The translations under genes and the position numbers were made by a program. A DNA stretch of 64,000 nucleotides, taken from contig NZ_CP121446.1 of NCBI RefSeq assembly GCF_030643905.1, positions 992,001 to 1,056,000 of the forward strand, in the 5' to 3' direction. This stretch comes from Flavobacterium sp. IMCC34852 (GTDB taxonomy: Bacteria; Bacteroidota; Bacteroidia; Flavobacteriales; Flavobacteriaceae). The notes below the pieces were generated by a model that ran no database searches, had not been told where the DNA came from, and saw nothing but the letters and a program-made list of their open reading frames with translations. Below are positions 1-64,000 of this stretch, in pieces (position 1 is the stretch's first letter; the number at the start of each line of letters is the position of its first letter).

Positions 1-426
1 GACAAAACCAGAATCGGTATTTTCGGTTGGTCTTATGGCGGATTCATGAGCAGTAATTGTCTTTTCAAAGGTGCTGATGTATTTAAAATGGCTATTGCTG
101 TTGCGCCGGTGACCAATTGGCGTTTCTACGATAGTATTTACACCGAAAGATATATGCAAACACCTCAGGAAAATGCAAGCGGATATGACGACAATTCACC
201 AATCAATCACGTGAGTAAGTTGAAAGGAAATTTTCTTTTAATTCACGGAACGGCTGATGATAATGTACACGTTCAAAACACGATGCAAATGGTAGAAGCT
301 TTGGTACAAGCCAACAAACAGTTTGATTGGGCCATTTATCCCGACAAAAACCATGGAATTTACGGAGGCAAAACCCGAATCCAATTGTACAATAAAATGA
401 CCAATTTCATTAAAGAGAATTTATAA
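1..426 (+). CDS. Prolyl oligopeptidase family serine peptidase (S9, DPP-IV-like), C-terminal fragment
   Basis: The reading frame is open from base 1 and ends at the TAA at 424-426, so only the last 141 residues of a larger enzyme are present. The whole alpha/beta-hydrolase catalytic triad is visible: the nucleophile Ser11 in GWSYGGF, the acid in HGTADDNVH (Asp86/87) and His118 in DKNHGI. These three motifs match dipeptidyl peptidase IV rather than plain prolyl oligopeptidase. DPP-IV enzymes remove X-Pro dipeptides in the periplasm or outside the cell; the signal peptide and beta-propeller would lie upstream of the window. The first peptide transporter starts 26 bases after the stop with no terminator between, so release and import of dipeptides are probably co-expressed. 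Confidence 0.9.
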   Translation, partial: DKTRIGIFGWSYGGFMSSNCLFKGADVFKMAIAVAPVTNWRFYDSIYTERYMQTPQENASGYDDNSPINHVSKLKGNFLLIHGTADDNVHVQNTMQMVEALVQANKQFDWAIYPDKNHGIYGGKTRIQLYNKMTNFIKENL

Positions 427-452
427 TCAACCAATAAACTAAAACCAATTTT

Positions 453-2171
453 ATGAGCGAAACTACAGTAAAAACAGGACATCCAAAGGGACTTTGGGTG
501 CTATTCGGAACCGAGATGTGGGAACGATTCAACTTCTACGGAATGCGAGCGATTCTAACCTTGTTTATGGTAAATTCATTACTGATTAAAGAGGCAGATG
601 CAGCTATCATTTACGGAGGATTTTTAGCGCTTTGTTATCTCACTCCGCTGTTAGGAGGCTTCATTTCTGACAAATACATAGGCAACAGATACAGCATTAT
701 GTTAGGTGGAACTTTGATGGCAATCGGACAATTTTTGTTGTTTATCAGTGCTTCTACTTTCGATTCCAGTATTGGTAGTGCTAAGTTATTCATGTGGGTA
801 GCCTTGTTTATCATCATTTTTGGAAATGGGTTTTTTAAACCAAACATTTCTTCTATGGTAGGAAGTTTGTATCCCAAACAAGAAAAAAATAAATTGGATT
901 CCGCCTTTACGATTTTCTACATGGGAATTAATATCGGAGCCTTTTTAGGACAGTTTATTTGTCCATGGGTTGGAGATGTTAAAGATGCTGAAACCGGAGT
1001 TCGTGATATTTTTGCTTTCAAATGGGGTTTCTTGGCTGCTTCTATTGCTATGGTAATCGGAACTATAACTTTCTTTTTGTTGAAAAACAAATATGTAGTT
1101 ACTCCGGAAGGCAGACCTATTGGAGGATTGCCAAAAAATAATGCAGCGGACGATTATGAAGAAGGAGAAACACAAACGGCTCAATTCAGCAGTAAAGCTA
1201 TAGGTATTGCTTTTGTGTTATTTACGGCTTTGTTTTTTGTTTTCAGATATATTTTGGTGGGAGAATTTGGATTCACTTCGGTAGAAATGGGACAATTAAT
1301 CAAAGGAATTATTTATCCGTTTATTTATTCTGCCGGTATTTCATTAGCTTATTTAATCATGAGCTCAGCGGAAACTAAAATTGAAAGACAAAGAATTTGG
1401 GTTATCTACATTGTGTCTTTCTTTATCATTTTCTTTTGGGCTGCTTTTGAACAAGCAGGTTCTTCCTTAACTTTTATTGCGGATAATCAGACAGACAGAA
1501 ATATTTTCGGTTGGAACATGCCGCCTTCAATGGTTCAAATTTTCAACGGAATCTTTGTGGTAATGATGGCTTTGCCTTTCAGTTTGTTATGGGATAAATT
1601 GAGAGCCAACGGAAAAGAACCGGTTTCACCTTTAAAACAAGCCATAGGTTTAGCCTTGATTGCTTTAAGTTATTTCATCATTGCCCACAATGTAAAAGAT
1701 TTAGGGAACTCAGGTTTATTGGCCATCAAATGGTTAATGTTGTTGTACTTTATCCAAACCTTGGGAGAGCTTTGTTTATCGCCGATTGGTTTGTCATTGG
1801 TGGGTAAATTAGCGCCAAAAAGATTTGCATCTTTGTTGTATGGGGTGTTCTTTATTTCCAATGCAGCCGGTTATGCTTTAGCGGGCTCTTTGGGAGCTAT
1901 TATTCCTGCAACCGGAGACAAATTTGCCAAAGCAGAAAAAATAGGGGTCAATTTACAAGACGTTTTGGACAAAAAAGTTACTTTAACTCCTGAGCAAGTA
2001 GCATTGTTTGAAAAAGAGCAATTGCCTTTGGAGAATACTTCCTTTGCCGGATTTGAAATTCACAACTTGTATGAGTTCTTCATGGTTTTCGTGGTGCTTT
2101 GTGGTATTGCGGCTATCATATTAGCCTTGTTGTCGCCAAGATTAAAGAAAATGATGAACGGTATAACGTAG
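453..2171 (+). CDS. POT-family proton-coupled oligopeptide transporter, copy 1
   Basis: A 572-residue inner-membrane protein with many hydrophobic helices, of the POT/PTR2 family that imports di- and tripeptides with protons. The family signature ExxERFxxYG is present at Glu21-Gly30 (EMWERFNFYG). The TM7 region carries the usual FFWAAFEQ motif, and GNGFFKPNISS is the typical TM4 segment. It follows an X-Pro dipeptidyl peptidase fragment after 26 bases, which fits uptake of its products. Residues 480-535 form a polar stretch before the last helix that is longer than in copy 3. The substrate range cannot be read from sequence. It is the first of three paralogues in a row. Confidence 0.93.
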   Translation: MSETTVKTGHPKGLWVLFGTEMWERFNFYGMRAILTLFMVNSLLIKEADAAIIYGGFLALCYLTPLLGGFISDKYIGNRYSIMLGGTLMAIGQFLLFISASTFDSSIGSAKLFMWVALFIIIFGNGFFKPNISSMVGSLYPKQEKNKLDSAFTIFYMGINIGAFLGQFICPWVGDVKDAETGVRDIFAFKWGFLAASIAMVIGTITFFLLKNKYVVTPEGRPIGGLPKNNAADDYEEGETQTAQFSSKAIGIAFVLFTALFFVFRYILVGEFGFTSVEMGQLIKGIIYPFIYSAGISLAYLIMSSAETKIERQRIWVIYIVSFFIIFFWAAFEQAGSSLTFIADNQTDRNIFGWNMPPSMVQIFNGIFVVMMALPFSLLWDKLRANGKEPVSPLKQAIGLALIALSYFIIAHNVKDLGNSGLLAIKWLMLLYFIQTLGELCLSPIGLSLVGKLAPKRFASLLYGVFFISNAAGYALAGSLGAIIPATGDKFAKAEKIGVNLQDVLDKKVTLTPEQVALFEKEQLPLENTSFAGFEIHNLYEFFMVFVVLCGIAAIILALLSPRLKKMMNGIT

Positions 2172-2195
2172 CATCACAGATTAAAAATATTTTTA

Positions 2196-2240
2196 TATCT
2201 TTCAAACCTCCAAGATTCTTGGAGGTTTTGTTTTTTAAAA
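2196..2240 (+). terminator. Rho-independent terminator between the first and second POT genes
   Basis: An 11-bp perfect stem (AAACCTCCAAG at 2204-2214 with CTTGGAGGTTT at 2218-2228) has a 3-base loop and is followed by a T-rich run to 2236. It lies 14 bases before the second transporter. It could end the first transcript, or partly lower expression of the second and third transporters. A weak promoter-like box (TATCTTTC, 2196-2203) lies just ahead of it. Confidence 0.7.
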
Positions 2241-2250
2241 TCAAAAAATT

Positions 2251-3909
2251 ATGTGGAAAAGTCATCCTAAAGCACTGCCTTATTTGTTTTTATCCGAAAT
2301 GTGGGAACGATTCGGTTACTATTTAATGATTGGTATTTTTACTTTATACCTCAAAGATGTTGAGGCCGGATTCGCCATGACCGAGAAAGAAGCGTCCGAT
2401 TTGTACGGGACTTTTATAGCTTTGGTATTCTTAACACCATTTATTGGTGGCTTGGTTGCGGATAGGTATTTTGGCTATAAAAAATCAATTGTCATTGGTG
2501 GATTGATGATGGGAGCAGGATATATGCTGATGGGAATTCACGATATTACAATGCTGTATGTGGCGATGACCTTGGTCATTCTGGGGAACGGATTCTTTAA
2601 ACCCAATATTTCTACGCTCCTTGGGAATTTCTATAATGACGAGCAATACAAAGACAAAAAAGACGAGGGTTACAACATTTTCTATATGGGAATTAATGTT
2701 GGGGCATTCATCTGTAATTTTTTCGGAGCAGCATTACAAATATTATTAGGTTGGCAATACGCCTTTATGGCTGCGGGTGTCGGAATGTTCATCGGAGTAA
2801 TTGTCTTCTTGATGGGAACCAAACACTATGGCGATAAAACCGAGAAAAAAGGCGTACAAGAAGGCGATATGCCTTTTTATAAAATTGTATTGTTTATCCT
2901 ATTGCCTTCTGTAATTTTCGGAGTTATCGGTTGGTTAATTAAAGGCGTGCAATCTGAGACAAATTTGAACAGTTACATTTTCGGTTCTGACAGTACTGAT
3001 GCTTTTATTTTCGCTTGTATTCCGGTAATTTTCTTTTACGGAAGTTTGTACTTCAAAGCCAAAACCGAGGACAAAAGACCTATCGGAGCTTTACTGGCCA
3101 TTTTTGCCGTGGTCATTTTATTTTGGGCTGTATTTAAACTCAACGGATCTGCCTTGAATACTTGGGCCGACCGTTACACCGACAGAGAAATTACCGGCAC
3201 AACCCAAACAGTTTTCAATGGTTTGAAATTGGCCAAAGAAATAGAATACAAAAAAGATTCAACAGAACTATACGACGCCGGATTTCGCCTTCAAAAAGAA
3301 AATGGAGAAGTCAAAAAAGTGGTGGATTATCCTATCTATTTCAGAAATGTAAAAGAGGAAAAGAAACCCGAAGAAGGAAGTAAAATCAGTATTTGGGCCA
3401 CTAATTTGAGTCAGTCTATCAATCCGGGTTGGGTAATTATTTTAACGCCTTTGGTGGTTGCCTTTTTTACTTTTTTACGCAGTAGAAAGAAAGAACCAAG
3501 TACACCAACAAAGATTGCTTTCGGATTATTAATTTCAGCGTTATCTGTTTTGGTAATGGTTGCAGCAGTTCACATTGGTAACAATGGAAGCGAGAAAGTT
3601 TCAGTTTGGTGGTTAGTAGCCAATTATGGCGTCATTACCATAGGAGAATTATTCCTCAGTCCGATGGGATTGTCTGTAGTTTCCAAGCTTTCGCCAAAGA
3701 ACATCACTTCTTTAATGATGGGCGGTTGGTTTTTATCCACTTCTATCGGGAATAAAATGTCGGGCGTTTTGGCCAGTTTGTGGGATACTTATGATGACAA
3801 AGCCAATTTCTTTTGGGTGAATTTTGCCTTACTGATGTTTGCCACTTTACTGATGTTTGCCTTACTGAAACAATTAAATAAAGTAATGAAAGAAAAAGGA
3901 ATAAACTAA
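2251..3909 (+). CDS. POT-family oligopeptide transporter, copy 2, divergent form with a polar insertion
   Basis: A 552-residue POT-family membrane transporter. The signature ExxERF is at Glu16-Phe21 (EMWERFGYY) and GNGFFKPNIS is present. Two departures from its neighbours stand out. The TM7 motif FWAxFEQ is FWAVFKLNGSAL here, so a Glu kept in copies 1 and 3 is Lys. A charged insertion of about 70 residues (roughly 315-385) also follows TM7. Peptide import is the family function; these changes suggest another substrate or coupling mode, which is inference. The stop overlaps the next ATG by one base (TAATG), so copies 2 and 3 are translationally coupled. Confidence 0.9.
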   Translation: MWKSHPKALPYLFLSEMWERFGYYLMIGIFTLYLKDVEAGFAMTEKEASDLYGTFIALVFLTPFIGGLVADRYFGYKKSIVIGGLMMGAGYMLMGIHDITMLYVAMTLVILGNGFFKPNISTLLGNFYNDEQYKDKKDEGYNIFYMGINVGAFICNFFGAALQILLGWQYAFMAAGVGMFIGVIVFLMGTKHYGDKTEKKGVQEGDMPFYKIVLFILLPSVIFGVIGWLIKGVQSETNLNSYIFGSDSTDAFIFACIPVIFFYGSLYFKAKTEDKRPIGALLAIFAVVILFWAVFKLNGSALNTWADRYTDREITGTTQTVFNGLKLAKEIEYKKDSTELYDAGFRLQKENGEVKKVVDYPIYFRNVKEEKKPEEGSKISIWATNLSQSINPGWVIILTPLVVAFFTFLRSRKKEPSTPTKIAFGLLISALSVLVMVAAVHIGNNGSEKVSVWWLVANYGVITIGELFLSPMGLSVVSKLSPKNITSLMMGGWFLSTSIGNKMSGVLASLWDTYDDKANFFWVNFALLMFATLLMFALLKQLNKVMKEKGIN

Positions 3910-5420
3910 TGGAAACCAATCAAACTGTAGCACAAATTCAGGATTTTAAAGGCAAATACCCAAAACAACTTTGGTATTTATTTTTCAGCGAAATGTGGGA
4001 ACGTTTTTGTTTCTACGGAATGCGTGGCATGCTGGTAGTTTTTATGGTGCAACATTTGGCCATGAATGAAAAAGTAGCCAATTTACAATATGGAGCTACA
4101 CAAGCTTGGGTTTATGCTTTTACCTTTATTGGCGGATTATTTGCTGACAAGATTTTAGGACTCAGAAAATCGCTTTTTTGGGGTGGAATTTTGATGATTA
4201 TCGGAAGTGTCATTTTGGCTATAGACCCTAAAAATTTCTTTTTTATCGGATTAGGGTTTACTATAGTGGGAACCGGTTTTTTTAAACCGAACATCTCTTC
4301 AATGGTTGGTCAATTGTATAAAGACGGTGATCCCAGACGCGATGCCGGATTTTCATTCTTTTATATGGGAGTGAATTTGGGAGCATTGATTGGCGGTTAT
4401 ATTTGTATTGCTGTTGCTGAAGGTTCATTGTGGCAATCATTGGTTCCCGAAAATTTAAGATGGAATGTAGGTTTCGGATTTGCAGCTATCGTGATGGTTA
4501 TTAGCTTACTGACATTTACCCAAACACAAAAAAGCCTTGGAGATATTGGTTTGTCACCATTAATGAATTTAGAAGATTCTAAAAGAAAGTTGTATGAGAT
4601 TCTAACTTTTGTGGGCTCTTTGGCGATTGTTCCTGTTATTATAATAATGGTTGCCAACACGGTGTATACGGATTACTTTATGATGTTTATCGGACCTGCT
4701 TCAATTTTGTATTTGTTTTATGAAATGAAGAACTTCTCCTCTGTAGAAAATAAAAAGTTGTTAGCCGCATTAGTTTTTATCATTTTTTCCATTTTCTTTT
4801 GGGCGTTTTTTGAGCAAAGTGGTGGTTCTTTAAGTTTGTACGCAGCAAACAATCTGAACAATGAAATTTTAGGAGTACAATTGAGCCCGAATGGAGTTAA
4901 CAATTCTGCCAATTCATTTTTTGTTATCGGATTTGCCGCATTGGTTGGTTTGGTTTGGCTGTGGATGGCCAAAAGAAAAATCGAACCCAATACCGTGATA
5001 AAATTCGGGTTAGCCTTTATATTTTTAGCGGCCGGTTTTTGGATTTTCTACTATACAAAATTCTTTGCCGATTCTGATGGAAGAACCTCTTTGGGCATTT
5101 TTACTTTCGGGTGGTTTATCATAACATTCGGTGAGCTTTGTTTGTCTCCAATCGGAATGAGTGCGATGACTAAATTGTCACCGCAAAAAACACAAGCAGT
5201 CATCATGGGAATGTGGTTTTTAGCCAGTGCCTATGGTCAGTATTTTGCCGGTTTACTTGGCGCCAACATAGCTGAGGCTTCTGAGAATGCTACCAATTTG
5301 GAAAAACTTAATACTTATGCCGATGGTTATCAGCAATTGGCTATTTACGCTTTGATTGCCGGAGTTGTCCTTATTTTGATTTCACCATTGGTCAAAAAAT
5401 TAATGCAGGATGTAAAATAG
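3909..5420 (+). CDS. POT-family proton-coupled oligopeptide transporter, copy 3
   Basis: A 503-residue multi-pass POT/PTR2 transporter. ExxERFxxYG is at Glu28-Gly37 (EMWERFCFYG), GTGFFKPNISS lies in TM4, and the TM7 motif is FFWAFFEQSGGSL. It is closer in motif detail to copy 1 than to copy 2. Its ATG shares one base with the stop of copy 2, giving a tight two-gene unit. Expected role: inner-membrane import of di- and tripeptides. The three paralogues together probably widen peptide range, in line with a protein-degrading lifestyle. Confidence 0.92.
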   Translation: METNQTVAQIQDFKGKYPKQLWYLFFSEMWERFCFYGMRGMLVVFMVQHLAMNEKVANLQYGATQAWVYAFTFIGGLFADKILGLRKSLFWGGILMIIGSVILAIDPKNFFFIGLGFTIVGTGFFKPNISSMVGQLYKDGDPRRDAGFSFFYMGVNLGALIGGYICIAVAEGSLWQSLVPENLRWNVGFGFAAIVMVISLLTFTQTQKSLGDIGLSPLMNLEDSKRKLYEILTFVGSLAIVPVIIIMVANTVYTDYFMMFIGPASILYLFYEMKNFSSVENKKLLAALVFIIFSIFFWAFFEQSGGSLSLYAANNLNNEILGVQLSPNGVNNSANSFFVIGFAALVGLVWLWMAKRKIEPNTVIKFGLAFIFLAAGFWIFYYTKFFADSDGRTSLGIFTFGWFIITFGELCLSPIGMSAMTKLSPQKTQAVIMGMWFLASAYGQYFAGLLGANIAEASENATNLEKLNTYADGYQQLAIYALIAGVVLILISPLVKKLMQDVK

Positions 5421-5447
5421 CCGACAGCAATTGGTACTGTTTTTGTA

Positions 5448-5455
5448 TATATTTG
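5448..5455 (+). promoter_or_regulatory. Promoter -7 box (TATATTTG) for the thioredoxin-like gene
   Basis: The box matches the Bacteroidota -7 consensus TAnnTTTG exactly and lies 20 bases before the ATG at 5476. The upstream TTG element is not well spaced, so only the -7 box is claimed. Confidence 0.45.
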
Positions 5456-5475
5456 TAAAAAAAAAATAAGATCAC

Positions 5476-5943
5476 ATGAAAAAATTAATCCTTATGTTAT
5501 TCCTGGTTTTAGGATCTCTAACGATACATGCACAAGAATTAACTTGGCAAACTGATATCAACAAAGCCATGGAAATTTCTAAAAAATCTAAAAAGCCTTT
5601 AATGTTATTTTTCACCGGAAGCGACTGGTGTGGTTGGTGTATCCGTTTGCAAAAGGAAGTTTTAAAAACGCCTGAGTTTGCGAAATGGGCGAAGGATAAC
5701 GTGGTTTTAGTCGAATTAGATTTCCCGAGAAGAACTGCACAACAACCGGAAATTCAAAAACAAAACATGGAATTACAACAAGCTTTAGGCGTTAGAGGTT
5801 ATCCTACCGTATGGTTTGTGAATGCTACTAAAAAAGATGGTAAAATCAACTTAGAGCAATTGGGAAGCACAGGTTATGTTGCCGGTGGTCCAACACCATG
5901 GTTAGATGGAGCCAATAAAATTTTAGCACCCAAAAAATCATAA
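5476..5943 (+). CDS. Secreted thioredoxin-family protein
   Basis: A 155-residue protein with an N-terminal signal peptide (residues 1-19, ending in IHAQ) and a thioredoxin fold with the redox pair Cys52-Gly-Trp-Cys55 in SDWCGWC. The CGWC centre and the early motif LMLFFTGSDWCGWC resemble DUF255/Thioredoxin_7 periplasmic proteins, which act in disulphide exchange or cytochrome maturation. It has its own likely promoter and a strong terminator after it, so it looks like a single-gene unit. The partner substrate is unknown. Confidence 0.85.
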   Translation: MKKLILMLFLVLGSLTIHAQELTWQTDINKAMEISKKSKKPLMLFFTGSDWCGWCIRLQKEVLKTPEFAKWAKDNVVLVELDFPRRTAQQPEIQKQNMELQQALGVRGYPTVWFVNATKKDGKINLEQLGSTGYVAGGPTPWLDGANKILAPKKS

Positions 5944-5953
5944 TTCAACCGAA

Positions 5954-7981
5954 TTAAATCTTATAAAATCCCTTTTCACTGGTATAGTGAAAAGGGATTT
6001 TTGCTTTATCACAAGTGGATTCCCATAGTTTAACATAGCTTTTATAATTGGAAGCGTCCACTACAATTTGTTGGGGTTTATAAACCTTAAGCAAACGTTC
6101 CATATTCAGTTTTGGGGAATTGGTAATAATCAATATGTCGGGTTTTATTTTTGTGGAATAAATGGCCAAACTGTCAATCAATAATATCTTTTTATCCTTA
6201 AAATAAAATAGATTTTGAAGATTCTTTTTCTCTTGGGCCTGACAAAAATTACCAACCAAATAAGCTTGAATTGTGGTGTTGTTTTCTAATGAATTCAAAA
6301 TACTATCATTGCTGTAAACGGTTACAGATTCGTTTTTTCTTTGGGTAATAATGCTGCTTTTTCTCGCATTGAAAATAATAAACTCTTCTGTGTTGTAGGT
6401 TTCGAGTTTGGTGCTAATATATAAGCTTTGCAAAGTTATGATAGATAATAATGCGATTGTAAATCGCTTGAAATTGGGTTTTTGGAACCAAATAATAATC
6501 ATTATAATAACCAAGTAGGAAGCCCAAAGCATAACACTTGTGAACGATATATTTTTGAAAACAAAATCTTCATAAGAAGCAATCCAAGCAATCATGTTGT
6601 TTTGCAGTTCAATTAGAAATTCTAATGGTTTTGTCACAACAAGAGGAACTTTTCCAAAGCAAGCCACAACAATGGCAATCACTCCCACTATCATTATAAT
6701 TCCGAGTAGTGGCAACACTATAACATTGGTCACAAAAAACAACCCCGGAAATTGGTGAAAATAATAAATGCTTAAGGGCAAAGTGCCTATTTGAGCCGCA
6801 AAAGAAACGGTTAAGATATCCCAAATGTATTGAGTGACTTTGTATTTCGGATGCCAAATTTCAGCCAATAACGGTTGTAACCAAAGTATAAAAAACAAGG
6901 CCAAATAACTCAACTGAAATCCAACATCAAATAAGAATGAAGGTTTCCATAGCAGGATTAAAAGCATAGAAACCAATAAGGTGTGAAAAACATTCACCGT
7001 TCTTCGCAAGTGGTTTCCAACGGCTACAAACGAAAACATGGTTACCGAACGCACAACAGATGGCGCCAATCCCGCCAAAATTCCGTAACTCCATAATGAT
7101 AAAAGAATGATTAGAAGTTTGATAGCAGCATTCCTTTTAGTATTAGGCATTGGCTTTAAAAGAAAAGTAACGAATAGTAAAATGAACCCAACATGCAAGC
7201 CCGAAACGGATAAAATGTGAACCGCACCGGCCAATTGATAATCCTTTAGCGTTTCAGGTGAAATATCTTGTTGTTGCCCCAGTAATAAAGCAATCATGAT
7301 GTTTAGTTCTTCTTTTTTGAACTGTGAAAGCGATAAGTTTTGTATGATTTCAGTTCTGAAATTGGAAAAGCGCGACCAAAGTGTAGCCTCGGTTTTACCA
7401 ATGACTATTTGCTTTTCATCGGTATAAATTTGACCGTATATCTGTTGGTTTTCCAAATATTTTCCATAGTCAAATTGATTCGGATTGAAGGGATTTTTAT
7501 TTTTATAAATAGTACCAAAAAGCGTTACTTGACTGCCAATGGGCAAATCTTGAATTTTATTGGACTGTCTGATGTTGAGGATGACTTTACCAAAACTTTT
7601 ATGATGGTCAATATATTGGATGTTGGCCACATAACGAAAATTTTTTGCAGAGTTTTTTAGTTTTTCATGTACCTGAAGTGAGATTTGATGTGATGATTCT
7701 TCCGCTAGTTGATTGAGATAATGATTTTGGCGTAAGCTTTCATTGTGAAAAACTGAAGTTGCCAATCCGAAAAAGAAAGAAATCCCTAAAGTAAGTGCTC
7801 CAAAAATCAATTTATAGATTGGTTTTCTATAGCTCCCAAAGTGCAAAACCGTCATTAAAACCAATCCCACAATAATACTTCCGAAAACGAAATTTAAATC
7901 GGGTTGGGCTTTTTGGTATAAAATTATCCCCAATATAAAGGCAAAAGTAATTCTGGCTAATGGAAATTGTAAGATTTTCAT
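5954..7981 (-). CDS. comEC: ComEC/Rec2 family DNA uptake channel protein
   Basis: A 675-residue polytopic inner-membrane protein. An N-terminal DUF4131-like OB domain includes NPFNPNQFDYGKYL near residues 163-176. The Competence core carries the hallmark SVSGLHVG at 258-265. ComEC carries single-stranded DNA across the inner membrane in natural transformation. The C-terminal third, normally a metallo-beta-lactamase nuclease, is short here and shows no HxHxDH metal motif, so this copy probably lacks nuclease activity; I believe that is common in this phylum. It is the last gene of the surE-lpxB-nlpC-comEC minus-strand cluster, 40 bases after the peptidase gene. Confidence 0.88.
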   Translation of the reverse strand: MKILQFPLARITFAFILGIILYQKAQPDLNFVFGSIIVGLVLMTVLHFGSYRKPIYKLIFGALTLGISFFFGLATSVFHNESLRQNHYLNQLAEESSHQISLQVHEKLKNSAKNFRYVANIQYIDHHKSFGKVILNIRQSNKIQDLPIGSQVTLFGTIYKNKNPFNPNQFDYGKYLENQQIYGQIYTDEKQIVIGKTEATLWSRFSNFRTEIIQNLSLSQFKKEELNIMIALLLGQQQDISPETLKDYQLAGAVHILSVSGLHVGFILLFVTFLLKPMPNTKRNAAIKLLIILLSLWSYGILAGLAPSVVRSVTMFSFVAVGNHLRRTVNVFHTLLVSMLLILLWKPSFLFDVGFQLSYLALFFILWLQPLLAEIWHPKYKVTQYIWDILTVSFAAQIGTLPLSIYYFHQFPGLFFVTNVIVLPLLGIIMIVGVIAIVVACFGKVPLVVTKPLEFLIELQNNMIAWIASYEDFVFKNISFTSVMLWASYLVIIMIIIWFQKPNFKRFTIALLSIITLQSLYISTKLETYNTEEFIIFNARKSSIITQRKNESVTVYSNDSILNSLENNTTIQAYLVGNFCQAQEKKNLQNLFYFKDKKILLIDSLAIYSTKIKPDILIITNSPKLNMERLLKVYKPQQIVVDASNYKSYVKLWESTCDKAKIPFHYTSEKGFYKI
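5964..6003 (+). terminator. Terminator of the thioredoxin-like gene, lying inside the 3' end of comEC
   Basis: A perfect 15-bp stem (5966-5980 with 5986-6000, 5-base loop GGTAT) is followed by a short T run on the plus strand. The hairpin lies within the last coding codons of the convergent comEC gene, whose stop is at 5954-5956. The same bases therefore encode the ComEC C-terminus and end the opposite transcript. Confidence 0.85.
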
Positions 7982-8021
7982 GTAACTAAATTACACAAAA
8001 TCTTAACATAATGAAAGAAAA

Positions 8022-8687
8022 TTACTCTAAAACACGATTTATTTGTGCGAAAGTTCTATTGTAATAAGATTCTTTGGTAGAAGAAATGATAACGCCGCTT
8101 TGGGTAGAAGAGTGAATGAATTTTACTTCGTCATCTGTAACTTCAACCACCATTCCAACGTGATTGATTCTTCTTTGACCGCGGTTGATGAAGAAAATTA
8201 AGTCGCCTTTTTTGGCGTTAGACAAATCAATTTTGGTACCTACTGTTGCCATTTCGTGAGAAGAACGCGGTAAAGTAATATCGAATTTTTTGAAGGTAGA
8301 ATAAATTAAACCCGAACAATCAAAACCGGCTTTTGTAGTACCGCCACCGCGATAACCTACACCTAAATTATCGGAAGCGCTATTAATTAATTGTTTGATT
8401 AAATAACTGGCATCCTCATTTTCTATAACAATGTCGTCGTCATTTTGGTTGTTGACTTTGGCCACTTTTTTGGTGACATTAGGTTCCGTAACTTGGGTTT
8501 GTATTAACTCTTTATTTTGACTTTTCTTTTTCTTTTCTGTTACTTTTACGGGAGTTGTAGCAACTGCTTTGGGTTCGGCATACATTCCTTTTTTTACAGC
8601 AACTTCTTTTGAAGTGACGATGCTCGAAGTTGGTTTACAGGCGGTAAACAGCAATAAAAAAAGTGATATGTAAGCGATGTTTTTCAA
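8022..8687 (-). CDS. NlpC/P60 (C40) peptidoglycan peptidase, lipoprotein
   Basis: A 221-residue predicted lipoprotein: the signal peptide ends in the lipobox LFTAC with Cys17. A Lys-rich low-complexity linker (about 30-85) leads to a C-terminal NlpC/P60 domain. The catalytic residues are visible: Cys124 in GFDCSG, His176 in INHVGM and His192 in FIHSST. Such enzymes cut peptide cross-bridges or stems in the cell wall. It lies between lpxB and comEC, 47 bases after lpxB, consistent with an envelope-related operon. The exact bond cleaved cannot be told from sequence. Confidence 0.9.
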   Translation of the reverse strand: MKNIAYISLFLLLFTACKPTSSIVTSKEVAVKKGMYAEPKAVATTPVKVTEKKKKSQNKELIQTQVTEPNVTKKVAKVNNQNDDDIVIENEDASYLIKQLINSASDNLGVGYRGGGTTKAGFDCSGLIYSTFKKFDITLPRSSHEMATVGTKIDLSNAKKGDLIFFINRGQRRINHVGMVVEVTDDEVKFIHSSTQSGVIISSTKESYYNRTFAQINRVLE

Positions 8688-8734
8688 TAAAAATTATTTT
8701 TTACAAAGGTAAAAATTAGTGTTTGTAATCAAAA

Positions 8735-9847
8735 CTACTTTAGGTCATTTATGATAAATTTAGCAGTTTTTTCGCTGGCGCCAATGCCTCCAAGTTTGGT
8801 TTCCAATTGGTTGTATTTTTCTAAAAGAACTTTTCTGTGATTTTCATCAAGCAATTTTGAAAGCTCTTTTTTTAGGTTTTTAGTGTTGAATTTGTCTTGA
8901 ATCAATTCGGTTACCACTTCTTCATCCATAATTAAATTGACCAGTGAAATGTATTTTAGGGTAATGATTCTTTTGGCAATTTGGTACGAAATAAAACCGC
9001 CTTTATAGCAAACCACTTCAGGCACTTTAAACAAAGCAGTCTCCAAAGTAGCCGTACCTGAAGTTACCAGAGCGGCTTTGGCCACACTCAATAAATCATA
9101 CGTTTTGTTCGAAATGAACTTGACATTCTTATTGGACAAAAATTGTTCGTAAAAATGATAGTCCTGACTTGGCGCACCCGCAATTACAAATTGGTAATCG
9201 CTGAAATCATCAACAATGCTAAGCATCACACTCAGCATTTTAGAAATCTCCTGTTTTCGGCTTCCGGGAAGAATGGCAATTATGGGTTTGTTGTCTAAAT
9301 GGTTCTCTTTTCTAAAGGTAGCTTCATCGGTGTTCTCTCGATTGTGAATCGCGTCTATCAACGGATGGCCAACAAAATCAACTTTAAAATGATGCTTGAC
9401 TTCAAAGAAATCTTTTTCAAACGGCAGGATTACAAACAATTTGTCGAAATCTCTTTTGACGGCTTTGATTCGGTTTTCTTTCCAAGCCCAAATTTGGGGC
9501 GCAATATAATAATGGGTTTTGATACCGCGAGCTTTCGCCCATTTGGCAATACGCATATTGAAACCGGGATAGTCAATAAAAATAATCACATCGGGGTTGA
9601 ATTTTTCAATATCGGATTTGCAAAATTTGATGTTGTTTAGGATGGTTTTTAAATTCATCACCACTTCGGCAAATCCCATAAAAGCCAACTCACGGTAATG
9701 TTTTACCAAAGTACCACCAACACTTTGCATCAAATCGCCACCCCAAAAACGGATGTCAGCAGTAGCATCTTCTTTATAAAGTGCTTTCATTAAATTGGAA
9801 CCATGTAAATCGCCCGAAGCTTCCCCGGCAATGATGTAGTATTTCAT
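8735..9847 (-). CDS. lpxB: Lipid-A-disaccharide synthase
   Basis: A 370-residue GT19 glycosyltransferase. The N-terminal signature AGEASGDLHG is at residues 7-16, and ILPGSRKQEI lies in the C-terminal nucleotide-binding half. LpxB joins UDP-2,3-diacylglucosamine to lipid X at the inner face of the inner membrane, forming the lipid A disaccharide. The length is normal for the family. It follows surE with a 65-base gap that contains nothing recognisable apart from an AT-rich stretch, so the two are probably co-transcribed. Confidence 0.95.
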   Translation of the reverse strand: MKYYIIAGEASGDLHGSNLMKALYKEDATADIRFWGGDLMQSVGGTLVKHYRELAFMGFAEVVMNLKTILNNIKFCKSDIEKFNPDVIIFIDYPGFNMRIAKWAKARGIKTHYYIAPQIWAWKENRIKAVKRDFDKLFVILPFEKDFFEVKHHFKVDFVGHPLIDAIHNRENTDEATFRKENHLDNKPIIAILPGSRKQEISKMLSVMLSIVDDFSDYQFVIAGAPSQDYHFYEQFLSNKNVKFISNKTYDLLSVAKAALVTSGTATLETALFKVPEVVCYKGGFISYQIAKRIITLKYISLVNLIMDEEVVTELIQDKFNTKNLKKELSKLLDENHRKVLLEKYNQLETKLGGIGASEKTAKFIINDLK

Positions 9848-9912
9848 TTTATACTTGCATATTTGTTATTTGAATAAAATGCAGTCGCTACGCTCGTGTC
9901 ATTCGTCAAATG

Positions 9913-10683
9913 TTATAAATCCCATGAATTTAATTGTTGAATCGCATGATGTGCCGTCAAATCAAATTGAACCGGAACTACTGAAATATAACCATGAGCC
10001 AAAGCCCATTCATCGGTGTCTTCGCCTTTGTCTTGGTTAACAAATTCGCCCGTTAACCAATAATAATCTTTGCCGTAGGGTGTTTGGCGTTTGTCAAATT
10101 TCTCCATCCAAATGGCTTTTGCCTGACGACAAATTTTAATGCCTTTGATATCGTCATGCTTTAACTTGGGAAAGTTAACATTCAAAACAGTTCCTTCAGG
10201 TAATTTTTTGGTCAAAACTTCTAAAGTTATTTTTTTGATAAATGGTTTTATGGTGTCAAAATCAGCATTCCAAGCATAATCCAACAAGGAAAAACCAATT
10301 GCAGGAATACCTTCAATGCCGGCTTCAACCGCGGCACTCATCGTGCCCGAATAAATCACATTAATCGAAGAATTTGAACCGTGATTGACACCGGATACAC
10401 ACAAGTCGGGCTTCTTTTTCAAAATTTCATTCACCGCCAATTTCACACAATCTACCGGAGTTCCGGAGCATGCGTATTCTGTAATGACTGCATTTTCGGC
10501 AGAAACTTTATTCAAATATAAAGTGCTGTTGATTGTAATCGCATGTCCCATGGCGCTTTGCGGACTGTCGGGCGCGACAACTATTACATCACCAATTTCG
10601 GCCATGACGTCAATTAAAGCTCTGATTCCCGGCGCATTGATGCCATCGTCATTGGTAACTAAAATAGTGGGTTTGGTCATCAT
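9913..10683 (-). CDS. surE: 5'/3'-nucleotidase SurE
   Basis: A 256-residue SurE phosphatase. The metal-binding signature LVTNDDGINAPG is at residues 8-19, with the acidic pair Asp12-Asp13, and GVNHGSN is the later conserved Asn motif. SurE removes phosphate from nucleoside monophosphates and is linked to stress survival. Two adjacent Met codons (10681-10683 and 10678-10680) could both start translation; either leaves the domain complete. It is the first gene of the surE-lpxB-nlpC-comEC cluster and is divergent from the processing protease, with a 208-base gap between. Confidence 0.94.
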   Translation of the reverse strand: MMTKPTILVTNDDGINAPGIRALIDVMAEIGDVIVVAPDSPQSAMGHAITINSTLYLNKVSAENAVITEYACSGTPVDCVKLAVNEILKKKPDLCVSGVNHGSNSSINVIYSGTMSAAVEAGIEGIPAIGFSLLDYAWNADFDTIKPFIKKITLEVLTKKLPEGTVLNVNFPKLKHDDIKGIKICRQAKAIWMEKFDKRQTPYGKDYYWLTGEFVNQDKGEDTDEWALAHGYISVVPVQFDLTAHHAIQQLNSWDL

Positions 10684-10778
10684 TTTTTTTTAATTCTGTA
10701 ACAAAGTAAGTTATTTTAACGACTTACGGTGCATGCAAAATTAACCATTTTAAGGCTTTACCACGCTACAATTTTTTA

Positions 10779-10786
10779 TAACTTTG
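10779..10786 (+). promoter_or_regulatory. Promoter -7 box (TAACTTTG) for the C-terminal processing protease
   Basis: An exact TAnnTTTG match, about 105 bases before the ATG at 10892. A small hairpin (GTTCC/GGAAC, 10798-10811) would lie near the 5' end of the resulting leader. The remaining leader to 10891 shows no further structure that I recognise. No clear TTG element is seen at the expected distance. Confidence 0.5.
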
Positions 10787-10891
10787 AAGCAATTGCGGTT
10801 CCGAGAGGAACGAATGAAATCATTTTAACAAAATTTTATCTGACAAGGAAAATCTTGGCATGGTTTTTTGTTTAATTTAGACCAATAATTA

Positions 10892-13075
10892 ATGAATGTT
10901 ATAATGCAGTTTATGAAAAGAAATTATAAAGCACTGTTGGTAGTTTTGACACTATCAGTGGCCTTGTTGGGATTTAGTTTGTTCCCAAGTAAGAAAGCAT
11001 CAGATCCTGAGAAAGATAAATTGCTGATAGAGTTGTTAACTTTTGTCATCGAAAAAGGGCACTACAGCCCGGCCGCTATCGATGACAATTTTTCTAAAGG
11101 AGTTTACAAAGATTATCTGAATGCTTTGGATCCGTCAAAACGTTTCTTTTTGCAATCAGATATAGATGAGTTTGCCGAGTATGAGATGCAAATTGACGAC
11201 CAAATTTTAAATAAAGAATTGTCTTTCTTTGACTTGACCTACACTCGTTTGATGAAGCGTATGGAGGAAAGCAAAAGTTATTATAAAGAAGCTTTAGCCA
11301 ATCCTTTTGATTATAAAAAGGACGAAACTTTTAATGCTGATTATGAAAAATTACCTTACTGTAAATCGGTTAAAGAGTTAAAAGAAAGATGGCGTTTACA
11401 AGTGAAGCTATCGGCTTTATCGTCTTTGGTTGAAAAACAAAAATTAGAAGAAGACAAGAAAAACAATAAAGATTTGGCCAAAAAATCAGAGCCTAAAACA
11501 TTCGAACAATTAGAGAAAGAAACCCGCGAAAGCACTTTAAGTTCTCTAAATGACAACTTCAACTTTATTAAAGATTTAGACCGTGAAGACTGGTTTTCGA
11601 TTTATGTAAATGCGATATCTTCTCGTTTTGATCCACACACTTCTTATTTTGCTCCCAATGAAAAAGAGCGTTTTGATTTGAGCATGAGCGGAAAACTGGA
11701 AGGAATCGGAGCTCGTTTGCAAAAGAAAAATGACTTTACCGAGATTTCTGAATTGATTTCCGGCGGTCCGGCTTGGAGAGGAAAACAGTTAGAGTCAGGC
11801 GATGTTATTTTGAAGGTAGCACAAGCTGATGGCGAACCGGTGGATGTAGTTGGAATGCGTTTGGATGATGTCGTGAAAAAAATAAAAGGACCAAAAGGAA
11901 CCGAAGTTCGCTTGACAGTTAAGAAAACGGACGGAACCATTAAGGTAATTACTATCATCAGAGATGAAGTAGAAATTGAGGAAACCTATGTAAAGTCGAG
12001 TGTAGTAGAGAAAGACGGTTTCAAATACGGCATCATTTATTTGCCAAAATTCTATATAGATTTTGAAGACCAAAATAGTCGCGATGCCGGAAAAGACGTA
12101 GCGATTGAAGTGGAAAGATTGAAAAAAGAAGGTGTTCAAGGAATCGTGATGGATGTGAGAGATAATGGAGGAGGTTCTTTGAAAACAGTAGTAGATATTG
12201 CCGGATTATTTATAGAACAAGGCCCGATTGTACAAATCAAATCGGCTGCCGGTAAAAAAGAAGTGTTGTATGACCGTGATGCCAAAGTGCAATGGGACGG
12301 ACCATTAGTAGTCATGATTAACGAGTTTTCAGCTTCGGCTTCGGAAATTTTAGCTGCAGCCATTCAAGATTACAAACGTGGTGTTGTGATTGGAAGTAAA
12401 CAATCTTATGGCAAAGGAACAGTGCAAAATGTAATCGATTTAAACCAATTTGTTCGCGGCAGTACTTACGGAGATTTAGGTGCTTTAAAAACGACTACTC
12501 AAAAGTTCTATAGAATTAACGGTGGTTCTACACAACTAGAAGGCGTAAAAAGCGATATTGCTATACCGGACAAGTATGCTTATTTAAAAATGGGTGAGCG
12601 CGATATAGAAAATGCGATGCCTTGGGACAAAATTGATGCTGCCGATTATAAAATTTGGGACAAACAAAACAACTTTGATTTGACCATTTCCAAAAGCAAA
12701 ACCAGAATGCAGAACAATCCGCAATTGCAGTTGATTGATGACAATGCCAAATGGTTAGATGAGCGAAATAAGGAGAATGTTTACAGTTTGAATATCGACA
12801 AATTCAAAGCAGAGCAAAAAGCTTTGGATGAGAAAAATAAAAAATACAAACCTATTACTGATTACAAGAATGCTTTCGACTTTAAATCGCTTCCTTATGA
12901 AGTAGAAAGCATGAAGAATGATCCGGTGCTTAAGGAAAAACGCGAAAGATGGCATGAAAGCTTATCAAAAGATATTTATATCGAAGAAGCAATACACATC
13001 TTAAACGATTTGCAAACGGAAAACAACAAAGGCTTGTCTAATAAATTGAAGAAAGATAAAGTGGTAAAGTCTTAA
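10892..13075 (+). CDS. Carboxy-terminal processing (tail-specific) protease, S41A
   Basis: A 727-residue periplasmic protease of the Tsp/Prc type. An N-terminal membrane segment (about 13-30) is followed by the Tsp N-terminal domain, a PDZ domain (about 262-350) and the S41 core. The catalytic pair is readable: Ser482 in FSASASE and Lys508 in YGKGTVQ. These proteases trim C-termini of envelope proteins such as penicillin-binding proteins. Starts at Met1, Met5 or Met8 are all possible; Met8 (10913) would give the most usual signal-anchor. A strong terminator follows directly. Confidence 0.93.
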   Translation: MNVIMQFMKRNYKALLVVLTLSVALLGFSLFPSKKASDPEKDKLLIELLTFVIEKGHYSPAAIDDNFSKGVYKDYLNALDPSKRFFLQSDIDEFAEYEMQIDDQILNKELSFFDLTYTRLMKRMEESKSYYKEALANPFDYKKDETFNADYEKLPYCKSVKELKERWRLQVKLSALSSLVEKQKLEEDKKNNKDLAKKSEPKTFEQLEKETRESTLSSLNDNFNFIKDLDREDWFSIYVNAISSRFDPHTSYFAPNEKERFDLSMSGKLEGIGARLQKKNDFTEISELISGGPAWRGKQLESGDVILKVAQADGEPVDVVGMRLDDVVKKIKGPKGTEVRLTVKKTDGTIKVITIIRDEVEIEETYVKSSVVEKDGFKYGIIYLPKFYIDFEDQNSRDAGKDVAIEVERLKKEGVQGIVMDVRDNGGGSLKTVVDIAGLFIEQGPIVQIKSAAGKKEVLYDRDAKVQWDGPLVVMINEFSASASEILAAAIQDYKRGVVIGSKQSYGKGTVQNVIDLNQFVRGSTYGDLGALKTTTQKFYRINGGSTQLEGVKSDIAIPDKYAYLKMGERDIENAMPWDKIDAADYKIWDKQNNFDLTISKSKTRMQNNPQLQLIDDNAKWLDERNKENVYSLNIDKFKAEQKALDEKNKKYKPITDYKNAFDFKSLPYEVESMKNDPVLKEKRERWHESLSKDIYIEEAIHILNDLQTENNKGLSNKLKKDKVVKS

Positions 13076-13092
13076 TAGCATATTACAACAAC

Positions 13093-13128
13093 AAAAAAGC
13101 CATCTCATTTAAGAGATGGCTTTTTTTT
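13093..13128. terminator. Bidirectional terminator between the protease and the coiled-coil gene
   Basis: The A-run plus GCCATCTC pairs with GAGATGGC plus a T-run around the 6-base loop ATTTAA (13107-13112). It has runs suited to termination in both directions. The stop codon of the convergent minus-strand gene (13127-13129) lies inside the T-run. Confidence 0.9.
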
Positions 13129-13669
13129 AGCGTCTTAGTTTATTCAGTTTCTTTTCAGTTTTATCGAGATCTTCTTGTAACTCTTGAATTCTGATTTGTT
13201 GCTTGCTGATTTTGATGTTTTCTTTTTCAATTTCAATGTCACTGAGCTTTCCTTTTCTTTTGCTTTTTTCAAGTTTAGCCTTCATTTTTTCGAGATCTTT
13301 TTTTTCGTCTTCAAGCTTTTCTTTGATTTTGATTAAGTCTTTTTCTCCTGAAGCTATTTTCTTTTGTTCTTTGGCAAACTGCTTCTGTTCTTTCTCCAGT
13401 TTTCTTTGTTCTTTATCTAAGGCCTTGGCTTGTTTTTCGGCTGCCTTTTTCATTTTTTCAGCTTCTTTTTGTTTTTGAGTTGCAGCTTTTTGTATGGCTG
13501 CGGCTTGCTCAGGCGATAAAGTTTCTGCTTTTTCTTTGGCTTTTTGAAGCTCAACTTGTTTTAAAGCAATGGAGTCTGTAGGTGTTGCAACAGTATCTTT
13601 TACCACTTGCGCATTCATTGATAAGCTACTAAAAGCGATTGCAATTAAAAAAGAAAATTTTGTTTTCAT
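13127..13669 (-). CDS. Secreted Lys/Glu-rich coiled-coil protein, function unknown
   Basis: A 180-residue protein with a signal peptide (residues 1-20, cleavage likely at MNA-Q21). Almost all the rest (about 35-180) is Lys, Glu, Gln, Ala and Leu in heptad-like order, so a long helical coiled coil is expected in the periplasm. No enzymatic motif is seen. It lies 50 bases after rodA on the same strand, which suggests a link to the envelope or cell-shape system, but this is only context. The base composition is skewed by the AAA/GAA codons and the antisense frame gives a false open frame. Confidence 0.75.
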   Translation of the reverse strand: MKTKFSFLIAIAFSSLSMNAQVVKDTVATPTDSIALKQVELQKAKEKAETLSPEQAAAIQKAATQKQKEAEKMKKAAEKQAKALDKEQRKLEKEQKQFAKEQKKIASGEKDLIKIKEKLEDEKKDLEKMKAKLEKSKRKGKLSDIEIEKENIKISKQQIRIQELQEDLDKTEKKLNKLRR

Positions 13670-13719
13670 GACTTGGAATTTTTTAGTGTAATCCCAAAGT
13701 TACAAAAACCATTCCTAAA

Positions 13720-14982
13720 TTACCATTCATTAACCTTATTTGCATCCATTTTAAGGAAAATAAAAAGCAAGATGGTAAATCCCCAAAGACCCGAACCACC
13801 GTAAGAAAAGAAAGGAAGCGGTACTCCGATTGTTGGGAAAACACCAACAACCATAGCTATATTTACAAAGAAGTGTATAAACAAAATCCCCGCAACGCAA
13901 TAACCGTAAACCCGACTGAATTTGGTTTTCTGTCGCTCGGCAAGGTAGATGATTCGAATAATTAAAATAACAAATAAGGCAATCACAAACAACGAACCAA
14001 TGAATCCCCATTCTTCACCAACAGTGGTAAAAATATAATCGGTGTGTTGTTCGGGTACGAATCCGCCTTTAGTTTGTGTGCCTTCGAGATAGCCTTTTCC
14101 AAACCATCCTCCGGATCCAATGGCAATTTCAGATTGATTGGTGTTATAACCAACACCTTTCATGTCAACTTCTTTGCCTAAAAGAATATTAAAACGGTCG
14201 CGATGGTGTTGCTTGAATACATTTTCGAAAACATAGTCTACCGAAAAAACATAGCCCGAGATAAGAACCAAAATGATGCTGCTCAATATCCAATTTCGAT
14301 CTATGATACGACTTCTGTAATAAATAAAAAGAATAACTGCTAAGGCTATTCCGATTAGCGCTAAAGGTTTTATAATTAGAGCCAAAACAAATAAAACAAT
14401 GGCGACAAACCCGGTCCACACATACCAAGAAGGCAAACCTTCTCTGTAAAGAACCAAAATAAAAACACTATAAATCAAAGCACTACCGGGATCGGGTTGT
14501 GGTAAAATCAACATCACCGGTAGGAAGATGATAATCATGGCCTGTACTTGCCTGTTGAAGTCTTTTAAATTGACTTGTACATCGCTTAAATATTTGGCTA
14601 AAGCCAATGAAGTCGCCGCCTTAGCAAACTCCGAGGGCTGCAAGGTAAAACTACCTATGCCATACCAACATCGCTGTCCGGCTATGGTTTTACCAAAAAC
14701 AAATAAACCGGCCAAAGATACTAAAGCAATGGCAAAAATAATACTGGAGTACTTTTCGTAAAACTTGGCGTCAATAGAGAGCACAACAAAGATTATCGGA
14801 ATAGAAAAAAGGATAAACAAAAACTGCTTTCCGTAAATTTGACTGAAATCAAAAATCGAAGTTTCTTCTTCAATAGAAGATAAGGAGGAAGAATAAATGT
14901 TGAGCCAACCCAATATCACTAAAATGATATAGATAACTACACTAATCCAATCTAAGTTATTTGTTACACTTTGGTTTTTCAT
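13720..14982 (-). CDS. rodA: Rod-shape peptidoglycan glycosyltransferase RodA (SEDS family)
   Basis: A 420-residue SEDS membrane protein with about ten helices. The conserved periplasmic segment PEQHTDYIFTTVGEEWGF and the late motif PFFSYGGSG are present. RodA polymerises lipid II into glycan strands together with the class B PBP encoded just upstream. The 11-base gap to that gene and the order mreB-mreC-mreD-PBP2-rodA define a classic elongasome operon. Confidence 0.95.
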   Translation of the reverse strand: MKNQSVTNNLDWISVVIYIILVILGWLNIYSSSLSSIEEETSIFDFSQIYGKQFLFILFSIPIIFVVLSIDAKFYEKYSSIIFAIALVSLAGLFVFGKTIAGQRCWYGIGSFTLQPSEFAKAATSLALAKYLSDVQVNLKDFNRQVQAMIIIFLPVMLILPQPDPGSALIYSVFILVLYREGLPSWYVWTGFVAIVLFVLALIIKPLALIGIALAVILFIYYRSRIIDRNWILSSIILVLISGYVFSVDYVFENVFKQHHRDRFNILLGKEVDMKGVGYNTNQSEIAIGSGGWFGKGYLEGTQTKGGFVPEQHTDYIFTTVGEEWGFIGSLFVIALFVILIIRIIYLAERQKTKFSRVYGYCVAGILFIHFFVNIAMVVGVFPTIGVPLPFFSYGGSGLWGFTILLFIFLKMDANKVNEW

Positions 14983-14993
14983 CCTGGCTGAAA

Positions 14994-16928
14994 TTAATTT
15001 TGTGGAGCAGTGCTCTTTTTAATTCCGTTGGTGTCTTTTGCAGCAGGTTTTACCGGCGTTTTTATCATTTTGTTAATCAAAGTATCCTGAATAGGATTTG
15101 TAATGTATTTATTGTATTCGGCCTGAAGACTTCCTTCTAACATTCGCTTTTCTAAGTCTTTACGAGTGATTTTTCTCTTGATGTATTTTTCAATCATTAA
15201 ACTGGTTATCGGTCCGGCCCAACGAGAACCCCAATACCCGTTTTCAACAAAAACGGCTATGGCTATTTTGGGATTGTCCTTAGGCGCAAAAGCCACAAAT
15301 ATTGAATGGTCTTGAAGTTTTACCCTTTTACCGTTTATTTTGGTATAGTTCTCAGCGGTTCCTGTTTTTCCGCAAATATCAATCCCTTCTACATTCAAGC
15401 CGTGTGCGGTACCAAGATTGTAAACATCAAACAACCCGTTAATCATAGGCTCAAAATACTTTTTGTCAATGGTAGTAACGTGTTTGGTGGTGAACTTTTT
15501 GTCGATTTGTCCGTTTTTAATTTTCTTTATGATGTGAGGCGTATAATAAAAACCTCTGTTGGCAACCGTAGCAATCATATTGGCCAATTGAATTGGCGTC
15601 ATCAAAACTTCTCCTTGACCAATTGCATTAGAAACAATGGTTTTGCTTGACCAACCCCATCCGGGATACATTCTTTTATAGGTTTTTGAAGTAGGAAGAC
15701 TTCCTTTTTTGCCGGTAGGTAAATCATAACCCATAAACTGTCCTAAGCCGAAACTTTTTAAATGGTTGCTCCAAACATCAACACCTATAGGCGCTTTTGG
15801 GTATTTGTTGATTGTTTTCATGTAAACACTGGCAAAGTAAGTGTTACAAGAGTTGTAAATACCATTGTGCAAAACAGAGACCCCCGAATCGTGACATCTC
15901 ATAAAGCGTCCGGGAGCATAGCTAAAACCGTGGTGACAAACAAAACTGGTGGTTTCATCAATCACTCCTTCTTGCAAGGCTACCAAACCGGTCAGGATTT
16001 TAAAGGGTGAACCCGGAGTGTATTCGGCTAAAAGCCCACGATCGTATAAGGGTTTTGCAATAGAATCATGGTACAACATGGTATAGTTTTTAGACCGCTG
16101 TCTTCCTACTAAAATGGCAGGATCATAAGATGGCGCTGTTACCAAAGCCAAAATTTCACCGGTACTGGGCTCAATCGCTACTATTCCGCCTCGTTTGTTA
16201 ATCATTAATTCTTCTCCGTATTTTTGGAGTTCAGCGTCCAAGGTTAGGTTGATGTCTTTTCCCTGAACGGCAATTGTATCAAAACGACCTTCTTTATAAG
16301 AACCAATATCTCTGTTGTATTTGTCTTTTTGGATATATTTTACTCCTTTAATCCCGCGTAAAATTTCCTCGTAACTTTCTTCAACACCTTGTTTACCAAT
16401 TAAATCTCCGCTGTTGTAATATTTGTTTTTTTCAATGATACTCTCATTTACTTGGGTGATAAATCCGAAAACATTGGCGCCAAAAGCGACCTGATAATCT
16501 CTTAAGGAACGTTTTTGAATGTAAAAGCCATTAAATTTTCTCTGAATTTCCTGAAAAGCAGCATATTCTTTTTTGTTGAGCTGCGCCAAAAAAACGGAAG
16601 GAAGTCGAGGACTGTAAACCTTAGCTTTGGCAATTTTTTTAAGAAATTCTTCTTTGGTAATGTTGAGTAAAGTACAAAACTCTGTAGTGTCTAAATCTTT
16701 GACATCTTTGGGAATTACCATGATGTCATAAGAAGGTTGGTTGGCTACCAGAAGTTTGCCATATCTGTCGTAAATATAACCTCTTTCCGGATAGTCATAC
16801 TTAATTTTTATCGCATTATTATCCGATTTTAGTTTTAATGAATCATCAATTACTTGTAAATAGAATAGGCGTGTTACAAGTAAAATAGTTACAACGAAAA
16901 TAATTGTGGGCAACAAAACTTTTCTCAT
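14994..16928 (-). CDS. mrdA: Penicillin-binding protein 2 (elongasome transpeptidase)
   Basis: A 644-residue class B PBP with one N-terminal membrane helix (about 5-26), a PBP dimerisation region and a transpeptidase domain. All three active-site motifs are visible: Ser307-x-x-Lys310 (SPFK), Ser360-Cys-Asn362 and Lys521-Thr-Gly523. It cross-links the glycan made by RodA during side-wall growth. The start overlaps the end of mreD by four bases, showing translational coupling. The C-terminal tail (about 615-644) is Lys/Pro/Thr-rich and variable. Confidence 0.95.
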   Translation of the reverse strand: MRKVLLPTIIFVVTILLVTRLFYLQVIDDSLKLKSDNNAIKIKYDYPERGYIYDRYGKLLVANQPSYDIMVIPKDVKDLDTTEFCTLLNITKEEFLKKIAKAKVYSPRLPSVFLAQLNKKEYAAFQEIQRKFNGFYIQKRSLRDYQVAFGANVFGFITQVNESIIEKNKYYNSGDLIGKQGVEESYEEILRGIKGVKYIQKDKYNRDIGSYKEGRFDTIAVQGKDINLTLDAELQKYGEELMINKRGGIVAIEPSTGEILALVTAPSYDPAILVGRQRSKNYTMLYHDSIAKPLYDRGLLAEYTPGSPFKILTGLVALQEGVIDETTSFVCHHGFSYAPGRFMRCHDSGVSVLHNGIYNSCNTYFASVYMKTINKYPKAPIGVDVWSNHLKSFGLGQFMGYDLPTGKKGSLPTSKTYKRMYPGWGWSSKTIVSNAIGQGEVLMTPIQLANMIATVANRGFYYTPHIIKKIKNGQIDKKFTTKHVTTIDKKYFEPMINGLFDVYNLGTAHGLNVEGIDICGKTGTAENYTKINGKRVKLQDHSIFVAFAPKDNPKIAIAVFVENGYWGSRWAGPITSLMIEKYIKRKITRKDLEKRMLEGSLQAEYNKYITNPIQDTLINKMIKTPVKPAAKDTNGIKKSTAPQN

Positions 16929-17431
16929 CGTTTACTAGGCTTAATGATATAAATGATAATAATACAAGTGATAATAGTAAATAAGGTACTTAAAATAGTA
17001 CGCAATAAAATGTCCCAAAGGAAAGTCAATTTAAAGACTTCCAACACAAACAATACTATGTGATGCAGTACAACGGCAATCAATATAAATGAGAATCGCT
17101 CAGGGGTTAATACATCATTCAACTTTACAGTCTGATATTCGTAACTCAAACCGAAAGAAAACTTAAATATAGCCGGTCTGAAATAAGCCAAAATAATACA
17201 AGCGGCAGCATGAACGCCACCCGAATTGCAAAACATATCCATCAATAGTCCTAAAAAGAAACTCGCTACCAATAATCCGGTTTTGTTTCCGTTAACCGGA
17301 AAAAGAATGATGAACAAGATATAAGGAAACGGATTGATAAACCCAAACAAGTCAATTCGGTTGAATATCAAAACTTGTGCAGCTAGCAACAAGATGAATC
17401 GGGCTATATTTCCTAATAATGCACTATTCAT
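16925..17431 (-). CDS. mreD: Rod-shape-determining protein MreD
   Basis: A 168-residue, very hydrophobic protein with about five membrane helices, the expected size for MreD. Sequence identity in this family is always low; the call rests on its hydrophobic pattern and its place between mreC and the PBP2 gene, with overlaps at both ends (8 bases with mreC, 4 bases with the PBP2 gene). MreD is a membrane part of the cell-elongation complex. Confidence 0.88.
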   Translation of the reverse strand: MNSALLGNIARFILLLAAQVLIFNRIDLFGFINPFPYILFIILFPVNGNKTGLLVASFFLGLLMDMFCNSGGVHAAACIILAYFRPAIFKFSFGLSYEYQTVKLNDVLTPERFSFILIAVVLHHIVLFVLEVFKLTFLWDILLRTILSTLFTIITCIIIIYIIKPSKR

Positions 17432-18251
17432 TTTTCTTGTTTTGATTTTCTAAATTAGAGATTTCTTCTGCGTCTTTGTTCTTAATAATATATACATGGC
17501 CTAAGTTGGTCATGTCATTAAACAGTTTAATATCGAGGGTATAATAGTTGGTTACATTGTCAATGTAAACTTTTTCAATAGTACCAATCCCAATATTTTC
17601 GGGGAAAATTATCGATTGTCCTCCGGTTACAATGGTATCGCCTTTTCTGACACCGGCCAATCGCGGTACATCAATTAACTGCACAAATCCGGTACTTTTA
17701 CCGTTCCAAACTAAAGAGCCAAAGTGGTTTGACTTTTTGATTTTAGCATTAATCTGGGATTTAATATTCAGTATACTGATGATAGTAGCGTAATTTTTAG
17801 AAGTATTTTCAACTATCCCAACAATTCCGGCACTGTTAATGACTCCCATATTGGGTTTTATTCCCGAAGCCGAGCCATTATCGATGGTCAAATAGTTTTC
17901 GTGAACACTGTATGAATTGCGAATCACTTTAGATACAATGATGTCGGTTTTTTTAACACCTTTTATTGAATCAATTTGAGGTAATTTCGTAGTGTCTTTT
18001 TGATTGAATAAAAGCGATTTTAATCGGGCATTTTCTTGGGCTAGTTCTTCATTTTGTGATTTTAAATGAAAATACTCATCAATATTATTAATCTTTTCAT
18101 AAATGCCGCCGGTAAAGAAATTAGCAGAGCTAATCATTTTACTTTTGTGATAGGAATGGGATTGAACCGTTAAAGAAAGGGATATGACCAAAAGCAGCAA
18201 AAACAGTAAGCGATTACTGTTTTTTAGTATAAAATTAAAAATTTGCTGCAT
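17424..18251 (-). CDS. mreC: Rod-shape-determining protein MreC
   Basis: A 275-residue protein with one N-terminal membrane helix (about 13-29), a short coiled coil (about 55-80) and a periplasmic beta-rich MreC domain with the typical segments GIKPNMGV and GVRKGDTIVTGG. MreC binds and activates PBP2 in the elongasome. The gap to mreB is 72 bases. The last 15 residues are Asn/Lys/Glu-rich and probably disordered. Confidence 0.93.
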   Translation of the reverse strand: MQQIFNFILKNSNRLLFLLLLVISLSLTVQSHSYHKSKMISSANFFTGGIYEKINNIDEYFHLKSQNEELAQENARLKSLLFNQKDTTKLPQIDSIKGVKKTDIIVSKVIRNSYSVHENYLTIDNGSASGIKPNMGVINSAGIVGIVENTSKNYATIISILNIKSQINAKIKKSNHFGSLVWNGKSTGFVQLIDVPRLAGVRKGDTIVTGGQSIIFPENIGIGTIEKVYIDNVTNYYTLDIKLFNDMTNLGHVYIIKNKDAEEISNLENQNKKNE

Positions 18252-18323
18252 TTTTAAACTGTATATTGATTGTTATAAATATGGCCGAAATAAAGGTAAA
18301 AAATAAATAGTCTTAACGGCTAA

Positions 18324-19352
18324 TTATTTAATTAAAATACTTCTGAATTTCGGAATATTTTTAAGCGCCATTCCGGTACCGCGAACTACGGCTCTTAATG
18401 GATCTTCAGCAATATAAACCGGTAAATCTGTTTTTTGAGAAATACGTTTGTCTAAACCTCTCAACATTGAACCTCCACCGGCAAGATAGATTCCTGTATT
18501 GTAAATATCAGCTGCTAATTCAGGCGGTGTTTGTGATAAAGTTTCCATAATCGCATCTTCGATACGTTGGATAGATTTGTCTAAAGCTTTGGCAATTTCT
18601 CTATAGGATACTTCTACTTGTTTTGGTTTTCCGGTCAATAAATCTCTACCTTGTACCGACATATCATCCGGTGGTGTTTCTAAATCATCAGTAGCTGCTC
18701 CGATAGTGATTTTGATTTTCTCAGCGGTGCTTTCTCCGACGAATAAATTGTGTTGCGTTCTCATGTAGTAAACGATATCATTCGTGAAAACATCACCGGC
18801 AATTTTAACCGATTTGTCACAAACAATTCCACCCAAAGCGATAACTGCAATTTCTGTTGTTCCACCACCGATATCTACAATCATGTTTCCTTTTGGCTGC
18901 ATAATATCGATACCAATACCAATTGCCGCAGCCATTGGTTCGTGGATTAAGTAAACTTCTTTTCCGTTTACACGCTCACACGATTCTTTTACCGCACGCA
19001 TTTCTACTTCAGTAATTCCGGAAGGAATACAAACTACCATGCGAAGGGCAGGAGTAAACATTTTTTTCTTTAAAGCCGGTATGCTTTTGATAAACATCGA
19101 AATCATTTTTTCAGAGGCATCAAAATCGGCAATTACCCCGTCTTTCAAAGGACGAATGGTTTTAATGTTTTCATGAGTTTTACCCTGCATCATATTGGCT
19201 TCTTTTCCTACCGCTATGATTTTGCCTGATATTCGATCACGGGCTACAATTGAAGGGCTGTCAATTACAACTTTGTCATTGTGAATAATCAGAGTGTTGG
19301 CTGTACCAAGGTCAATGGCTATATCCTCGGTCATGAAATCAAAAAATCCCAT
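18324..19352 (-). CDS. mreB: Actin-like cell-shape protein MreB
   Basis: A 342-residue bacterial actin. The ATP-binding signatures are present: phosphate 1 DLGTANTLI (from Asp14) and phosphate 2 DIGGGTTEIAV, plus GGGSMLRGLD near the C-terminus. MreB filaments under the inner membrane steer side-wall synthesis. It is the first gene of the mre/rod operon and has its own likely promoter box in the short gap after purH. Confidence 0.97.
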   Translation of the reverse strand: MGFFDFMTEDIAIDLGTANTLIIHNDKVVIDSPSIVARDRISGKIIAVGKEANMMQGKTHENIKTIRPLKDGVIADFDASEKMISMFIKSIPALKKKMFTPALRMVVCIPSGITEVEMRAVKESCERVNGKEVYLIHEPMAAAIGIGIDIMQPKGNMIVDIGGGTTEIAVIALGGIVCDKSVKIAGDVFTNDIVYYMRTQHNLFVGESTAEKIKITIGAATDDLETPPDDMSVQGRDLLTGKPKQVEVSYREIAKALDKSIQRIEDAIMETLSQTPPELAADIYNTGIYLAGGGSMLRGLDKRISQKTDLPVYIAEDPLRAVVRGTGMALKNIPKFRSILIK

Positions 19353-19394
19353 AAGTCTTTTAAGGGTTTAAACGTTTATATAATTTTTAACGCA

Positions 19395-19402
19395 CAAAGT
19401 TA
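19395..19402 (-). promoter_or_regulatory. Promoter -7 box (TAACTTTG) for the mre/rod operon
   Basis: On the minus strand this is an exact TAnnTTTG match, 42 bases before the mreB start and just past the purH stop. It suggests that mreB-rodA can be transcribed independently of purH. Confidence 0.5.
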
Positions 19403-19408
19403 AACAAA

Positions 19409-20935
19409 TTAATGTTTGAAATGACGCGTTCCTGTAAATACCATTGCAACTTTATTTTCGTTACAAAAATTAATACTTAATTCATCTTTTATCGAGCCAC
19501 CGGGCTGAATAACTGCTGTAATTCCTGCGTTGTGAGCCAATTCCACACAATCCGGGAAAGGGAAAAAAGCATCACTGGCCATTACTGCTCCGTTCAAGTC
19601 AAAACCAAAACTATGGGCTTTTTCAACCGCTTGTTTCAAGGCATCTACTCGCGAAGTTTGTCCGGTTCCCGATGCTACTAATGTACTGTTTTTTGCGAAT
19701 ACTATCGTATTTGATTTAGTATTTTTACAAATTTTTGAAGCAAATAATAAATCTTCAATCTCTTGATCGCTTGGCTTAGTATTAGTAACGTAAGTTAGGT
19801 GTGATTTATTGTCTGTGATGTTATTTTTATCTTGTACCAACAATCCGTTTAAACAGGTTCTGACTTGTCTTTGAGGCAATTCAACCTCATGTTGTACTAA
19901 AATAATTCTGTTTTTCTTTTCAGATAAAATCGCAATGGCTTTTTCATCATAACTTGGCGCAATAACCACTTCACAGAACAAGTTGTTGATTTCGTTGGCA
20001 GTAGCTTCATCAATGTTGCCATTAGCAATTAAAACACCGCCAAAAGCAGAAGTCGGATCACCGGCTAAAGCCGCTAAGTAAGCCTCTTTCATATTGCTTC
20101 TCGTAGCTAAACCGCAAGCGTTATTGTGTTTTAAGATGGCGAAAGTTGGGTCGTTTTCTTTGAATTCTAAAATCAAGTTTACGGCAGCATCAACGTCTAA
20201 CAAATTGTTGTATGACAATTCTTTACCGTGCAATTTGGTAAACATTTTGTCGAATTCGCCAAAAAAGAATCCTTTTTGATGCGGGTTTTCTCCGTAACGC
20301 AACACTTGTCCGTTGTCAATACTTACTTTGAAAATAGTTTCATCAGTATTAAAATAATTAAAAATAGCACTGTCGTAATTGGAAGAAACATGAAAAGCTT
20401 TGGCGGCCATTATTTTTCTTTGTTCCAAGGTAGTGGCGCCGTTTTGGGTCGAAATCAAATCCAACAAAAGCTTATATTCATTAACCGAAGCCACGATTAC
20501 GGTATCCTTAAAATTTTTAGCCGCAGCGCGAATCAATGAGATACCGCCGATGTCAATTTTTTCTATAATATCCGCTTCGCTTGCACCTGAAGCTACTGTT
20601 TTTTCGAATGGGTATAAATCAACAATCACCAAATCAATTTGAGGAATGTCGAATTCCTTCATCTGTGCCACATCCGAAGAATTGTCCTGACGATTTAAGA
20701 TGCCGCCAAAAATCTTTGGGTGTAATGTTTTTACTCTTCCGCCAAGAATTTCAGGGAAAGAAGTAATTTCTTCTACGGGAACTACCGGAATTCCTAAGTT
20801 TTTAATGAATTCTTCGGTTCCGCCCGTTGAATAAAGCGTTACATTTTGTTCGTGTAGTTGACGAACAATAGGTTCTAAACCGTCTTTAGAAAAGACCGAA
20901 ATTAAGGCTGATTGGATTGTTTTTGGTGTGCTCAT
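19409..20935 (-). CDS. purH: Bifunctional AICAR formyltransferase / IMP cyclohydrolase
   Basis: A 508-residue enzyme for the last two steps of IMP synthesis. The N-terminal part (about 1-200) is an MGS-like IMP cyclohydrolase domain with STGGTEEFIK and GGRVKTLHPK; the C-terminal part is AICAR transformylase with LKHNNACG and the closing FTGTRHFKH. The length matches the family. It has an exact -7 promoter box 46 bases upstream. The gene lies ahead of mreB on the same strand with a 56-base gap. Confidence 0.96.
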   Translation of the reverse strand: MSTPKTIQSALISVFSKDGLEPIVRQLHEQNVTLYSTGGTEEFIKNLGIPVVPVEEITSFPEILGGRVKTLHPKIFGGILNRQDNSSDVAQMKEFDIPQIDLVIVDLYPFEKTVASGASEADIIEKIDIGGISLIRAAAKNFKDTVIVASVNEYKLLLDLISTQNGATTLEQRKIMAAKAFHVSSNYDSAIFNYFNTDETIFKVSIDNGQVLRYGENPHQKGFFFGEFDKMFTKLHGKELSYNNLLDVDAAVNLILEFKENDPTFAILKHNNACGLATRSNMKEAYLAALAGDPTSAFGGVLIANGNIDEATANEINNLFCEVVIAPSYDEKAIAILSEKKNRIILVQHEVELPQRQVRTCLNGLLVQDKNNITDNKSHLTYVTNTKPSDQEIEDLLFASKICKNTKSNTIVFAKNSTLVASGTGQTSRVDALKQAVEKAHSFGFDLNGAVMASDAFFPFPDCVELAHNAGITAVIQPGGSIKDELSINFCNENKVAMVFTGTRHFKH

Positions 20936-20980
20936 GTTCTGTGTGTTGTGTATGTCTAAGGACAGATAGTTTTAAGGGGA

Positions 20981-20988
20981 CAAAAGTA
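20981..20988 (-). promoter_or_regulatory. Promoter -7 box (TACTTTTG) for purH
   Basis: An exact TAnnTTTG match on the minus strand, 46 bases before the purH ATG, with a TTG about 20 bases further upstream. The rest of the 186-base gap to the divergent ABC permease gene holds nothing else recognisable. Confidence 0.6.
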
Positions 20989-21121
20989 GCTTTTTTAATG
21001 CCAAAATTCAAGTGGGAATTGTAACAATATTTTGTTTTTTGACACAAATAAGGCAACATACAAAAGAATCGGCATTTTCATTATTTTTATGGAAATTTGC
21101 CTTAAACAAAATCAGCCATAA

Positions 21122-22378
21122 ATGTTACTCTACTTAAGACTGCTAAAAGAAAGTTTTGCCTTTGCCATGAATGCTTTGCGCAACAATAAATTGCGTACAA
21201 TGCTCTCGCTATTAGGTGTAACTATTGGTATTTTTTCTATCATAGCGGTTTTGGCAGCGGTCGATTCTTTAGATCGAAAAATAAAAAACGACCTGAGTTC
21301 GCTGGATAAGAATACAATTTATTTGACCAGCCAGTCTTTTGGCCCAACAGACATCCCGAGATGGAAAAGAGAGCAATTTCCGAATGTGACTTTTGACGAG
21401 TACCAATATATGAAGACCGCTTTGAAACATGTCGAAAATTCTTGTTTTCAGTATTTCACGGTCAATCAAAATATTACTTATGAATCCATTACCTCTGAAG
21501 CGGTAAATATGGTCGCGGTAACTGCAGAGTTTGTCGATGTACAACGGATGGAGTTTTCTCAAGGTCGATTTTTTAATGATGCGGAATCCTATTCCGGAAA
21601 ACAAGTTGTGGTTTTGGGTTATGATATTGCTCAAAATCTTTTTGAAGGAAATGACCCGATAGGAAAGACTGTTCGAATGTACGGACAAAGATTTACCGTC
21701 ATTGGAGTCACCAAAAAGAAAGGAAGTTCCGGAATTGACATTGGTGGTGGAGATGATACTTCGGCTTTTTTTCCTTCCACTTTTTTGAGAAGAATTTATG
21801 GAGATAACAATCCTCAAGTATTACCGGTAATTGTAATAAAACCCGAAAAGGGAACTGATATTGATGCTTTGAAAGGAGATATTTCTCAAAAACTTCGCAA
21901 TTTCAGAGGGGTAAAGCAAGGTGATATTGATAACTTTTTCATTAACATTTTATCAGGTCTTACCGATATGATTGATGGTCTCTTGGGAAGTTTGCGTGTC
22001 GGAGGTATTATAATCAGTTTCTTTTCATTTTTGGTGGGCGGATTTGGGATAGCCAATATTATGTTTGTCTCGGTAAAAGAAAGAACCAGCCTTATCGGAA
22101 TTCAAAAATCTTTGGGCGCTAAAAATAAATTTATCCTCCTGCAATTTTTGTTTGAAGCTATCATTCTTTGTTTGATTGGTGGTTTGATTGGCTTGGTAAT
22201 TGTTTGGTTGCTGGCCATGTTGTTGACCAACGTATTGGATTTTGAATTTGTCCTAGGTTTGGGCAATATTATTATCGGAACCGGATTATCGGTGTTTGTT
22301 GGATTGGTTTCCGGAATATTACCGGCTATCTCTGCGTCTAAACTAGATCCTGTGGAAGCCATAAGAAGCGGAATGTAG
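21122..22378 (+). CDS. MacB/FtsX-type ABC transporter permease
   Basis: A 418-residue permease. The first membrane helix (about 25-48, with NNKLRTMLSLLGVTIGI) is followed by a MacB periplasmic core (about 50-270) and a C-terminal FtsX domain with three helices (about 290-410), ending in the usual LDPVEAIRSGM. Family members form mechanotransmission or efflux pumps with a separate ATPase, which is not in this window. The substrate is unknown. It stands alone on its strand between purH and accD. Confidence 0.88.
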   Translation: MLLYLRLLKESFAFAMNALRNNKLRTMLSLLGVTIGIFSIIAVLAAVDSLDRKIKNDLSSLDKNTIYLTSQSFGPTDIPRWKREQFPNVTFDEYQYMKTALKHVENSCFQYFTVNQNITYESITSEAVNMVAVTAEFVDVQRMEFSQGRFFNDAESYSGKQVVVLGYDIAQNLFEGNDPIGKTVRMYGQRFTVIGVTKKKGSSGIDIGGGDDTSAFFPSTFLRRIYGDNNPQVLPVIVIKPEKGTDIDALKGDISQKLRNFRGVKQGDIDNFFINILSGLTDMIDGLLGSLRVGGIIISFFSFLVGGFGIANIMFVSVKERTSLIGIQKSLGAKNKFILLQFLFEAIILCLIGGLIGLVIVWLLAMLLTNVLDFEFVLGLGNIIIGTGLSVFVGLVSGILPAISASKLDPVEAIRSGM

Positions 22379-22401
22379 TCTCAAGCAGACAAGACATTTT
22401 T

Positions 22402-22415
22402 TGACTGTACAGTCA
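22402..22415. repeat. 14-bp perfect palindrome TGACTGTACAGTCA
   Basis: A perfect inverted repeat, 24 bases after the ABC permease stop and flanked by T-rich and A-rich sequence. It may be part of a terminator for the permease or a protein-binding site. The function is unknown. Confidence 0.5.
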
Positions 22416-22426
22416 GATATAAAAAA

Positions 22427-22452
22427 ACACAAAGCATAAACTTTGTGTCTTT
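22427..22452. terminator. Hairpin terminator between the ABC permease and accD
   Basis: ACACAAAG (22427-22434) pairs with CTTTGTGT (22441-22448) around CATAAA. An A-run precedes it and a short T-rich stretch follows, so it could serve the convergent accD (minus) best and the permease (plus) weakly. Confidence 0.6.
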
Positions 22453-22479
22453 ATATACTATGTCTCTTATGTGGTTAAA

Positions 22480-23334
22480 TTATCTCACATCCTGATTCAA
22501 AATCAAATCAATGTACAAGTTGATTTTGTCTTTCAGTTCTTTTCTTGGTGCAATAAAATCAAGGAAACCATGGTCTAAAACGAATTCGGCCGTTTGGAAA
22601 CCTTCCGGTAAATCTTTTCCTGTAGTGTCACGAACTACGCGTGGTCCGGCAAATCCAATCAAAGCGCCCGGTTCAGAGATGTTAATATCTCCTAACATGG
22701 CGTAAGAAGCTGTGGTTCCTCCGGTAGTCGGATCAGTACATAATGAAATATATGGAATTTTAGCTTCTGCCAATTGGGCTAATTTTGCAGAGGTTTTGGC
22801 CAACTGCATCAAGGAATAAGCCGCTTCCATCATACGAGCTCCACCCGATTTTGAAATCATTACAAAAGGGATTTTGTTTTTGATGGAATAATCGATACCA
22901 CGGGCAATTTTTTCACCTACAACAGCGCCCATTGAACCACCAATAAAAGCAAAGTCCATACAGCAAACCACCAAGTCTTTTCCTTTTGATTTTCCAACAC
23001 CTGTTCGAACAGCATCTTTTAATCCTGTTTTGTCGATAGCGTCTTTTAAACGGTCGGAATATTTTTTAGTATCTACAAAGTTCAAAGGATCTTTAGAGGT
23101 CATTTTGGCATCTAACTCTATGAATTCATTGTTGTCAAACAAGATTTCAAAGTATTCTTTGCTGCCAATTCTTACGTGAAAATCATCTTCCGGACTAACC
23201 CAAAGATTTCTGGCCAATTCATCTTGGTCAATAATTTTTCCGGTGGGCGATTTGTACCAAAGTCCTTTAGGAACGTCTTTTTTATCTTCCGTAGCGGTTT
23301 GAATTCCTTTTTCTGTTCTTTTAAACCAAGCCAT
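22480..23334 (-). CDS. accD: Acetyl-CoA carboxylase carboxyltransferase subunit beta, lacking the zinc-ribbon cysteines
   Basis: A 284-residue AccD, the carboxyltransferase beta subunit that with AccA moves CO2 from biotin to acetyl-CoA in fatty-acid synthesis. The core motifs are intact: [29 protein letters not shown] and CTDPTTGG. The N-terminal four-Cys zinc ribbon of E. coli AccD is absent: the aligned stretches read WYKSPTG (26-32) and WVSPEDD (45-51), with no Cys before the catalytic core. As far as I recall this is shared across Flavobacteria. It lies downstream of the fba gene; a 113-base repeat-rich gap separates them. Confidence 0.94.
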
Positions 23335-23340
23335 AATTAA

Positions 23341-23368
23341 GTTAGAAGTTAGAAGTTGGAGGTTAGAA
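23341..23368. repeat. Heptamer tandem array, four GTTAGAA-type units
   Basis: Four consecutive 7-base units: GTTAGAA, GTTAGAA, GTTGGAG, GTTAGAA, directly upstream of the accD start codon. There are no spacers, so it is not a CRISPR. Confidence 0.85.
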
Positions 23369-23421
23369 GTTTTATCTTCTGTTCCAACACTATTTTATTA
23401 ATATTAATTTATTTCAACTTC

Positions 23422-23449
23422 GTACTTTGTACTTTGTACTTTGTACTTT
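23422..23449. repeat. Heptamer tandem array, four GTACTTT units
   Basis: Four perfect consecutive GTACTTT units. The last unit overlaps the stop codon of the aldolase gene (23448-23450 on the minus strand). The array is unrelated in sequence to the heptamer array 54 bases away. Confidence 0.9.
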
Positions 23450-24515
23450 ATAATGTGTTTACGTTATTCAAGTCGGCAAATGCTTGCTCTAATCTGGTGT
23501 TGAAAGTGACTTCACCTTCGCGAATCCATTTTCTTGGATCATAGTGCTTTTTATTTGGTGAATCAGCGCCTTCCGGACTTCCGATTTGAGTTCTTAAATA
23601 ATCAATTTTGGAGGTCATATAATCTCTGATGCCTTCGGTGAAAGCAAATTGTAAGTCGGTATCAATATTCATTTTAATAACCCCATAAGAAATCGCTTCT
23701 CTGATTTCTTCCAGAGTAGAACCTGAACCTCCGTGGAAAACAAAATCTACAGGATTTGCACCGGTATTGAATTTGTTTTGAACATAATCTTGAGAATTTT
23801 TCAAGATTTTCGGAGTCAATTTTACGTTGCCCGGTTTGTAAACCCCGTGAACGTTTCCAAATGCCGCAGCTATAGTAAATTTTGGAGAAATTTTCATCAA
23901 CTCCTCGTAAGCATAAGCTACTTCTTCGGGTTGGGTGTATAATTTTGAACTATCAACATCAGAATTGTCAACACCGTCTTCTTCACCTCCGGTAATACCC
24001 AATTCGATTTCTAAAGTCATTCCCATTTTGCTCATACGAGCTAGGTATTCTTTGCAAATTTCAATATTCTCTTCGATAGGCTCTTCTGACAAGTCAATCA
24101 TATGTGAAGAGAATAACGGTTTTCCGGTTTCTGCGAAATGTTTTTCAGAAGCGTCTAACAAACCATCAATCCAAGGCAATAATTTTTTGGCACAGTGATC
24201 GGTATGTAAAATCACTGTAGCACCGTAAGCTTCTGCTAAAGTATGAATGTGTTTGGCTCCGGCTATACCACCGGCTATGGCTGCTTTTTCTCCTGCATTT
24301 GAAAGTCCTTTTCCTGCATTAAACTGAGCACCACCGTTGGAGAATTGTATAATTACCGGTGCATTTAGTTTGGCAGCGGTTTCCAAAACACCATTAATAG
24401 TACTTGAACCGATAACATTTACAGCAGGAAGTGCAAATCCTTTTTCTTTAGCGTAATTAAAAATTGCTTGTACTTCATCTCCGGTAGCAACTCCCGGTTT
24501 GATATTATGAGCCAT
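23448..24515 (-). CDS. fbaA: Class II fructose-bisphosphate aldolase
   Basis: A 355-residue zinc-dependent aldolase that splits or forms fructose 1,6-bisphosphate in glycolysis and gluconeogenesis. The metal site HTDHCAKK (His104-Lys111, with Asp106 and His107), ELGITGGEEDGVDN and GGSGSTLEEI are all present, as in the E. coli type A enzymes. Length is normal. The start is the Met of MAHNIKPGVATG. A small perfect hairpin lies in the gap ahead of it, and a heptamer array overlaps its stop. Confidence 0.96.
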   Translation of the reverse strand: MAHNIKPGVATGDEVQAIFNYAKEKGFALPAVNVIGSSTINGVLETAAKLNAPVIIQFSNGGAQFNAGKGLSNAGEKAAIAGGIAGAKHIHTLAEAYGATVILHTDHCAKKLLPWIDGLLDASEKHFAETGKPLFSSHMIDLSEEPIEENIEICKEYLARMSKMGMTLEIELGITGGEEDGVDNSDVDSSKLYTQPEEVAYAYEELMKISPKFTIAAAFGNVHGVYKPGNVKLTPKILKNSQDYVQNKFNTGANPVDFVFHGGSGSTLEEIREAISYGVIKMNIDTDLQFAFTEGIRDYMTSKIDYLRTQIGSPEGADSPNKKHYDPRKWIREGEVTFNTRLEQAFADLNNVNTL

Positions 24516-24545
24516 TGTTTTATGTTGTTTTTAAGTTAATTCCAA

Positions 24546-24561
24546 TTCCGAAACTTCGGAA
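24546..24561. repeat. Short inverted repeat TTCCGAA-AC-TTCGGAA
   Basis: Perfect 7-bp arms with a 2-base loop, in the 74-base gap between tamL (stop) and the aldolase gene (start). No T-run follows on the minus strand, so it is not a clear terminator. Confidence 0.4.
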
Positions 24562-24589
24562 CGGGCTACAAAAATAATAATTTCTGATT

Positions 24590-27133
24590 TTAGAAAGGAT
24601 AATTTATTCCAATATTTAAAACGGATTTATTGAAGCGCATTTCTCTGAACCATCTTTCGTTTTCTTCCAAAGCCGGATTATAGGTCTTGAATCCTAAATC
24701 CAAGCGAACAATAAAGAAATTAAAATCATATCTGAACCCGAACCCTGAACCGACAGCGATATTTTCAAGTGATTGTAATCCGTTAAAAATATAATCTTCG
24801 TCTTCAGTATTGTCTAATACATTCCAAATATTACCCACATCTGTAAAAAACGCGCCATTTAATTGTTGGAAAATATTAAAACGAAACTCGGCACTAAAGG
24901 TCAGCTTCATATTGGCTTCATTAAAATCTAAAAAACTACCGCTCGCGCCCGGACCTAAACTATAGGATTGCCAAGCGCGATTGTCATTGGTTCCTCCGGC
25001 AAAATAACTACGCGAAAAAGGAACGTCTTCAGAATTGCCATACGGAATGGCGATACCTCCAAAAGCTTTGACGGCCAAAACTTTTTTACGGCTTAAATCC
25101 CAATGTTTGATGTATTCGAATTCGGTTTTGATGTATTGTGAAAATTCTACATCTAAGAAAGTATTGGCGCCGTTTTGATTTTGTAATTGTTTGGAAGCTC
25201 TGGCTAAAAGGGAAAGCAGGTTTCCTGCCGATTCTACTTTGGCTTTAATGGCAAAAAAATCATTGTCAAAAAAATCTTTTTTTGAGGTTTTAGTAAAGGT
25301 AATGTTAGAGGCAAAAATCAAGTTGTTTTCAATTAATCTTGCTCTTCTTTCAGCGATACTCAAGAGTGATTTCGCATCGGGTAAAGTTACAGGCACAAGT
25401 CCATTACTCACATCATTAAAAAATGCCAAAACACCATCTTCAATCCTCAAATTACCATCATCAAAATAAGCCGGATTGACATTAGGATAACTTTGCGCAA
25501 TTTCATTTACCGTGTTATAAGACGACTTATAAATATTAAAGTAGTTCGAAGGATTCAGGTTTTTTACAAACTGGATGTTGATTAAATCAAATTTAAAACT
25601 CGTGTTTCTTTTCGGAGTCCAATTGTAAGTCAGTGAACTGGTAAAATTTTGTTTGTCTAACCCGATATTGGTTTGTTTAGAATAACCTACACTCAAAGTA
25701 GTGTAAGGAATCATAGTTTTCGGAATGATTTTGTCTGTTTTGAAAGGCAAAAAGATGCGGGGAAAATTCAACTTGGCATCAACCCCAATTTCTGAAATAT
25801 TAAAGAAAGTATTGTTAGGATTACTCAAATCTTTTGACGAACCGATGTTACCTCTGAAACCAATTTCAAAAGTTTCCGCACCATTAAATACGTTTCTGAT
25901 ACTTAAGAAAGTGTTTCCGGTTATCCCGAAATCCTGAATATTGGAGTGGGTAAAGTCAGTAGAAAACCCGAAAGTATATTTCTTTCTCGGGGTCAAATAC
26001 ACATTGGCAATCAAACTGTTCTTTTGGGATTTATCTTCCACATATTGAATCAGCGGATAATTGAATACTTTGAGATTGCTCAAGTATCGGGAAGTAACCG
26101 AGGTTCTGAAGTCTGAAAAATAATTGCCTTTGGTTACAAAAATTCCATCGGTTATGGCTTTAGGTCGGTATTTTAATTTGTCGGTACTGTAAAGTGTAAA
26201 GTCGTTGTAAGTCGCGCTATCTTTAACAGTTGCATTGGGATTGGTCGGACTGTGATCGGTGTAAATATTTACTTTACTGATTTTGTACAATTCAAATGGT
26301 TTTGTTTGTACACTGTCTTCAGTTCGAATGATTTCATTTTCGATGACCAAGTTTACATTGGGTCTGTGTTTTTTATTGATGGTGTCAATATCAAAGCTCA
26401 CATAATTTTGTTGGAAACGAAAAGCACCATTGTTTCTGAAATCCTCGGTGATGCGCTTTTTTTCTTCGATAAAGATGCTGGTTTCATAACGTTGACCGGT
26501 TTTGATTAAGGAGCTTTTTTTTCTCAATTGATAAATTGAATCCAAAGGAGCACTAGCAATGTAGGCGTTAAGGCTGTCAATAATATAGGGTTTTCCGGTA
26601 TTGATGTCGTATCGGAGTTTGACTTTTTTCTTGTCGATAGTGTCTATTTTATATTTTGTAGTGACATCAAAATAACCACGATTGTAATAATAGGATTTTA
26701 AACGGCGCAATGATTTTTTGGTGCTTGCCGTATCCAATATAACCGGAGCTTCGCCTGTTTTTCTCAAGAAATTATCAAGACCCGAATAAAGAAAAGATTC
26801 TCCCAATCGCTTGACTTGTTTTTTAGAAAGCCAATTGGCTTTATGGTAATAACGTTTGGGGTTTTTAATCATTTTGGCTTTGAACAACGAGTCTGATTTC
26901 GGCTTTGCCAAATTGTAAAGGTTCAATCTTAAACGATACCCTAAAATAGCACTGTTTTGTTTTTGATAGAGTTGGTTGGTGACTTCTTCTAAATTATTTT
27001 TTTGATCATCAACATAGATATCATTTTTAGTGAGTAGTCTTTTCCCGTCAGGAACTCTTTTTGTTGTATTACAACCAAAGATAATTAGTCCGGTTAGAAT
27101 AAATAATGATATTTTTGTGATACTCTTTTTCAA
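24590..27133 (-). CDS. tamL: TamL-type outer-membrane assembly lipoprotein (BamA/TamA family)
   Basis: An 847-residue Omp85-family protein. The signal peptide ends in the lipobox IFGC (Cys21), followed by POTRA-like domains and a C-terminal beta-barrel (about 400-847) ending in Phe (GINYPF), the usual signal for outer-membrane assembly. Lipid-anchored TamA homologues of Bacteroidota are named TamL and pair with TamB in inserting outer-membrane proteins. The start codon is TTG (27131-27133); no in-frame ATG lies upstream before the AT-rich gap, and TTG gives a well-formed signal MKKSITKISLF. The divergent RNA methyltransferase starts 37 bases away. Confidence 0.88.
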   Translation of the reverse strand: MKKSITKISLFILTGLIIFGCNTTKRVPDGKRLLTKNDIYVDDQKNNLEEVTNQLYQKQNSAILGYRLRLNLYNLAKPKSDSLFKAKMIKNPKRYYHKANWLSKKQVKRLGESFLYSGLDNFLRKTGEAPVILDTASTKKSLRRLKSYYYNRGYFDVTTKYKIDTIDKKKVKLRYDINTGKPYIIDSLNAYIASAPLDSIYQLRKKSSLIKTGQRYETSIFIEEKKRITEDFRNNGAFRFQQNYVSFDIDTINKKHRPNVNLVIENEIIRTEDSVQTKPFELYKISKVNIYTDHSPTNPNATVKDSATYNDFTLYSTDKLKYRPKAITDGIFVTKGNYFSDFRTSVTSRYLSNLKVFNYPLIQYVEDKSQKNSLIANVYLTPRKKYTFGFSTDFTHSNIQDFGITGNTFLSIRNVFNGAETFEIGFRGNIGSSKDLSNPNNTFFNISEIGVDAKLNFPRIFLPFKTDKIIPKTMIPYTTLSVGYSKQTNIGLDKQNFTSSLTYNWTPKRNTSFKFDLINIQFVKNLNPSNYFNIYKSSYNTVNEIAQSYPNVNPAYFDDGNLRIEDGVLAFFNDVSNGLVPVTLPDAKSLLSIAERRARLIENNLIFASNITFTKTSKKDFFDNDFFAIKAKVESAGNLLSLLARASKQLQNQNGANTFLDVEFSQYIKTEFEYIKHWDLSRKKVLAVKAFGGIAIPYGNSEDVPFSRSYFAGGTNDNRAWQSYSLGPGASGSFLDFNEANMKLTFSAEFRFNIFQQLNGAFFTDVGNIWNVLDNTEDEDYIFNGLQSLENIAVGSGFGFRYDFNFFIVRLDLGFKTYNPALEENERWFREMRFNKSVLNIGINYPF

Positions 27134-27170
27134 GTGGTGCGAAATATTTAATTCAAAAATACAGTATTTT

Positions 27171-27899
27171 ATGGTTAGTAAAAACCAAATAAAATTAATT
27201 ACCAGTCTTCAACATAAAAAATACCGAAACGAGCATCAGTTGTTTATAGCCGAAGGTGTAAAAGTAATACAGGAATTGTTACAATCAAATATTGTGCTCG
27301 AACATTTATTTGAGACTGAAAGTATTTTTGAAAGTGTTCTTCCGTCCCAAAAAACATTGATAAAAGAAGTCGATATGAAGCGAATTTCGGTCTTGACTTC
27401 TCCAAGTTCGTGTTTGGCCATTTTCAAAATACCAAAAGCCAAAATCATAGAGGACAAAGGTTTGATAGTTGTGCTCGATGACATTCGCGACCCGGGTAAT
27501 TTGGGAACCATTATACGACTTTGCGATTGGTTTGGTGTGAAACAATTGGTTTGTTCCAAGGAAACGGTCGATGTGTATAATCCAAAAGTAATTCAGGCTA
27601 CGATGGGTTCTATAACCAGAGTGAATTTGGTTTATCTGGATATACAGGATTTTATTGCCCAAACGTCACTTCCGGTTTTCGGGACTTTTATGGATGGCAA
27701 AAATATTTATAAAGAAGTGTTGCCAACAGAGGGTGTTTTAATTTTTGGCAACGAAGCCAATGGAATTTCAACTTCGGTAGAAAAAATCATCAAAAACAGA
27801 ATTGCGATTCCCAGATTTGGCGATATTCAACAAACCGAAAGCCTCAATGTAGCTACAGCCACTGCAATATGTTTAAGTGAGTTTAGAAGAAATTTCTAG
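27171..27899 (+). CDS. SPOUT (TrmH/SpoU) family RNA methyltransferase
   Basis: A 242-residue enzyme from the ATG at 27171; an in-frame upstream extension to 27030 runs through tamL and is not used. The N-terminal substrate-binding part (IKLITSLQHKKYRNEHQLFIAEG) is typical of 2'-O-ribose methyltransferases. The SPOUT motifs follow: DDIRDPGNLGTIIR, IFGNEANGIS and QTESLNVATATAICL. It uses SAM to methylate rRNA or tRNA; the target base cannot be told. Its stop overlaps the porT stop by four bases. Confidence 0.93.
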   Translation: MVSKNQIKLITSLQHKKYRNEHQLFIAEGVKVIQELLQSNIVLEHLFETESIFESVLPSQKTLIKEVDMKRISVLTSPSSCLAIFKIPKAKIIEDKGLIVVLDDIRDPGNLGTIIRLCDWFGVKQLVCSKETVDVYNPKVIQATMGSITRVNLVYLDIQDFIAQTSLPVFGTFMDGKNIYKEVLPTEGVLIFGNEANGISTSVEKIIKNRIAIPRFGDIQQTESLNVATATAICLSEFRRNF

Positions 27900-28597
27900 T
27901 GGAAAGTAAAGTTGATTAAAACTGCACGGGTTTTCAATGATTCAATGTTACCTGTCCAAGGGCTGTTTGGGTCATCATCGCGGATTAACTCGTCATTAAA
28001 TCCGAAAACACCTCTGATGGAAGGTGAAAACTTGAAGTATTCAAAATATAAATCTATCCCAAAACCAAAAGTATAATTCTGTGTCCAAGGTTTGACTCTG
28101 AATTTTTGTTCCGAGTTGTCGTCTTTTGATTTAGAATTACTCGATAAGTTGAGTGTGGTTCCAACACCGCCTAATAAATAAGGTCTCACATTTCCGGTAC
28201 GAAGCGAAGAAAATTTCAGCATTAACGGAAAGTCAATATAAGTCGCTTTTACTTCTCTCAAAGCATCGCGTTCATTGGTAAATCCGGGATAGGTTAACGT
28301 TCTGCTGGCATAATACAATCCGGGTTCGAAACGCAATTCTACATATTCGTGCAATCTTAAAACGCCAACCAAGCCTACATTAAAACCGCTATTTCCTTTT
28401 ACATTAATGTCTTGTCCTGGGACTTTGTAATCGGTTTTGAAATCAAAAGAACTAAAACCTAAAAAATAACCCCAATAGACTCTTTGTTTATCAAAGTTTT
28501 CCAAATTGACAATGGGATCTTTAGAGAAGATACTTGTCCCAAATTGTGCTTGCACACTGAGAGTAAAGAAGGTAAAAAAGACAATTATTTTTTTCAT
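27896..28597 (-). CDS. porT: Type IX secretion / gliding protein PorT (SprT)
   Basis: A 233-residue protein with a signal peptide (1-18, cleavage near VQAQ) and an eight-strand outer-membrane barrel pattern with alternating aromatic residues, ending in a Phe-rich strand (VLINFTFH). Sequence style and the position right after the menaquinone methyltransferase gene match PorT/SprT of gliding Flavobacteria, needed for type IX secretion. This rests on my recall of the family and not on a search; a plain porin-family (OMP_b-brl) call is the fallback. Confidence 0.75.
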   Translation of the reverse strand: MKKIIVFFTFFTLSVQAQFGTSIFSKDPIVNLENFDKQRVYWGYFLGFSSFDFKTDYKVPGQDINVKGNSGFNVGLVGVLRLHEYVELRFEPGLYYASRTLTYPGFTNERDALREVKATYIDFPLMLKFSSLRTGNVRPYLLGGVGTTLNLSSNSKSKDDNSEQKFRVKPWTQNYTFGFGIDLYFEYFKFSPSIRGVFGFNDELIRDDDPNSPWTGNIESLKTRAVLINFTFH

Positions 28598-28619
28598 GCT
28601 CAGGCAGAGAATACAGTTT

Positions 28620-29354
28620 TTATTTTTTTGTAGCAGTATAAATGGTAGCTACTCCAAAAGTTTGCGGCATTGCTTTACATTCTATAAACGAAACTTTTCG
28701 CAAAATATTGTTCAAAGCTTCACCAAAAGGAAAATTAGCCGCTGATTCTGACAAGTAACCATAAGCGCTATTATCTTTAGAAAATAGTTTTCCGATTAGT
28801 GGCAGAATGAATTTGGTGTAAAAACCATAACCTTGCTTGAAAGGAAATTTCGTAGGAACCGAAGTCTCTAAAATTACAAAAATACCGTTGGGTTTTAATA
28901 CGCGATAGATTTCGGCCAAACCTTTTTCCAAAGTTTCAAAGTTTCTGATGCCAAACGAAACGGTAATCGCGTCAAAATAGTTGTCGGGATATGGGATATT
29001 TTCGCTGTCACCAACTACCATTTCTATTTTATCGGCTAAGTTTTTATCCAGAATTTTTTTCTTGCCTACTTCGAGCATTCCAACCGATAAATCCAATCCT
29101 ATAATTTTCTTTGCTGCTGTGGATTCGGCCATCATGATAGCTAAATCTCCTGTTCCGGTGGCAATGTCAAGTGCGTTTTCAGGATTTTTGGCTTTGACCA
29201 ATTCGATTACCTTCTTTCTCCATTTGACATCAATCCCCATCGAAATGACTCTGTTCAAACCGTCATATTCTCCCGAAATGGTATCAAACATTTGGGTGAC
29301 TTGTTCTTTTTTGCCTAAAGTGGATTCTTTGTAAGGTGTAATTTGCTTTGACAT
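28620..29354 (-). CDS. ubiE: Demethylmenaquinone methyltransferase
   Basis: A 244-residue class I SAM methyltransferase. The SAM-binding motif DIATGTGDLA is at 63-72, with FDAITVSFGIRNF and SVPTKFPF later, all typical of UbiE/MenG. It makes menaquinone, the main respiratory quinone of this phylum, so menG is an equally good name. It is followed by porT after a 22-base gap, and folA lies 82 bases upstream on the same strand. Confidence 0.94.
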   Translation of the reverse strand: MSKQITPYKESTLGKKEQVTQMFDTISGEYDGLNRVISMGIDVKWRKKVIELVKAKNPENALDIATGTGDLAIMMAESTAAKKIIGLDLSVGMLEVGKKKILDKNLADKIEMVVGDSENIPYPDNYFDAITVSFGIRNFETLEKGLAEIYRVLKPNGIFVILETSVPTKFPFKQGYGFYTKFILPLIGKLFSKDNSAYGYLSESAANFPFGEALNNILRKVSFIECKAMPQTFGVATIYTATKK

Positions 29355-29436
29355 GCTCGAATTTTCGACAAATATAAGCCAATATTTTAATTGCGATAAG
29401 GCTTATGATTTTCTTTAAGAATTGTGGAGCGAATTA

Positions 29437-29919
29437 TTATTTTCGGATAAAGGTTTGAAACGTAAAATCAAATTCATGCCGTTCGTCTTTGGGATGGAAT
29501 TCTTCAAAAACCAATTGCCATTGGTTCAAATCAATCTCCGGAAAATAAGTATCTGCGTCAAAGGAGTGATGCACACGAGTGATATCAACTTTATCCGCTA
29601 TAGCGATGGATTGTTTGTAAATTTGGCCTCCGCCAATGACAAAAATGTCTTCCTCTTTGGGGCAAATATCAATGGCTTTCTCCAAGGAATCAACTACAAT
29701 GCAACCTTCGGGCTGAAAATCTTTTTGGCGGGAAATAATTACATGAGTTCTATTGGGTAACGGCTTTGGAAAACTTTCAAAAGTTTTTCTACCCATAATA
29801 ATGTAATGACCGGATGTCAGGGTTTTGAATCTTTTGAAATCATCGGGCAAATGCCAAAGCAGTTGGTTGTCTTTGCCCAATGCATTGTTTTCAGCCACAG
29901 CGGCTATAAGTGTTATCAT
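29437..29919 (-). CDS. folA: Dihydrofolate reductase
   Basis: A 160-residue DHFR. LIAAVAENNALGKDNQLLWHLPDDF is the conserved N-terminus, followed by GRKTFESFPKPLPNR and FVIGGGQIY. It regenerates tetrahydrofolate, consumed by thymidylate synthase (ThyA at 31795-32619). The stop of the upstream 2TM gene and this start share one base, so the two are translationally coupled. Confidence 0.96.
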   Translation of the reverse strand: MITLIAAVAENNALGKDNQLLWHLPDDFKRFKTLTSGHYIIMGRKTFESFPKPLPNRTHVIISRQKDFQPEGCIVVDSLEKAIDICPKEEDIFVIGGGQIYKQSIAIADKVDITRVHHSFDADTYFPEIDLNQWQLVFEEFHPKDERHEFDFTFQTFIRK

Positions 29920-30254
29920 TATTTTGTAGGTTTTGTATTTTCCAAGTCGTTTTTGAGTTGCTCAATTTTTTTGGTTTGTTTGAGCATCAACTTGTCTATT
30001 TGGGCTCTTTCCCAGTTTTTATTCATAAAACTGTCGGTGATAAGTACTTTAATAACATGAAAAATGAAAAGACTACACCAAACGGCTACGATCCAAATCC
30101 ACCAATTGGTTTCGTCGTGATAATTCAACAAATGATTCGCCGTAAACAAAAAAACACTACCAATGCCCAGCACAATAAAGTGTTGAAACAAACGCTTTTT
30201 TTGGTTGATTCTGTTCCGGGCGTATTCGTATAATTCGTGTTGGTTACTCTCCAT
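29919..30254 (-). CDS. 2TM domain protein, function unknown
   Basis: A 111-residue protein with two membrane helices (about 25-45 and 52-72) between a charged N-terminus and a Lys/Glu-rich C-terminal helix, the pattern of the Bacteroidota 2TM family. It probably sits in the inner membrane with both ends in the cytoplasm. It is coupled to folA by a one-base overlap; no function is known. The 238 bases from here to the next gene hold only one promoter-like box. Confidence 0.8.
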   Translation of the reverse strand: MESNQHELYEYARNRINQKKRLFQHFIVLGIGSVFLFTANHLLNYHDETNWWIWIVAVWCSLFIFHVIKVLITDSFMNKNWERAQIDKLMLKQTKKIEQLKNDLENTKPTK

Positions 30255-30457
30255 AAGACGAAATTTGTGCTTTAAAGATAAAATTTATTTTTAAAATGAT
30301 AAAATCTCATTTTGGAATAATGTATTACGAAACCGATTTCTTAATGGCAGATGTAAAATTTTAGTCCTTTTAAATTGTAAATCTTCTTTTTATTTGGCTA
30401 TGTTTTTAGCAATGTCATAAAAATAATTAAGCGTGTAAAAGATATAAAAAAATCACT

Positions 30458-30465
30458 TTACTTTG
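30458..30465 (+). promoter_or_regulatory. Promoter-like box (TTACTTTG) for the CBM48-like gene
   Basis: One mismatch to TAnnTTTG, 27 bases before the ATG at 30493. The spacing to the start is plausible, but no clear TTG element is seen. Confidence 0.35.
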
Positions 30466-30492
30466 TCTCAGTAATCTATAAATGAATTAGTT

Positions 30493-30789
30493 ATGGCTAT
30501 CAAGAAACAAGTTATAAAAACAAAACCGGTTGTTAAAGTTACCTTTTCAATCGAGGCAAAAGAGGCTAATACTGCAGCAGTAGTAGGCGATTTCAATAAT
30601 TGGAATCCGGCTGAAGGTGAATTATCTAAATTAAAAAACGGAACCTTCAAAGCAACTTTTGATTTACCAAAAGACAACTCTTTCGAGTTTAAATATTTAG
30701 TGGATGGTTCATATGTAAACGATCCTGAGGCAGACAGTTATGCGTATAACGAATTTGCCGGAGCAGAAAATAGTGTTTTAGCACTATAG
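30493..30789 (+). CDS. Small isoamylase N-terminal-like (CBM48) protein
   Basis: A 98-residue protein that is a single early-set immunoglobulin-like domain of the glycogen-branching/isoamylase N-terminal type. VKVTFSIEAKEANTAAVVG, GDFNNWNP and FEFKYLVDG are the usual landmarks. Stand-alone versions may bind alpha-glucans or act as regulators, as in AMPK beta. No signal peptide is present, so it is cytosolic. It stands alone between minus-strand genes with its own terminator. Confidence 0.85.
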   Translation: MAIKKQVIKTKPVVKVTFSIEAKEANTAAVVGDFNNWNPAEGELSKLKNGTFKATFDLPKDNSFEFKYLVDGSYVNDPEADSYAYNEFAGAENSVLAL

Positions 30790-30810
30790 GTTTTAGTTTT
30801 GGTTAGAAGA

Positions 30811-30844
30811 AAAAATCCGTCTCGATTTCGAGACGGATTTTTTT
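30811..30844. terminator. Bidirectional terminator after the CBM48-like gene
   Basis: The stem AAATCCGTCTCG / CGAGACGGATTT surrounds the loop ATTT (30825-30828), with an A-run before and a T-run after. The stop of the convergent YwqK/TonB gene (30843-30845) lies in the T-run. Confidence 0.9.
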
Positions 30845-31784
30845 ATTTACTATAATCAAGTGCTATTGGTAATGAATACATGCATCTTACAGCTACACCT
30901 CTTTGTTCTCCCGGAAACCATTCAGGATATTCTTCAAGGACTCTAATAGCTTCTTCATCTAAACCATAGCCTAATCCTCTTATGATTTTAATGTCACTTA
31001 TTTTTCCGTCTTTATCCACAACAAAATTAAGGTAAATCTTTCCTTTTACTTTGTTCTTAACCCCATCACGGGTAGGCTTAAAATTACTTCCAATAAACTT
31101 ATAAAAATGTTGTAACCCTTTTTTAGGTTCAGGCTTTTTTTCTAAAACTTGATATTCTTTTTTAATGCCGTTTTTGTCGATGTGATAGCCATTAATAAAA
31201 TCACCTTCTTTATAATCATCTACATAGGAATATGTTTCACTCGTCATTGTCCAAATACCATCTTTCTTTCCGTTTTTATATTCGCCCTTTGTGTGAGTCT
31301 TATCGGCATGAAAATCAAATAAACCATTGCCGTTTTCAACCATTTTGACTCCATTTTCATCCCAAATGGTTTCGGCTAAATAATACTCATTTGTATTGAA
31401 CTTTTCAGGGTTAAATTTTCCTATTTGCTTTAAATTACCATTTTCAAACCATTCCGTATATTTTCCGGCTTGCCTTTTATCTTCATAAAAAGTGGAACTT
31501 TTCTTATTCCCATTTTCATAATATTTGATTTCTTCACCTATGGAATATCCACCATCTTTACCGCTCAGCTTTTGCTCTGATTTAAGACCGCCTGATTTGT
31601 AATATTCTAACCATTGGTATTCAGATTTTTCTTTGTAGTAATCTTTTATGACTCTTTTGTAACTATAATTTTCAGCAGTTGTCTCTTTGCCTAAAGAATC
31701 CAAAAAAATAACTTTATCTTGGTTGTTTTGCGATAAAAGAATTGTTGTAAAAAAGAAAAAGAAATAAAGCAGTTTTATTTTCAT
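30843..31784 (-). CDS. Secreted YwqK/MORN-repeat protein with C-terminal TonB-like domain
   Basis: A 313-residue protein. The signal peptide (about 1-18) is followed by repeated YYENGNKKS / WFENGNLKQIGKF / YKNGKKDGIW units (about 60-200), as in YwqK-type antitoxin-like and MORN-repeat proteins. A C-terminal TonB_C-like domain (about 240-313) carries GKIYLNFVVDKDGKISDIKI. No N-terminal transmembrane anchor of a true TonB remains, so energy transduction is doubtful. It follows thyA by 10 bases. Function unknown; such mixed proteins are frequent in this phylum. Confidence 0.78.
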   Translation of the reverse strand: MKIKLLYFFFFFTTILLSQNNQDKVIFLDSLGKETTAENYSYKRVIKDYYKEKSEYQWLEYYKSGGLKSEQKLSGKDGGYSIGEEIKYYENGNKKSSTFYEDKRQAGKYTEWFENGNLKQIGKFNPEKFNTNEYYLAETIWDENGVKMVENGNGLFDFHADKTHTKGEYKNGKKDGIWTMTSETYSYVDDYKEGDFINGYHIDKNGIKKEYQVLEKKPEPKKGLQHFYKFIGSNFKPTRDGVKNKVKGKIYLNFVVDKDGKISDIKIIRGLGYGLDEEAIRVLEEYPEWFPGEQRGVAVRCMYSLPIALDYSK

Positions 31785-31794
31785 GATTGTTTGT

Positions 31795-32619
31795 TTAAAT
31801 CGCTACAGCACCTTTAATATGAGGATGCGGATCATAATCTACTAACGTGAAATCTTCAAAAGTAAAATCGAAAATATTTTTCACTTCCGGATTTAAAATC
31901 ATTTTTGGTAGTGGTCTTGGTTCGCGTGACAACTGTAATTCCACTTGTTCGAAATGGTTGTTGTAAATGTGGGCATCGCCAAAAGTATGGATGAATTCAC
32001 CCACTTGCAAGTCACATACCTGAGCAATCATCATCGTAAACAAAGCATAAGACGCAATATTGAACGGAACGCCCAAGAAAATATCGGCACTTCTTTGGTA
32101 CAGTTGGCAAGACAATTTCCCATCGGCCACATAAAACTGAAAGAATGCATGACACGGTGGTAAAGCCGCTTTCCCATTCGCTACATTTTCTGAAAAAGAT
32201 TTTGAAGTATCGGGCAAAACAGATGGATTCCAGGCGGAAACCAACATGCGTCGGCTATTCGGGTTTTTCTTTAAAGTGTCTATTAACTCAGTGATTTGGT
32301 CGATCTCTTCACTGTTCCAATTGCGCCATTGGTGACCGTATACCGGACCTAAATCGCCATTTTCATCGGCCCATTCGTCCCAAATTTTGACGCCGTTTTC
32401 TTTGAGGTAAGCAATATTAGTATCGCCTTTTAAAAACCAAAGCAATTCATAGATAATCGATTTTAAATGCAACTTTTTGGTAGTCACCATGGGGAAACCT
32501 TCGCTTAAATCAAATCGCATTTGATAACCAAAAACACTTTTGGTTCCGGTTCCGGTTCTGTCTCCTTTTTGGCAACCGTTTTCCATAACGTGTCGCATTA
32601 AATCGTGGTATTGCTTCAT
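31795..32619 (-). CDS. thyA: Thymidylate synthase
   Basis: A 274-residue ThyA that makes dTMP from dUMP using methylene-tetrahydrofolate. The catalytic Cys156 lies in [22 protein letters not shown] and the ending [12 protein letters not shown] are present. It is about ten residues longer than the E. coli enzyme because of a small insertion before the active site (residues about 138-152). The dihydrofolate produced is recycled by the DHFR encoded at 29437-29919. Confidence 0.97.
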
Positions 32620-32627
32620 TGTTGGTT

Positions 32628-32659
32628 ATTTGTGGATTTGTGGATTTGGTAATTTGTTA
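32628..32659. repeat. Octamer tandem array, ATTTGTGG-type units
   Basis: Four consecutive 8-base units (ATTTGTGG, ATTTGTGG, ATTTGGTA, ATTTGTTA), starting nine bases upstream of the thyA start codon. Confidence 0.75.
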
Positions 32660-32661
32660 CG

Positions 32662-32685
32662 AATAACCGAATAACCAAATAACCG
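32662..32685. repeat. Octamer tandem array, three AATAACCG-type units
   Basis: AATAACCG, AATAACCA, AATAACCG in tandem, followed by AAT that runs to the stop of the bifunctional nuclease gene (32688-32690). Adjacent to the ATTTGTGG array. Confidence 0.8.
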
Positions 32686-32687
32686 AA

Positions 32688-33314
32688 TTAACTTTCTCGT
32701 TTTGATATTTCATCGCGAATTTTCGCTGCTTTCTCGTAATCTTCGTCCTGAACGGCTTTTTCCAAAGCTTCGTGTAGTTCCGAAAGACTCATGCTCACAT
32801 AAGCATCTCCGGCATTGCCTTCACTGTCTAGTCCGAAAGTTTCCGGAGTAGATAATACCCCTTCGTCTTCAGTGTTTTGATTTTCGAGGTCGGTTGGGTT
32901 AGTGTTGAGGTAAATACCGGCTTTGTCTAAGATGTTTTTGTAGGTAAAAATCGGTGCGTTGAATCGAAGTGCTAAAGCAATAGCATCTGAAGTTCGGGCA
33001 TCGATAATTTCCTCTATTTTGTCGCGTTCGCAAATGATACTCGAGTAAAAGACGCCGTCAACCAACTTGTGGATGATAACTTGTTTTACCACTATGTCGA
33101 ATCGGTCAGCGAAACTTTTGAATAAATCGTGTGTTAATGGTCTTGGTGGTTTGATTTCTTTTTCCAAGGCAATAGCGATGGATTGCGCTTCAAAAGCACC
33201 AATAACTATAGGTAATTTTCTCTCGCCGTCTACTTCGTTTAAGATTAGAGCGTAGGCGCCGTTTTGGGTTTGGCTATAAGAAATTCCTTTGATGGTTAGT
33301 TTTACTAAACTCAT
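32688..33314 (-). CDS. Bifunctional nuclease (DUF151) family protein with UVR motif
   Basis: A 208-residue protein. The N-terminal DUF151/BFN domain (about 1-135) contains LPIVIGAFEAQSIA, RPLTHDLF and DARTSDAIALALRF. A C-terminal UvrB/UvrC-like helical hairpin (about 178-206, HEALEKAVQDEDYEKAAKIRDEI) follows. DUF151 proteins have reported DNase/RNase activity; the UVR motif usually binds partner proteins. It is the first gene of the unit that continues into thyA. The upstream gap of 229 bases contains the etfA terminator and no other gene that I accept. Confidence 0.87.
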   Translation of the reverse strand: MSLVKLTIKGISYSQTQNGAYALILNEVDGERKLPIVIGAFEAQSIAIALEKEIKPPRPLTHDLFKSFADRFDIVVKQVIIHKLVDGVFYSSIICERDKIEEIIDARTSDAIALALRFNAPIFTYKNILDKAGIYLNTNPTDLENQNTEDEGVLSTPETFGLDSEGNAGDAYVSMSLSELHEALEKAVQDEDYEKAAKIRDEISKRES

Positions 33315-33487
33315 TATTTTTTGATGTGGTGTTTGGCGTACAAAGTATCCCTACTCTTACGCTGACAAATATAAAAATGGTTTCCCCATTAGCCCTGATG
33401 GCAGCGACTACCTTGTAGTGCGGACAGCAGGAAAACGGACTGCAAAGTAACAAAAACTTTTCGCTTCTAAAAATGGAAAGCACAAAA

Positions 33488-33523
33488 AAAGAGCCGTTGC
33501 AACATAAAGTTTTCAACGACTCT
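33488..33523 (-). terminator. Terminator of the etfBA operon
   Basis: On the minus strand AGAGTCGTTG pairs with CAACGGCTCT (one mismatch) and is followed directly by a T-run, 21 bases after the etfA stop. Confidence 0.8.
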
Positions 33524-33543
33524 TGGAATGAATTAATAACGGT

Positions 33544-34512
33544 TTAAGCGTTTTGAGCTTTAAACTCTTTTAGTTTTTGTGTCAAACGTGGTAAAATGTC
33601 AAAGGCATCACCAACGATCCCGTAATCCGCTACTTTGAAGAACGGTGCTTCGGCATCGCTGTTAATCACTACTTTCACTTTAGAAGAGTTGATTCCGGCA
33701 ATGTGCTGAATGGCTCCCGAAATTCCCACGGCGATGTACAAGTTGGTTGCTACCGGTTTTCCGGTTTGGCCTACGTGTTCGCTGTGAGGTCTCCAACCCA
33801 AATCAGAAACAGGTTTAGAACAAGCGGTTGCAGCGCCCAGCACAGTGGCCAATTCTTCTAACATGCCCCAATTTTCCGGACCTTTTAAACCACGTCCGCC
33901 CGAAACTACTACATCGGCATCAGCGATAGTTACTTTTCCGGTGGTTTTTTCTACAGATTCTACTTTTACGTTGAAATCGGCATTGTTTAAGTTGGGTGCG
34001 AAATCTTCTTCGGTAGCTGAAGCAGCGCTTTCTACTAAACCATATGAGTTTTTGGCTAAACTTAAAACTTTTACCTCGGTTGAGATTTCAGTGATGTTGA
34101 ACGCTTTGTTAGAGAAAGCATTTCTTTTTACTTGGAAAGGCGAAGTGCTCAAAGGTAATCCCACCACATTCGAAGCAAATCCCGCGTCTAAGCCAACGGC
34201 TACCAGTGGCGCCATGTACAAACTGTCGGTTGTAGAAGAAAGTAAAATTACTTTCGCACCTTCTTTTTGTGCGGCTTGTTTTACTACATCGGCGTAAGCT
34301 TTGGCATTGAAGTTAGCCAATTTATCATTGGTTACTTTTAATACTTTGTCTACACCGTATTTGGATAAATCGGAAACATTGCCGGCGTTTACGGTTACAG
34401 CAGTTACCGTTGTTCCTAATGATTCGGCTACTTTTTTCGCGTACGATGCCAATTCAAAAGCTACTTTTTTGAATTTTCCGTCTGCCGATTCTGCATATAT
34501 TAATAATGACAT
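33544..34512 (-). CDS. etfA: Electron transfer flavoprotein subunit alpha
   Basis: A 322-residue EtfA, starting at the Met of MSLLIYAES; an open extension to 34560 overlaps etfB and is unlikely to be used. The C-terminal FAD-binding domain is clear: SGGRGLKGPENW, GWRPHSEHVGQTGK, VAVGISGAIQH and NSDAEAPFF. With EtfB it accepts electrons from acyl-CoA dehydrogenases and passes them to the respiratory chain. The gap to etfB is 16 bases, so the two form one transcript ended by a hairpin after this gene. Confidence 0.95.
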   Translation of the reverse strand: MSLLIYAESADGKFKKVAFELASYAKKVAESLGTTVTAVTVNAGNVSDLSKYGVDKVLKVTNDKLANFNAKAYADVVKQAAQKEGAKVILLSSTTDSLYMAPLVAVGLDAGFASNVVGLPLSTSPFQVKRNAFSNKAFNITEISTEVKVLSLAKNSYGLVESAASATEEDFAPNLNNADFNVKVESVEKTTGKVTIADADVVVSGGRGLKGPENWGMLEELATVLGAATACSKPVSDLGWRPHSEHVGQTGKPVATNLYIAVGISGAIQHIAGINSSKVKVVINSDAEAPFFKVADYGIVGDAFDILPRLTQKLKEFKAQNA

Positions 34513-34528
34513 GTCTTTCGTTTTAAAA

Positions 34529-35275
34529 TTAGATAACTTTTGCTTCGTTGTGTAAGGCATTGACCAATCCGTCTAAATCATCAGCAGAGAATAATTTTAC
34601 CGCTGATTTGGGTGCCGGTTTTTCAAATTTTACCGCTTTGGTATTGTTGTTAGCACCAACCGGTTCTAAAACTGTCAATACTTTGGTTCTTGCCGTCATA
34701 ATTCCTCTCATGTTTGGAATACGTAGGTCTTTTTCTTCTACCAATCCTTTTTGGCCACCAATAACTAAAGGTAAAGAAGCGGCGATGGTTTCTTTTCCGC
34801 CGTCTATTTCGCGCGCGGCTTTGGCTGAGTTTCCATCGATAGTCAATTCGGTACAAGAGTTTACAAAGTTGTAATCCAATAAACCGGCCAACATTCCAGG
34901 TACCATTCCGCCATTGTAGTCTAAAGATTCCTTACCACAGATTACTAAATCGTAAGCGCCTTGTTTTACCACTTCGGCTAATTGTTTGGCGACAAAAAAA
35001 CCATCAGTAGGCGTAGCGTTTACTCGAATCGCTTCGTTGGCACCTATGGCTAATGCTTTTCTTAAAGTAGGTTCAGTATCAGCACCGCCAACATTGACTA
35101 CAGTAACATTTGCGCCTTGTTGTTCTTGGAACCAAATGGCTCTGGTTAATCCGAATTCGTCATTAGGATTGATTACGAATTGCACACCATTAGTGTCAAA
35201 TTCAGAATCACCGTTAACGAAATTGATTTTTGAAGTAGTATCAGGCACATGACTGATGCAAACTAATATTTTCAT
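34529..35275 (-). CDS. etfB: Electron transfer flavoprotein subunit beta
   Basis: A 248-residue EtfB with the N-terminal start MKILVCISHVPDT, the family segment LVICGKESLDYNGGMVPGMLA and the signature VEEKDLRIPNMRGIMTARTK. It binds AMP and partners with EtfA in electron transfer from flavoprotein dehydrogenases. It is divergent from the pyruvate dehydrogenase subunit gene over a 232-base gap that contains an 18-bp perfect palindrome. Confidence 0.95.
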   Translation of the reverse strand: MKILVCISHVPDTTSKINFVNGDSEFDTNGVQFVINPNDEFGLTRAIWFQEQQGANVTVVNVGGADTEPTLRKALAIGANEAIRVNATPTDGFFVAKQLAEVVKQGAYDLVICGKESLDYNGGMVPGMLAGLLDYNFVNSCTELTIDGNSAKAAREIDGGKETIAASLPLVIGGQKGLVEEKDLRIPNMRGIMTARTKVLTVLEPVGANNNTKAVKFEKPAPKSAVKLFSADDLDGLVNALHNEAKVI

Positions 35276-35334
35276 TGCAATATTTATTTAGTGATTTTTT
35301 CTGAGCGTAAAAGTATAAAATATATTTCTAATTT

Positions 35335-35352
35335 TTATATGCATGCATATAA
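35335..35352. promoter_or_regulatory. 18-bp perfect palindrome between etfB and the E1 beta gene (possible operator)
   Basis: TTATATGCATGCATATAA is identical to its reverse complement. It lies 60 bases upstream of etfB and 156 bases upstream of the E1 beta gene, near where their promoters should be. A homodimeric regulator is a reasonable guess; none can be named. Confidence 0.45.
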
Positions 35353-35465
35353 TTTTTTCAAATTTCAATCGATTTCGTTGATGATTAAAAATGGTCTTGT
35401 CTCGAAGACTTGTTAATAGGCTATTAATTAAGGCTCAGAAATGTTTTTTAATCATTTTTAATTTT

Positions 35466-35473
35466 TATTTTTG
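35466..35473 (+). promoter_or_regulatory. Promoter -7 box (TATTTTTG) for the pyruvate dehydrogenase E1 beta gene
   Basis: An exact TAnnTTTG match, 35 bases before the ATG at 35508, which supports that start over the upstream in-frame codons beginning at 35391. Confidence 0.5.
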
Positions 35474-35507
35474 CCTTTCAAAATTATTGACCGTAACAAA
35501 ATCATAT

Positions 35508-36485
35508 ATGAGAACGATACAATTTAGAGAAGCGATTGCCGAAGCGATGAGTGAAGAAATGCGTCGCGACGAATCAGTATATTTAATGGGAGAAGAAGTA
35601 GCCGAATACAATGGTGCTTACAAAGCTTCTAAAGGAATGTTAGACGAATTCGGTCCAAAAAGAGTCATCGATACACCAATTGCAGAGCTTGGTTTTGCCG
35701 GAATTGCAGTAGGTTCAGCCATGAACGGTAACCGTCCGATTGTAGAATACATGACTTTCAACTTCTCGTTGGTTGGAATTGATCAAATCATCAATAACGC
35801 TGCCAAAATGCGTCAAATGTCGGCCGGACAATTCCCAATGCCAATGGTGTTCCGTGGGCCAACGGCTTCAGCCGGACAATTAGGAGCCACACACTCTCAG
35901 GCTTTTGAAAACTGGTTTGCCAATACGCCGGGTTTGAAAGTGGTAGTACCTTCTACGCCTTATGATGCCAAAGGTTTGTTGAAATCAGCGATTCGTGATA
36001 ATGATCCGGTGATTTTTATGGAATCGGAGCAAATGTATGGAGACAAAGGGGAAATTCCTGATGAAGAATACACACTACCGTTAGGTGTTGCTGATGTGAA
36101 AAGAGAAGGAACAGATGTGACCATCGTTTCTTTCGGAAAAATTATTAAAGAAGCTTTTATCGCTGCTGATGAATTAGCAAAACAAGGAATTTCATGTGAA
36201 ATCATCGACTTGAGAACGGTTCGCCCAATGGATTACGATTGTATCATCAATTCGGTTAAAAAAACAAACAGATTAGTAGTTTTGGAAGAAGCATGGCCAT
36301 TTGCCAGCGTAGCTTCTGAAATCACCTATATGGTTCAGGAAAGAGCCTTCGATTATTTAGATGCGCCAATCCAAAGAATCACAACGGCTGATACACCGGC
36401 TCCCTATTCGCCAACCTTGTTAAAAGAATGGTTGCCAAATGCAGAAGATGTAATAAAAGCAGTTAAAAAAGTAACATATAAATAG
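35508..36485 (+). CDS. pdhB: Pyruvate dehydrogenase E1 component, beta subunit
   Basis: A 325-residue thiamine-diphosphate enzyme subunit. MRTIQFREAIAEAMSEEM begins the family domain; MGEEVAEYNGAYKASKG, DTPIAELGFAGIAVG and the C-terminal transketolase domain are all present. With an E1 alpha subunit (not in this window) it decarboxylates pyruvate for acetyl-CoA formation. The ATG at 35508 follows a promoter box; the upstream in-frame extension has no family similarity. It is a single gene here, apart from its E1 alpha and E2 partners. Confidence 0.92.
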   Translation: MRTIQFREAIAEAMSEEMRRDESVYLMGEEVAEYNGAYKASKGMLDEFGPKRVIDTPIAELGFAGIAVGSAMNGNRPIVEYMTFNFSLVGIDQIINNAAKMRQMSAGQFPMPMVFRGPTASAGQLGATHSQAFENWFANTPGLKVVVPSTPYDAKGLLKSAIRDNDPVIFMESEQMYGDKGEIPDEEYTLPLGVADVKREGTDVTIVSFGKIIKEAFIAADELAKQGISCEIIDLRTVRPMDYDCIINSVKKTNRLVVLEEAWPFASVASEITYMVQERAFDYLDAPIQRITTADTPAPYSPTLLKEWLPNAEDVIKAVKKVTYK

Positions 36486-36568
36486 ATAGTCAGACTAACG
36501 GTTTGGTCGGGTATTTGAAAATTTTTTTAAATACCTGAGAAGTCGAAAAATCTAATACTCTAAATACT

Positions 36569-36576
36569 TATATTTG
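36569..36576 (+). promoter_or_regulatory. Promoter -7 box (TATATTTG) for the DUF5686 gene
   Basis: An exact TAnnTTTG match, 43 bases before the ATG at 36619. Confidence 0.5.
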
Positions 36577-36618
36577 AAACTTCATCCTACTAAATAAGAT
36601 GGAGTTTTTTTTTTGCCT

Positions 36619-39105
36619 ATGAAAAAGATATTTTCCTTAATTGTTTTCCTATTTGTTTTCAGTCTTTCTGCCCAAACTAAAGTTAGCGGTATAGTGGTTG
36701 ATAGTTCAAATGAACCGATTCCGTATGCTAATATTGTTTTTAAAGGAGTCAAAACCGGTGGTGTTGTTTCAAACGAAGACGGCCGATTTTATATTGAATC
36801 ACCCGATACACATACTGCTTTGATTGTTTCTTTTGTCGGATTTCCGGATACCGAGGTAAAGTTGCCCAAACCGGTAAATTATGATTTTAAAATTGTATTG
36901 AAAGAAGGAAATGCGCTCAAAGAAGTTAAAGTGTACGCCGGTAAAACCTCCAAAAAAAACAATCCGGCGCTAGATATTTTGAGAAAAATTTGGGAACGCA
37001 GAAGAAAGAACGGGCTAAAAATGTTCAAGCAATACCAATACGAAAAGTATGAAAAAGTAGAGTTTGACATGAACACCATTGACAGCGCTTTTATGAAAAG
37101 CAAAATTTTCAAAGGCATGGAGTTTGTCTTCAAAAACATCGATACTTCAAGCGTTACCGGAAAAACTTATTTGCCTATTTTCATCAACGAATCACTCTCT
37201 GATTTTTATGGTGATAATGAAGCCAAAAAAACCAAAGAAATCCTCAAAGCCAATAAAAATTCAGGCTTAGGAAACGGCGATGGCGTGAATATGTTTATCA
37301 AAGATTTGTATAACGATTTTGATATTTATGACAATTATTTGAACTTTTTCGACAAGAGTTTTGTGAGTCCGTTATCGCGTACCGGAATAGATGTTTATAA
37401 TTATGTTTTAACCGATACCGCGTTCATCGACAATAAATGGTGTTACAATATCGTGTTTTATCCGAGACGTAAAAACGAGCTGACTTTCAAAGGCGATTTT
37501 TGGGTAAATGACTCCACTTTTGCCATCAAAACTATCAATATGGCGGTGACTAAAAGTGCCAACATCAACTGGGTAAAAGACATTTATATCGAACAGGAAT
37601 TTGAAGTGTTAAACGATTCTGTTTTCTTGCCAACCCGAGATTATATGATGTCTGATTTCGCTTTGCGCAAAAAAGAAGAATCCAAAGGCGTTTACGGCAA
37701 AAGAACCACTTTGTACCGCAATTTCAAGTTTGACGAAAAGAAACCGGAGAAATTCTATAAAGAGGAAGTCAATTTTATTGACAATGAAGTGTACGCCAAA
37801 ACCGATGAATACTGGGAAGAGAATCGCTTTGAAAAACTCAACAAGGATGAGCGGAAAATCTATGAAATGATTGATACGCTTAAAACGGTTAAGAAATTCA
37901 AACGCCTATATAGCTTGGTGTCCATTTTAGGAAGCGGTTACATCGAAATCCCGAAATTGAAATTAGATTACGGACCTATTTTCTCCACCGTAGGTTTCAA
38001 TGAAGTCGAAGGTTGGCGTTTGCGTGCCGGCGGCAGAACGTATTTCGGGCCCAATGATACCTGGCGTTTACAAGGGTATACTGCTTACGGATTTGAGGAT
38101 AACAAATTCAAATACGGTATGTCCGGAAAATGGATGATCGACAAGAAAAATAGAATTATCATCTCCGGCGGTAATAGGCGCGATGTGGAGCAAATCGGAG
38201 CCAGTTTAACCACGACCAATGATGTTTTAGGCAGAAGTTACGCTTCTTCCGGATTGTTTACCACGGGTGCTAATGGGAAACTGACCAACATCAACCTCAG
38301 TACTTTGGCAGCCGAAATTGAACCGGTTAAAAACCTAACCTTCCAATTGGGATTTTCGTATCGAACGTTGGAATCGGCTTCGAATACTTTTAGCTTGAAT
38401 TATTATACCGATGATACTTTTACTACTACCGCAAGTGAAGTAAAGCAATCCGAAATCAATGTCCAAGTCGAATATACTCCCAAACGAAAAACAATTGGTT
38501 ATGGTGTAGAAAGAAGAGAAATCGACAGTCCGTATAGCCGTTTCTTTATCAATTACAGTCAGGGATTCAAAGGATTAATTGATAGCGATTTTGATTACCA
38601 AAAAATCCAGTTATACTACAAACAACCCATTATCATAGGCGCATTAGGCCGTTCTAATTTTACCATGGAATTAGGAAAAACCTTTGGACAAATTCCGTTA
38701 GGATTGATGAGTGTCGTTCCCGGAAACCAAACGTACTTTATCATCCAAAACACTTTCAGTAATTTGAATTTTTACGAATTTGTAGCCGATGAGTATGCGA
38801 CTTTCCAATGGGAACACAACTTCAACGGAAAGATTTTTGCCCGAATTCCCGGTATAAGAAAGCTAAACTTGCGTGAGATTGTGGGAATCAGAGGTGTTTA
38901 CGGAACAGTTTCCGATGAGAACAGAGCCATAAACGCTTCGGGATTGATATACAAAGCACCGGAAAAACCCTATTGGGAATACAGCGCCGGTATCGGGAAT
39001 ATATTCAAAGTTTTCCGTTTAGACTTTGCTTGGAGAGGCAACTACCGAAATTTACCGGATACTAATAATTTTACCATCAAAGGTTCGTTCGGATTCTACT
39101 TCTAA
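36619..39105 (+). CDS. DUF5686 outer-membrane protein with carboxypeptidase-like regulatory domain
   Basis: An 828-residue protein from the ATG at 36619. The signal peptide (1-18, FSLSAQ) is followed by a carboxypeptidase-regulatory-like Ig fold (about 19-100, KVSGIVVDSSNEPIPYANIV). A long DUF5686 region ends in a beta-barrel pattern (about 440-828) and a C-terminal aromatic (GSFGFYF). Such proteins are found almost only in Bacteroidota; the N-terminal fold is shared with SusC-type receptors but there is no clear TonB plug. Function unknown. The glycosylase gene follows with one base between stop and start. Confidence 0.85.
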   Translation: MKKIFSLIVFLFVFSLSAQTKVSGIVVDSSNEPIPYANIVFKGVKTGGVVSNEDGRFYIESPDTHTALIVSFVGFPDTEVKLPKPVNYDFKIVLKEGNALKEVKVYAGKTSKKNNPALDILRKIWERRRKNGLKMFKQYQYEKYEKVEFDMNTIDSAFMKSKIFKGMEFVFKNIDTSSVTGKTYLPIFINESLSDFYGDNEAKKTKEILKANKNSGLGNGDGVNMFIKDLYNDFDIYDNYLNFFDKSFVSPLSRTGIDVYNYVLTDTAFIDNKWCYNIVFYPRRKNELTFKGDFWVNDSTFAIKTINMAVTKSANINWVKDIYIEQEFEVLNDSVFLPTRDYMMSDFALRKKEESKGVYGKRTTLYRNFKFDEKKPEKFYKEEVNFIDNEVYAKTDEYWEENRFEKLNKDERKIYEMIDTLKTVKKFKRLYSLVSILGSGYIEIPKLKLDYGPIFSTVGFNEVEGWRLRAGGRTYFGPNDTWRLQGYTAYGFEDNKFKYGMSGKWMIDKKNRIIISGGNRRDVEQIGASLTTTNDVLGRSYASSGLFTTGANGKLTNINLSTLAAEIEPVKNLTFQLGFSYRTLESASNTFSLNYYTDDTFTTTASEVKQSEINVQVEYTPKRKTIGYGVERREIDSPYSRFFINYSQGFKGLIDSDFDYQKIQLYYKQPIIIGALGRSNFTMELGKTFGQIPLGLMSVVPGNQTYFIIQNTFSNLNFYEFVADEYATFQWEHNFNGKIFARIPGIRKLNLREIVGIRGVYGTVSDENRAINASGLIYKAPEKPYWEYSAGIGNIFKVFRLDFAWRGNYRNLPDTNNFTIKGSFGFYF

Positions 39106-39106
39106 G

Positions 39107-39709
39107 ATGCAGGAAGCCATTGCTTATTTGGTTGAAAAAGATGCCGTTTTAAGAAAGCTGCATCAGCAATACGGCAATCCCTTTGTGCCTTCAAGACCGG
39201 AAGGTTTTCAAACGATGTGTAAACTCATTTTAGAGCAACAGGTTTCTATTGAGTCGGCTCGTGCTTGTTATGTCAAAATTGAAAATATTTTAGGCGATGT
39301 TACTCCTGAAACTATTTTTCAAGCTTCTGAAGAAACACTCAGAAACTGCGGAGTCAGTCGCCAAAAAACTATTTATTTGAAAGCTTTGGCGGACGCTATA
39401 TTAAATAGGATTTTGGTTTTAGAAACGCTTTCTCAAAAACATCCCGATGAAGTCAGAAAAGAATTGATTCAAATCAAAGGTATTGGTCATTGGACAATCG
39501 ATGTCTATCTGATGTTTTCTTTACAATCGCCCGATATCATTCCACTGGGAGATATAGCTGTTGTGAATACCATCAAGGAATTATACGGTTGCGAAGAAAA
39601 AGAAGTCATGATGGCGTTATCCGAAAACTGGAAGCCTTACCGTACTATGGCGACTTATTTTCTATGGCATCATTATTTGGTCAAACGAAATAGGAAGTTC
39701 ATAATGTAG
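39107..39709 (+). CDS. DNA-3-methyladenine glycosylase, AlkA-like (HhH-GPD)
   Basis: A 200-residue base-excision repair enzyme from the ATG at 39107. The helix-hairpin-helix IKGIGHWTIDVYLM is at 123-136, and the catalytic Asp149 lies in IIPLGDIAV. There are no Cys ligands of an iron-sulphur cluster, which favours the AlkA type over endonuclease III. It is shorter than E. coli AlkA, lacking that protein's N-terminal domain. It removes alkylated purines from DNA. The start is one base after the preceding stop, so it is co-expressed with the DUF5686 gene without obvious functional link. Confidence 0.88.
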   Translation: MQEAIAYLVEKDAVLRKLHQQYGNPFVPSRPEGFQTMCKLILEQQVSIESARACYVKIENILGDVTPETIFQASEETLRNCGVSRQKTIYLKALADAILNRILVLETLSQKHPDEVRKELIQIKGIGHWTIDVYLMFSLQSPDIIPLGDIAVVNTIKELYGCEEKEVMMALSENWKPYRTMATYFLWHHYLVKRNRKFIM

Positions 39710-39821
39710 CTTTATTCGAAATAAATCATCTTATTTAAGAGTCAAAACTGTTTTTGGTTTAGTCAGCAATAATTTACTTTAAATACATGTATACCAATTG
39801 AACTAATATTCACTAATTATA

Positions 39822-39854
39822 TTGTTTTTATTTGTTAAAGTTTTGTTACTTTTG
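39822..39854 (+). promoter_or_regulatory. Promoter for the membrane pyrophosphatase gene
   Basis: A TTG (39822-39824) is followed after 22 bases by TACTTTTG (39847-39854), an exact TAnnTTTG box 33 bases before the ATG at 39888. The 112 bases upstream of it are AT-rich with no other feature seen. Confidence 0.65.
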
Positions 39855-39887
39855 CGACCGATAAAATTTATAACAAAAATTATATTT

Positions 39888-42446
39888 ATGGAATCAATGA
39901 TGATTTATGTGCCGATAGTAATGGCATTAATTGGATTAGCTTTTATGGCTATCAAAAGATCTTGGGTTTTAAAACAAGATGCAGGTGATGGCAAAATGAA
40001 AGAGATATCAGATTATATTTATGAAGGAGCTTTGGCTTTCCTAAAAGCAGAATACAGATTATTAGCAGTATTCGTTGTAATTGCCAGTGCTGTATTGGCC
40101 GGAATTTCTTTTGTAGTTCCAACAACACACATATTAATTGTAGTTGCCTTTATTTTTGGAGCAGTATTTTCTGCATTAGCCGGGAATATGGGAATGAAAA
40201 TCGCTACCAAAACTAACGTAAGAACAACCCAAGCCGCTCGTTCAAGCTTACCACAAGCTTTGAAAGTGTCTTTTGGTGGTGGAACTGTAATGGGATTAGG
40301 CGTTGCCGGATTGGCGGTTCTTGGTTTAACAGGTTTCTTTATCATCTTCTTCCGTTACTTTATGAACGGTGTATGGACTTCCACAGAAGACATGACCATC
40401 GTTTTGGAAACATTAGCCGGTTTCTCTCTTGGAGCAGAATCCATCGCTTTGTTTGCTCGTGTTGGTGGTGGTATTTATACCAAAGCGGCTGACGTAGGTG
40501 CCGACTTAGTAGGTAAAGTAGAAGCAGGAATCCCGGAAGATGATCCAAGAAATCCTGCTACTATTGCAGATAACGTTGGAGATAACGTAGGTGACGTTGC
40601 CGGAATGGGTGCCGATTTATTTGGCTCTTATGTAGCGACTGTATTAGCTGCGATGGTACTTGGTAACTATGTAATCAAAGATATGGGCGGAAAAATCGAA
40701 GACGCTTTCGGTGGTATCGGACCAATTTTATTGCCAATGGCAATCGCAGGTTTCGGAATCTTATTCTCTATCATCGGAACGATGTTAGTAAAAATATCAA
40801 GTGATGATGCTAAAGAAAAACAAGTACAAGGTGCGTTAAACGTTGGAAACTGGGTTTCTATTATTTTAACTGCCGTATCATGTTTCTTCTTAGTACAATA
40901 TTTATTACCGGCTACAATGACCATGGAATTTTATGGTGAAGGAGCACAACAAATATCATCAATGAGAGTGTTCTATGCTACTATCGTTGGTTTAGTAGTT
41001 GGTGGAGTTATTTCGTCTGTAACAGAATACTACACAGGATTAGGGACAAAACCGGTTTTGGCCATTGTACAAAAATCTTCAACCGGTGCAGGAACTAACG
41101 TAATCGCCGGTTTAGCAACAGGTATGATTTCTACTTTCCCAACCGTATTGTTATTTGCCGGTGCTATCTGGGCTTCTTATGCTTTCGCCGGTTTCTACGG
41201 GGTGGCTTTAGCAGCATCTGCAATGATGGCAACTACTGCAATGCAATTAGCCATCGACGCTTTCGGACCAATCTCTGACAATGCCGGTGGTATCGCTGAA
41301 ATGAGTGAATTACCAAAAGAAGTTCGTACCAGAACAGATATCTTGGATTCTGTAGGTAACACTACTGCTGCAACTGGAAAAGGTTTCGCCATCGCTTCTG
41401 CGGCCTTAACTTCATTGGCTTTATTCGCTGCGTATGTAACTTTCACAGGAATTGATGGGATCAATATCTTCAAAGCGCCTGTATTAGCAATGTTATTCGT
41501 TGGAGGTATGATTCCGGTGGTGTTCTCTGCTTTAGCAATGAACTCTGTGGGTAAAGCGGCTATGGACATGGTATACGAAGTACGTCGCCAGTTCAAAGAA
41601 ATTCCGGGTATCATGGAAGGTAAAAACAAACCTGAATATGGTAAATGTGTGGAAATTTCTACTAAAGCTGCTTTAAGAGAAATGATGTTGCCGGGTGTTT
41701 TAACTATCGGTTTCCCAATTGCAATCGTATTATTAGGTAAATTAGTTTATGGAGATAACAACCAATTAATCGCTGAGATGTTGGGTGGATATATGGCCGG
41801 AGTTACTGTTTCTGGTGTACTTTGGGCTGTGTTCCAAAACAACGCCGGTGGTGCTTGGGACAACGCTAAAAAATCTTTCGAAGCGGGTGTTGAAATCAAC
41901 GGAGAAATGACCTATAAAGGTTCTGATGCGCACAAAGCGGCGGTAACCGGAGATACTGTGGGTGATCCATTCAAAGATACTTCAGGGCCGTCAATGAACA
42001 TCTTAATCAAATTAACTTGTTTGATCGGATTGGTAATCGCTCCAATATTAGGTGGTCACGAAGCCGGTGCAGTAACCAAAAAAATGGAATGCACTATGGA
42101 GATGAAAAAAGAGTGTAAAGACATGGGCAAATGCGATATGAGCAAATGCAAAGACATGACTAAAGAAGAATGTGCTAAAATGTGCGATTCTTTAGGTTGT
42201 ACGCCTGAGCAAAAAGAAGCTTGTTTGTCACACTACGGTGCTGATGGGAAATTCATCGCTGATAAAAAAGACTGTTGTGCCAAACCGGAAGTAGCTACTG
42301 CAACTAAAGACGTAAGAGTTGAAATTACCAACACAAACGGAAAAGCAAAAGCAACGGTAACTACTACAGTAGGCGGAACTGCTACTACCCAAACTTTTGA
42401 AGGTACAGAAGCCGAAGTAAAAGCTAAAGTGGACGCTTTGAAATAA
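39888..42446 (+). CDS. hppA: Proton-translocating membrane pyrophosphatase with Cys-rich C-terminal tail
   Basis: An 852-residue membrane pyrophosphatase that couples PPi hydrolysis to ion pumping. The substrate motif EDDPRNPATIADNVGDNVGDVAGMGADLF is at about 217-245 (in parts). NTTAATGKG (491-499) has Ala494 and Gly497, the K+-dependent pattern. The semi-conserved Glu of TM6 is missing (DLFGSYVAT, 243-251), but a Glu is present in TM5 (Glu184 in LGAESIALF), as in the Flavobacterium-type proton pumps that I recall. Unusually, residues 724-852 form a tail: ten Cys within 63 residues (735-797), Met/Lys/Asp-rich, then a Thr-rich stretch. The start at MESMM fits the promoter. Confidence 0.93.
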   Translation: MESMMIYVPIVMALIGLAFMAIKRSWVLKQDAGDGKMKEISDYIYEGALAFLKAEYRLLAVFVVIASAVLAGISFVVPTTHILIVVAFIFGAVFSALAGNMGMKIATKTNVRTTQAARSSLPQALKVSFGGGTVMGLGVAGLAVLGLTGFFIIFFRYFMNGVWTSTEDMTIVLETLAGFSLGAESIALFARVGGGIYTKAADVGADLVGKVEAGIPEDDPRNPATIADNVGDNVGDVAGMGADLFGSYVATVLAAMVLGNYVIKDMGGKIEDAFGGIGPILLPMAIAGFGILFSIIGTMLVKISSDDAKEKQVQGALNVGNWVSIILTAVSCFFLVQYLLPATMTMEFYGEGAQQISSMRVFYATIVGLVVGGVISSVTEYYTGLGTKPVLAIVQKSSTGAGTNVIAGLATGMISTFPTVLLFAGAIWASYAFAGFYGVALAASAMMATTAMQLAIDAFGPISDNAGGIAEMSELPKEVRTRTDILDSVGNTTAATGKGFAIASAALTSLALFAAYVTFTGIDGINIFKAPVLAMLFVGGMIPVVFSALAMNSVGKAAMDMVYEVRRQFKEIPGIMEGKNKPEYGKCVEISTKAALREMMLPGVLTIGFPIAIVLLGKLVYGDNNQLIAEMLGGYMAGVTVSGVLWAVFQNNAGGAWDNAKKSFEAGVEINGEMTYKGSDAHKAAVTGDTVGDPFKDTSGPSMNILIKLTCLIGLVIAPILGGHEAGAVTKKMECTMEMKKECKDMGKCDMSKCKDMTKEECAKMCDSLGCTPEQKEACLSHYGADGKFIADKKDCCAKPEVATATKDVRVEITNTNGKAKATVTTTVGGTATTQTFEGTEAEVKAKVDALK

Positions 42447-42471
42447 TCGCAAGATTTTTAATATAATAAAG

Positions 42472-42500
42472 ATGCCTCGCAATTGCGGGGCATTTTTTTT
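42472..42500 (+). terminator. Terminator of the pyrophosphatase gene
   Basis: ATGCCTCGC (42472-42480) pairs with GCGGGGCAT (42485-42493; one T-G pair) around AATT, followed by an unbroken T-run. Confidence 0.92.
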
Positions 42501-42539
42501 GTCTTTTTTGTGTAAATTAGCCAATACAAACACAACCCT

Positions 42540-44810
42540 ATGACTTCCAAATTCGCTTACTTTTTATTGCTGCTTTTCAATATTGCTTTTGCACAAAATT
42601 CATTGCCTCTAATTCCACAACCCGAATCGATTGAAATTCGAAAAGGACATTTTGTTTTAAATAAAGAAACAGTAATTCTGGCCGATGCCAATACGTATGA
42701 AGCACAATATTTGCAACAAGCCATAAAACAGCAAACTGGTTTACTATTAGCCATTGTTGCAAAATCAAATGTAGATTCTAAAATCATTTTGAAAGAAATG
42801 TACCCGATTGATCCTTATTGGAGCAAGGAAAGATATAATATTAACATTTCACCCACAGAAGTAATTATAACAGCTCCTTTCAATCGAGGTTTTTTTACCG
42901 GAATCCAAACCTTACTTCAGTTGGTTCCAATAGATAAAAATGAAACGTTTGTTTTGCCTTGTCTAAATATTTTTGACCAACCCAAATACGCCTGGCGCGG
43001 CATGCACCTCGATTGCGCCCGACATTTCTTCTCTATAGAGTTTGTCAAAAAGTATATCGATTACCTGGCGATGTACAAGTTCAATACCTTTCATTGGCAC
43101 TTAACCGATGACCAAGGTTGGCGTATCGAAATCAAACAATATCCTAAACTAACAGAAGTCGGAGCTTGGCGAAACGGTTCCATGATTGGCCATTATAACG
43201 AACAAAAATACGATGACAAACGTTACGGCGGATTTTACACCCAAGACCAAATCAAAGAAGTGGTAGCTTACGCAAAACAACGTCACATTACCGTCGTACC
43301 CGAAATCGAAATGCCCGGCCATGCCGTAGCTGCTTTGGCTGCTTATCCGCAATATTCTTGTACCGGCGGACCATTTGAAGTCGAAAAACAATGGGGCGTT
43401 TTAGACGATGTCTTTTGTCCCAAAGAGGAAACATTTTCCTTCTTGCAAAATATTTTAGCCGAAGTGATGGCACTATTTCCGTCACAATATATTCACATTG
43501 GCGGTGATGAATGTCCAAAGACGCGCTGGAAAAACTGTCAGCATTGCCAAGCTTTAATCAAAGAAAAAGGATTGAAAGACGAACATGAACTCCAAAGTTA
43601 TTTCATCCAAAGAATAGAAAAATTTGTCAATGCCAATGGCCGAAAAATCATTGGTTGGGACGAAATCCTCGAAGGAGGTTTGGCGCCCAATGCAGCCGTA
43701 ATGAGTTGGCGTGGCACCGAAGGCGGAATCGCAGCCGCAAAACAAAAACATTTCGTCGTAATGACTCCCGGTTCGCATTGCTATTTCGACCATTATCAGG
43801 GCAATCCAAAAAATGAACCGTTGGCCATTGGTGGTTATACTCCCGTGGAAAAAGTGTATGCCTTCAATCCCATTCCAAAAGAATTGTCCAATGAAGAAGC
43901 AAAATACATTTTAGGCGCCCAAGCCAATGTTTGGACTGAATATATCGACACACCAGAACAAGTGGAATACATGATTTTTCCAAGAATGATGGCGCTTTCC
44001 GAAGTGCTTTGGGGAACTTCCAATCCCGAGAAATATGCCGATTTCGAAAAACGAATGATCCAACAGTTTCCCGTTTTACAACAAAAAGGCATCAATTACA
44101 GCAAAGCGATTTTTGAAATTACATCTGAGGTGATGCCCAAACCCGGAGGTAATGGTGTTTTGTATTTATTAAAAACCAATCAGCATCCCAACGGCATTCA
44201 TTATACTACCGATGGAACGCAACCCACAGCGCAATCCAAGGTTTACAACCAACCGCTGGAAATCACCAAATCACAAACGATTAAATCCGCTTATTTCGAA
44301 GATGACCGTGCCAAAAGCAATGTCGCCGAACAATCGTTCCTCATTCACAAAGCCACAAGCCAATTGGTTTCACTGCAAAATCAACCTAATGGCAATTATG
44401 CCAAAGGCGGTGGATTTACTTTGGTGGATGGAATTCAAGGCGACAAAGCTAAATTTGGGCAAAATTGGTTAGGCTTCTCGGGAACTGATTTAATCGCAAC
44501 CATCGATTTGGCTTCTAAACAAAAAATCAGTCGCCTAGGAATCGGATTATTGAGCAGTCCTTCATCATGGATTTATTTTCCGAAAAAAGTAACTTTCGAG
44601 GTTTCAGAAGATATGATTCAATTTGAAACCGTCGGCACTTTTTCTGCTGAAGAAATTCAAAAAAGCAAAGGTCAAATCAACTTAGACTGCAATAAAAGAA
44701 ACATCCAATTTGTAAAAGTCACGGTCGAAAACTTCGGCACTATTCCTGACGGTCAACCCGGCGCCGGAAACAAAGCATGGCTATTTGCAGATGAAATAAT
44801 AGTAGAATAG
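42540..44810 (+). CDS. Beta-N-acetylhexosaminidase, GH20, secreted
   Basis: A 756-residue enzyme. The signal peptide (1-18, IAFAQ) is followed by the GH20b N-terminal domain (about 20-145) and the GH20 catalytic barrel (about 150-500), with the catalytic pair Asp323-Glu324 in HIGGDECPKTRW. A C-terminal part with a chitobiase-like fold (about 530-605) and an F5/8-type discoidin-like domain (about 620-756) ends the protein. It releases terminal GlcNAc or GalNAc from glycans. The next gene, a glycosylasparaginase, starts two bases after the stop, and a beta-mannosidase is in the same operon, pointing to breakdown of host-type N-glycans. Confidence 0.94.
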   Translation: MTSKFAYFLLLLFNIAFAQNSLPLIPQPESIEIRKGHFVLNKETVILADANTYEAQYLQQAIKQQTGLLLAIVAKSNVDSKIILKEMYPIDPYWSKERYNINISPTEVIITAPFNRGFFTGIQTLLQLVPIDKNETFVLPCLNIFDQPKYAWRGMHLDCARHFFSIEFVKKYIDYLAMYKFNTFHWHLTDDQGWRIEIKQYPKLTEVGAWRNGSMIGHYNEQKYDDKRYGGFYTQDQIKEVVAYAKQRHITVVPEIEMPGHAVAALAAYPQYSCTGGPFEVEKQWGVLDDVFCPKEETFSFLQNILAEVMALFPSQYIHIGGDECPKTRWKNCQHCQALIKEKGLKDEHELQSYFIQRIEKFVNANGRKIIGWDEILEGGLAPNAAVMSWRGTEGGIAAAKQKHFVVMTPGSHCYFDHYQGNPKNEPLAIGGYTPVEKVYAFNPIPKELSNEEAKYILGAQANVWTEYIDTPEQVEYMIFPRMMALSEVLWGTSNPEKYADFEKRMIQQFPVLQQKGINYSKAIFEITSEVMPKPGGNGVLYLLKTNQHPNGIHYTTDGTQPTAQSKVYNQPLEITKSQTIKSAYFEDDRAKSNVAEQSFLIHKATSQLVSLQNQPNGNYAKGGGFTLVDGIQGDKAKFGQNWLGFSGTDLIATIDLASKQKISRLGIGLLSSPSSWIYFPKKVTFEVSEDMIQFETVGTFSAEEIQKSKGQINLDCNKRNIQFVKVTVENFGTIPDGQPGAGNKAWLFADEIIVE

Positions 44811-44812
44811 TC

Positions 44813-45805
44813 ATGTCAAATCGCAGAAATTTTCTCAAAACCGCCGCTGCAGGTTCAGTGGCTTTAGCTTTGCAATCGTTTGCTTCCAAAGCAGCCAATT
44901 CGGCCAAACCAAAAGGTAAAATCAATAAGCCAATTGTGCTTTCCACTTGGAATTTCGGCGTACAAGCCAATGGCGCTGCCTGGGATATTTTAAAGAATAA
45001 TGGTCGTGCCCTAGATGCCGTTGAAGCCGGAGTGAAAATTCCGGAAGGCGACCCAACCGAAAGAAGCGTTGGTTACGGAGGGCGGCCTGACCGAGACGGA
45101 CGAGTAACGCTCGATGCTTGTATCATGGACGAGTTTTCCAATATCGGTTCGGTAGCGGCTTTGGAGCACATCAAGCACCCGATTTCTGTTGCTCGAGCGG
45201 TGATGGAAAAAACCCCACATGTAATGTTGGTCGGTGACGGCGCTTTACAGTTTGCCTTGTCTCAAGGATTCAAAAAAGAAAATCTCCTAGTAGAAGCTTC
45301 CGAAAAAGAATGGAAAGAATGGCTCAAAACCAGTCAGTACAAACCCATTGCTAATATCGAAAACCACGATACGATTGGCATGATAGCCTTGGATGTTCAC
45401 GGAAATTTGTCCGGTGCCTGTACTACGAGCGGAATGGCGTTCAAAATGCACGGTCGGGTAGGTGATTCGCCCATTATCGGTGCAGGTTTGTATGTCGATA
45501 ACGAAATCGGAGCGGCTACAGCCACCGGTCATGGAGAAGAAGTTATTAGAATTGCCGGTTGTCATTTGGTTGTAGAATTGATGCGACAAGGAAAATCACC
45601 ACAAGCTGCTTGTGAAGAAGCCGTGTCGCGCATTGTAAAACTGACCCAAAATCGCAACAAAAACCTTAAAGACATCCAAGTTGGTTTTATCGCTTTAGAC
45701 AAACAAGGCAATTATGGTGCGTATTGTATTCAAGGCGGATTTAATTATGCGGTTAACGATAACTCCGGAAATAAATTGGTAGATGCTGATTACTTTTTGA
45801 AATAA
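44813..45805 (+). CDS. N4-(beta-N-acetylglucosaminyl)-L-asparaginase (glycosylasparaginase)
   Basis: A 330-residue Ntn-hydrolase precursor. A Tat-like signal (Arg4-Arg5 in NRRNFLK, hydrophobic 11-20) leads the protein. The self-processing nucleophile is Thr187 in NHDTIGMIALD, preceded by a linker; DSPIIGAGLYVDNEIGAATATGHGEE (in parts, about 223-247) is the substrate-binding segment. The enzyme cuts the GlcNAc-Asn bond, the final step in N-glycoprotein breakdown. The well-known bacterial version comes from Elizabethkingia (formerly Flavobacterium) meningoseptica. It lies between GH20 and CutC, with gaps of two and six bases. Confidence 0.93.
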   Translation: MSNRRNFLKTAAAGSVALALQSFASKAANSAKPKGKINKPIVLSTWNFGVQANGAAWDILKNNGRALDAVEAGVKIPEGDPTERSVGYGGRPDRDGRVTLDACIMDEFSNIGSVAALEHIKHPISVARAVMEKTPHVMLVGDGALQFALSQGFKKENLLVEASEKEWKEWLKTSQYKPIANIENHDTIGMIALDVHGNLSGACTTSGMAFKMHGRVGDSPIIGAGLYVDNEIGAATATGHGEEVIRIAGCHLVVELMRQGKSPQAACEEAVSRIVKLTQNRNKNLKDIQVGFIALDKQGNYGAYCIQGGFNYAVNDNSGNKLVDADYFLK

Positions 45806-45811
45806 ACTTAT

Positions 45812-46498
45812 ATGCCTTATATGGTTCAAAATCCCCTACTCGAAATCGCTTGTTTCAATTTAGAATCAGCTCTAATCGCCCAAGAAAACGGTGCCGATAG
45901 AGTAGAACTTTGTGCCGAAATTGAAGTGGGTGGCACAACACCAAATTTTGAAATCGTAAAACAAGCACTAGAAAAGTTAAACATCGATTTGTATGTCATG
46001 ATTCGACCGCGTGGTGGCAATTTTGTTTATTCAGAAGAAGAGTTTGAGCAAATGCAATCCGATATTTTAGCCCTAAAGGAATTAAATGTTAACGGTTTTG
46101 TTTTTGGGATTTTAAAAGAAGACAATAGTATCAATTTTGAACAAAATAAAACTTTAGTGAATTTGGCCAAACCCTTTCCATGCACATTTCACCGAGCTTT
46201 CGATGAGGTTGAAGATTCTTTTCTGGCTTTGGAACAACTTATCGACTGCGGTTTCAAAACGATTTTAACGTCGGGTCAAGCCCAAAATGTAACGGAAGGC
46301 ATGAACCGTTTAACCGAATTGGTTTCCAAAGCCAATGACCGTATTACTATCATGCCTGGCGGCGGTTTGAGGTCGGCAAATATTGAAGTTATTCAACAAA
46401 ATGCCAAAGCGATTTTCTATCATTCTTCGGCTATAACTGATGGAAGTGAAACGGCTTCGGCCACGGAAGTTCAAGCCTTAAAATCTAAACTCCAATGA
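45812..46498 (+). CDS. cutC: CutC family protein
   Basis: A 228-residue TIM-barrel protein of the CutC family: LEIACFNLESALIAQENGADRVELC at the start (in parts), GGTTPNFE, MIRPRGGNFVYSE, FHRAFDEV, ILTSGQA and MPGGGLR. The name stems from a copper phenotype in E. coli, but the biochemical role is not settled. Here it lies inside a glycan-degrading operon, six bases after glycosylasparaginase and overlapping the beta-mannosidase start by four bases (ATGA), so a sugar-related role is worth considering. Met4 is an alternative start. Confidence 0.9.
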   Translation: MPYMVQNPLLEIACFNLESALIAQENGADRVELCAEIEVGGTTPNFEIVKQALEKLNIDLYVMIRPRGGNFVYSEEEFEQMQSDILALKELNVNGFVFGILKEDNSINFEQNKTLVNLAKPFPCTFHRAFDEVEDSFLALEQLIDCGFKTILTSGQAQNVTEGMNRLTELVSKANDRITIMPGGGLRSANIEVIQQNAKAIFYHSSAITDGSETASATEVQALKSKLQ

Positions 46499-48972
46499 GA
46501 ACTTTACTGTTCAAATTCCTGATTGTTTTTTTGTGGCCAATGGTACTTTGGGCACAAAATAAAGAACGTAATTTAAGTTTAGAATCATGGACTTTCAGAA
46601 AAGTAACCCAAACCAATTGGTTTCCTGCCAAAGTTCCCGGAACCGTGCACACTGATTTGTTGGCGAACCAATTAATTCCCGATCCTTTTTTCGGTGCCAA
46701 TGAAAAACAGTTACAATGGATAGAAAACGAAGACTGGCAATACCAAACGGCTTTCAACATTTCAAATGAAGAGCTGAATCATCAAAATGCCATTTTACAA
46801 TTTGACGGCTTAGACACTTTTGCCGAAGTGACTCTAAACGGAACCAAAATCCTCTCCGCCAACAACATGTTCCGAACATGGAAAGTTGATGTGAAAAAGC
46901 TGCTGAAAGTTGGGCCAAACAAACTCGAAATTACTTTCGCTTCTGCCGTAAAAAAAGGAAAAGAAGAAGCCAAAAAACTAACTTACACTTTACCGGGCGA
47001 CGAAAAAATATACACCCGAAAAGCACAATACCATTTCGGTTGGGATTGGGGACCGCGATTTGTTACTTCAGGGATTTATAAAAACATAAAACTTCATTTT
47101 TGGAACAATGCCACGATAAATAATCTCAAGACCAAGCAGGATTTGACGAATAAAGAGGTAGCGAAAGTAGAGTTTATTCTCGAAATAAACAGTGCCAATA
47201 ATTCTCGATATGAATTAAAAATCAATCATAAATCGGAGTTCTTTCAACTCAAAAAAGGAAAAAATAATTTATCATTAACCTACGAAATTGCGAATCCGAA
47301 ATTGTGGTGGCCCAATGGCTTGGGTGAAGCGAAGTTGTATCCGTTTGAAATTAGTTTAACTCAAAACAATCAAGTCATTGATAACAAAAAACTAAACATC
47401 GGTTTGCGAACGATTGAATTGGTTCAGGAAAAAGATGCGATTGGAAAGAGTTTTTATTTTAAAGTCAACGGCAAATCGGTGTTTATGAAAGGTGCTAACG
47501 TCATTCCGCCTGACAGTTTTTTACCACGCGCAACCGATTCAGTTTATAAGTCGATTGTCAAAAATGCGGTTGATGCTAATATGAACATGCTCCGAGTTTG
47601 GGGCGGCGGTGTGTATGCCGAAGATAGTTTTTATGACGAGTGTGATAAAAACGGCATTTTAGTTTGGCAGGATTTTATGTTTGCCTGCGCGATGTATCCC
47701 GGCGATGAAGCCTTTTTGGAGAATGTAAAACAGGAAGTCATCGATAATGTAACGCGTTTGCAAAACCATCCGAGTATAGCGCTTTGGTGCGGCAATAATG
47801 AGAACGATGAAGGCTGGCACAATTGGGGTTGGCAAAAACAATACAACTATTCGGAGCAAGATTCGACTAAGATTTGGAAAGACTATCAAAAGCTCTTTCA
47901 CGACTTAATTCCAATAACCCTTGACAATTTGTTGCCCAAAAATGAAAACCGTTATTGGCCGTCATCTCCATCTATCGGTTGGGGTAGAAAAGAGAGTTTG
48001 CTCAGTGGTGATGCCCATTATTGGGGTGTTTGGTGGGGAATGGAACCGTTTGAAATGTACCAAAAAAAGGTCGGGCGATTCATGAGCGAATATGGTTTTC
48101 AAGGCATGCCTGATATCAAAACGTTTCAGGCTTTCGCCAAAAGCGATGAACTGCATTTCGATTCGGAAGCGGTAAAAAATCACCAAAAACACCCAACGGG
48201 TTACAAAACCATCAACGAATATATGGCGCGCGATTACCAAGTGCCAACTAATTTTGAAGACTATATTTATGTGTCCCAATTGCTTCAAGCTGAAGGCATG
48301 AAAATCGCTATCGAAGCACATCGAACCGACCCAAAATGTATGGGAACATTATTTTGGCAACTTAATGATTGTTGGCCTGTGACTTCCTGGAGTTCGGTGG
48401 ATTATTATGGAAAATGGAAAGCTTTTCAATACCAGGCGAAGCGGAGTTTTGAGGATGTAATGATTTCTATTAAGGAAAATGAAGTCAATTATGAAATTTA
48501 TTTGGTTAGTGAAGCTTCTCACTCCGACAAAGTAAGGTTTGAAATTGAATTATTGGATTTTTACGGAAAGCTAGTGGAAAAAGATGAAGTAGAATTTGAT
48601 ATTACGGCCGATACGAGAGATTTGTTTGTAGCGCTTCCAAAAGAGAATTACAGCGATAATAATTTAAAGGAGTTAGTCTTGTCGGTATCTTGCATAATGC
48701 AAAATGGCAAAAAAGCAAATGCGCTATATTACTTTGTCAAACCCAAAGATTTACAACTCAATCAACCTAACATTCAACTTACTAAAATCGATGAGTTAAC
48801 TTATGAAATTACGACGGATGTTTTGACCAAAAATGTGTATTTGTCAGCAGCCGAAGAAGTGATTTTCAGCGATAATTTTTTTGACATTTTACCTGGGCAG
48901 AAGTTGCAAATCAAGTTGTCAAAGCCGGTTAAATCCATAAAAGTAAAATCATTATTTGATACTTTGAAATAA
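46495..48972 (+). CDS. Beta-mannosidase, GH2, secreted
   Basis: An 825-residue enzyme with a signal peptide (1-20, MVLWAQ), an N-terminal sugar-binding jelly-roll (about 25-200), an Ig-like domain and the GH2 TIM barrel. The acid/base Glu436 lies in WCGNNENDEGW and the nucleophile Glu532 in FMSEYGFQG. WKVDVKKLLKVGPN, NPKLWWPNGLGE and LRVWGGGVYAEDSFYD are typical of beta-mannosidases. It removes the beta-1,4-linked mannose of the N-glycan core. It overlaps the cutC stop by four bases. Confidence 0.93.
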   Translation: MRTLLFKFLIVFLWPMVLWAQNKERNLSLESWTFRKVTQTNWFPAKVPGTVHTDLLANQLIPDPFFGANEKQLQWIENEDWQYQTAFNISNEELNHQNAILQFDGLDTFAEVTLNGTKILSANNMFRTWKVDVKKLLKVGPNKLEITFASAVKKGKEEAKKLTYTLPGDEKIYTRKAQYHFGWDWGPRFVTSGIYKNIKLHFWNNATINNLKTKQDLTNKEVAKVEFILEINSANNSRYELKINHKSEFFQLKKGKNNLSLTYEIANPKLWWPNGLGEAKLYPFEISLTQNNQVIDNKKLNIGLRTIELVQEKDAIGKSFYFKVNGKSVFMKGANVIPPDSFLPRATDSVYKSIVKNAVDANMNMLRVWGGGVYAEDSFYDECDKNGILVWQDFMFACAMYPGDEAFLENVKQEVIDNVTRLQNHPSIALWCGNNENDEGWHNWGWQKQYNYSEQDSTKIWKDYQKLFHDLIPITLDNLLPKNENRYWPSSPSIGWGRKESLLSGDAHYWGVWWGMEPFEMYQKKVGRFMSEYGFQGMPDIKTFQAFAKSDELHFDSEAVKNHQKHPTGYKTINEYMARDYQVPTNFEDYIYVSQLLQAEGMKIAIEAHRTDPKCMGTLFWQLNDCWPVTSWSSVDYYGKWKAFQYQAKRSFEDVMISIKENEVNYEIYLVSEASHSDKVRFEIELLDFYGKLVEKDEVEFDITADTRDLFVALPKENYSDNNLKELVLSVSCIMQNGKKANALYYFVKPKDLQLNQPNIQLTKIDELTYEITTDVLTKNVYLSAAEEVIFSDNFFDILPGQKLQIKLSKPVKSIKVKSLFDTLK

Positions 48973-48980
48973 ATTCCAGT

Positions 48981-49418
48981 ATGTTTAAGAAATCGTTTTT
49001 TGTATGGGTTAGCATGTTTTGGTTTGAAGTGATTTGCGGTCAAACCCAAGCAACACTGGATAGTTTAATGGTCGAATACAATGAATGTCTAAGCGTCAGA
49101 AAAGATAGAGTAAATTGCACCAAAGAGCTTTTTTGGGCGTATCAGGATTTACAATTTGATTTTCACAACCAAGCTATTAAAAGATTGGACAGTATAAATC
49201 AGAAGAAGAAAAACTTAGAATGTCGGGAATGGATTGGGACCAAAGACTTCTTTGTTGGGAATGAAATAATCAAATTCCAAAGAAAACATCCTAATGAAAA
49301 AATTTCAGCGCCAAGCAAAGCTGCAGAAAATGACGCTTACATTGCTTTTAAAAACATCTGTGATTTTATAATGATTCGCTTAAAACGTTTGATGGTTGAA
49401 ATTGAATCTTCGAAATAA
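48981..49418 (+). CDS. Small secreted protein, function unknown
   Basis: A 145-residue protein with a signal peptide (about 1-20, ending CGQT). The mature part has three Cys (residues 37, 46 and about 76), is charged, and shows an early NECLS..RVNCTKE pattern and helical character. I do not recognise the family; a distant resemblance to lysozyme-inhibitor-like (LprI) domains is possible but weak. It begins eight bases after the beta-mannosidase stop and is the last gene of the glycan operon, convergent with the deoxynucleoside kinase with four bases between the stops. Confidence 0.65.
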   Translation: MFKKSFFVWVSMFWFEVICGQTQATLDSLMVEYNECLSVRKDRVNCTKELFWAYQDLQFDFHNQAIKRLDSINQKKKNLECREWIGTKDFFVGNEIIKFQRKHPNEKISAPSKAAENDAYIAFKNICDFIMIRLKRLMVEIESSK

Positions 49419-49422
49419 TCTC

Positions 49423-50037
49423 TTAAAACAATCCGTTTATCTCGGCATTAATTCGGTTGATGATCACTCCTAAATCTTCTGGATTGTTTACAAAATCTAT
49501 GTTGTCGACATCAATAATCAACAATTTTCCTTTGTCGTAAGTCGAAATCCAAGCTTCATAGCGTTCGTTTAATCGGCTTAAGTAGTCAATGGAAATAGTG
49601 TTTTCATAATCGCGACCGCGTTTGTGGATTTGAGAAACCAAATTAGGAATCGAACTTCTCAAATAAATCAACAAATCCGGTGAACCAACTAAGCCTTCCA
49701 TCAATTCGAATAAATCGGAATAATTTTGAAAATCGCGGTTAGTCATTAAACCCATCGCATGTAAATTGGGCGCAAAGATGTGCGCATCTTCATAAATTGT
49801 ACGATCCTGAATGATGTTTTTGCCGCTTTCGCGAATTTGCAACACTTGACGAAATCTCGAATTCAAGAAATAAATTTGCAAGTTGAATGACCAACGTTCC
49901 ATTTGGTGATAGAAATCATCCAAATACGGATTATCAACCACATCTTCAAAATGCGGTTCCCATTTAAAATGTTTGGCTAAAAATCGGGTTAGTGTTGTTT
50001 TTCCTGCGCCTATATTTCCTGCTACTGCTATGTGCAT
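49423..50037 (-). CDS. Deoxynucleoside kinase
   Basis: A 204-residue dNK-family kinase. The P-loop GNIGAGKTT is at 7-15, DRTIYEDAHIFAPN holds the DR(S/T) motif, and the LID region (about 150-165, KRGRDYENTI) is present. It phosphorylates deoxynucleosides (deoxyguanosine/deoxyadenosine type likely) with ATP for salvage. The start overlaps the stop of the upstream secreted-protein gene by one base (both use position 50037). The two gene products have no obvious common role. Confidence 0.9.
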   Translation of the reverse strand: MHIAVAGNIGAGKTTLTRFLAKHFKWEPHFEDVVDNPYLDDFYHQMERWSFNLQIYFLNSRFRQVLQIRESGKNIIQDRTIYEDAHIFAPNLHAMGLMTNRDFQNYSDLFELMEGLVGSPDLLIYLRSSIPNLVSQIHKRGRDYENTISIDYLSRLNERYEAWISTYDKGKLLIIDVDNIDFVNNPEDLGVIINRINAEINGLF

Positions 50038-50831
50038 TATGGTAGTTTTATTTTAAAATTCTTAATTTGTTGGTTGGTAAAAATAGCTAAAATTTGGTCT
50101 TTGTAATAAAAATTTCGGAACGATTTCTCAACAATTTCGATTTCGAAAATCGTTTTGGATTGATTGTTCAAACAATACAAAGTGTTGTCTCTTGAAAACA
50201 ATAATTTTTCCTGGTCCACAATTTGTATTTTTTCAAATGGCGGAATGTTAGCCAATAAAGTCACCTTGCCAAAGAGGTCGATGGCATACCAATTGTTAAT
50301 TTCGTCAATCCAGTAGAAGTGATTAAAATCAGTTTGGGTGTATTTGATATTTTCTGCGATTGGATTTCCTACTGTTTTGGAAGTATTTTTCAAGTAGTCA
50401 AACAGCATGATTTGCTGGGTTAAGGCGTTGTATATCCAAAACTGATTTTGTGAGGCCAGGCCTATTTTAGACGCAAAAATGGTGTTGTCAATTTCAAAAA
50501 GATTGATTTTTTGAATTTCATTCAATTGGTTGTCGAGTAAAATGACGGTATTGAAATCTTCGTAGAACAAAAGTATCTTTAGCGGATTGATAAAATCTAC
50601 CGAGCTGATTTTGCCCAAAGCCACGTTTTTGTATTCCCAAGTTTGGTTCTCGTTTTGTTTGCTGAAAACGTTGTTTTTGATAAAATAGTTATTACCCAAA
50701 CCGTCAAAACCCGCATAGATTTTATCCTCTAAAGTTTGCGCATTAATTTCAGTAGTTTTCAATCGGGGATTTTGACCAAAACCTTGACAGCAGGTCATTA
50801 AAAAAAGAAGGTAAATAAGCTTTTGCATCAT
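50037..50831 (-). CDS. Secreted beta-rich (propeller-like) protein, function unknown
   Basis: A 264-residue protein with a signal peptide (1-19, ending FGQN; Cys14-Cys15 do not form a good lipobox). The mature part is built of repeating strand-turn units such as NNYFIKNNVFS, ILLFYEDFN, QFWIYNALT, HFYWIDEINNWYAID and LLFSRDNTLYCL, which looks like a beta-propeller of six or seven blades. No enzyme motif is seen. It is translationally coupled to the deoxynucleoside kinase gene; the conserved coupling, not a function, is what can be said. Confidence 0.7.
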   Translation of the reverse strand: MMQKLIYLLFLMTCCQGFGQNPRLKTTEINAQTLEDKIYAGFDGLGNNYFIKNNVFSKQNENQTWEYKNVALGKISSVDFINPLKILLFYEDFNTVILLDNQLNEIQKINLFEIDNTIFASKIGLASQNQFWIYNALTQQIMLFDYLKNTSKTVGNPIAENIKYTQTDFNHFYWIDEINNWYAIDLFGKVTLLANIPPFEKIQIVDQEKLLFSRDNTLYCLNNQSKTIFEIEIVEKSFRNFYYKDQILAIFTNQQIKNFKIKLP

Positions 50832-50948
50832 GAGGCTAATTTACTGTAAACCGCGTTAATTTTAATGGTCTCAACTTATTTTTTAACAAATCATTGGTAA
50901 CACTTTACAATTACTTTCGTCATATTTGTCGTAACAAAACCAAAAACA

Positions 50949-51845
50949 ATGAAAAAAATTGTATTCGCTTCGTTTTTTGTCTTCTCTTATTTAGTGACTC
51001 ATGCCCAAAAAGACTTTCAAGGTATGGCCGTTTACGAATCAAAAACCAGTACTGCTGATTTCAAATCTCGTTTTGAAGGCAACAAAGAAATAACACCCGA
51101 AATGCAGAAAATGATTGAAGAGCGCATGAAGAAGATGTTTGAAAAAACTTTTTTTCTAAACTTTGACAAATCGGCTTCCATTTACAAAGAAGAAGAAAAA
51201 TTGGAAACACCCGGCCAAGGTCAAGGTGGTTTCAGAATGATGAGCTCTGTTATGGGCGGCGGCGGAACGTACTATAAAAATGTAAAAGACAAGACATATA
51301 CGGTAGACAAAGAATTTATGGGCAAAGAATTTTTGGTCAAAGATTCTTTGAGAACTTATAATTGGCAAATGACCGGTGAAACCCGTGTTATCGGCGGCTA
51401 TAATTGTTTCAAAGCTACTACGGTAATTCCGGCGAGTAAGACTGATTTTAGAAACTTCCGTCCAAAAAAAGAGGAAGAAAAAAAAGAGGATAAAGCCAAA
51501 GAAGAAACCAAAGAAGGCACTAAAACCAGTTTCATGGATCAAATTGAATTGCCCAAAGAAGTGACTATTACCGCTTGGTACACGCCTGAAATTCCGGTAA
51601 GTCAAGGTCCGGAAGGCTACTGGGGTTTGCCGGGATTGATTTTAGAAGTGAATGACGGGAAAACAACCATTCTTTGTTCCAAAATTGTTTTAAATCCAAA
51701 AGACAAAGCAGAAATTAAAGCACCAAGTAACGGCAAAGAGGTTTCTCAAAAAGAATATGACGAAATCGTAATTAAAAAAATGGAGGAAATGCAGGAAATG
51801 AACAGCGGTCGCGGTGGCGGTTTCCAAATGAGAATGTCAAGATAA
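50949..51845 (+). CDS. GLPGLI family protein
   Basis: A 298-residue secreted protein with a signal peptide (1-19, VTHAQK). The name-giving motif appears as YWGLPGLILEVNDG (about 222-235), with ITAWYTPEIPVSQGPEG just before it. A Lys/Glu-rich low-complexity block (about 176-200) and a Gly/Arg/Met-rich tail (about 280-298) flank the core. The family is found in Bacteroidota and is of unknown function, typically next to an outer-membrane barrel protein, as here: the receptor gene begins 31 bases later. Confidence 0.88.
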   Translation: MKKIVFASFFVFSYLVTHAQKDFQGMAVYESKTSTADFKSRFEGNKEITPEMQKMIEERMKKMFEKTFFLNFDKSASIYKEEEKLETPGQGQGGFRMMSSVMGGGGTYYKNVKDKTYTVDKEFMGKEFLVKDSLRTYNWQMTGETRVIGGYNCFKATTVIPASKTDFRNFRPKKEEEKKEDKAKEETKEGTKTSFMDQIELPKEVTITAWYTPEIPVSQGPEGYWGLPGLILEVNDGKTTILCSKIVLNPKDKAEIKAPSNGKEVSQKEYDEIVIKKMEEMQEMNSGRGGGFQMRMSR

Positions 51846-51876
51846 TCTACACCATCATTCATTTCAAAACGACTTC

Positions 51877-54627
51877 ATGAAAAAACTTTCCTTATTATTG
51901 TTTTTGGTTATCTCTACAGCCAAAGCCCAAACCATCAGATTCGAAGGAGTCATTCAAGACAATACCAAAGCACCGCTGGAAATGGCTAACATCATGGCGA
52001 TGAACCAAGCCACCAAAGCCATGGACGCTTATGCCATTACCAACGATAAAGGAAAATTTGTTTTGAACCTTAAAACCAATGCGACTTATACCATCAAACT
52101 AAGTTATCTCGGGATGCAAAACAAAGAGATAACGGTTACCACGCAAACGCAAAATATTACCCAAAACATTACTATGGAAAGCGGTGGTATCGAGCTGGAT
52201 GGTGTTGAAATCGTCCGCGAAATGCCGGTTTCTATCAAAGGCGATACCATTGTATATAATGCGGATTCGTTTAAAACCGGAACCGAACGAAAATTAGAAG
52301 ATGTATTAAAAAAATTGCCCGGAGTAGAAGTTAATGCCGATGGAGAAGTAGAAGTGGAAGGCAAAAAAGTAACCAAATTAATGGTCGAAGGCAAAGATTT
52401 TTTTGATGGTGATACCAAATTAGGCGTTAAAAATATTCCGGCTGATGCGATTGACAAAGTTCAGGTATTGCGAAATTTTAATGAAAATTCTATCTTAAAA
52501 GGTGTAGAAAACAATCAAGACAATGTGGCGATGAACATCAAGCTGAAATCTGGAAAAAAGAATTTCTGGTTTGGAGATGTTACTGCTGCCGGGGGTTTTC
52601 AACCCGAAACCAAGTTTGATCGTTACAATATCAACCCGAAATTGTTTTATTACAGCCCGAAATACAGCGTCAATATTATTACCAATTTTAATAATATAGG
52701 CGAATTGCCACTGACCATTCAAGACTATTTCAAGTTCACCGGCGGATTCAGGAATATGATGTCCAAAGGTGGTTCGAGTTTTAATGTGTCTTCCAATGAT
52801 TTAGGGATTTCATTGCTTAGAAACAATCGTGCTAAAGAAATAGAAACCGATTTCGGAGCCACCAACTTTTCGTATAATCCATCCAAATCATGGACAATTA
52901 GTGGTTTCGGAATTCTTTCTTCTTCTATAACCGATTTGGAAACAGTATCGTCGACTAACTTTTTAGATCCAACCTCTACCGAAGTGGCTTCCACCGAAAA
53001 CAGAGCGGAGATTGCACACCAAAAAAGCAATTTGGGCTTGTTCAAGCTAAGCTCAAGTTATAAACCGAATGCCAATTTCCAGTTTGATTATGATATTTTG
53101 GCTAAATTTTCCAAACAAGATGAGAACAATTCCTTGTTGAGAGAAACCATTGATGAGGATAACAATTCGACTACTGAAGATATTTTTACTGCCAAAAAAC
53201 AAGATCCGGTTACAGTGAATCAGAATTTGAGTTTTTATTATACTGCAGCCGAAAAGCATATTTTTGCTTTTGAATCTCAGCATTTGTACCAAGATGAGAA
53301 TCCTTTTTATAACGCCAATTTACAATCTGACCCGTTTACGTCAGTCTTGCCACCGAGCAATATTTTGGGGTATGACACCGCGCAAAACAGAACCGATTTG
53401 AGCCAAAATCGTTTCGTGAAAACCAACAAATTAGACAGTAAGCTCGATTATTATTTTATGCTAACACCAAAAAGCAACATCAATGTGACTTTGGGGAATA
53501 CTTATTCGAACCAAAGTTTCAACTCGAGCATGTACCAAGTTTTAGACAACGGAAACGTAAATAATTTAGACAATACCACTAATACTAATAATGTTACTTA
53601 CCGTTTTAATGATGCTTTTTTGGGAGTGCATTACAAAGTGTTAACCGGTAAATTTACGTTTACGCCCGGAGTGAGTTTCCATACTTATGCTTTGAATAAC
53701 GAGCAATTGGGAACGAGTTATAAGCAAAACTTTACTCGAATTCTACCTGATTTCTTAGCGTTATACCAAATCAAAAAGGCGGAAACGTTAACCTATAATT
53801 TTTCGTTTACCAATAATTTCACCGACATCAATCGTCAAGCAGAAGGTTTTGTTTTGAATAATTACAGCAGTTTATCAAGCGGAAACCGAACGTTGGAGAA
53901 TGCTGTTCAGCAATCGCATTCTTTGCGTTATTTTAAATACAATATGTTCAACTTTGAAAATATTTCGGCCGCAGTAAGTTACAATCGCACCGTTGATGCC
54001 ATCAAAACCAGAGCGTTCTTCGACAATGTAAACCAAGTGTCTTCGCCTTTTAACTCGGAGTTTGCCGATGAGACATTGTCGTTCTTCGGCAGTTATGGTC
54101 GCTCATTCTTTAAATACTATAAGGCTTCTTTAAATGTAAATTTGAATTGGAGTAAATTCAATAACATTCAAATTGACAGAGCCACATTCCAAGATATTTT
54201 GATAACCAATGAAAGTTTTACCCAAACCTACAATTTAAGAGCATCGACTAATTTTAAAAACTTACCGAATATCGAATTAGGTTACAGTTATACCATCAAT
54301 GATTATCCGAATGATACGTTTTTCACCGACAGACCAACGGTAAAATTGGATTATTTCTTCTTGAAAAGTTTTTCCTTTGTGAGTGAATACGAGTTTTATC
54401 ACTACTACAACGAAGACAAATCAGTAGAAAATGAATACGATTTTCTTTCGGCGAGTTTGATTTATCAAAAGACCAAAGACAGCAAATGGGAGTATAAAAT
54501 TTCGGCTACCAACTTACTTAATACAACGTCTTTAAATGACGATAACTTCTCGCAGTTCTCAACCAGAACGTCACAATACAGAGTGCAACCACGCTATGTA
54601 ATGTTGAGTTTGAAGTATAATTTGTAG
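51877..54627 (+). CDS. TonB-dependent-receptor-like outer-membrane protein with carboxypeptidase-like domain
   Basis: A 916-residue outer-membrane protein. The signal peptide (1-17, STAKAQ) is followed by a carboxypeptidase-regulatory-like fold (about 19-105), a plug-like domain (about 125-215; GDTIVYNADSFKTG, KLPGVEVNADGEV, VLRNFNEN) and a long beta-barrel ending in LSLKYNL. Proteins of this build are usually paired with GLPGLI proteins and may transport or assemble an unknown ligand. No SusD partner is nearby. A two-copy hairpin element and a strong terminator follow. Confidence 0.85.
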   Translation: MKKLSLLLFLVISTAKAQTIRFEGVIQDNTKAPLEMANIMAMNQATKAMDAYAITNDKGKFVLNLKTNATYTIKLSYLGMQNKEITVTTQTQNITQNITMESGGIELDGVEIVREMPVSIKGDTIVYNADSFKTGTERKLEDVLKKLPGVEVNADGEVEVEGKKVTKLMVEGKDFFDGDTKLGVKNIPADAIDKVQVLRNFNENSILKGVENNQDNVAMNIKLKSGKKNFWFGDVTAAGGFQPETKFDRYNINPKLFYYSPKYSVNIITNFNNIGELPLTIQDYFKFTGGFRNMMSKGGSSFNVSSNDLGISLLRNNRAKEIETDFGATNFSYNPSKSWTISGFGILSSSITDLETVSSTNFLDPTSTEVASTENRAEIAHQKSNLGLFKLSSSYKPNANFQFDYDILAKFSKQDENNSLLRETIDEDNNSTTEDIFTAKKQDPVTVNQNLSFYYTAAEKHIFAFESQHLYQDENPFYNANLQSDPFTSVLPPSNILGYDTAQNRTDLSQNRFVKTNKLDSKLDYYFMLTPKSNINVTLGNTYSNQSFNSSMYQVLDNGNVNNLDNTTNTNNVTYRFNDAFLGVHYKVLTGKFTFTPGVSFHTYALNNEQLGTSYKQNFTRILPDFLALYQIKKAETLTYNFSFTNNFTDINRQAEGFVLNNYSSLSSGNRTLENAVQQSHSLRYFKYNMFNFENISAAVSYNRTVDAIKTRAFFDNVNQVSSPFNSEFADETLSFFGSYGRSFFKYYKASLNVNLNWSKFNNIQIDRATFQDILITNESFTQTYNLRASTNFKNLPNIELGYSYTINDYPNDTFFTDRPTVKLDYFFLKSFSFVSEYEFYHYYNEDKSVENEYDFLSASLIYQKTKDSKWEYKISATNLLNTTSLNDDNFSQFSTRTSQYRVQPRYVMLSLKYNL

Positions 54628-54631
54628 CTGT

Positions 54632-54686
54632 TTCCCGCTTTCCGCAGTATCTCTTCGAGGATACTTGCTGCAATCGGGGCTAAAAA
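54632..54686. repeat. Dispersed hairpin repeat, copy 1 (TTCCCGCTTTCCG ... TGCAATCGGGGCTAAAAA)
   Basis: The conserved ends TTCCCGCTTTCCG and TGCAATCGGGGCTAAAAA flank a variable inner hairpin (GCAGTATC / GATACTTGC). The CCCG and CGGG arms of the ends can pair. The second copy is at 61068-61115. It lies between the receptor gene and its terminator. Confidence 0.85.
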
Positions 54687-54688
54687 AC

Positions 54689-54719
54689 AAAAAACCCAAC
54701 TCATGAGTTGGGTTTTTTT
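54689..54719. terminator. Bidirectional terminator between the receptor gene and metK
   Basis: A perfect inverted repeat with arms AAAACCCAACTCA / TGAGTTGGGTTTT, an A-run before and a T-run after. It serves the convergent receptor and metK genes. Confidence 0.93.
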
Positions 54720-54739
54720 ATGATAATTAGCCAAGAATA

Positions 54740-55990
54740 TTACAATCCGAAAGCCGATTTTACATTATCAACGAAGTCTAATTTCTCCCAAGTAAATAAC
54801 TCTACCGTTACTGTTTTCGGAGCACCATTCGGCAACTGGAAAGTTTTAGTAACCGTTTCCGGTGTTCTTCCCATGTGTCCGTAAGCTGCGGTTTCGCTGT
54901 AAATTGGATTTCTCAATTTCAAACGTTGCTCAATAAAGTAAGGTCGCATGTCAAAAATACCTTCAACCACTTTGCTGATTTCACCGTCGGTCATGTTCAC
55001 TTTTGCAGTGCCATAAGTATTTACGTTGATAGAGGTTGGTTTTGCCACTCCAATCGCATAAGAAACTTGTACTAAAATCTCATCACACAATCCTGCCGCT
55101 ACTAAGTTTTTAGCAATATGACGTGTCGCATAAGCCGCAGAACGGTCTACTTTTGAAGGATCTTTTCCGGAGAATGCACCACCACCGTGAGCACCTTTTC
55201 CACCATAAGTATCCACAATGATTTTTCTTCCGGTCAAACCGGTATCTCCGTGTGGTCCGCCAATAACGAATTTTCCGGTTGGGTTGATGTGGTAAGTAAT
55301 ATTGTCATTGAATAAATGAGCGTATTGTGGGTATTTGGCTTTAATTCTCGGAATCAAAATCGAAATCAAATCGCTTTTAATTTTAGCCAACATTTCTGCT
55401 TCTGCCGCAAAATCATCATGCTGAGTAGAAATTACAATGGCGTCAATTCTAACCGGTTTGTTGTCGTCTGAATACTCTAAAGTCACTTGCGATTTAGCAT
55501 CCGGGCGAAGGTATTTGATTTCGTTGTTTTCTCTTCTTAAGTTAGCCAATTCGATTAACAAAGCATGAGACAAATCTAAAGCCAATGGCATATAGTTCTC
55601 TGTTTCATTTGTAGCGTAACCAAACATCATTCCTTGGTCACCAGCACCTTGCTCTTCTTTGCTGGCTCTGTCAACCCCTTGATTGATGTCAGCAGATTGT
55701 TCGTGAATGGCCGAAAGGATACCACATGAATCCGCATCAAACATATACTCACTTTTAGTGTATCCGATTTTTTTGATTACTTCTCTTGCAATTTGTTGAA
55801 CGTCAAGATAAGTGCTCGATTTTACTTCACCAGCCAAAATTACTTGACCGGTGGTAACCAACGTTTCACAAGCCACTTTCGACTCAGCATCAAAGGCTAA
55901 AAAATTATCAATTAACGCATCACTAATTTGGTCTGCCACCTTATCCGGATGTCCTTCACTAACCGACTCCGAAGTAAATAAATAAGCCAT
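54740..55990 (-). CDS. metK: S-adenosylmethionine synthetase
   Basis: A 416-residue enzyme that makes SAM from methionine and [18 protein letters not shown] (11-25) with His14, [12 protein letters not shown] and [17 protein letters not shown] are the family signatures; the length is usual. It is transcribed from a promoter just ahead of a SAM-II riboswitch-like leader, giving feedback by its product. It is divergent from the metY operon, whose own leader carries Met/Cys attenuators. Confidence 0.97.
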
Positions 55991-56022
55991 AACTATATTT
56001 TAGTTTAATATTAATTTAACTG

Positions 56023-56033
56023 AAAAAAGAGGA
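56023..56033 (-). promoter_or_regulatory. Pyrimidine-rich tract in the metK leader, complementary to the riboswitch 5' arm
   Basis: On the minus strand TCCTCTTTTTT lies 32 bases before the metK start. TCCTCTT is the exact complement of AAGAGGA (56112-56106), the 5' arm of the riboswitch P1 helix. It is a candidate part of the expression platform, acting as a terminator arm or competing helix; the actual switching structure is inference. Confidence 0.45.
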
Positions 56034-56044
56034 GATTGCTATGA

Positions 56045-56113
56045 AAGCTAAAGAAGAGTTTCTGCTTTAGCATTTTTTAACGAGGTTGCAATCAGTTCAA
56101 ATTTTTCCTCTTA
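56045..56113 (-). ncRNA. SAM-II riboswitch-like leader of metK
   Basis: Read on the minus strand, the leader has the SAM-II order of conserved elements: GAGG (P1 5'), ATTTG, TTGCAACCTC (P1 3' arm CCTC), GTTAAA and GCTAAAGC. P1 pairs GAGG with CCTC, and the rest would form the H-type pseudoknot. GCTAAAG (56071-56065) is also the exact complement of CTTTAGC (56053-56047), a competing 7-bp hairpin. The predicted transcription start lies a few bases upstream. SAM binding would lower metK expression. The call is by motif recall; a covariance-model search would settle it. Confidence 0.82.
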
Positions 56114-56124
56114 TTTTTCGGTTG

Positions 56125-56153
56125 CAAATGTATAAAGACTAATTCGAAAACAA
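56125..56153 (-). promoter_or_regulatory. metK promoter
   Basis: On the minus strand a TTG precedes TACATTTG (56132-56125) by 18 bases; TACATTTG is an exact TAnnTTTG box. Transcription would begin near 56118, directly ahead of the SAM-II element. Confidence 0.65.
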
Positions 56154-56200
56154 AAAACAATTTATCTTTTTTTATTTTATTTATGATTTTTTCTAAAATC

Positions 56201-56217
56201 TAAATACGTAGTATTTA
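56201..56217. promoter_or_regulatory. Inverted repeat TAAATAC-GTA-GTATTTA between metK and the metY leader
   Basis: Perfect 7-bp arms with a 3-base spacer, in the divergent promoter region. It may be a binding site for a dimeric regulator of metK and/or metY; no regulator gene is present nearby. Confidence 0.4.
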
Positions 56218-56315
56218 AATATATATAACCAAACTTCAAATGTTAAATTTTCAAATTTTGTTTGGTCAATTGAAAAAACATTCAGAAGTTTGTTCCGATA
56301 AAAATCAAGAAAAAA

Positions 56316-56384
56316 ATGAAATTAAATATTTGCAATATGTGTCGCATGATGTGGAAATCTCCGCAGAGGACGCTTATGGCATAA
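56316..56384 (+). CDS. Met/Cys-rich leader peptide 1 of the metY operon
   Basis: A 22-codon ORF (ATG 56316, TAA 56382) with the cluster I-C-N-M-C-R-M-M-W at residues 5-13; in all five Met and two Cys of 22 residues. Codons 16-18 overlap GCAGAGG (56363-56369), which is complementary to the 5' arm of the terminator that follows (CCTCTGC, 56412-56418). Ribosome stalling at the Met/Cys codons would leave GCAGAGG free to form an antiterminator. Too short for routine gene calling. The peptide itself probably has no function. Confidence 0.85.
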   Translation: MKLNICNMCRMMWKSPQRTLMA

Positions 56385-56440
56385 TTTTAAATTTAAAATA
56401 TATCCATCAAACCTCTGCACAATCGCAGAGGTTTTTTTTT
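56363..56440 (+). promoter_or_regulatory. Attenuator 1: antiterminator/terminator of the metY operon
   Basis: Segment A GCAGAGG (56363-56369) and segment C GCAGAGG (56425-56431) are identical, and both can pair with segment B CCTCTGC (56412-56418). B-C forms a 9-bp terminator stem (AACCTCTGC/GCAGAGGTT, loop ACAATC) ending in a T-run to 56440. A-B forms the alternative, antitermination helix. This is the textbook layout of leader-peptide attenuation. Confidence 0.87.
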
Positions 56441-56461
56441 ACTCTGAAATAATTTCAGAGT
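56441..56461 (+). repeat. Near-perfect 21-base hairpin after attenuator 1
   Basis: Arms ACTCTGAAAT and ATTTCAGAGT are perfectly complementary around a single A. It begins one base after the T-run of terminator 1. It may stabilise a processed RNA end or be a terminator remnant; no T-run follows. Confidence 0.55.
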
Positions 56462-56493
56462 CTAGTGAAAAGTAAAAACAATAATTTAAAACA

Positions 56494-56516
56494 GATGCTG
56501 AAACGAGTTCAGCATA
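56494..56516. repeat. Dispersed palindromic repeat, copy A (ATGCTGAA-ACGAG-TTCAGCAT)
   Basis: Perfect 8-bp arms with a 5-base loop, six bases before the start of leader peptide 2. A second copy in inverted orientation, 19 of 21 bases identical, is at 61011-61031. Confidence 0.75.
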
Positions 56517-56521
56517 AAGCA

Positions 56522-56623
56522 ATGAAAGTAACAGCAAAAAATATGATGAACAACAACCGTATGATGCACATGATGATGTGTTGTTGTATCGACATGCCCT
56601 GTTACCAAAAGCGAAAGACTTAA
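56522..56623 (+). CDS. Met/Cys-rich leader peptide 2 of the metY operon
   Basis: A 33-codon ORF (ATG 56522, TAA 56621-56623). Residues 8-22 read MMNNNRMMHMMMCCC, followed by IDMPC, so nine Met and four Cys in 33 residues. The density of exactly these two codons is far above chance. The last codons (CCAAAAG at 56605-56611 and GACTT at 56617-56621) can pair with the 5' arm of the following terminator. Starvation for charged Met- or Cys-tRNA would stall the ribosome and favour antitermination. An internal start at residue 8 is possible. Confidence 0.9.
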   Translation: MKVTAKNMMNNNRMMHMMMCCCIDMPCYQKRKT

Positions 56624-56684
56624 TCGAAGTTTATATTTATACTCTAGAAGTCCTTTTGGTAAGCCATCCAAAAGGACTTTTTTT
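56605..56684 (+). promoter_or_regulatory. Attenuator 2: antiterminator/terminator of the metY operon
   Basis: The terminator is a perfect 12-bp stem AAGTCCTTTTGG (56648-56659) / CCAAAAGGACTT (56668-56679), loop TAAGCCAT, followed by a T-run to 56684. The 5' arm can instead pair with CCAAAAG (56605-56611) plus GACTT (56617-56621) at the end of leader ORF 2, also 12 bp with a 5-base bulge. The stop codon overlaps this antiterminator arm, so a ribosome finishing the leader would block it. The operon's first gene starts 49 bases after the T-run. Confidence 0.92.
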
Positions 56685-56733
56685 ATTCCCAAAAATTAAT
56701 AATCTAAATAGCTAACAATTAAATTTTAAAATC

Positions 56734-58026
56734 ATGAGCACACAAAAATTCGCAACCAACGCCTTACACGCAGGACACGACGTTACTAAAAACGCAGGAA
56801 CCAGAGCCGTTCCGATTTACCAAACGACTTCGTATGTATTCAACAATTCTGACCACGCCGCTAACTTATTTGGTCTAGCCGAAGCCGGATTCATCTACAC
56901 GCGATTAAACAATCCAACTAACGACATTTTGGAACAACGCTTAGCCGCTCTCGAAGGTGGAATCGGAGCCGTGGTTACCGCATCGGGAACTTCAGCCATC
57001 GCCACCACTTTGTTGGTCTTACTAAAAGCGGGAGACCACATCGTAGCGTCGAATAGTCTTTACGGAGGAACTTACAATTTGTTGAACGTAACCTTACCAA
57101 GATTGGGTATCACAACTACTTTCGTAGATCCGTCTAATCCTGAAAACTTTACCAAAGCCGCCCAAGAAAACACCAGAGCGTTTTTCGCAGAAAGTTTGGG
57201 CAACCCTAAACTGGATGTGCTGGATTTGAAAGCCATTTCCAAAGAAGCCAAAGGGTTTAAAGTGCCTTTCATTGTGGACAACACAGTCGCTACGCCTTAT
57301 TTGTTAAACCCAATTCAACACGGTGCCGATATTGTCATTCACTCGCTAACCAAATACATTACCGGAAACGGAACTTCACTTGGAGGCGTAATCATCGATG
57401 CCGGAAACTTTGACTGGAGCAATGGGAAATTCCCTGAATTTACCGAACCATCAGCCGGTTATCACGGTTTGAAATACTATGAAGCTTTGGGCGCAGCGTC
57501 ATTTATCGCCAAAGTAAGAATCGAAGGCTTACGCGATTTTGGGGCAGCTTTATCTCCGTTCAACGCGTTCCAAACGATTCAAGGCTTGGAAACTTTGGCA
57601 ATCAGAATCAAAAAACACAGCGAAAATGCTTTGGCCTTAGCCCAATGGTTGCAAACCCAAGAAGAAGTAGCATGGGTAAATTATCCCGGATTAGAAACTT
57701 CAAAATACAAAGCTTTAGCCGATGAATACCTACCGGAAGGCAAAAGTGGCATCGTAACTTTCGGTCTGAAAGGCGGATTTGAAGCAGCCAAGAAAGTAGC
57801 CGATGAAACCAAATTGTTCTCTTTACTAGCCAATATTGGAGACACTAAATCATTAATCATCCATCCGGCAAGCACAACGCACCAACAATTATCTGGCGCC
57901 GAACAAGAGTCAACCGGAGTAACCAAAGACTTAATCCGTTTGTCTGTTGGTTTAGAAAATATCGACGACTTGAAAGCCGATTTGAAAGAAGCCTTTGTAA
58001 AAATTAAAACCCCACAAACTGTATAA
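56734..58026 (+). CDS. metY: O-acetylhomoserine sulfhydrylase
   Basis: A 430-residue PLP enzyme of the Cys/Met-metabolism family. The PLP lysine is Lys207 in HSLTKYITGNGTSLGG; QTTSYVF, YTRLNNPTND, ASGTSAIA and VDNTVATPYL are typical of O-acetylhomoserine aminocarboxypropyltransferases. It makes homocysteine from O-acetylhomoserine and sulphide. The product of metX, two genes on, is its substrate. Expression is very likely governed by the two leader-peptide attenuators upstream. Its stop and the OsmC start are one base apart. Confidence 0.93.
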   Translation: MSTQKFATNALHAGHDVTKNAGTRAVPIYQTTSYVFNNSDHAANLFGLAEAGFIYTRLNNPTNDILEQRLAALEGGIGAVVTASGTSAIATTLLVLLKAGDHIVASNSLYGGTYNLLNVTLPRLGITTTFVDPSNPENFTKAAQENTRAFFAESLGNPKLDVLDLKAISKEAKGFKVPFIVDNTVATPYLLNPIQHGADIVIHSLTKYITGNGTSLGGVIIDAGNFDWSNGKFPEFTEPSAGYHGLKYYEALGAASFIAKVRIEGLRDFGAALSPFNAFQTIQGLETLAIRIKKHSENALALAQWLQTQEEVAWVNYPGLETSKYKALADEYLPEGKSGIVTFGLKGGFEAAKKVADETKLFSLLANIGDTKSLIIHPASTTHQQLSGAEQESTGVTKDLIRLSVGLENIDDLKADLKEAFVKIKTPQTV

Positions 58027-58027
58027 C

Positions 58028-58489
58028 ATGAGCACAAAAACCGTAAACATAATTGGCTATGCTAAAGAAAACAATCAATTCGTAGTCAAAGCCCAAAACT
58101 TCGACATCAGAATTAGTAAAAATGATCAATTTCCTGAACTGGAAGGACCAAGTCCGATAGAATACATTTTGGCCGGTTATGCCGGTTGCATCAATGCCGT
58201 CGGGAAATTGGTAGCCAAAGAACAAGGCATCGATTTAAAATCACTTCAAGTTGAAATCTCGGGAACCTTAAGTTTAGACAAATACCAGGGAAAAATTAGC
58301 GATGAAAGAGCCGGATTTAAATCGATAGAAGTAACCGTAAAGCCCAAATCTGATGCCACTTTGGACCAATTAAAGGATTGGTTAATCACCGTTGAAAACC
58401 GTTGTCCGGTTCAGGACAATTTGATCAATCCAACGCCGGTTTCAGTGGTGTTGGTTAAAGAATATGAAGCTACAGCAACAACGCTGTAA
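58028..58489 (+). CDS. OsmC-family protein
   Basis: A 153-residue OsmC/YhfA-like protein. The two redox cysteines are Cys54 in YAGCINAVG and Cys126 in ENRCPVQDNL. Family members reduce organic hydroperoxides with thiols. It starts one base after metY, inside the methionine operon, which suggests a link with sulphur amino acids, for example persulphide or peroxide detoxification; that is inference from position. Confidence 0.9.
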   Translation: MSTKTVNIIGYAKENNQFVVKAQNFDIRISKNDQFPELEGPSPIEYILAGYAGCINAVGKLVAKEQGIDLKSLQVEISGTLSLDKYQGKISDERAGFKSIEVTVKPKSDATLDQLKDWLITVENRCPVQDNLINPTPVSVVLVKEYEATATTL

Positions 58490-58581
58490 AAGAAAACCAT
58501 TGGTTAGGTTTTATTCCGCTGCGCTCCAGATTAATTAATTTTTCTTAATCTCAAATGCCTCGGGTTGTTTGTTTGTTTGTT

Positions 58582-58621
58582 AAGACTGTCTTCAAGGTTG
58601 AGTTTGAAGGCAGTCTTTTAA
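58582..58621 (+). terminator. Hairpin between the OsmC gene and metX (possible partial terminator)
   Basis: AAGACTGTCTTCAA (58582-58595) pairs with TTGAAGGCAGTCTT (58604-58617), 14 bp with one T-G pair, followed by a short T run (TTTT). Four GTTT units precede it (58567-58582). The 151-base gap otherwise shows no gene. It may cut or modulate the transcript before metX. Confidence 0.65.
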
Positions 58622-58640
58622 AAAACTTTAAAAAAATAAT

Positions 58641-59642
58641 ATGAAAAAGTTGGAAAAAATAGATTTGTTTAATTTCGATTTAGAAAACGGAAAACAACGC
58701 CCATACATTCCGTTATTCTATCAAACATTTGGTCAAGCCATCGGCACAGCGCCGGTTGTGGTAGTCAATCACGCTTTAACCGGAAACTCCAATGTCACCG
58801 GAGAAAACGGATGGTGGAACGATTTAATAGGAGAAGAAAAAATCATTGATACCAATCATTTCACCGTAATTGCGTTCAACATTCCGGGAAATGGCTATGA
58901 TGACAACTTCGGGAATTTGATTTCAACCTACAAAGATTTTACCATTCGCGATGTGGCACGTATTTTTTGGGAAGGTTTAGATTTCCTCAAAATCGAACAA
59001 GTTTTTGCGGTGATCGGAGGAAGTTTAGGCGGAGCAGTAGCTTGGGAAATGACAGTGTTAAAGCCAAATGCAGTTCAAAATCTCATCCCAATTGCCACCG
59101 ATTGGAAAGCCACCGATTGGGTGATTGCCAATGTCCTAATCCAAGACCAAGTATTGAACAATTCCGATGATCCCATTGCCGATGCGAGATTGCACGCTAT
59201 GTTATTGTATCGAACACCCCAATCAATCAACCAACGCTTTCAAAGAAGTAAATTCAATGATTCTTCAGTGTTTCAAATCGAGAATTGGTTGGCCAATCAC
59301 GGTGTGAAACTCAAAAATCGCTTTCGTTTATCGGCTTACAAATTGATGAATCATTTGCTCAAAACCAATGATATTACTCGGAACAGAGGTGATTTTTTGG
59401 CGGTAGCCAAAGCCATTCAAGGAAACATTCACGTAGTCGCTGTTGATACAGATTATTTTTTTATTCCGGATGAAAATCGGGAAACGGTTGAAAACTTAAA
59501 ACCGATAAAAGAAAATGTCTTCTATCACGAAATAAAATCCATCCACGGACACGACGCTTTTTTAATCGAATTCGAACAATTAGCCCAAATTTTATCACCC
59601 ATTTTTAACAAACAAAAACAAAAAAATTATGTCAGCGCTTAG
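58641..59642 (+). CDS. metX: Homoserine O-acetyltransferase-like alpha/beta hydrolase
   Basis: A 333-residue alpha/beta-hydrolase enzyme. NHALTGNSNVTG (43-54) and the nucleophile Ser128 in VIGGSLGGAVAWE are typical of MetX; the late Asp (VDTDYFFIP) and His (IHGHDAFLIE) complete the triad. It acetylates homoserine to the substrate of MetY. It is somewhat shorter than usual MetX. Its 3' end overlaps the homoserine dehydrogenase start by 14 bases. Succinyl rather than acetyl transfer cannot be excluded from sequence. Confidence 0.9.
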   Translation: MKKLEKIDLFNFDLENGKQRPYIPLFYQTFGQAIGTAPVVVVNHALTGNSNVTGENGWWNDLIGEEKIIDTNHFTVIAFNIPGNGYDDNFGNLISTYKDFTIRDVARIFWEGLDFLKIEQVFAVIGGSLGGAVAWEMTVLKPNAVQNLIPIATDWKATDWVIANVLIQDQVLNNSDDPIADARLHAMLLYRTPQSINQRFQRSKFNDSSVFQIENWLANHGVKLKNRFRLSAYKLMNHLLKTNDITRNRGDFLAVAKAIQGNIHVVAVDTDYFFIPDENRETVENLKPIKENVFYHEIKSIHGHDAFLIEFEQLAQILSPIFNKQKQKNYVSA

Positions 59643-60729
59643 AATCAATATAGTCCTTTTCGGTATCGGCAATGTCGGTAGTACTTTAGTCAACCAAGTT
59701 ATTGAAAGTCAAAAATTCTTTCTTGAGAAGAAGAATATCGATTTGAGATTTCCCATCATCACCAATTCTACTTTGGCCTTCTTCGAAAAAGACGGGCTCA
59801 AAAACCAATGGGAAGCCAATTTCGCCCAATCCGCCATTCCGTTCAGAATCGAAGACATCATCGAATACGTGCAAGAACAACAATTGGAAAACCTGATAGC
59901 TGTCGATGCCACTGCGAGTCAAGACATCATCAAAAATTACATTCCGTTAATCCAAAACGGTTTCAATATTGTCGCCGCCAATAAAAAAGCGAATACATTG
60001 CACACCGATTTCTACAAAGAACTGAGAAGAAATCTCAAGAAACACGATAAAACATTTTTATACGAAACCAATGTTGGTGCAGGTTTGCCGGTCGTTCAAA
60101 CGATAAACGATTTGCACTTTTCAGGTGAAGAAATCACGAAAATCCGCGGTGTATTCTCGGGTTCGTTGAGTTATATTTTTAATAGATTTTCTACAGAAGA
60201 ATTGCCGTTTTCCAAAATCTTACTCGATGCCGAGAAAAACGGCTACACCGAACCGGATTCTCGAGACGACTTATCCGGACACGATGTAGCCAGAAAATTA
60301 TTGATTCTCGCCCGTGAAATCGAACAAGAATTTGAATTCACCGATATCAAAATTGAATCCCTTTTGCTGCCAAACCTAAATGAAAAAAGCGCCAAATCTG
60401 AGTATGCAGTCAACAAACAATTGTTTGACAAACCTTTCCAAATTGCCAAAATCACCCAAGCCGATAACCATGTCTTGCGCTATGTAGGTGAATTGGAGGT
60501 TAAAACCAAGCAATTGGAAGTTAAACTGGTTTCGGTTCCCGGAAGTTCGGCTTTAGGCCAACTCAAAGGTGCCGATAATCTAATCGAAATTTATACCCAA
60601 TCTTATGGCGAAATCCCAATCGTCATTCAAGGCGCCGGAGCCGGAAAACAAGTTACGGCTCGTGGCGTTTTGACCGATATTCTCAAAGTAGCCGAGAAAA
60701 TCAAAATCAAAGAAGCGATTTGGTTATAA
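59629..60729 (+). CDS. hom: Homoserine dehydrogenase
   Basis: A 366-residue stand-alone enzyme. The NAD(P)-binding motif FGIGNVGSTL is at 11-20; ANKKANT, YETNVGAGLPVVQT, IRGVFSGSLSYIFN and DDLSGHDVARKLLILARE are the catalytic-domain signatures. It makes homoserine from aspartate semialdehyde, the branch-point feeding MetX. No aspartokinase is fused and no ACT domain is seen. It is the last gene of the metY operon and is followed by a strong terminator. Confidence 0.93.
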   Translation: MSALRINIVLFGIGNVGSTLVNQVIESQKFFLEKKNIDLRFPIITNSTLAFFEKDGLKNQWEANFAQSAIPFRIEDIIEYVQEQQLENLIAVDATASQDIIKNYIPLIQNGFNIVAANKKANTLHTDFYKELRRNLKKHDKTFLYETNVGAGLPVVQTINDLHFSGEEITKIRGVFSGSLSYIFNRFSTEELPFSKILLDAEKNGYTEPDSRDDLSGHDVARKLLILAREIEQEFEFTDIKIESLLLPNLNEKSAKSEYAVNKQLFDKPFQIAKITQADNHVLRYVGELEVKTKQLEVKLVSVPGSSALGQLKGADNLIEIYTQSYGEIPIVIQGAGAGKQVTARGVLTDILKVAEKIKIKEAIWL

Positions 60730-60764
60730 ACCGATTCAAATATAACTAGCCAACCATTCACCCC

Positions 60765-60803
60765 AAAAACCTATAGCGCGAAAACGTTGTAGGTTTTTAT
60801 TTT
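60765..60803 (+). terminator. Terminator of the metY-hom operon
   Basis: AAAAACCTA (60765-60773) pairs with TAGGTTTTT (60790-60798); inner pairs lengthen the stem. A T-rich run follows. Confidence 0.85.
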
Positions 60804-60813
60804 TCCAAAACCC

Positions 60814-60844
60814 TTGCAAATGTGAATTCTGTGTCATTACTTTG
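60814..60844 (+). promoter_or_regulatory. Promoter of the metH transcript
   Basis: TTG (60814-60816), then 20 bases, then TTACTTTG (60837-60844), one mismatch from TAnnTTTG. Transcription would start near 60851, just ahead of the S-box. Confidence 0.5.
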
Positions 60845-60867
60845 CAGCGTTCATAAACTTATTGTTC

Positions 60868-60968
60868 GTTATCACGAAAGCTGGAGGGAATAGACCCGTT
60901 GAAAGCTTAGCAACCCTTTGCCAAAAGAAGGTGCTACATTCTATCTCAATTAATCGAGAGCAGATAAC
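60868..60968 (+). ncRNA. SAM-I (S-box) riboswitch upstream of metH
   Basis: All S-box landmarks are present in order: P1 5' GTTATC, GGAGGGA (kink-turn side), GACCC, TTGAAAGC, TTAGCAACCC, GCCAAAAGAAGG, GGTGCTACATTC, the P4 hairpin TCTC/GAGA, and P1 3' GATAAC (60963-60968). SAM binding should reduce expression of metH. Downstream CTTTC-AC-GATAAC (60986-60998) is complementary to GTTATC-AC-GAAAG (60868-60880) apart from the two central bases, a candidate competing helix. A small hairpin GAGAA/TTCTC lies at 60972-60984. Confidence 0.95.
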
Positions 60969-61010
60969 CCCGAGAATTCTTCTCACTTTCACGATAACAT
61001 ACTATAATTA

Positions 61011-61031
61011 ATGCTGAACTTGTTTCAGTAT
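61011..61031. repeat. Dispersed palindromic repeat, copy B
   Basis: ATGCTGAA (61011-61018) and TTCAGTAT (61024-61031) around CTTGT, one G-T pair in the stem. Reverse complement of copy A at 56495-56515 with two differences. Confidence 0.75.
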
Positions 61032-61067
61032 CTTGAGCGAATGGCTTGCGCATTGTTGCAGTCCATA

Positions 61068-61115
61068 TTCCCGCTTTCCGTGCTACATGGTAGCTACTGC
61101 AATCGGGGCTAAAAA
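61068..61115. repeat. Dispersed hairpin repeat, copy 2 (TTCCCGCTTTCCG ... TGCAATCGGGGCTAAAAA)
   Basis: The ends are identical to copy 1 (54632-54686), but the inner hairpin differs (GCTAC/GTAGC). It lies between the S-box and metH. Confidence 0.85.
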
Positions 61116-61150
61116 GTAAAATGTATTGATTTTTTGGAGTCAGTAGTCTA

Positions 61151-61178
61151 ACCGACAACTGATAACCGATAACCGACA
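61151..61178. repeat. Heptamer tandem array, four ACCGACA-type units
   Basis: ACCGACA, ACTGATA, ACCGATA, ACCGACA in tandem, ending 11 bases before the metH start codon. Confidence 0.75.
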
Positions 61179-61189
61179 ACCAAAATAAT

Positions 61190-62179
61190 ATGTCAAAAAT
61201 ACAGCAAGCCATCAAAGAAAGAATCCTCGTCCTAGACGGCGCTATGGGAACCATGCTGCAGCGCAACAACTTCTCCGAAGAAGACTTCCGAGGCGAGCGT
61301 TTCAAAGATTTTCCACATCCGCTAAAAGGCAACAACGATTTGCTTTCCATCACCCAACCCGAAGCCGTAAAACAAGTCCACCGCTTGTATTTTCAAGCCG
61401 GTGCCGATATCGTAGAAACCAACACCTTCTCAGGAACCACCATCGGGATGGCCGATTACCACATGGAAGATTTGGTGTATGAACTCAATTACCAATCCGC
61501 CAAAATTGCCCGAGAAGTAGCCGATGAATTCACCGACAGACCGCGTTTTGTAGCCGGTTCTATCGGGCCAACCAACCGAACAGCCAGCATGTCGCCCGAT
61601 GTCAATGATCCGGGTTTTCGCGCTGTGACTTTTGACGATTTGCGAATCGCTTACAAACAACAAGTAGAAGCGTTAATCGACGGTGGTTGTGATGTACTTT
61701 TAGTGGAAACTATCTTCGACACACTAAACGCCAAAGCCGCTTTATTCGCCATCGAAGAGGTAAAAGAAGAGCGCAATTTAGATATTCCCGTAATGGTTTC
61801 CGGAACAATTACCGATGCGTCAGGAAGAACACTTTCCGGTCAAACGGTGGAAGCGTTTTTGATTTCTATCGCGCATATTCCCTTATTAAGTATCGGATTC
61901 AATTGCGCTTTAGGTGCCGACCAATTGAAACCCTATTTAAAAAGACTAGCACACAATACTACTTTAAATATTTCAGCACATCCCAATGCAGGCTTACCCA
62001 ATGCTTTCGGGCAATATGACCAAACACCAACGGAAATGCAAGCACTGATTAAAGACTATTTGCAAGACAATTTAGTCAACATCATCGGTGGCTGTTGCGG
62101 TACCACGCCGGAACACATCAAAGCCATCGCTGAGGTAGCTAAAGAATTCAAACCAAGACAAATTTTAGAAACGATATAA
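61190..62179 (+). CDS. metH: Methionine synthase, homocysteine-binding subunit (split MetH, part 1)
   Basis: A 329-residue protein equal to the N-terminal homocysteine S-methyltransferase module of cobalamin-dependent methionine synthase. [13 protein letters not shown] starts the domain, and the zinc ligands are Cys239 (GFNCALGA) and Cys302-Cys303 ([10 protein letters not shown]). In E. coli this module is fused to the rest. The stop overlaps the next start by one base (TAATG), so the two halves are made together. Expression is probably under the S-box 220 bases upstream. Confidence 0.92.
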
Positions 62180-64000
62180 TGGCGGAAGCAAAATATTTAA
62201 AATTATCCGGATTAGAACCGTTAATAGTAACCCCGGAAAGTAATTTCATCAACGTAGGTGAAAGAACTAACGTAACCGGTTCCCGTAAATTCCTTCGCTT
62301 AATTAAAGAAGAAAAATACGAAGAAGCGCTCGATATTGCCCGTGCCCAAGTGGAAGGCGGTGCCCAAATCATCGATGTCAATATGGACGAAGGAATGTTG
62401 GATGGGGTGTATGCCATGACTAAGTTCTTAAACCTAATTGCGGCCGAACCCGATATTGCTCGTGTTCCGGTGATGATTGACAGCTCTAAATGGGAAATCA
62501 TCGAAGCCGGTTTGAAAGTCATTCAAGGGAAGGGTGTCGTGAATTCTATTTCCCTAAAAGAAGGTAAAGAAGCTTTCATTCATCACGCCAAATTGATTAA
62601 AAGATACGGCGCAGCAGTAATCGTAATGGCTTTCGACGAAGAAGGACAGGCCGATAACTACGAGAGACGTATCGAAATCTGCAAACGTTCGTATGATATT
62701 TTAGTCAATGAAGTGCATTTTCCACCCGAAGACATCATCTTCGACCCGAATATTTTCCCGGTAGCAACGGGAATGGAAGAGCATAAACTAAACGCCTTAG
62801 ACTTTTTCAGAGCCACCAAATGGATTCGAGAAAATCTTCCTTATGCCGGAGTTTCCGGTGGGGTGAGCAACGTTTCATTTTCGTTCCGTGGGAATGACAA
62901 AGTGCGTGAAGCGATGCATTCGGCGTTCTTGTATCATGCGATTAAAAACGGCATGACGATGGGCATCGTAAATCCTGAAATGCTCGAGATTTACGATGAA
63001 ATCGACCCGATTTTATTGGAACATGTAGAAGATGTTTTACTAAACAGAAGAGAAGACGCGACCGAAAGATTATTGGATTTGGCCGAAAGTTTTAAAGGCG
63101 ATTTCAAAACCAATGAAAAAGCAGTTCAAGAATGGCGAAACGGTTCGGTACAAGAACGATTAACCCATTCATTAGTCAAAGGAATAGATGAATTTATAGA
63201 AATAGATGTCGAAGAAGCGCGTCAGTCAGTAGAAAAGCCCATTGAAGTCATCGAAAACCATTTGATGAACGGGATGAATGTAGTAGGCGATTTGTTTGGA
63301 AGCGGAAAAATGTTCTTACCTCAAGTAGTCAAATCTGCCCGTGTGATGAAAAAAGCCGTGGCTTATTTGCTGCCTTATATAGAAGCTTCGAAAGATGGAA
63401 AATCGTCTTCAGCCGGAAAAGTCTTGATGGCGACTGTAAAAGGAGATGTACACGATATTGGTAAAAATATAGTAGCGGTAGTTTTGGCTTGTAACAACTT
63501 CGAGATTGTCGATTTAGGCGTAATGGTACCGCCGGAAAAAATCATTGAAGCTGCTGTTCGTGAAAACGTTGATATCATTGGGTTGAGCGGATTGATTACA
63601 CCATCACTAGATGAAATGGTGTATCTGGCCAAAGAAATGGACAAACTCAATATCAAAATTCCAATAATGATAGGTGGTGCCACAACTTCTCGTGCTCATA
63701 CCGCGGTGAAAATTGCGCCGGAATATAAAGAAACCGTTGTGCATGTGAACGATGCTTCCCGAGCGGTAACGGTGGCGAGCAATTTGCTTCAGGCGGAAAC
63801 CAAAGTGGAATATGCCAAAACCGTTCGTGCCGAATACGACAAACTCCGAGAAGGGTATTTGAATAGAAGTAGAGATAAAAATTACCATTCGATTGAAGAT
63901 GCTCGCAAGAACAAATTGCAATTGGATTGGGATAATTTCAATCCGGTAAAACCCAACTTTATCGGAACCAAAACCATTGAAGTGGAATTGTCGGAACTGG
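62179..64000 (+). CDS. metH: Methionine synthase, folate- and cobalamin-binding subunit (split MetH, part 2), 3'-truncated
   Basis: The frame is open from the ATG at 62179 to the window edge (607 codons). It begins with the pterin-binding domain (about 20-280; [44 protein letters not shown]), then the helical cap (about 320-405) and the cobalamin domain with the B12-binding motif Asp423-x-His425-x-x-Gly428 (DVHDIGKN) and [11 protein letters not shown]. The SAM-binding reactivation domain should follow outside the window. It transfers methyl from methyl-tetrahydrofolate via B12 to homocysteine. The one-base overlap with part 1 supports the start. Confidence 0.94.

Follow-up and report, generated by a model that had tools for sequence, protein, structure and literature searches.

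Two putative leader-peptide attenuators in series, rich in methionine and cysteine codons, before metY-osmC-metX-hom in Flavobacterium

The window, a 64,000-nucleotide stretch of the 3.17 Mb genome of Flavobacterium sp. IMCC34852, contains a presumed operon whose first gene is metY, of the O-acetylhomoserine sulfhydrylase family (56734..58026, forward strand; TIGR01326 above cut-off); among the matches listed, the closest named one to its product is from Flavobacterium buctense, at 98%. On the same strand follow genes for an OsmC-like protein (58028..58489; PF02566 above the Pfam cut-off), a metX-like acyltransferase (58641..59642; TIGR01392 with 191 bits, below its cut-off of 500) and a homoserine dehydrogenase domain protein, hom (59629..60729). 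These family matches agree with the gene order metY-osmC-metX-hom given in a first-pass annotation of this DNA; those of metX and hom are clear, yet fall below curated cut-offs. Divergent from metY lies metK (54740-55990, reverse strand; above the NCBIfam cut-off) with its SAM-II riboswitch (56057..56116, reverse strand; Rfam), and a SAM-I riboswitch (60866..60970, forward strand; Rfam) precedes the N-terminal part of metH (61190-62179, forward strand; a partial match below cut-off).

Between metK and metY we found two units, each consisting of a short open reading frame rich in Met and Cys codons and then a hairpin with a T-run; a single gene cluster holds presumed leader peptides before metY, SAM-I before metH and SAM-II before metK. 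Re-reading the sequence returned exactly the coordinates first proposed for both frames, and all parts lie on the forward strand. Leader peptide 1 (56316..56384; 22 amino acids, MKLNICNMCRMMWKSPQRTLMA), whose Met and Cys codons are conserved, contains within its frame an arm, A1 (GCAGAGG, 56363..56369). Downstream lies intrinsic terminator 1 (56409..56440), made up of B1 (CCTCTGC, 56412-56418), C1 (56425-56431) and a run of nine T (56432-56440). Pairing of A1 with B1 would form an antiterminator, extended by an inner helix (56376..56407) of ATGG (56376-56379) with CCAT (56404-56407), where most other sequences have ATTG and CAAT. Leader peptide 2 (56522..56623; 33 amino acids, MKVTAKNMMNNNRMMHMMMCCCIDMPCYQKRKT; conserved) carries near its end arm A2 (CCAAAAG, 56605..56611), the predicted partner of B2 (CTTTTGG, 56653-56659) in intrinsic terminator 2 (56647..56684; C2 at 56668-56674, then a T-run). 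The earlier claim that each leader is followed by a strong terminator whose 5' arm is complementary to the end of its own leader holds. Both terminator regions fold better than shuffled sequences, with z = -4.78 and 0/200 as good for the first and z = -3.40 and 1/200 as good for the second.

Upstream of leader 1, at 56258..56300 (forward strand), lies a possible Bacteroidota-type promoter (TTTGG ... CAGAAGTTTG), proposed from the sequence by comparison with what we take to be the consensus of that phylum; similar blocks occur in loci L007, L012 and L041. Positions 56316-56684 gave no Rfam match at gathering score, SAM models included, and no T-box matched at gathering score within the window. 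Besides SAM-II, lax thresholds returned matches in 55800-57000 to unrelated leaders and RNAs, all sub-gathering, which we took as chance. A search of the own genome with model R1, for element 1, gave no convincing second copy (next best E 0.048).

Taken together with the comparative evidence below, this arrangement makes it highly probable that the region before metY-osmC-metX-hom consists of two ribosome-mediated transcription attenuators in series, which would sense methionine and, probably, cysteine. Met and Cys together account for 28% of the codons after the start in leader 1 and 37% in leader 2, against 1.7% in seven proteins of the window, bearing out the initial impression that both short frames are rich in these codons.

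We assessed conservation in a near-home set made up of the window and the best 80 of 503 MetY loci, almost all of which carry the label Flavobacterium or Flavobacteriaceae. A Met/Cys-rich leader, defined as an open reading frame of 12-60 amino acids that has 5 or more Met/Cys within 12 residues and lies no more than 700 nt upstream of metY, was present in 81/81 of these loci; five rounds of dinucleotide shuffling averaged 0, and the reverse strand gave 2/81. That the frames arose by chance beside ordinary terminators, a reading for which we found nothing in favour, is left by the shuffles with a next to negligible probability. Two such leaders within the 700 nt occurred in 46/81 loci of the set. 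When terminator and leader were required together within 1100 nt, element 1 was found in 63/81 and element 2 in 69/81 (61 by regular expression and 8, with CCCTTTGG, added by eye); 51 loci of the set had both elements, 12 only element 1, 18 only element 2 and none neither. The tandem double gate proposed at first sight is therefore the arrangement in 51/81 of this set, while 30/81 have one gate only.

Several loci depart from the common plan. The L044-type loci are the 12/81 (window and best 80 of 503) with element 1 alone, and L044 itself has, in place of leader 2, a small Cys-rich open reading frame (MKIAIYNPRRCCRMCS) without a terminator. In L036-L039 leader 2 ends before arm A2; in L042 (F. 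psychrophilum) leader 1 lacks the MM pair and the usual stop codon and looks degenerate, and leader 2 looks intact. Similar open reading frames of about 60 amino acids, with SLLxxxYxLEEE near the end, lie between element 2 and metY in L047, L049, L055, L058, L062 and L071, and the one tested had no Pfam match. Two contigs labelled as Bifidobacterium breve and Nitrotoga MAGs (L009, L016) carry a Flavobacterium-like metY region (95% MetY) and are probably mis-binned.

Leader 1 follows a pattern like MNLIICNMCRMMWKxPQRxxIA and leader 2 one like MNxxxKNMMMxxMMHMMCCCIxIPCYQKRKT. Beyond the start codon, Met is present in 82/82 leader-1 and 83/83 leader-2 peptides, and Cys in 77/82 and 83/83, respectively; the last Met codon stands at one fixed spacing in 60/82 leaders. 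The claim that the leaders combine both amino acids thus stands for Met in leader 1 throughout and for Cys with five exceptions. Those 5/82 leaders without Cys, set against Met in 82/82, and an operon that encodes homocysteine-forming steps are what would be expected if the same attenuators sensed methionine alone, with the Cys codons incidental or tuning ribosome speed. We regard this version as possible though rather unlikely, given that Cys occurs in 83/83 leader-2 peptides, where it makes up 15.5% of codons against a background of 0.3%, and that leaders next to SAM-I in two other families (f3 and f23, below) average more Cys than Met.

Arm A1 has a nearly invariant core that nevertheless falls in two reading frames: it is PQR-like in 45/82 leaders and SAE-like in 32/82, with a third frame in 1 and the arm not detected in 4. 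Many sequences have gained one base ahead of the arm and lost one behind it, and the Met stretch stays in frame throughout although the frame of A1 differs. Entropy by codon position in the leaders had only mild periodicity. Predicted pairing occurs in 94.2% of cells for A1:B1 (45 Flavobacterium sequences) and in 93.1% for A2:B2 (54 Flavobacterium sequences). The double change of the inner helix from ATTG/CAAT to ATGG/CCAT is found in 5/45 sequences, all close to the window, and possibly represents one event. Pairs of element 1 changed on both sides number 2 within Flavobacterium, a value reached by 204/500 shuffles; a slid control scored 0.079 against 0.082 observed, and two of five shuffle measures were ordinary. 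For element 2, one cell has a double change, and three slid controls outscore the true pairing. Within Flavobacterium, then, covariation is weak, and it is conservation that argues for the predicted pairing.

Between genera the two elements differ. A covariance model of element 2, R2, run on 299 Flavobacteriaceae genomes, matched 82/299 at E 0.1, many of them weakly, and inspection of the 30 matches with loci gave, besides the own locus, 14 further metY loci, of which 1 belongs to the same genus and 13 are spread over 11 others. Both leaders were present in 14/14; since element 2 served to find these loci, element 1 alone provides an independent count. An even sample of the family (below) added six genera, with two leaders in L157 and L171 and a single leader in 4/6 loci (L133, L183, L185 and L206). 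Across 20 loci from 17 genera (L206 and L117 left out), the summed pairing of element-1 arms within genomes was 338, compared with a permuted mean of 253 (sd 15, maximum 307), and 0/2000 permutations were as good, by a statistic that ignores relatedness. The arm pairs include GCAGAGG/CCTCTGC, GCAGCG/CGCTGC, GCAGGG/CCCTGC, GCAAGGGC/GCCCTTGC and GCGAAGGC/GCCTTTGC, and pairing comprises only 5 bp in L103 and L183. Between genera, the two predicted arms of element 1, in leader and terminator, thus change together. Element 2 pairs over only 4-5 bp in L097, L098, L104, L106 and others, and its putative switch has little covariation support. The first-pass annotation had suggested looking for conserved codons and compensatory changes in the arms. 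Both leaders conform in their codons, and element 1 conforms in its arms between genera; element 2 has an arm conserved within Flavobacterium, with covariation that does not exceed slid controls and weak pairing in several other genera.

These comparisons bear on a different use of the leaders, in which translation serves only for polarity or the repeated AUG provides decoy starts, and each hairpin simply ends a short RNA as an ordinary terminator. The long series of AUG codons, together with a terminator more stable than the antiterminator, would suit it; arms A and B that covary between genera, an arm read in two frames, the Cys codons and the conserved terminators between leader and operon do not, and we consider it very improbable.

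Some R2 matches lay at other genes. A Met/Cys leader precedes metX in L107; in L113 (G079) and L116 (G100) a Met/Cys leader and terminator precede a nitrite/sulfite reductase gene (Pfam), and by eye the arm at the end of the leader is complementary to that of the terminator. In L109 (G022) a Met-rich leader and terminator stand before a 120-amino-acid open reading frame without a Pfam match above cut-off, and L117 has a Met/Cys leader on one contig and metY on another. The other inspected matches of the 30 had no Met/Cys leader at the match.

Computed folds favour a switch in both elements: A pairs with B in a nascent transcript that ends at B1 or B2, and with A masked the terminator forms. 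Once element 1 is fully transcribed with A1 free, the terminator has -21.2 kcal/mol compared with -15.9 for the nascent antiterminator; for element 2 with A2 free the values are -21.5 and -10.0 kcal/mol. Because the terminator is the minimum-energy fold even with A free, the antiterminator would have to win kinetically, by forming first and persisting, and for a purely thermodynamic picture of the switch the stable terminator is a real weakness.

From sequence features we infer that the leaders are translated and ribosomes stall, which amino acids are sensed and how expression responds; attenuation would proceed as follows. RNA polymerase would make leader 1, followed by a ribosome. With ample charged tRNA-Met (and tRNA-Cys), the ribosome would reach the stop codon and cover A1, B1 would pair with C1, and the transcript would end near 56440. 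With Met (or Cys) scarce, it would stall on the Met/Cys codons shortly before A1, leaving A1 free to pair with B1; terminator 1 would be blocked and transcription would continue to the second gate, where leader 2 and A2, B2 and C2 would act equivalently. Only transcripts passing both gates would reach metY-osmC-metX-hom. In the window, 14 nt separate the start of the second ATG of the MM pair from A1, and the gap from A1 to the stop codon is 12 nt. Given the usual footprint size, a ribosome stalled at that ATG should have its leading edge about at A1, and the predicted geometry fits: a ribosome at the stop codon would cover A1, and the stall codons would leave it free.

The same genome offers two internal controls (own genome, L284 and L285). 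Its hisG is preceded by a His-rich leader with HHHH (MNTIITQLHHHHSCNQAS) and its pheA by a Phe-rich one with FFYFFF (MRQFNTFYTYFFYFFFGQKKGLVLCYVKK), with a terminator hairpin after each leader; the genome yielded no ilvD and therefore no ilv leader control. Predicted leader codon content follows the pathway. Met/Cys-rich peptides can bind metals, and it is conceivable that the nascent peptide itself binds a metal or redox ligand and arrests the ribosome, in which case the RNA switch would look the same. This has a small chance of being correct, as the order and spacing of Met and Cys differ between genera while the composition stays, and the hisG and pheA leaders are plain runs of the matching amino acid.

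Classical leader-peptide attenuators are those of the his, trp, phe, thr and ilv operons of enterobacteria. The metY region resembles them in a short open reading frame enriched in codons of the operon's end product, an intrinsic terminator between leader and first gene, and, in element 1, a predicted exclusive antiterminator set by ribosome position, with its arm at the leader end and covariation between genera; in element 2 the arm at that place is conserved and complementary, but covariation does not exceed slid controls and pairing is weak in some genera. The region differs from them in its Met/Cys codons, in two complete attenuators in series and in its three arms (A in the leader, B and C); on non-systematic inspection we noticed no separate 1:2 protector hairpin. 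To our knowledge, a role in Met sensing is known only for MetJ, T-boxes and SAM riboswitches, and none of the open-access full texts searched was found to describe a Met leader attenuator. With the present candidates, methionine would join the amino acids that attenuation by leader peptides is likely to sense.

Two published systems come close. The poly-cysteine leaders of actinobacterial cys operons are described with runs of Cys close to their stop codons, and conserved terminator hairpins are absent there (PMC1262725). They share with the metY leaders Cys codons in a short frame before sulfur-amino-acid genes, but here Met dominates and there are clear terminators and antiterminator arms; with terminators present, the metY leaders do not fit that class as far as described there (PMC1262725). 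A transcriptome study of Flavobacterium psychrophilum reports strong indications that operons for amino-acid biosynthesis are preceded by leader-peptide attenuators, with conserved 5' elements named at pheA and hisG among others (PMC9723704). Those candidates belong to the same genus and the same general mechanism, and the relevant section does not name metY, Met, Cys or tandem gates (PMC9723704). The first-pass remark that no described Met/Cys version was known in Bacteroidota needs refining in that leader attenuation in general had already been proposed in this phylum (PMC9723704).

SAM-I and SAM-II riboswitches, which in this window precede metH and metK, stand before metY itself in many relatives; unlike them, the sensor here is a presumed translated open reading frame. 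We compared the two in an even Flavobacteriaceae sample of 99 genomes with metY, in which 97 loci were judged: 89, the own genome, and L095, L098, L099, L100, L102, L105 and L110, leaving out G037, whose metY is divided between contigs, and G007, where the leaders are not on the contig that carries metY. Upstream of metY, 71 of the 97 had SAM-I, 14 leaders, 1 SAM-II and 11 none; 0 combined SAM-I with leaders. Among the 89, SAM-I without a leader accounted for 71, a leader without SAM-I for 5 (6 with L185, at a lower threshold) and both for 0; of the remaining 12, one (L208) has an Rfam match to SAM-II before metY, and Rfam gave no SAM riboswitch for the other 11. The own genome and the seven named loci had leaders and no SAM-I upstream of metY. 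SAM-I was mostly called by regular expression, confirmed by Rfam in 20/20 loci tested; the expression recovered 37/37 Rfam-positive and 0/11 Rfam-negative loci, and missed L361 and L249, found by Rfam. Rfam searches of 14 loci of the Flavobacterium group gave no SAM riboswitch immediately before metY on its own strand: the SAM-I matches lie downstream and the SAM-II matches on the opposite strand. The putative leader pair thus sits where most sampled relatives have a SAM-I riboswitch.

In other families, leaders and SAM-I occur together. For family f23, 30 (L314-L343) of 34 genomes with metY were taken, giving 29 anchored loci, and in 27/29 a Cys/Met leader and terminator lie about 200 nt upstream of SAM-I. 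In 11/27 this pair stands 690-1220 nt before metY, so that another gene may come first. The 22 anchored loci of family f16 comprise 14 with SAM-I and no leader (strict threshold), 5 with leader and SAM-I (including L361, reassigned by Rfam) and 3 with two leaders and no SAM-I (Rfam-confirmed); one more f16 genome, G317, likewise carries two leaders and lacks SAM-I. Leaders beside SAM-I are richer in Cys than leaders without it (p = 9e-12 overall and 0.21 within f16, with relatedness ignored; L361 and the duplicate peptide L331 not included).

Family f3 has a third arrangement. SAM-I was found by regular expression in 21/28 loci, and a Cys-rich leader follows it in 17 of these (15 at a stricter threshold), 16/17 without a terminator nearby; the 7 loci without SAM-I had no Cys-rich leader. 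The leader's start codon lies 7-11 nt beyond the aptamer in the seven loci with Rfam coordinates. SAM-I followed by a CCCC-type leader comes closer to the actinobacterial poly-Cys form, as far as that is described (PMC1262725), and a composite element is possible.

We lean, with little more than even confidence, towards Met/Cys leader attenuators being a Bacteroidota-wide module of sulfur control, interchangeable with SAM-I and stackable on it, such that metY would have one SAM-I gate, a leader plus SAM-I, or leaders, often two, instead. Leader codons would complement the other gate, with more Cys where SAM-I reports Met status and more Met where SAM-I is gone, and in one family a SAM-I aptamer abutting the start of a poly-Cys leader would form a composite two-signal element. 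Such a module points to a small-molecule riboswitch replaced by translation-based sensors at the same gene, with both kinds stacked in other families, and stacked or replaced gates allow the direct question of what each contributes, SAM level or tRNA charging.

The loci with SAM-I and then a Cys-run leader (for example CCCC), for the most part lacking an intrinsic terminator, are L286-L291, L294-L296, L298, L299, L302-L305, L311 and L312 in f3, and also L213 and L218; where measured, their start codon lies 3-11 nt past the aptamer, with a longer distance in L295.
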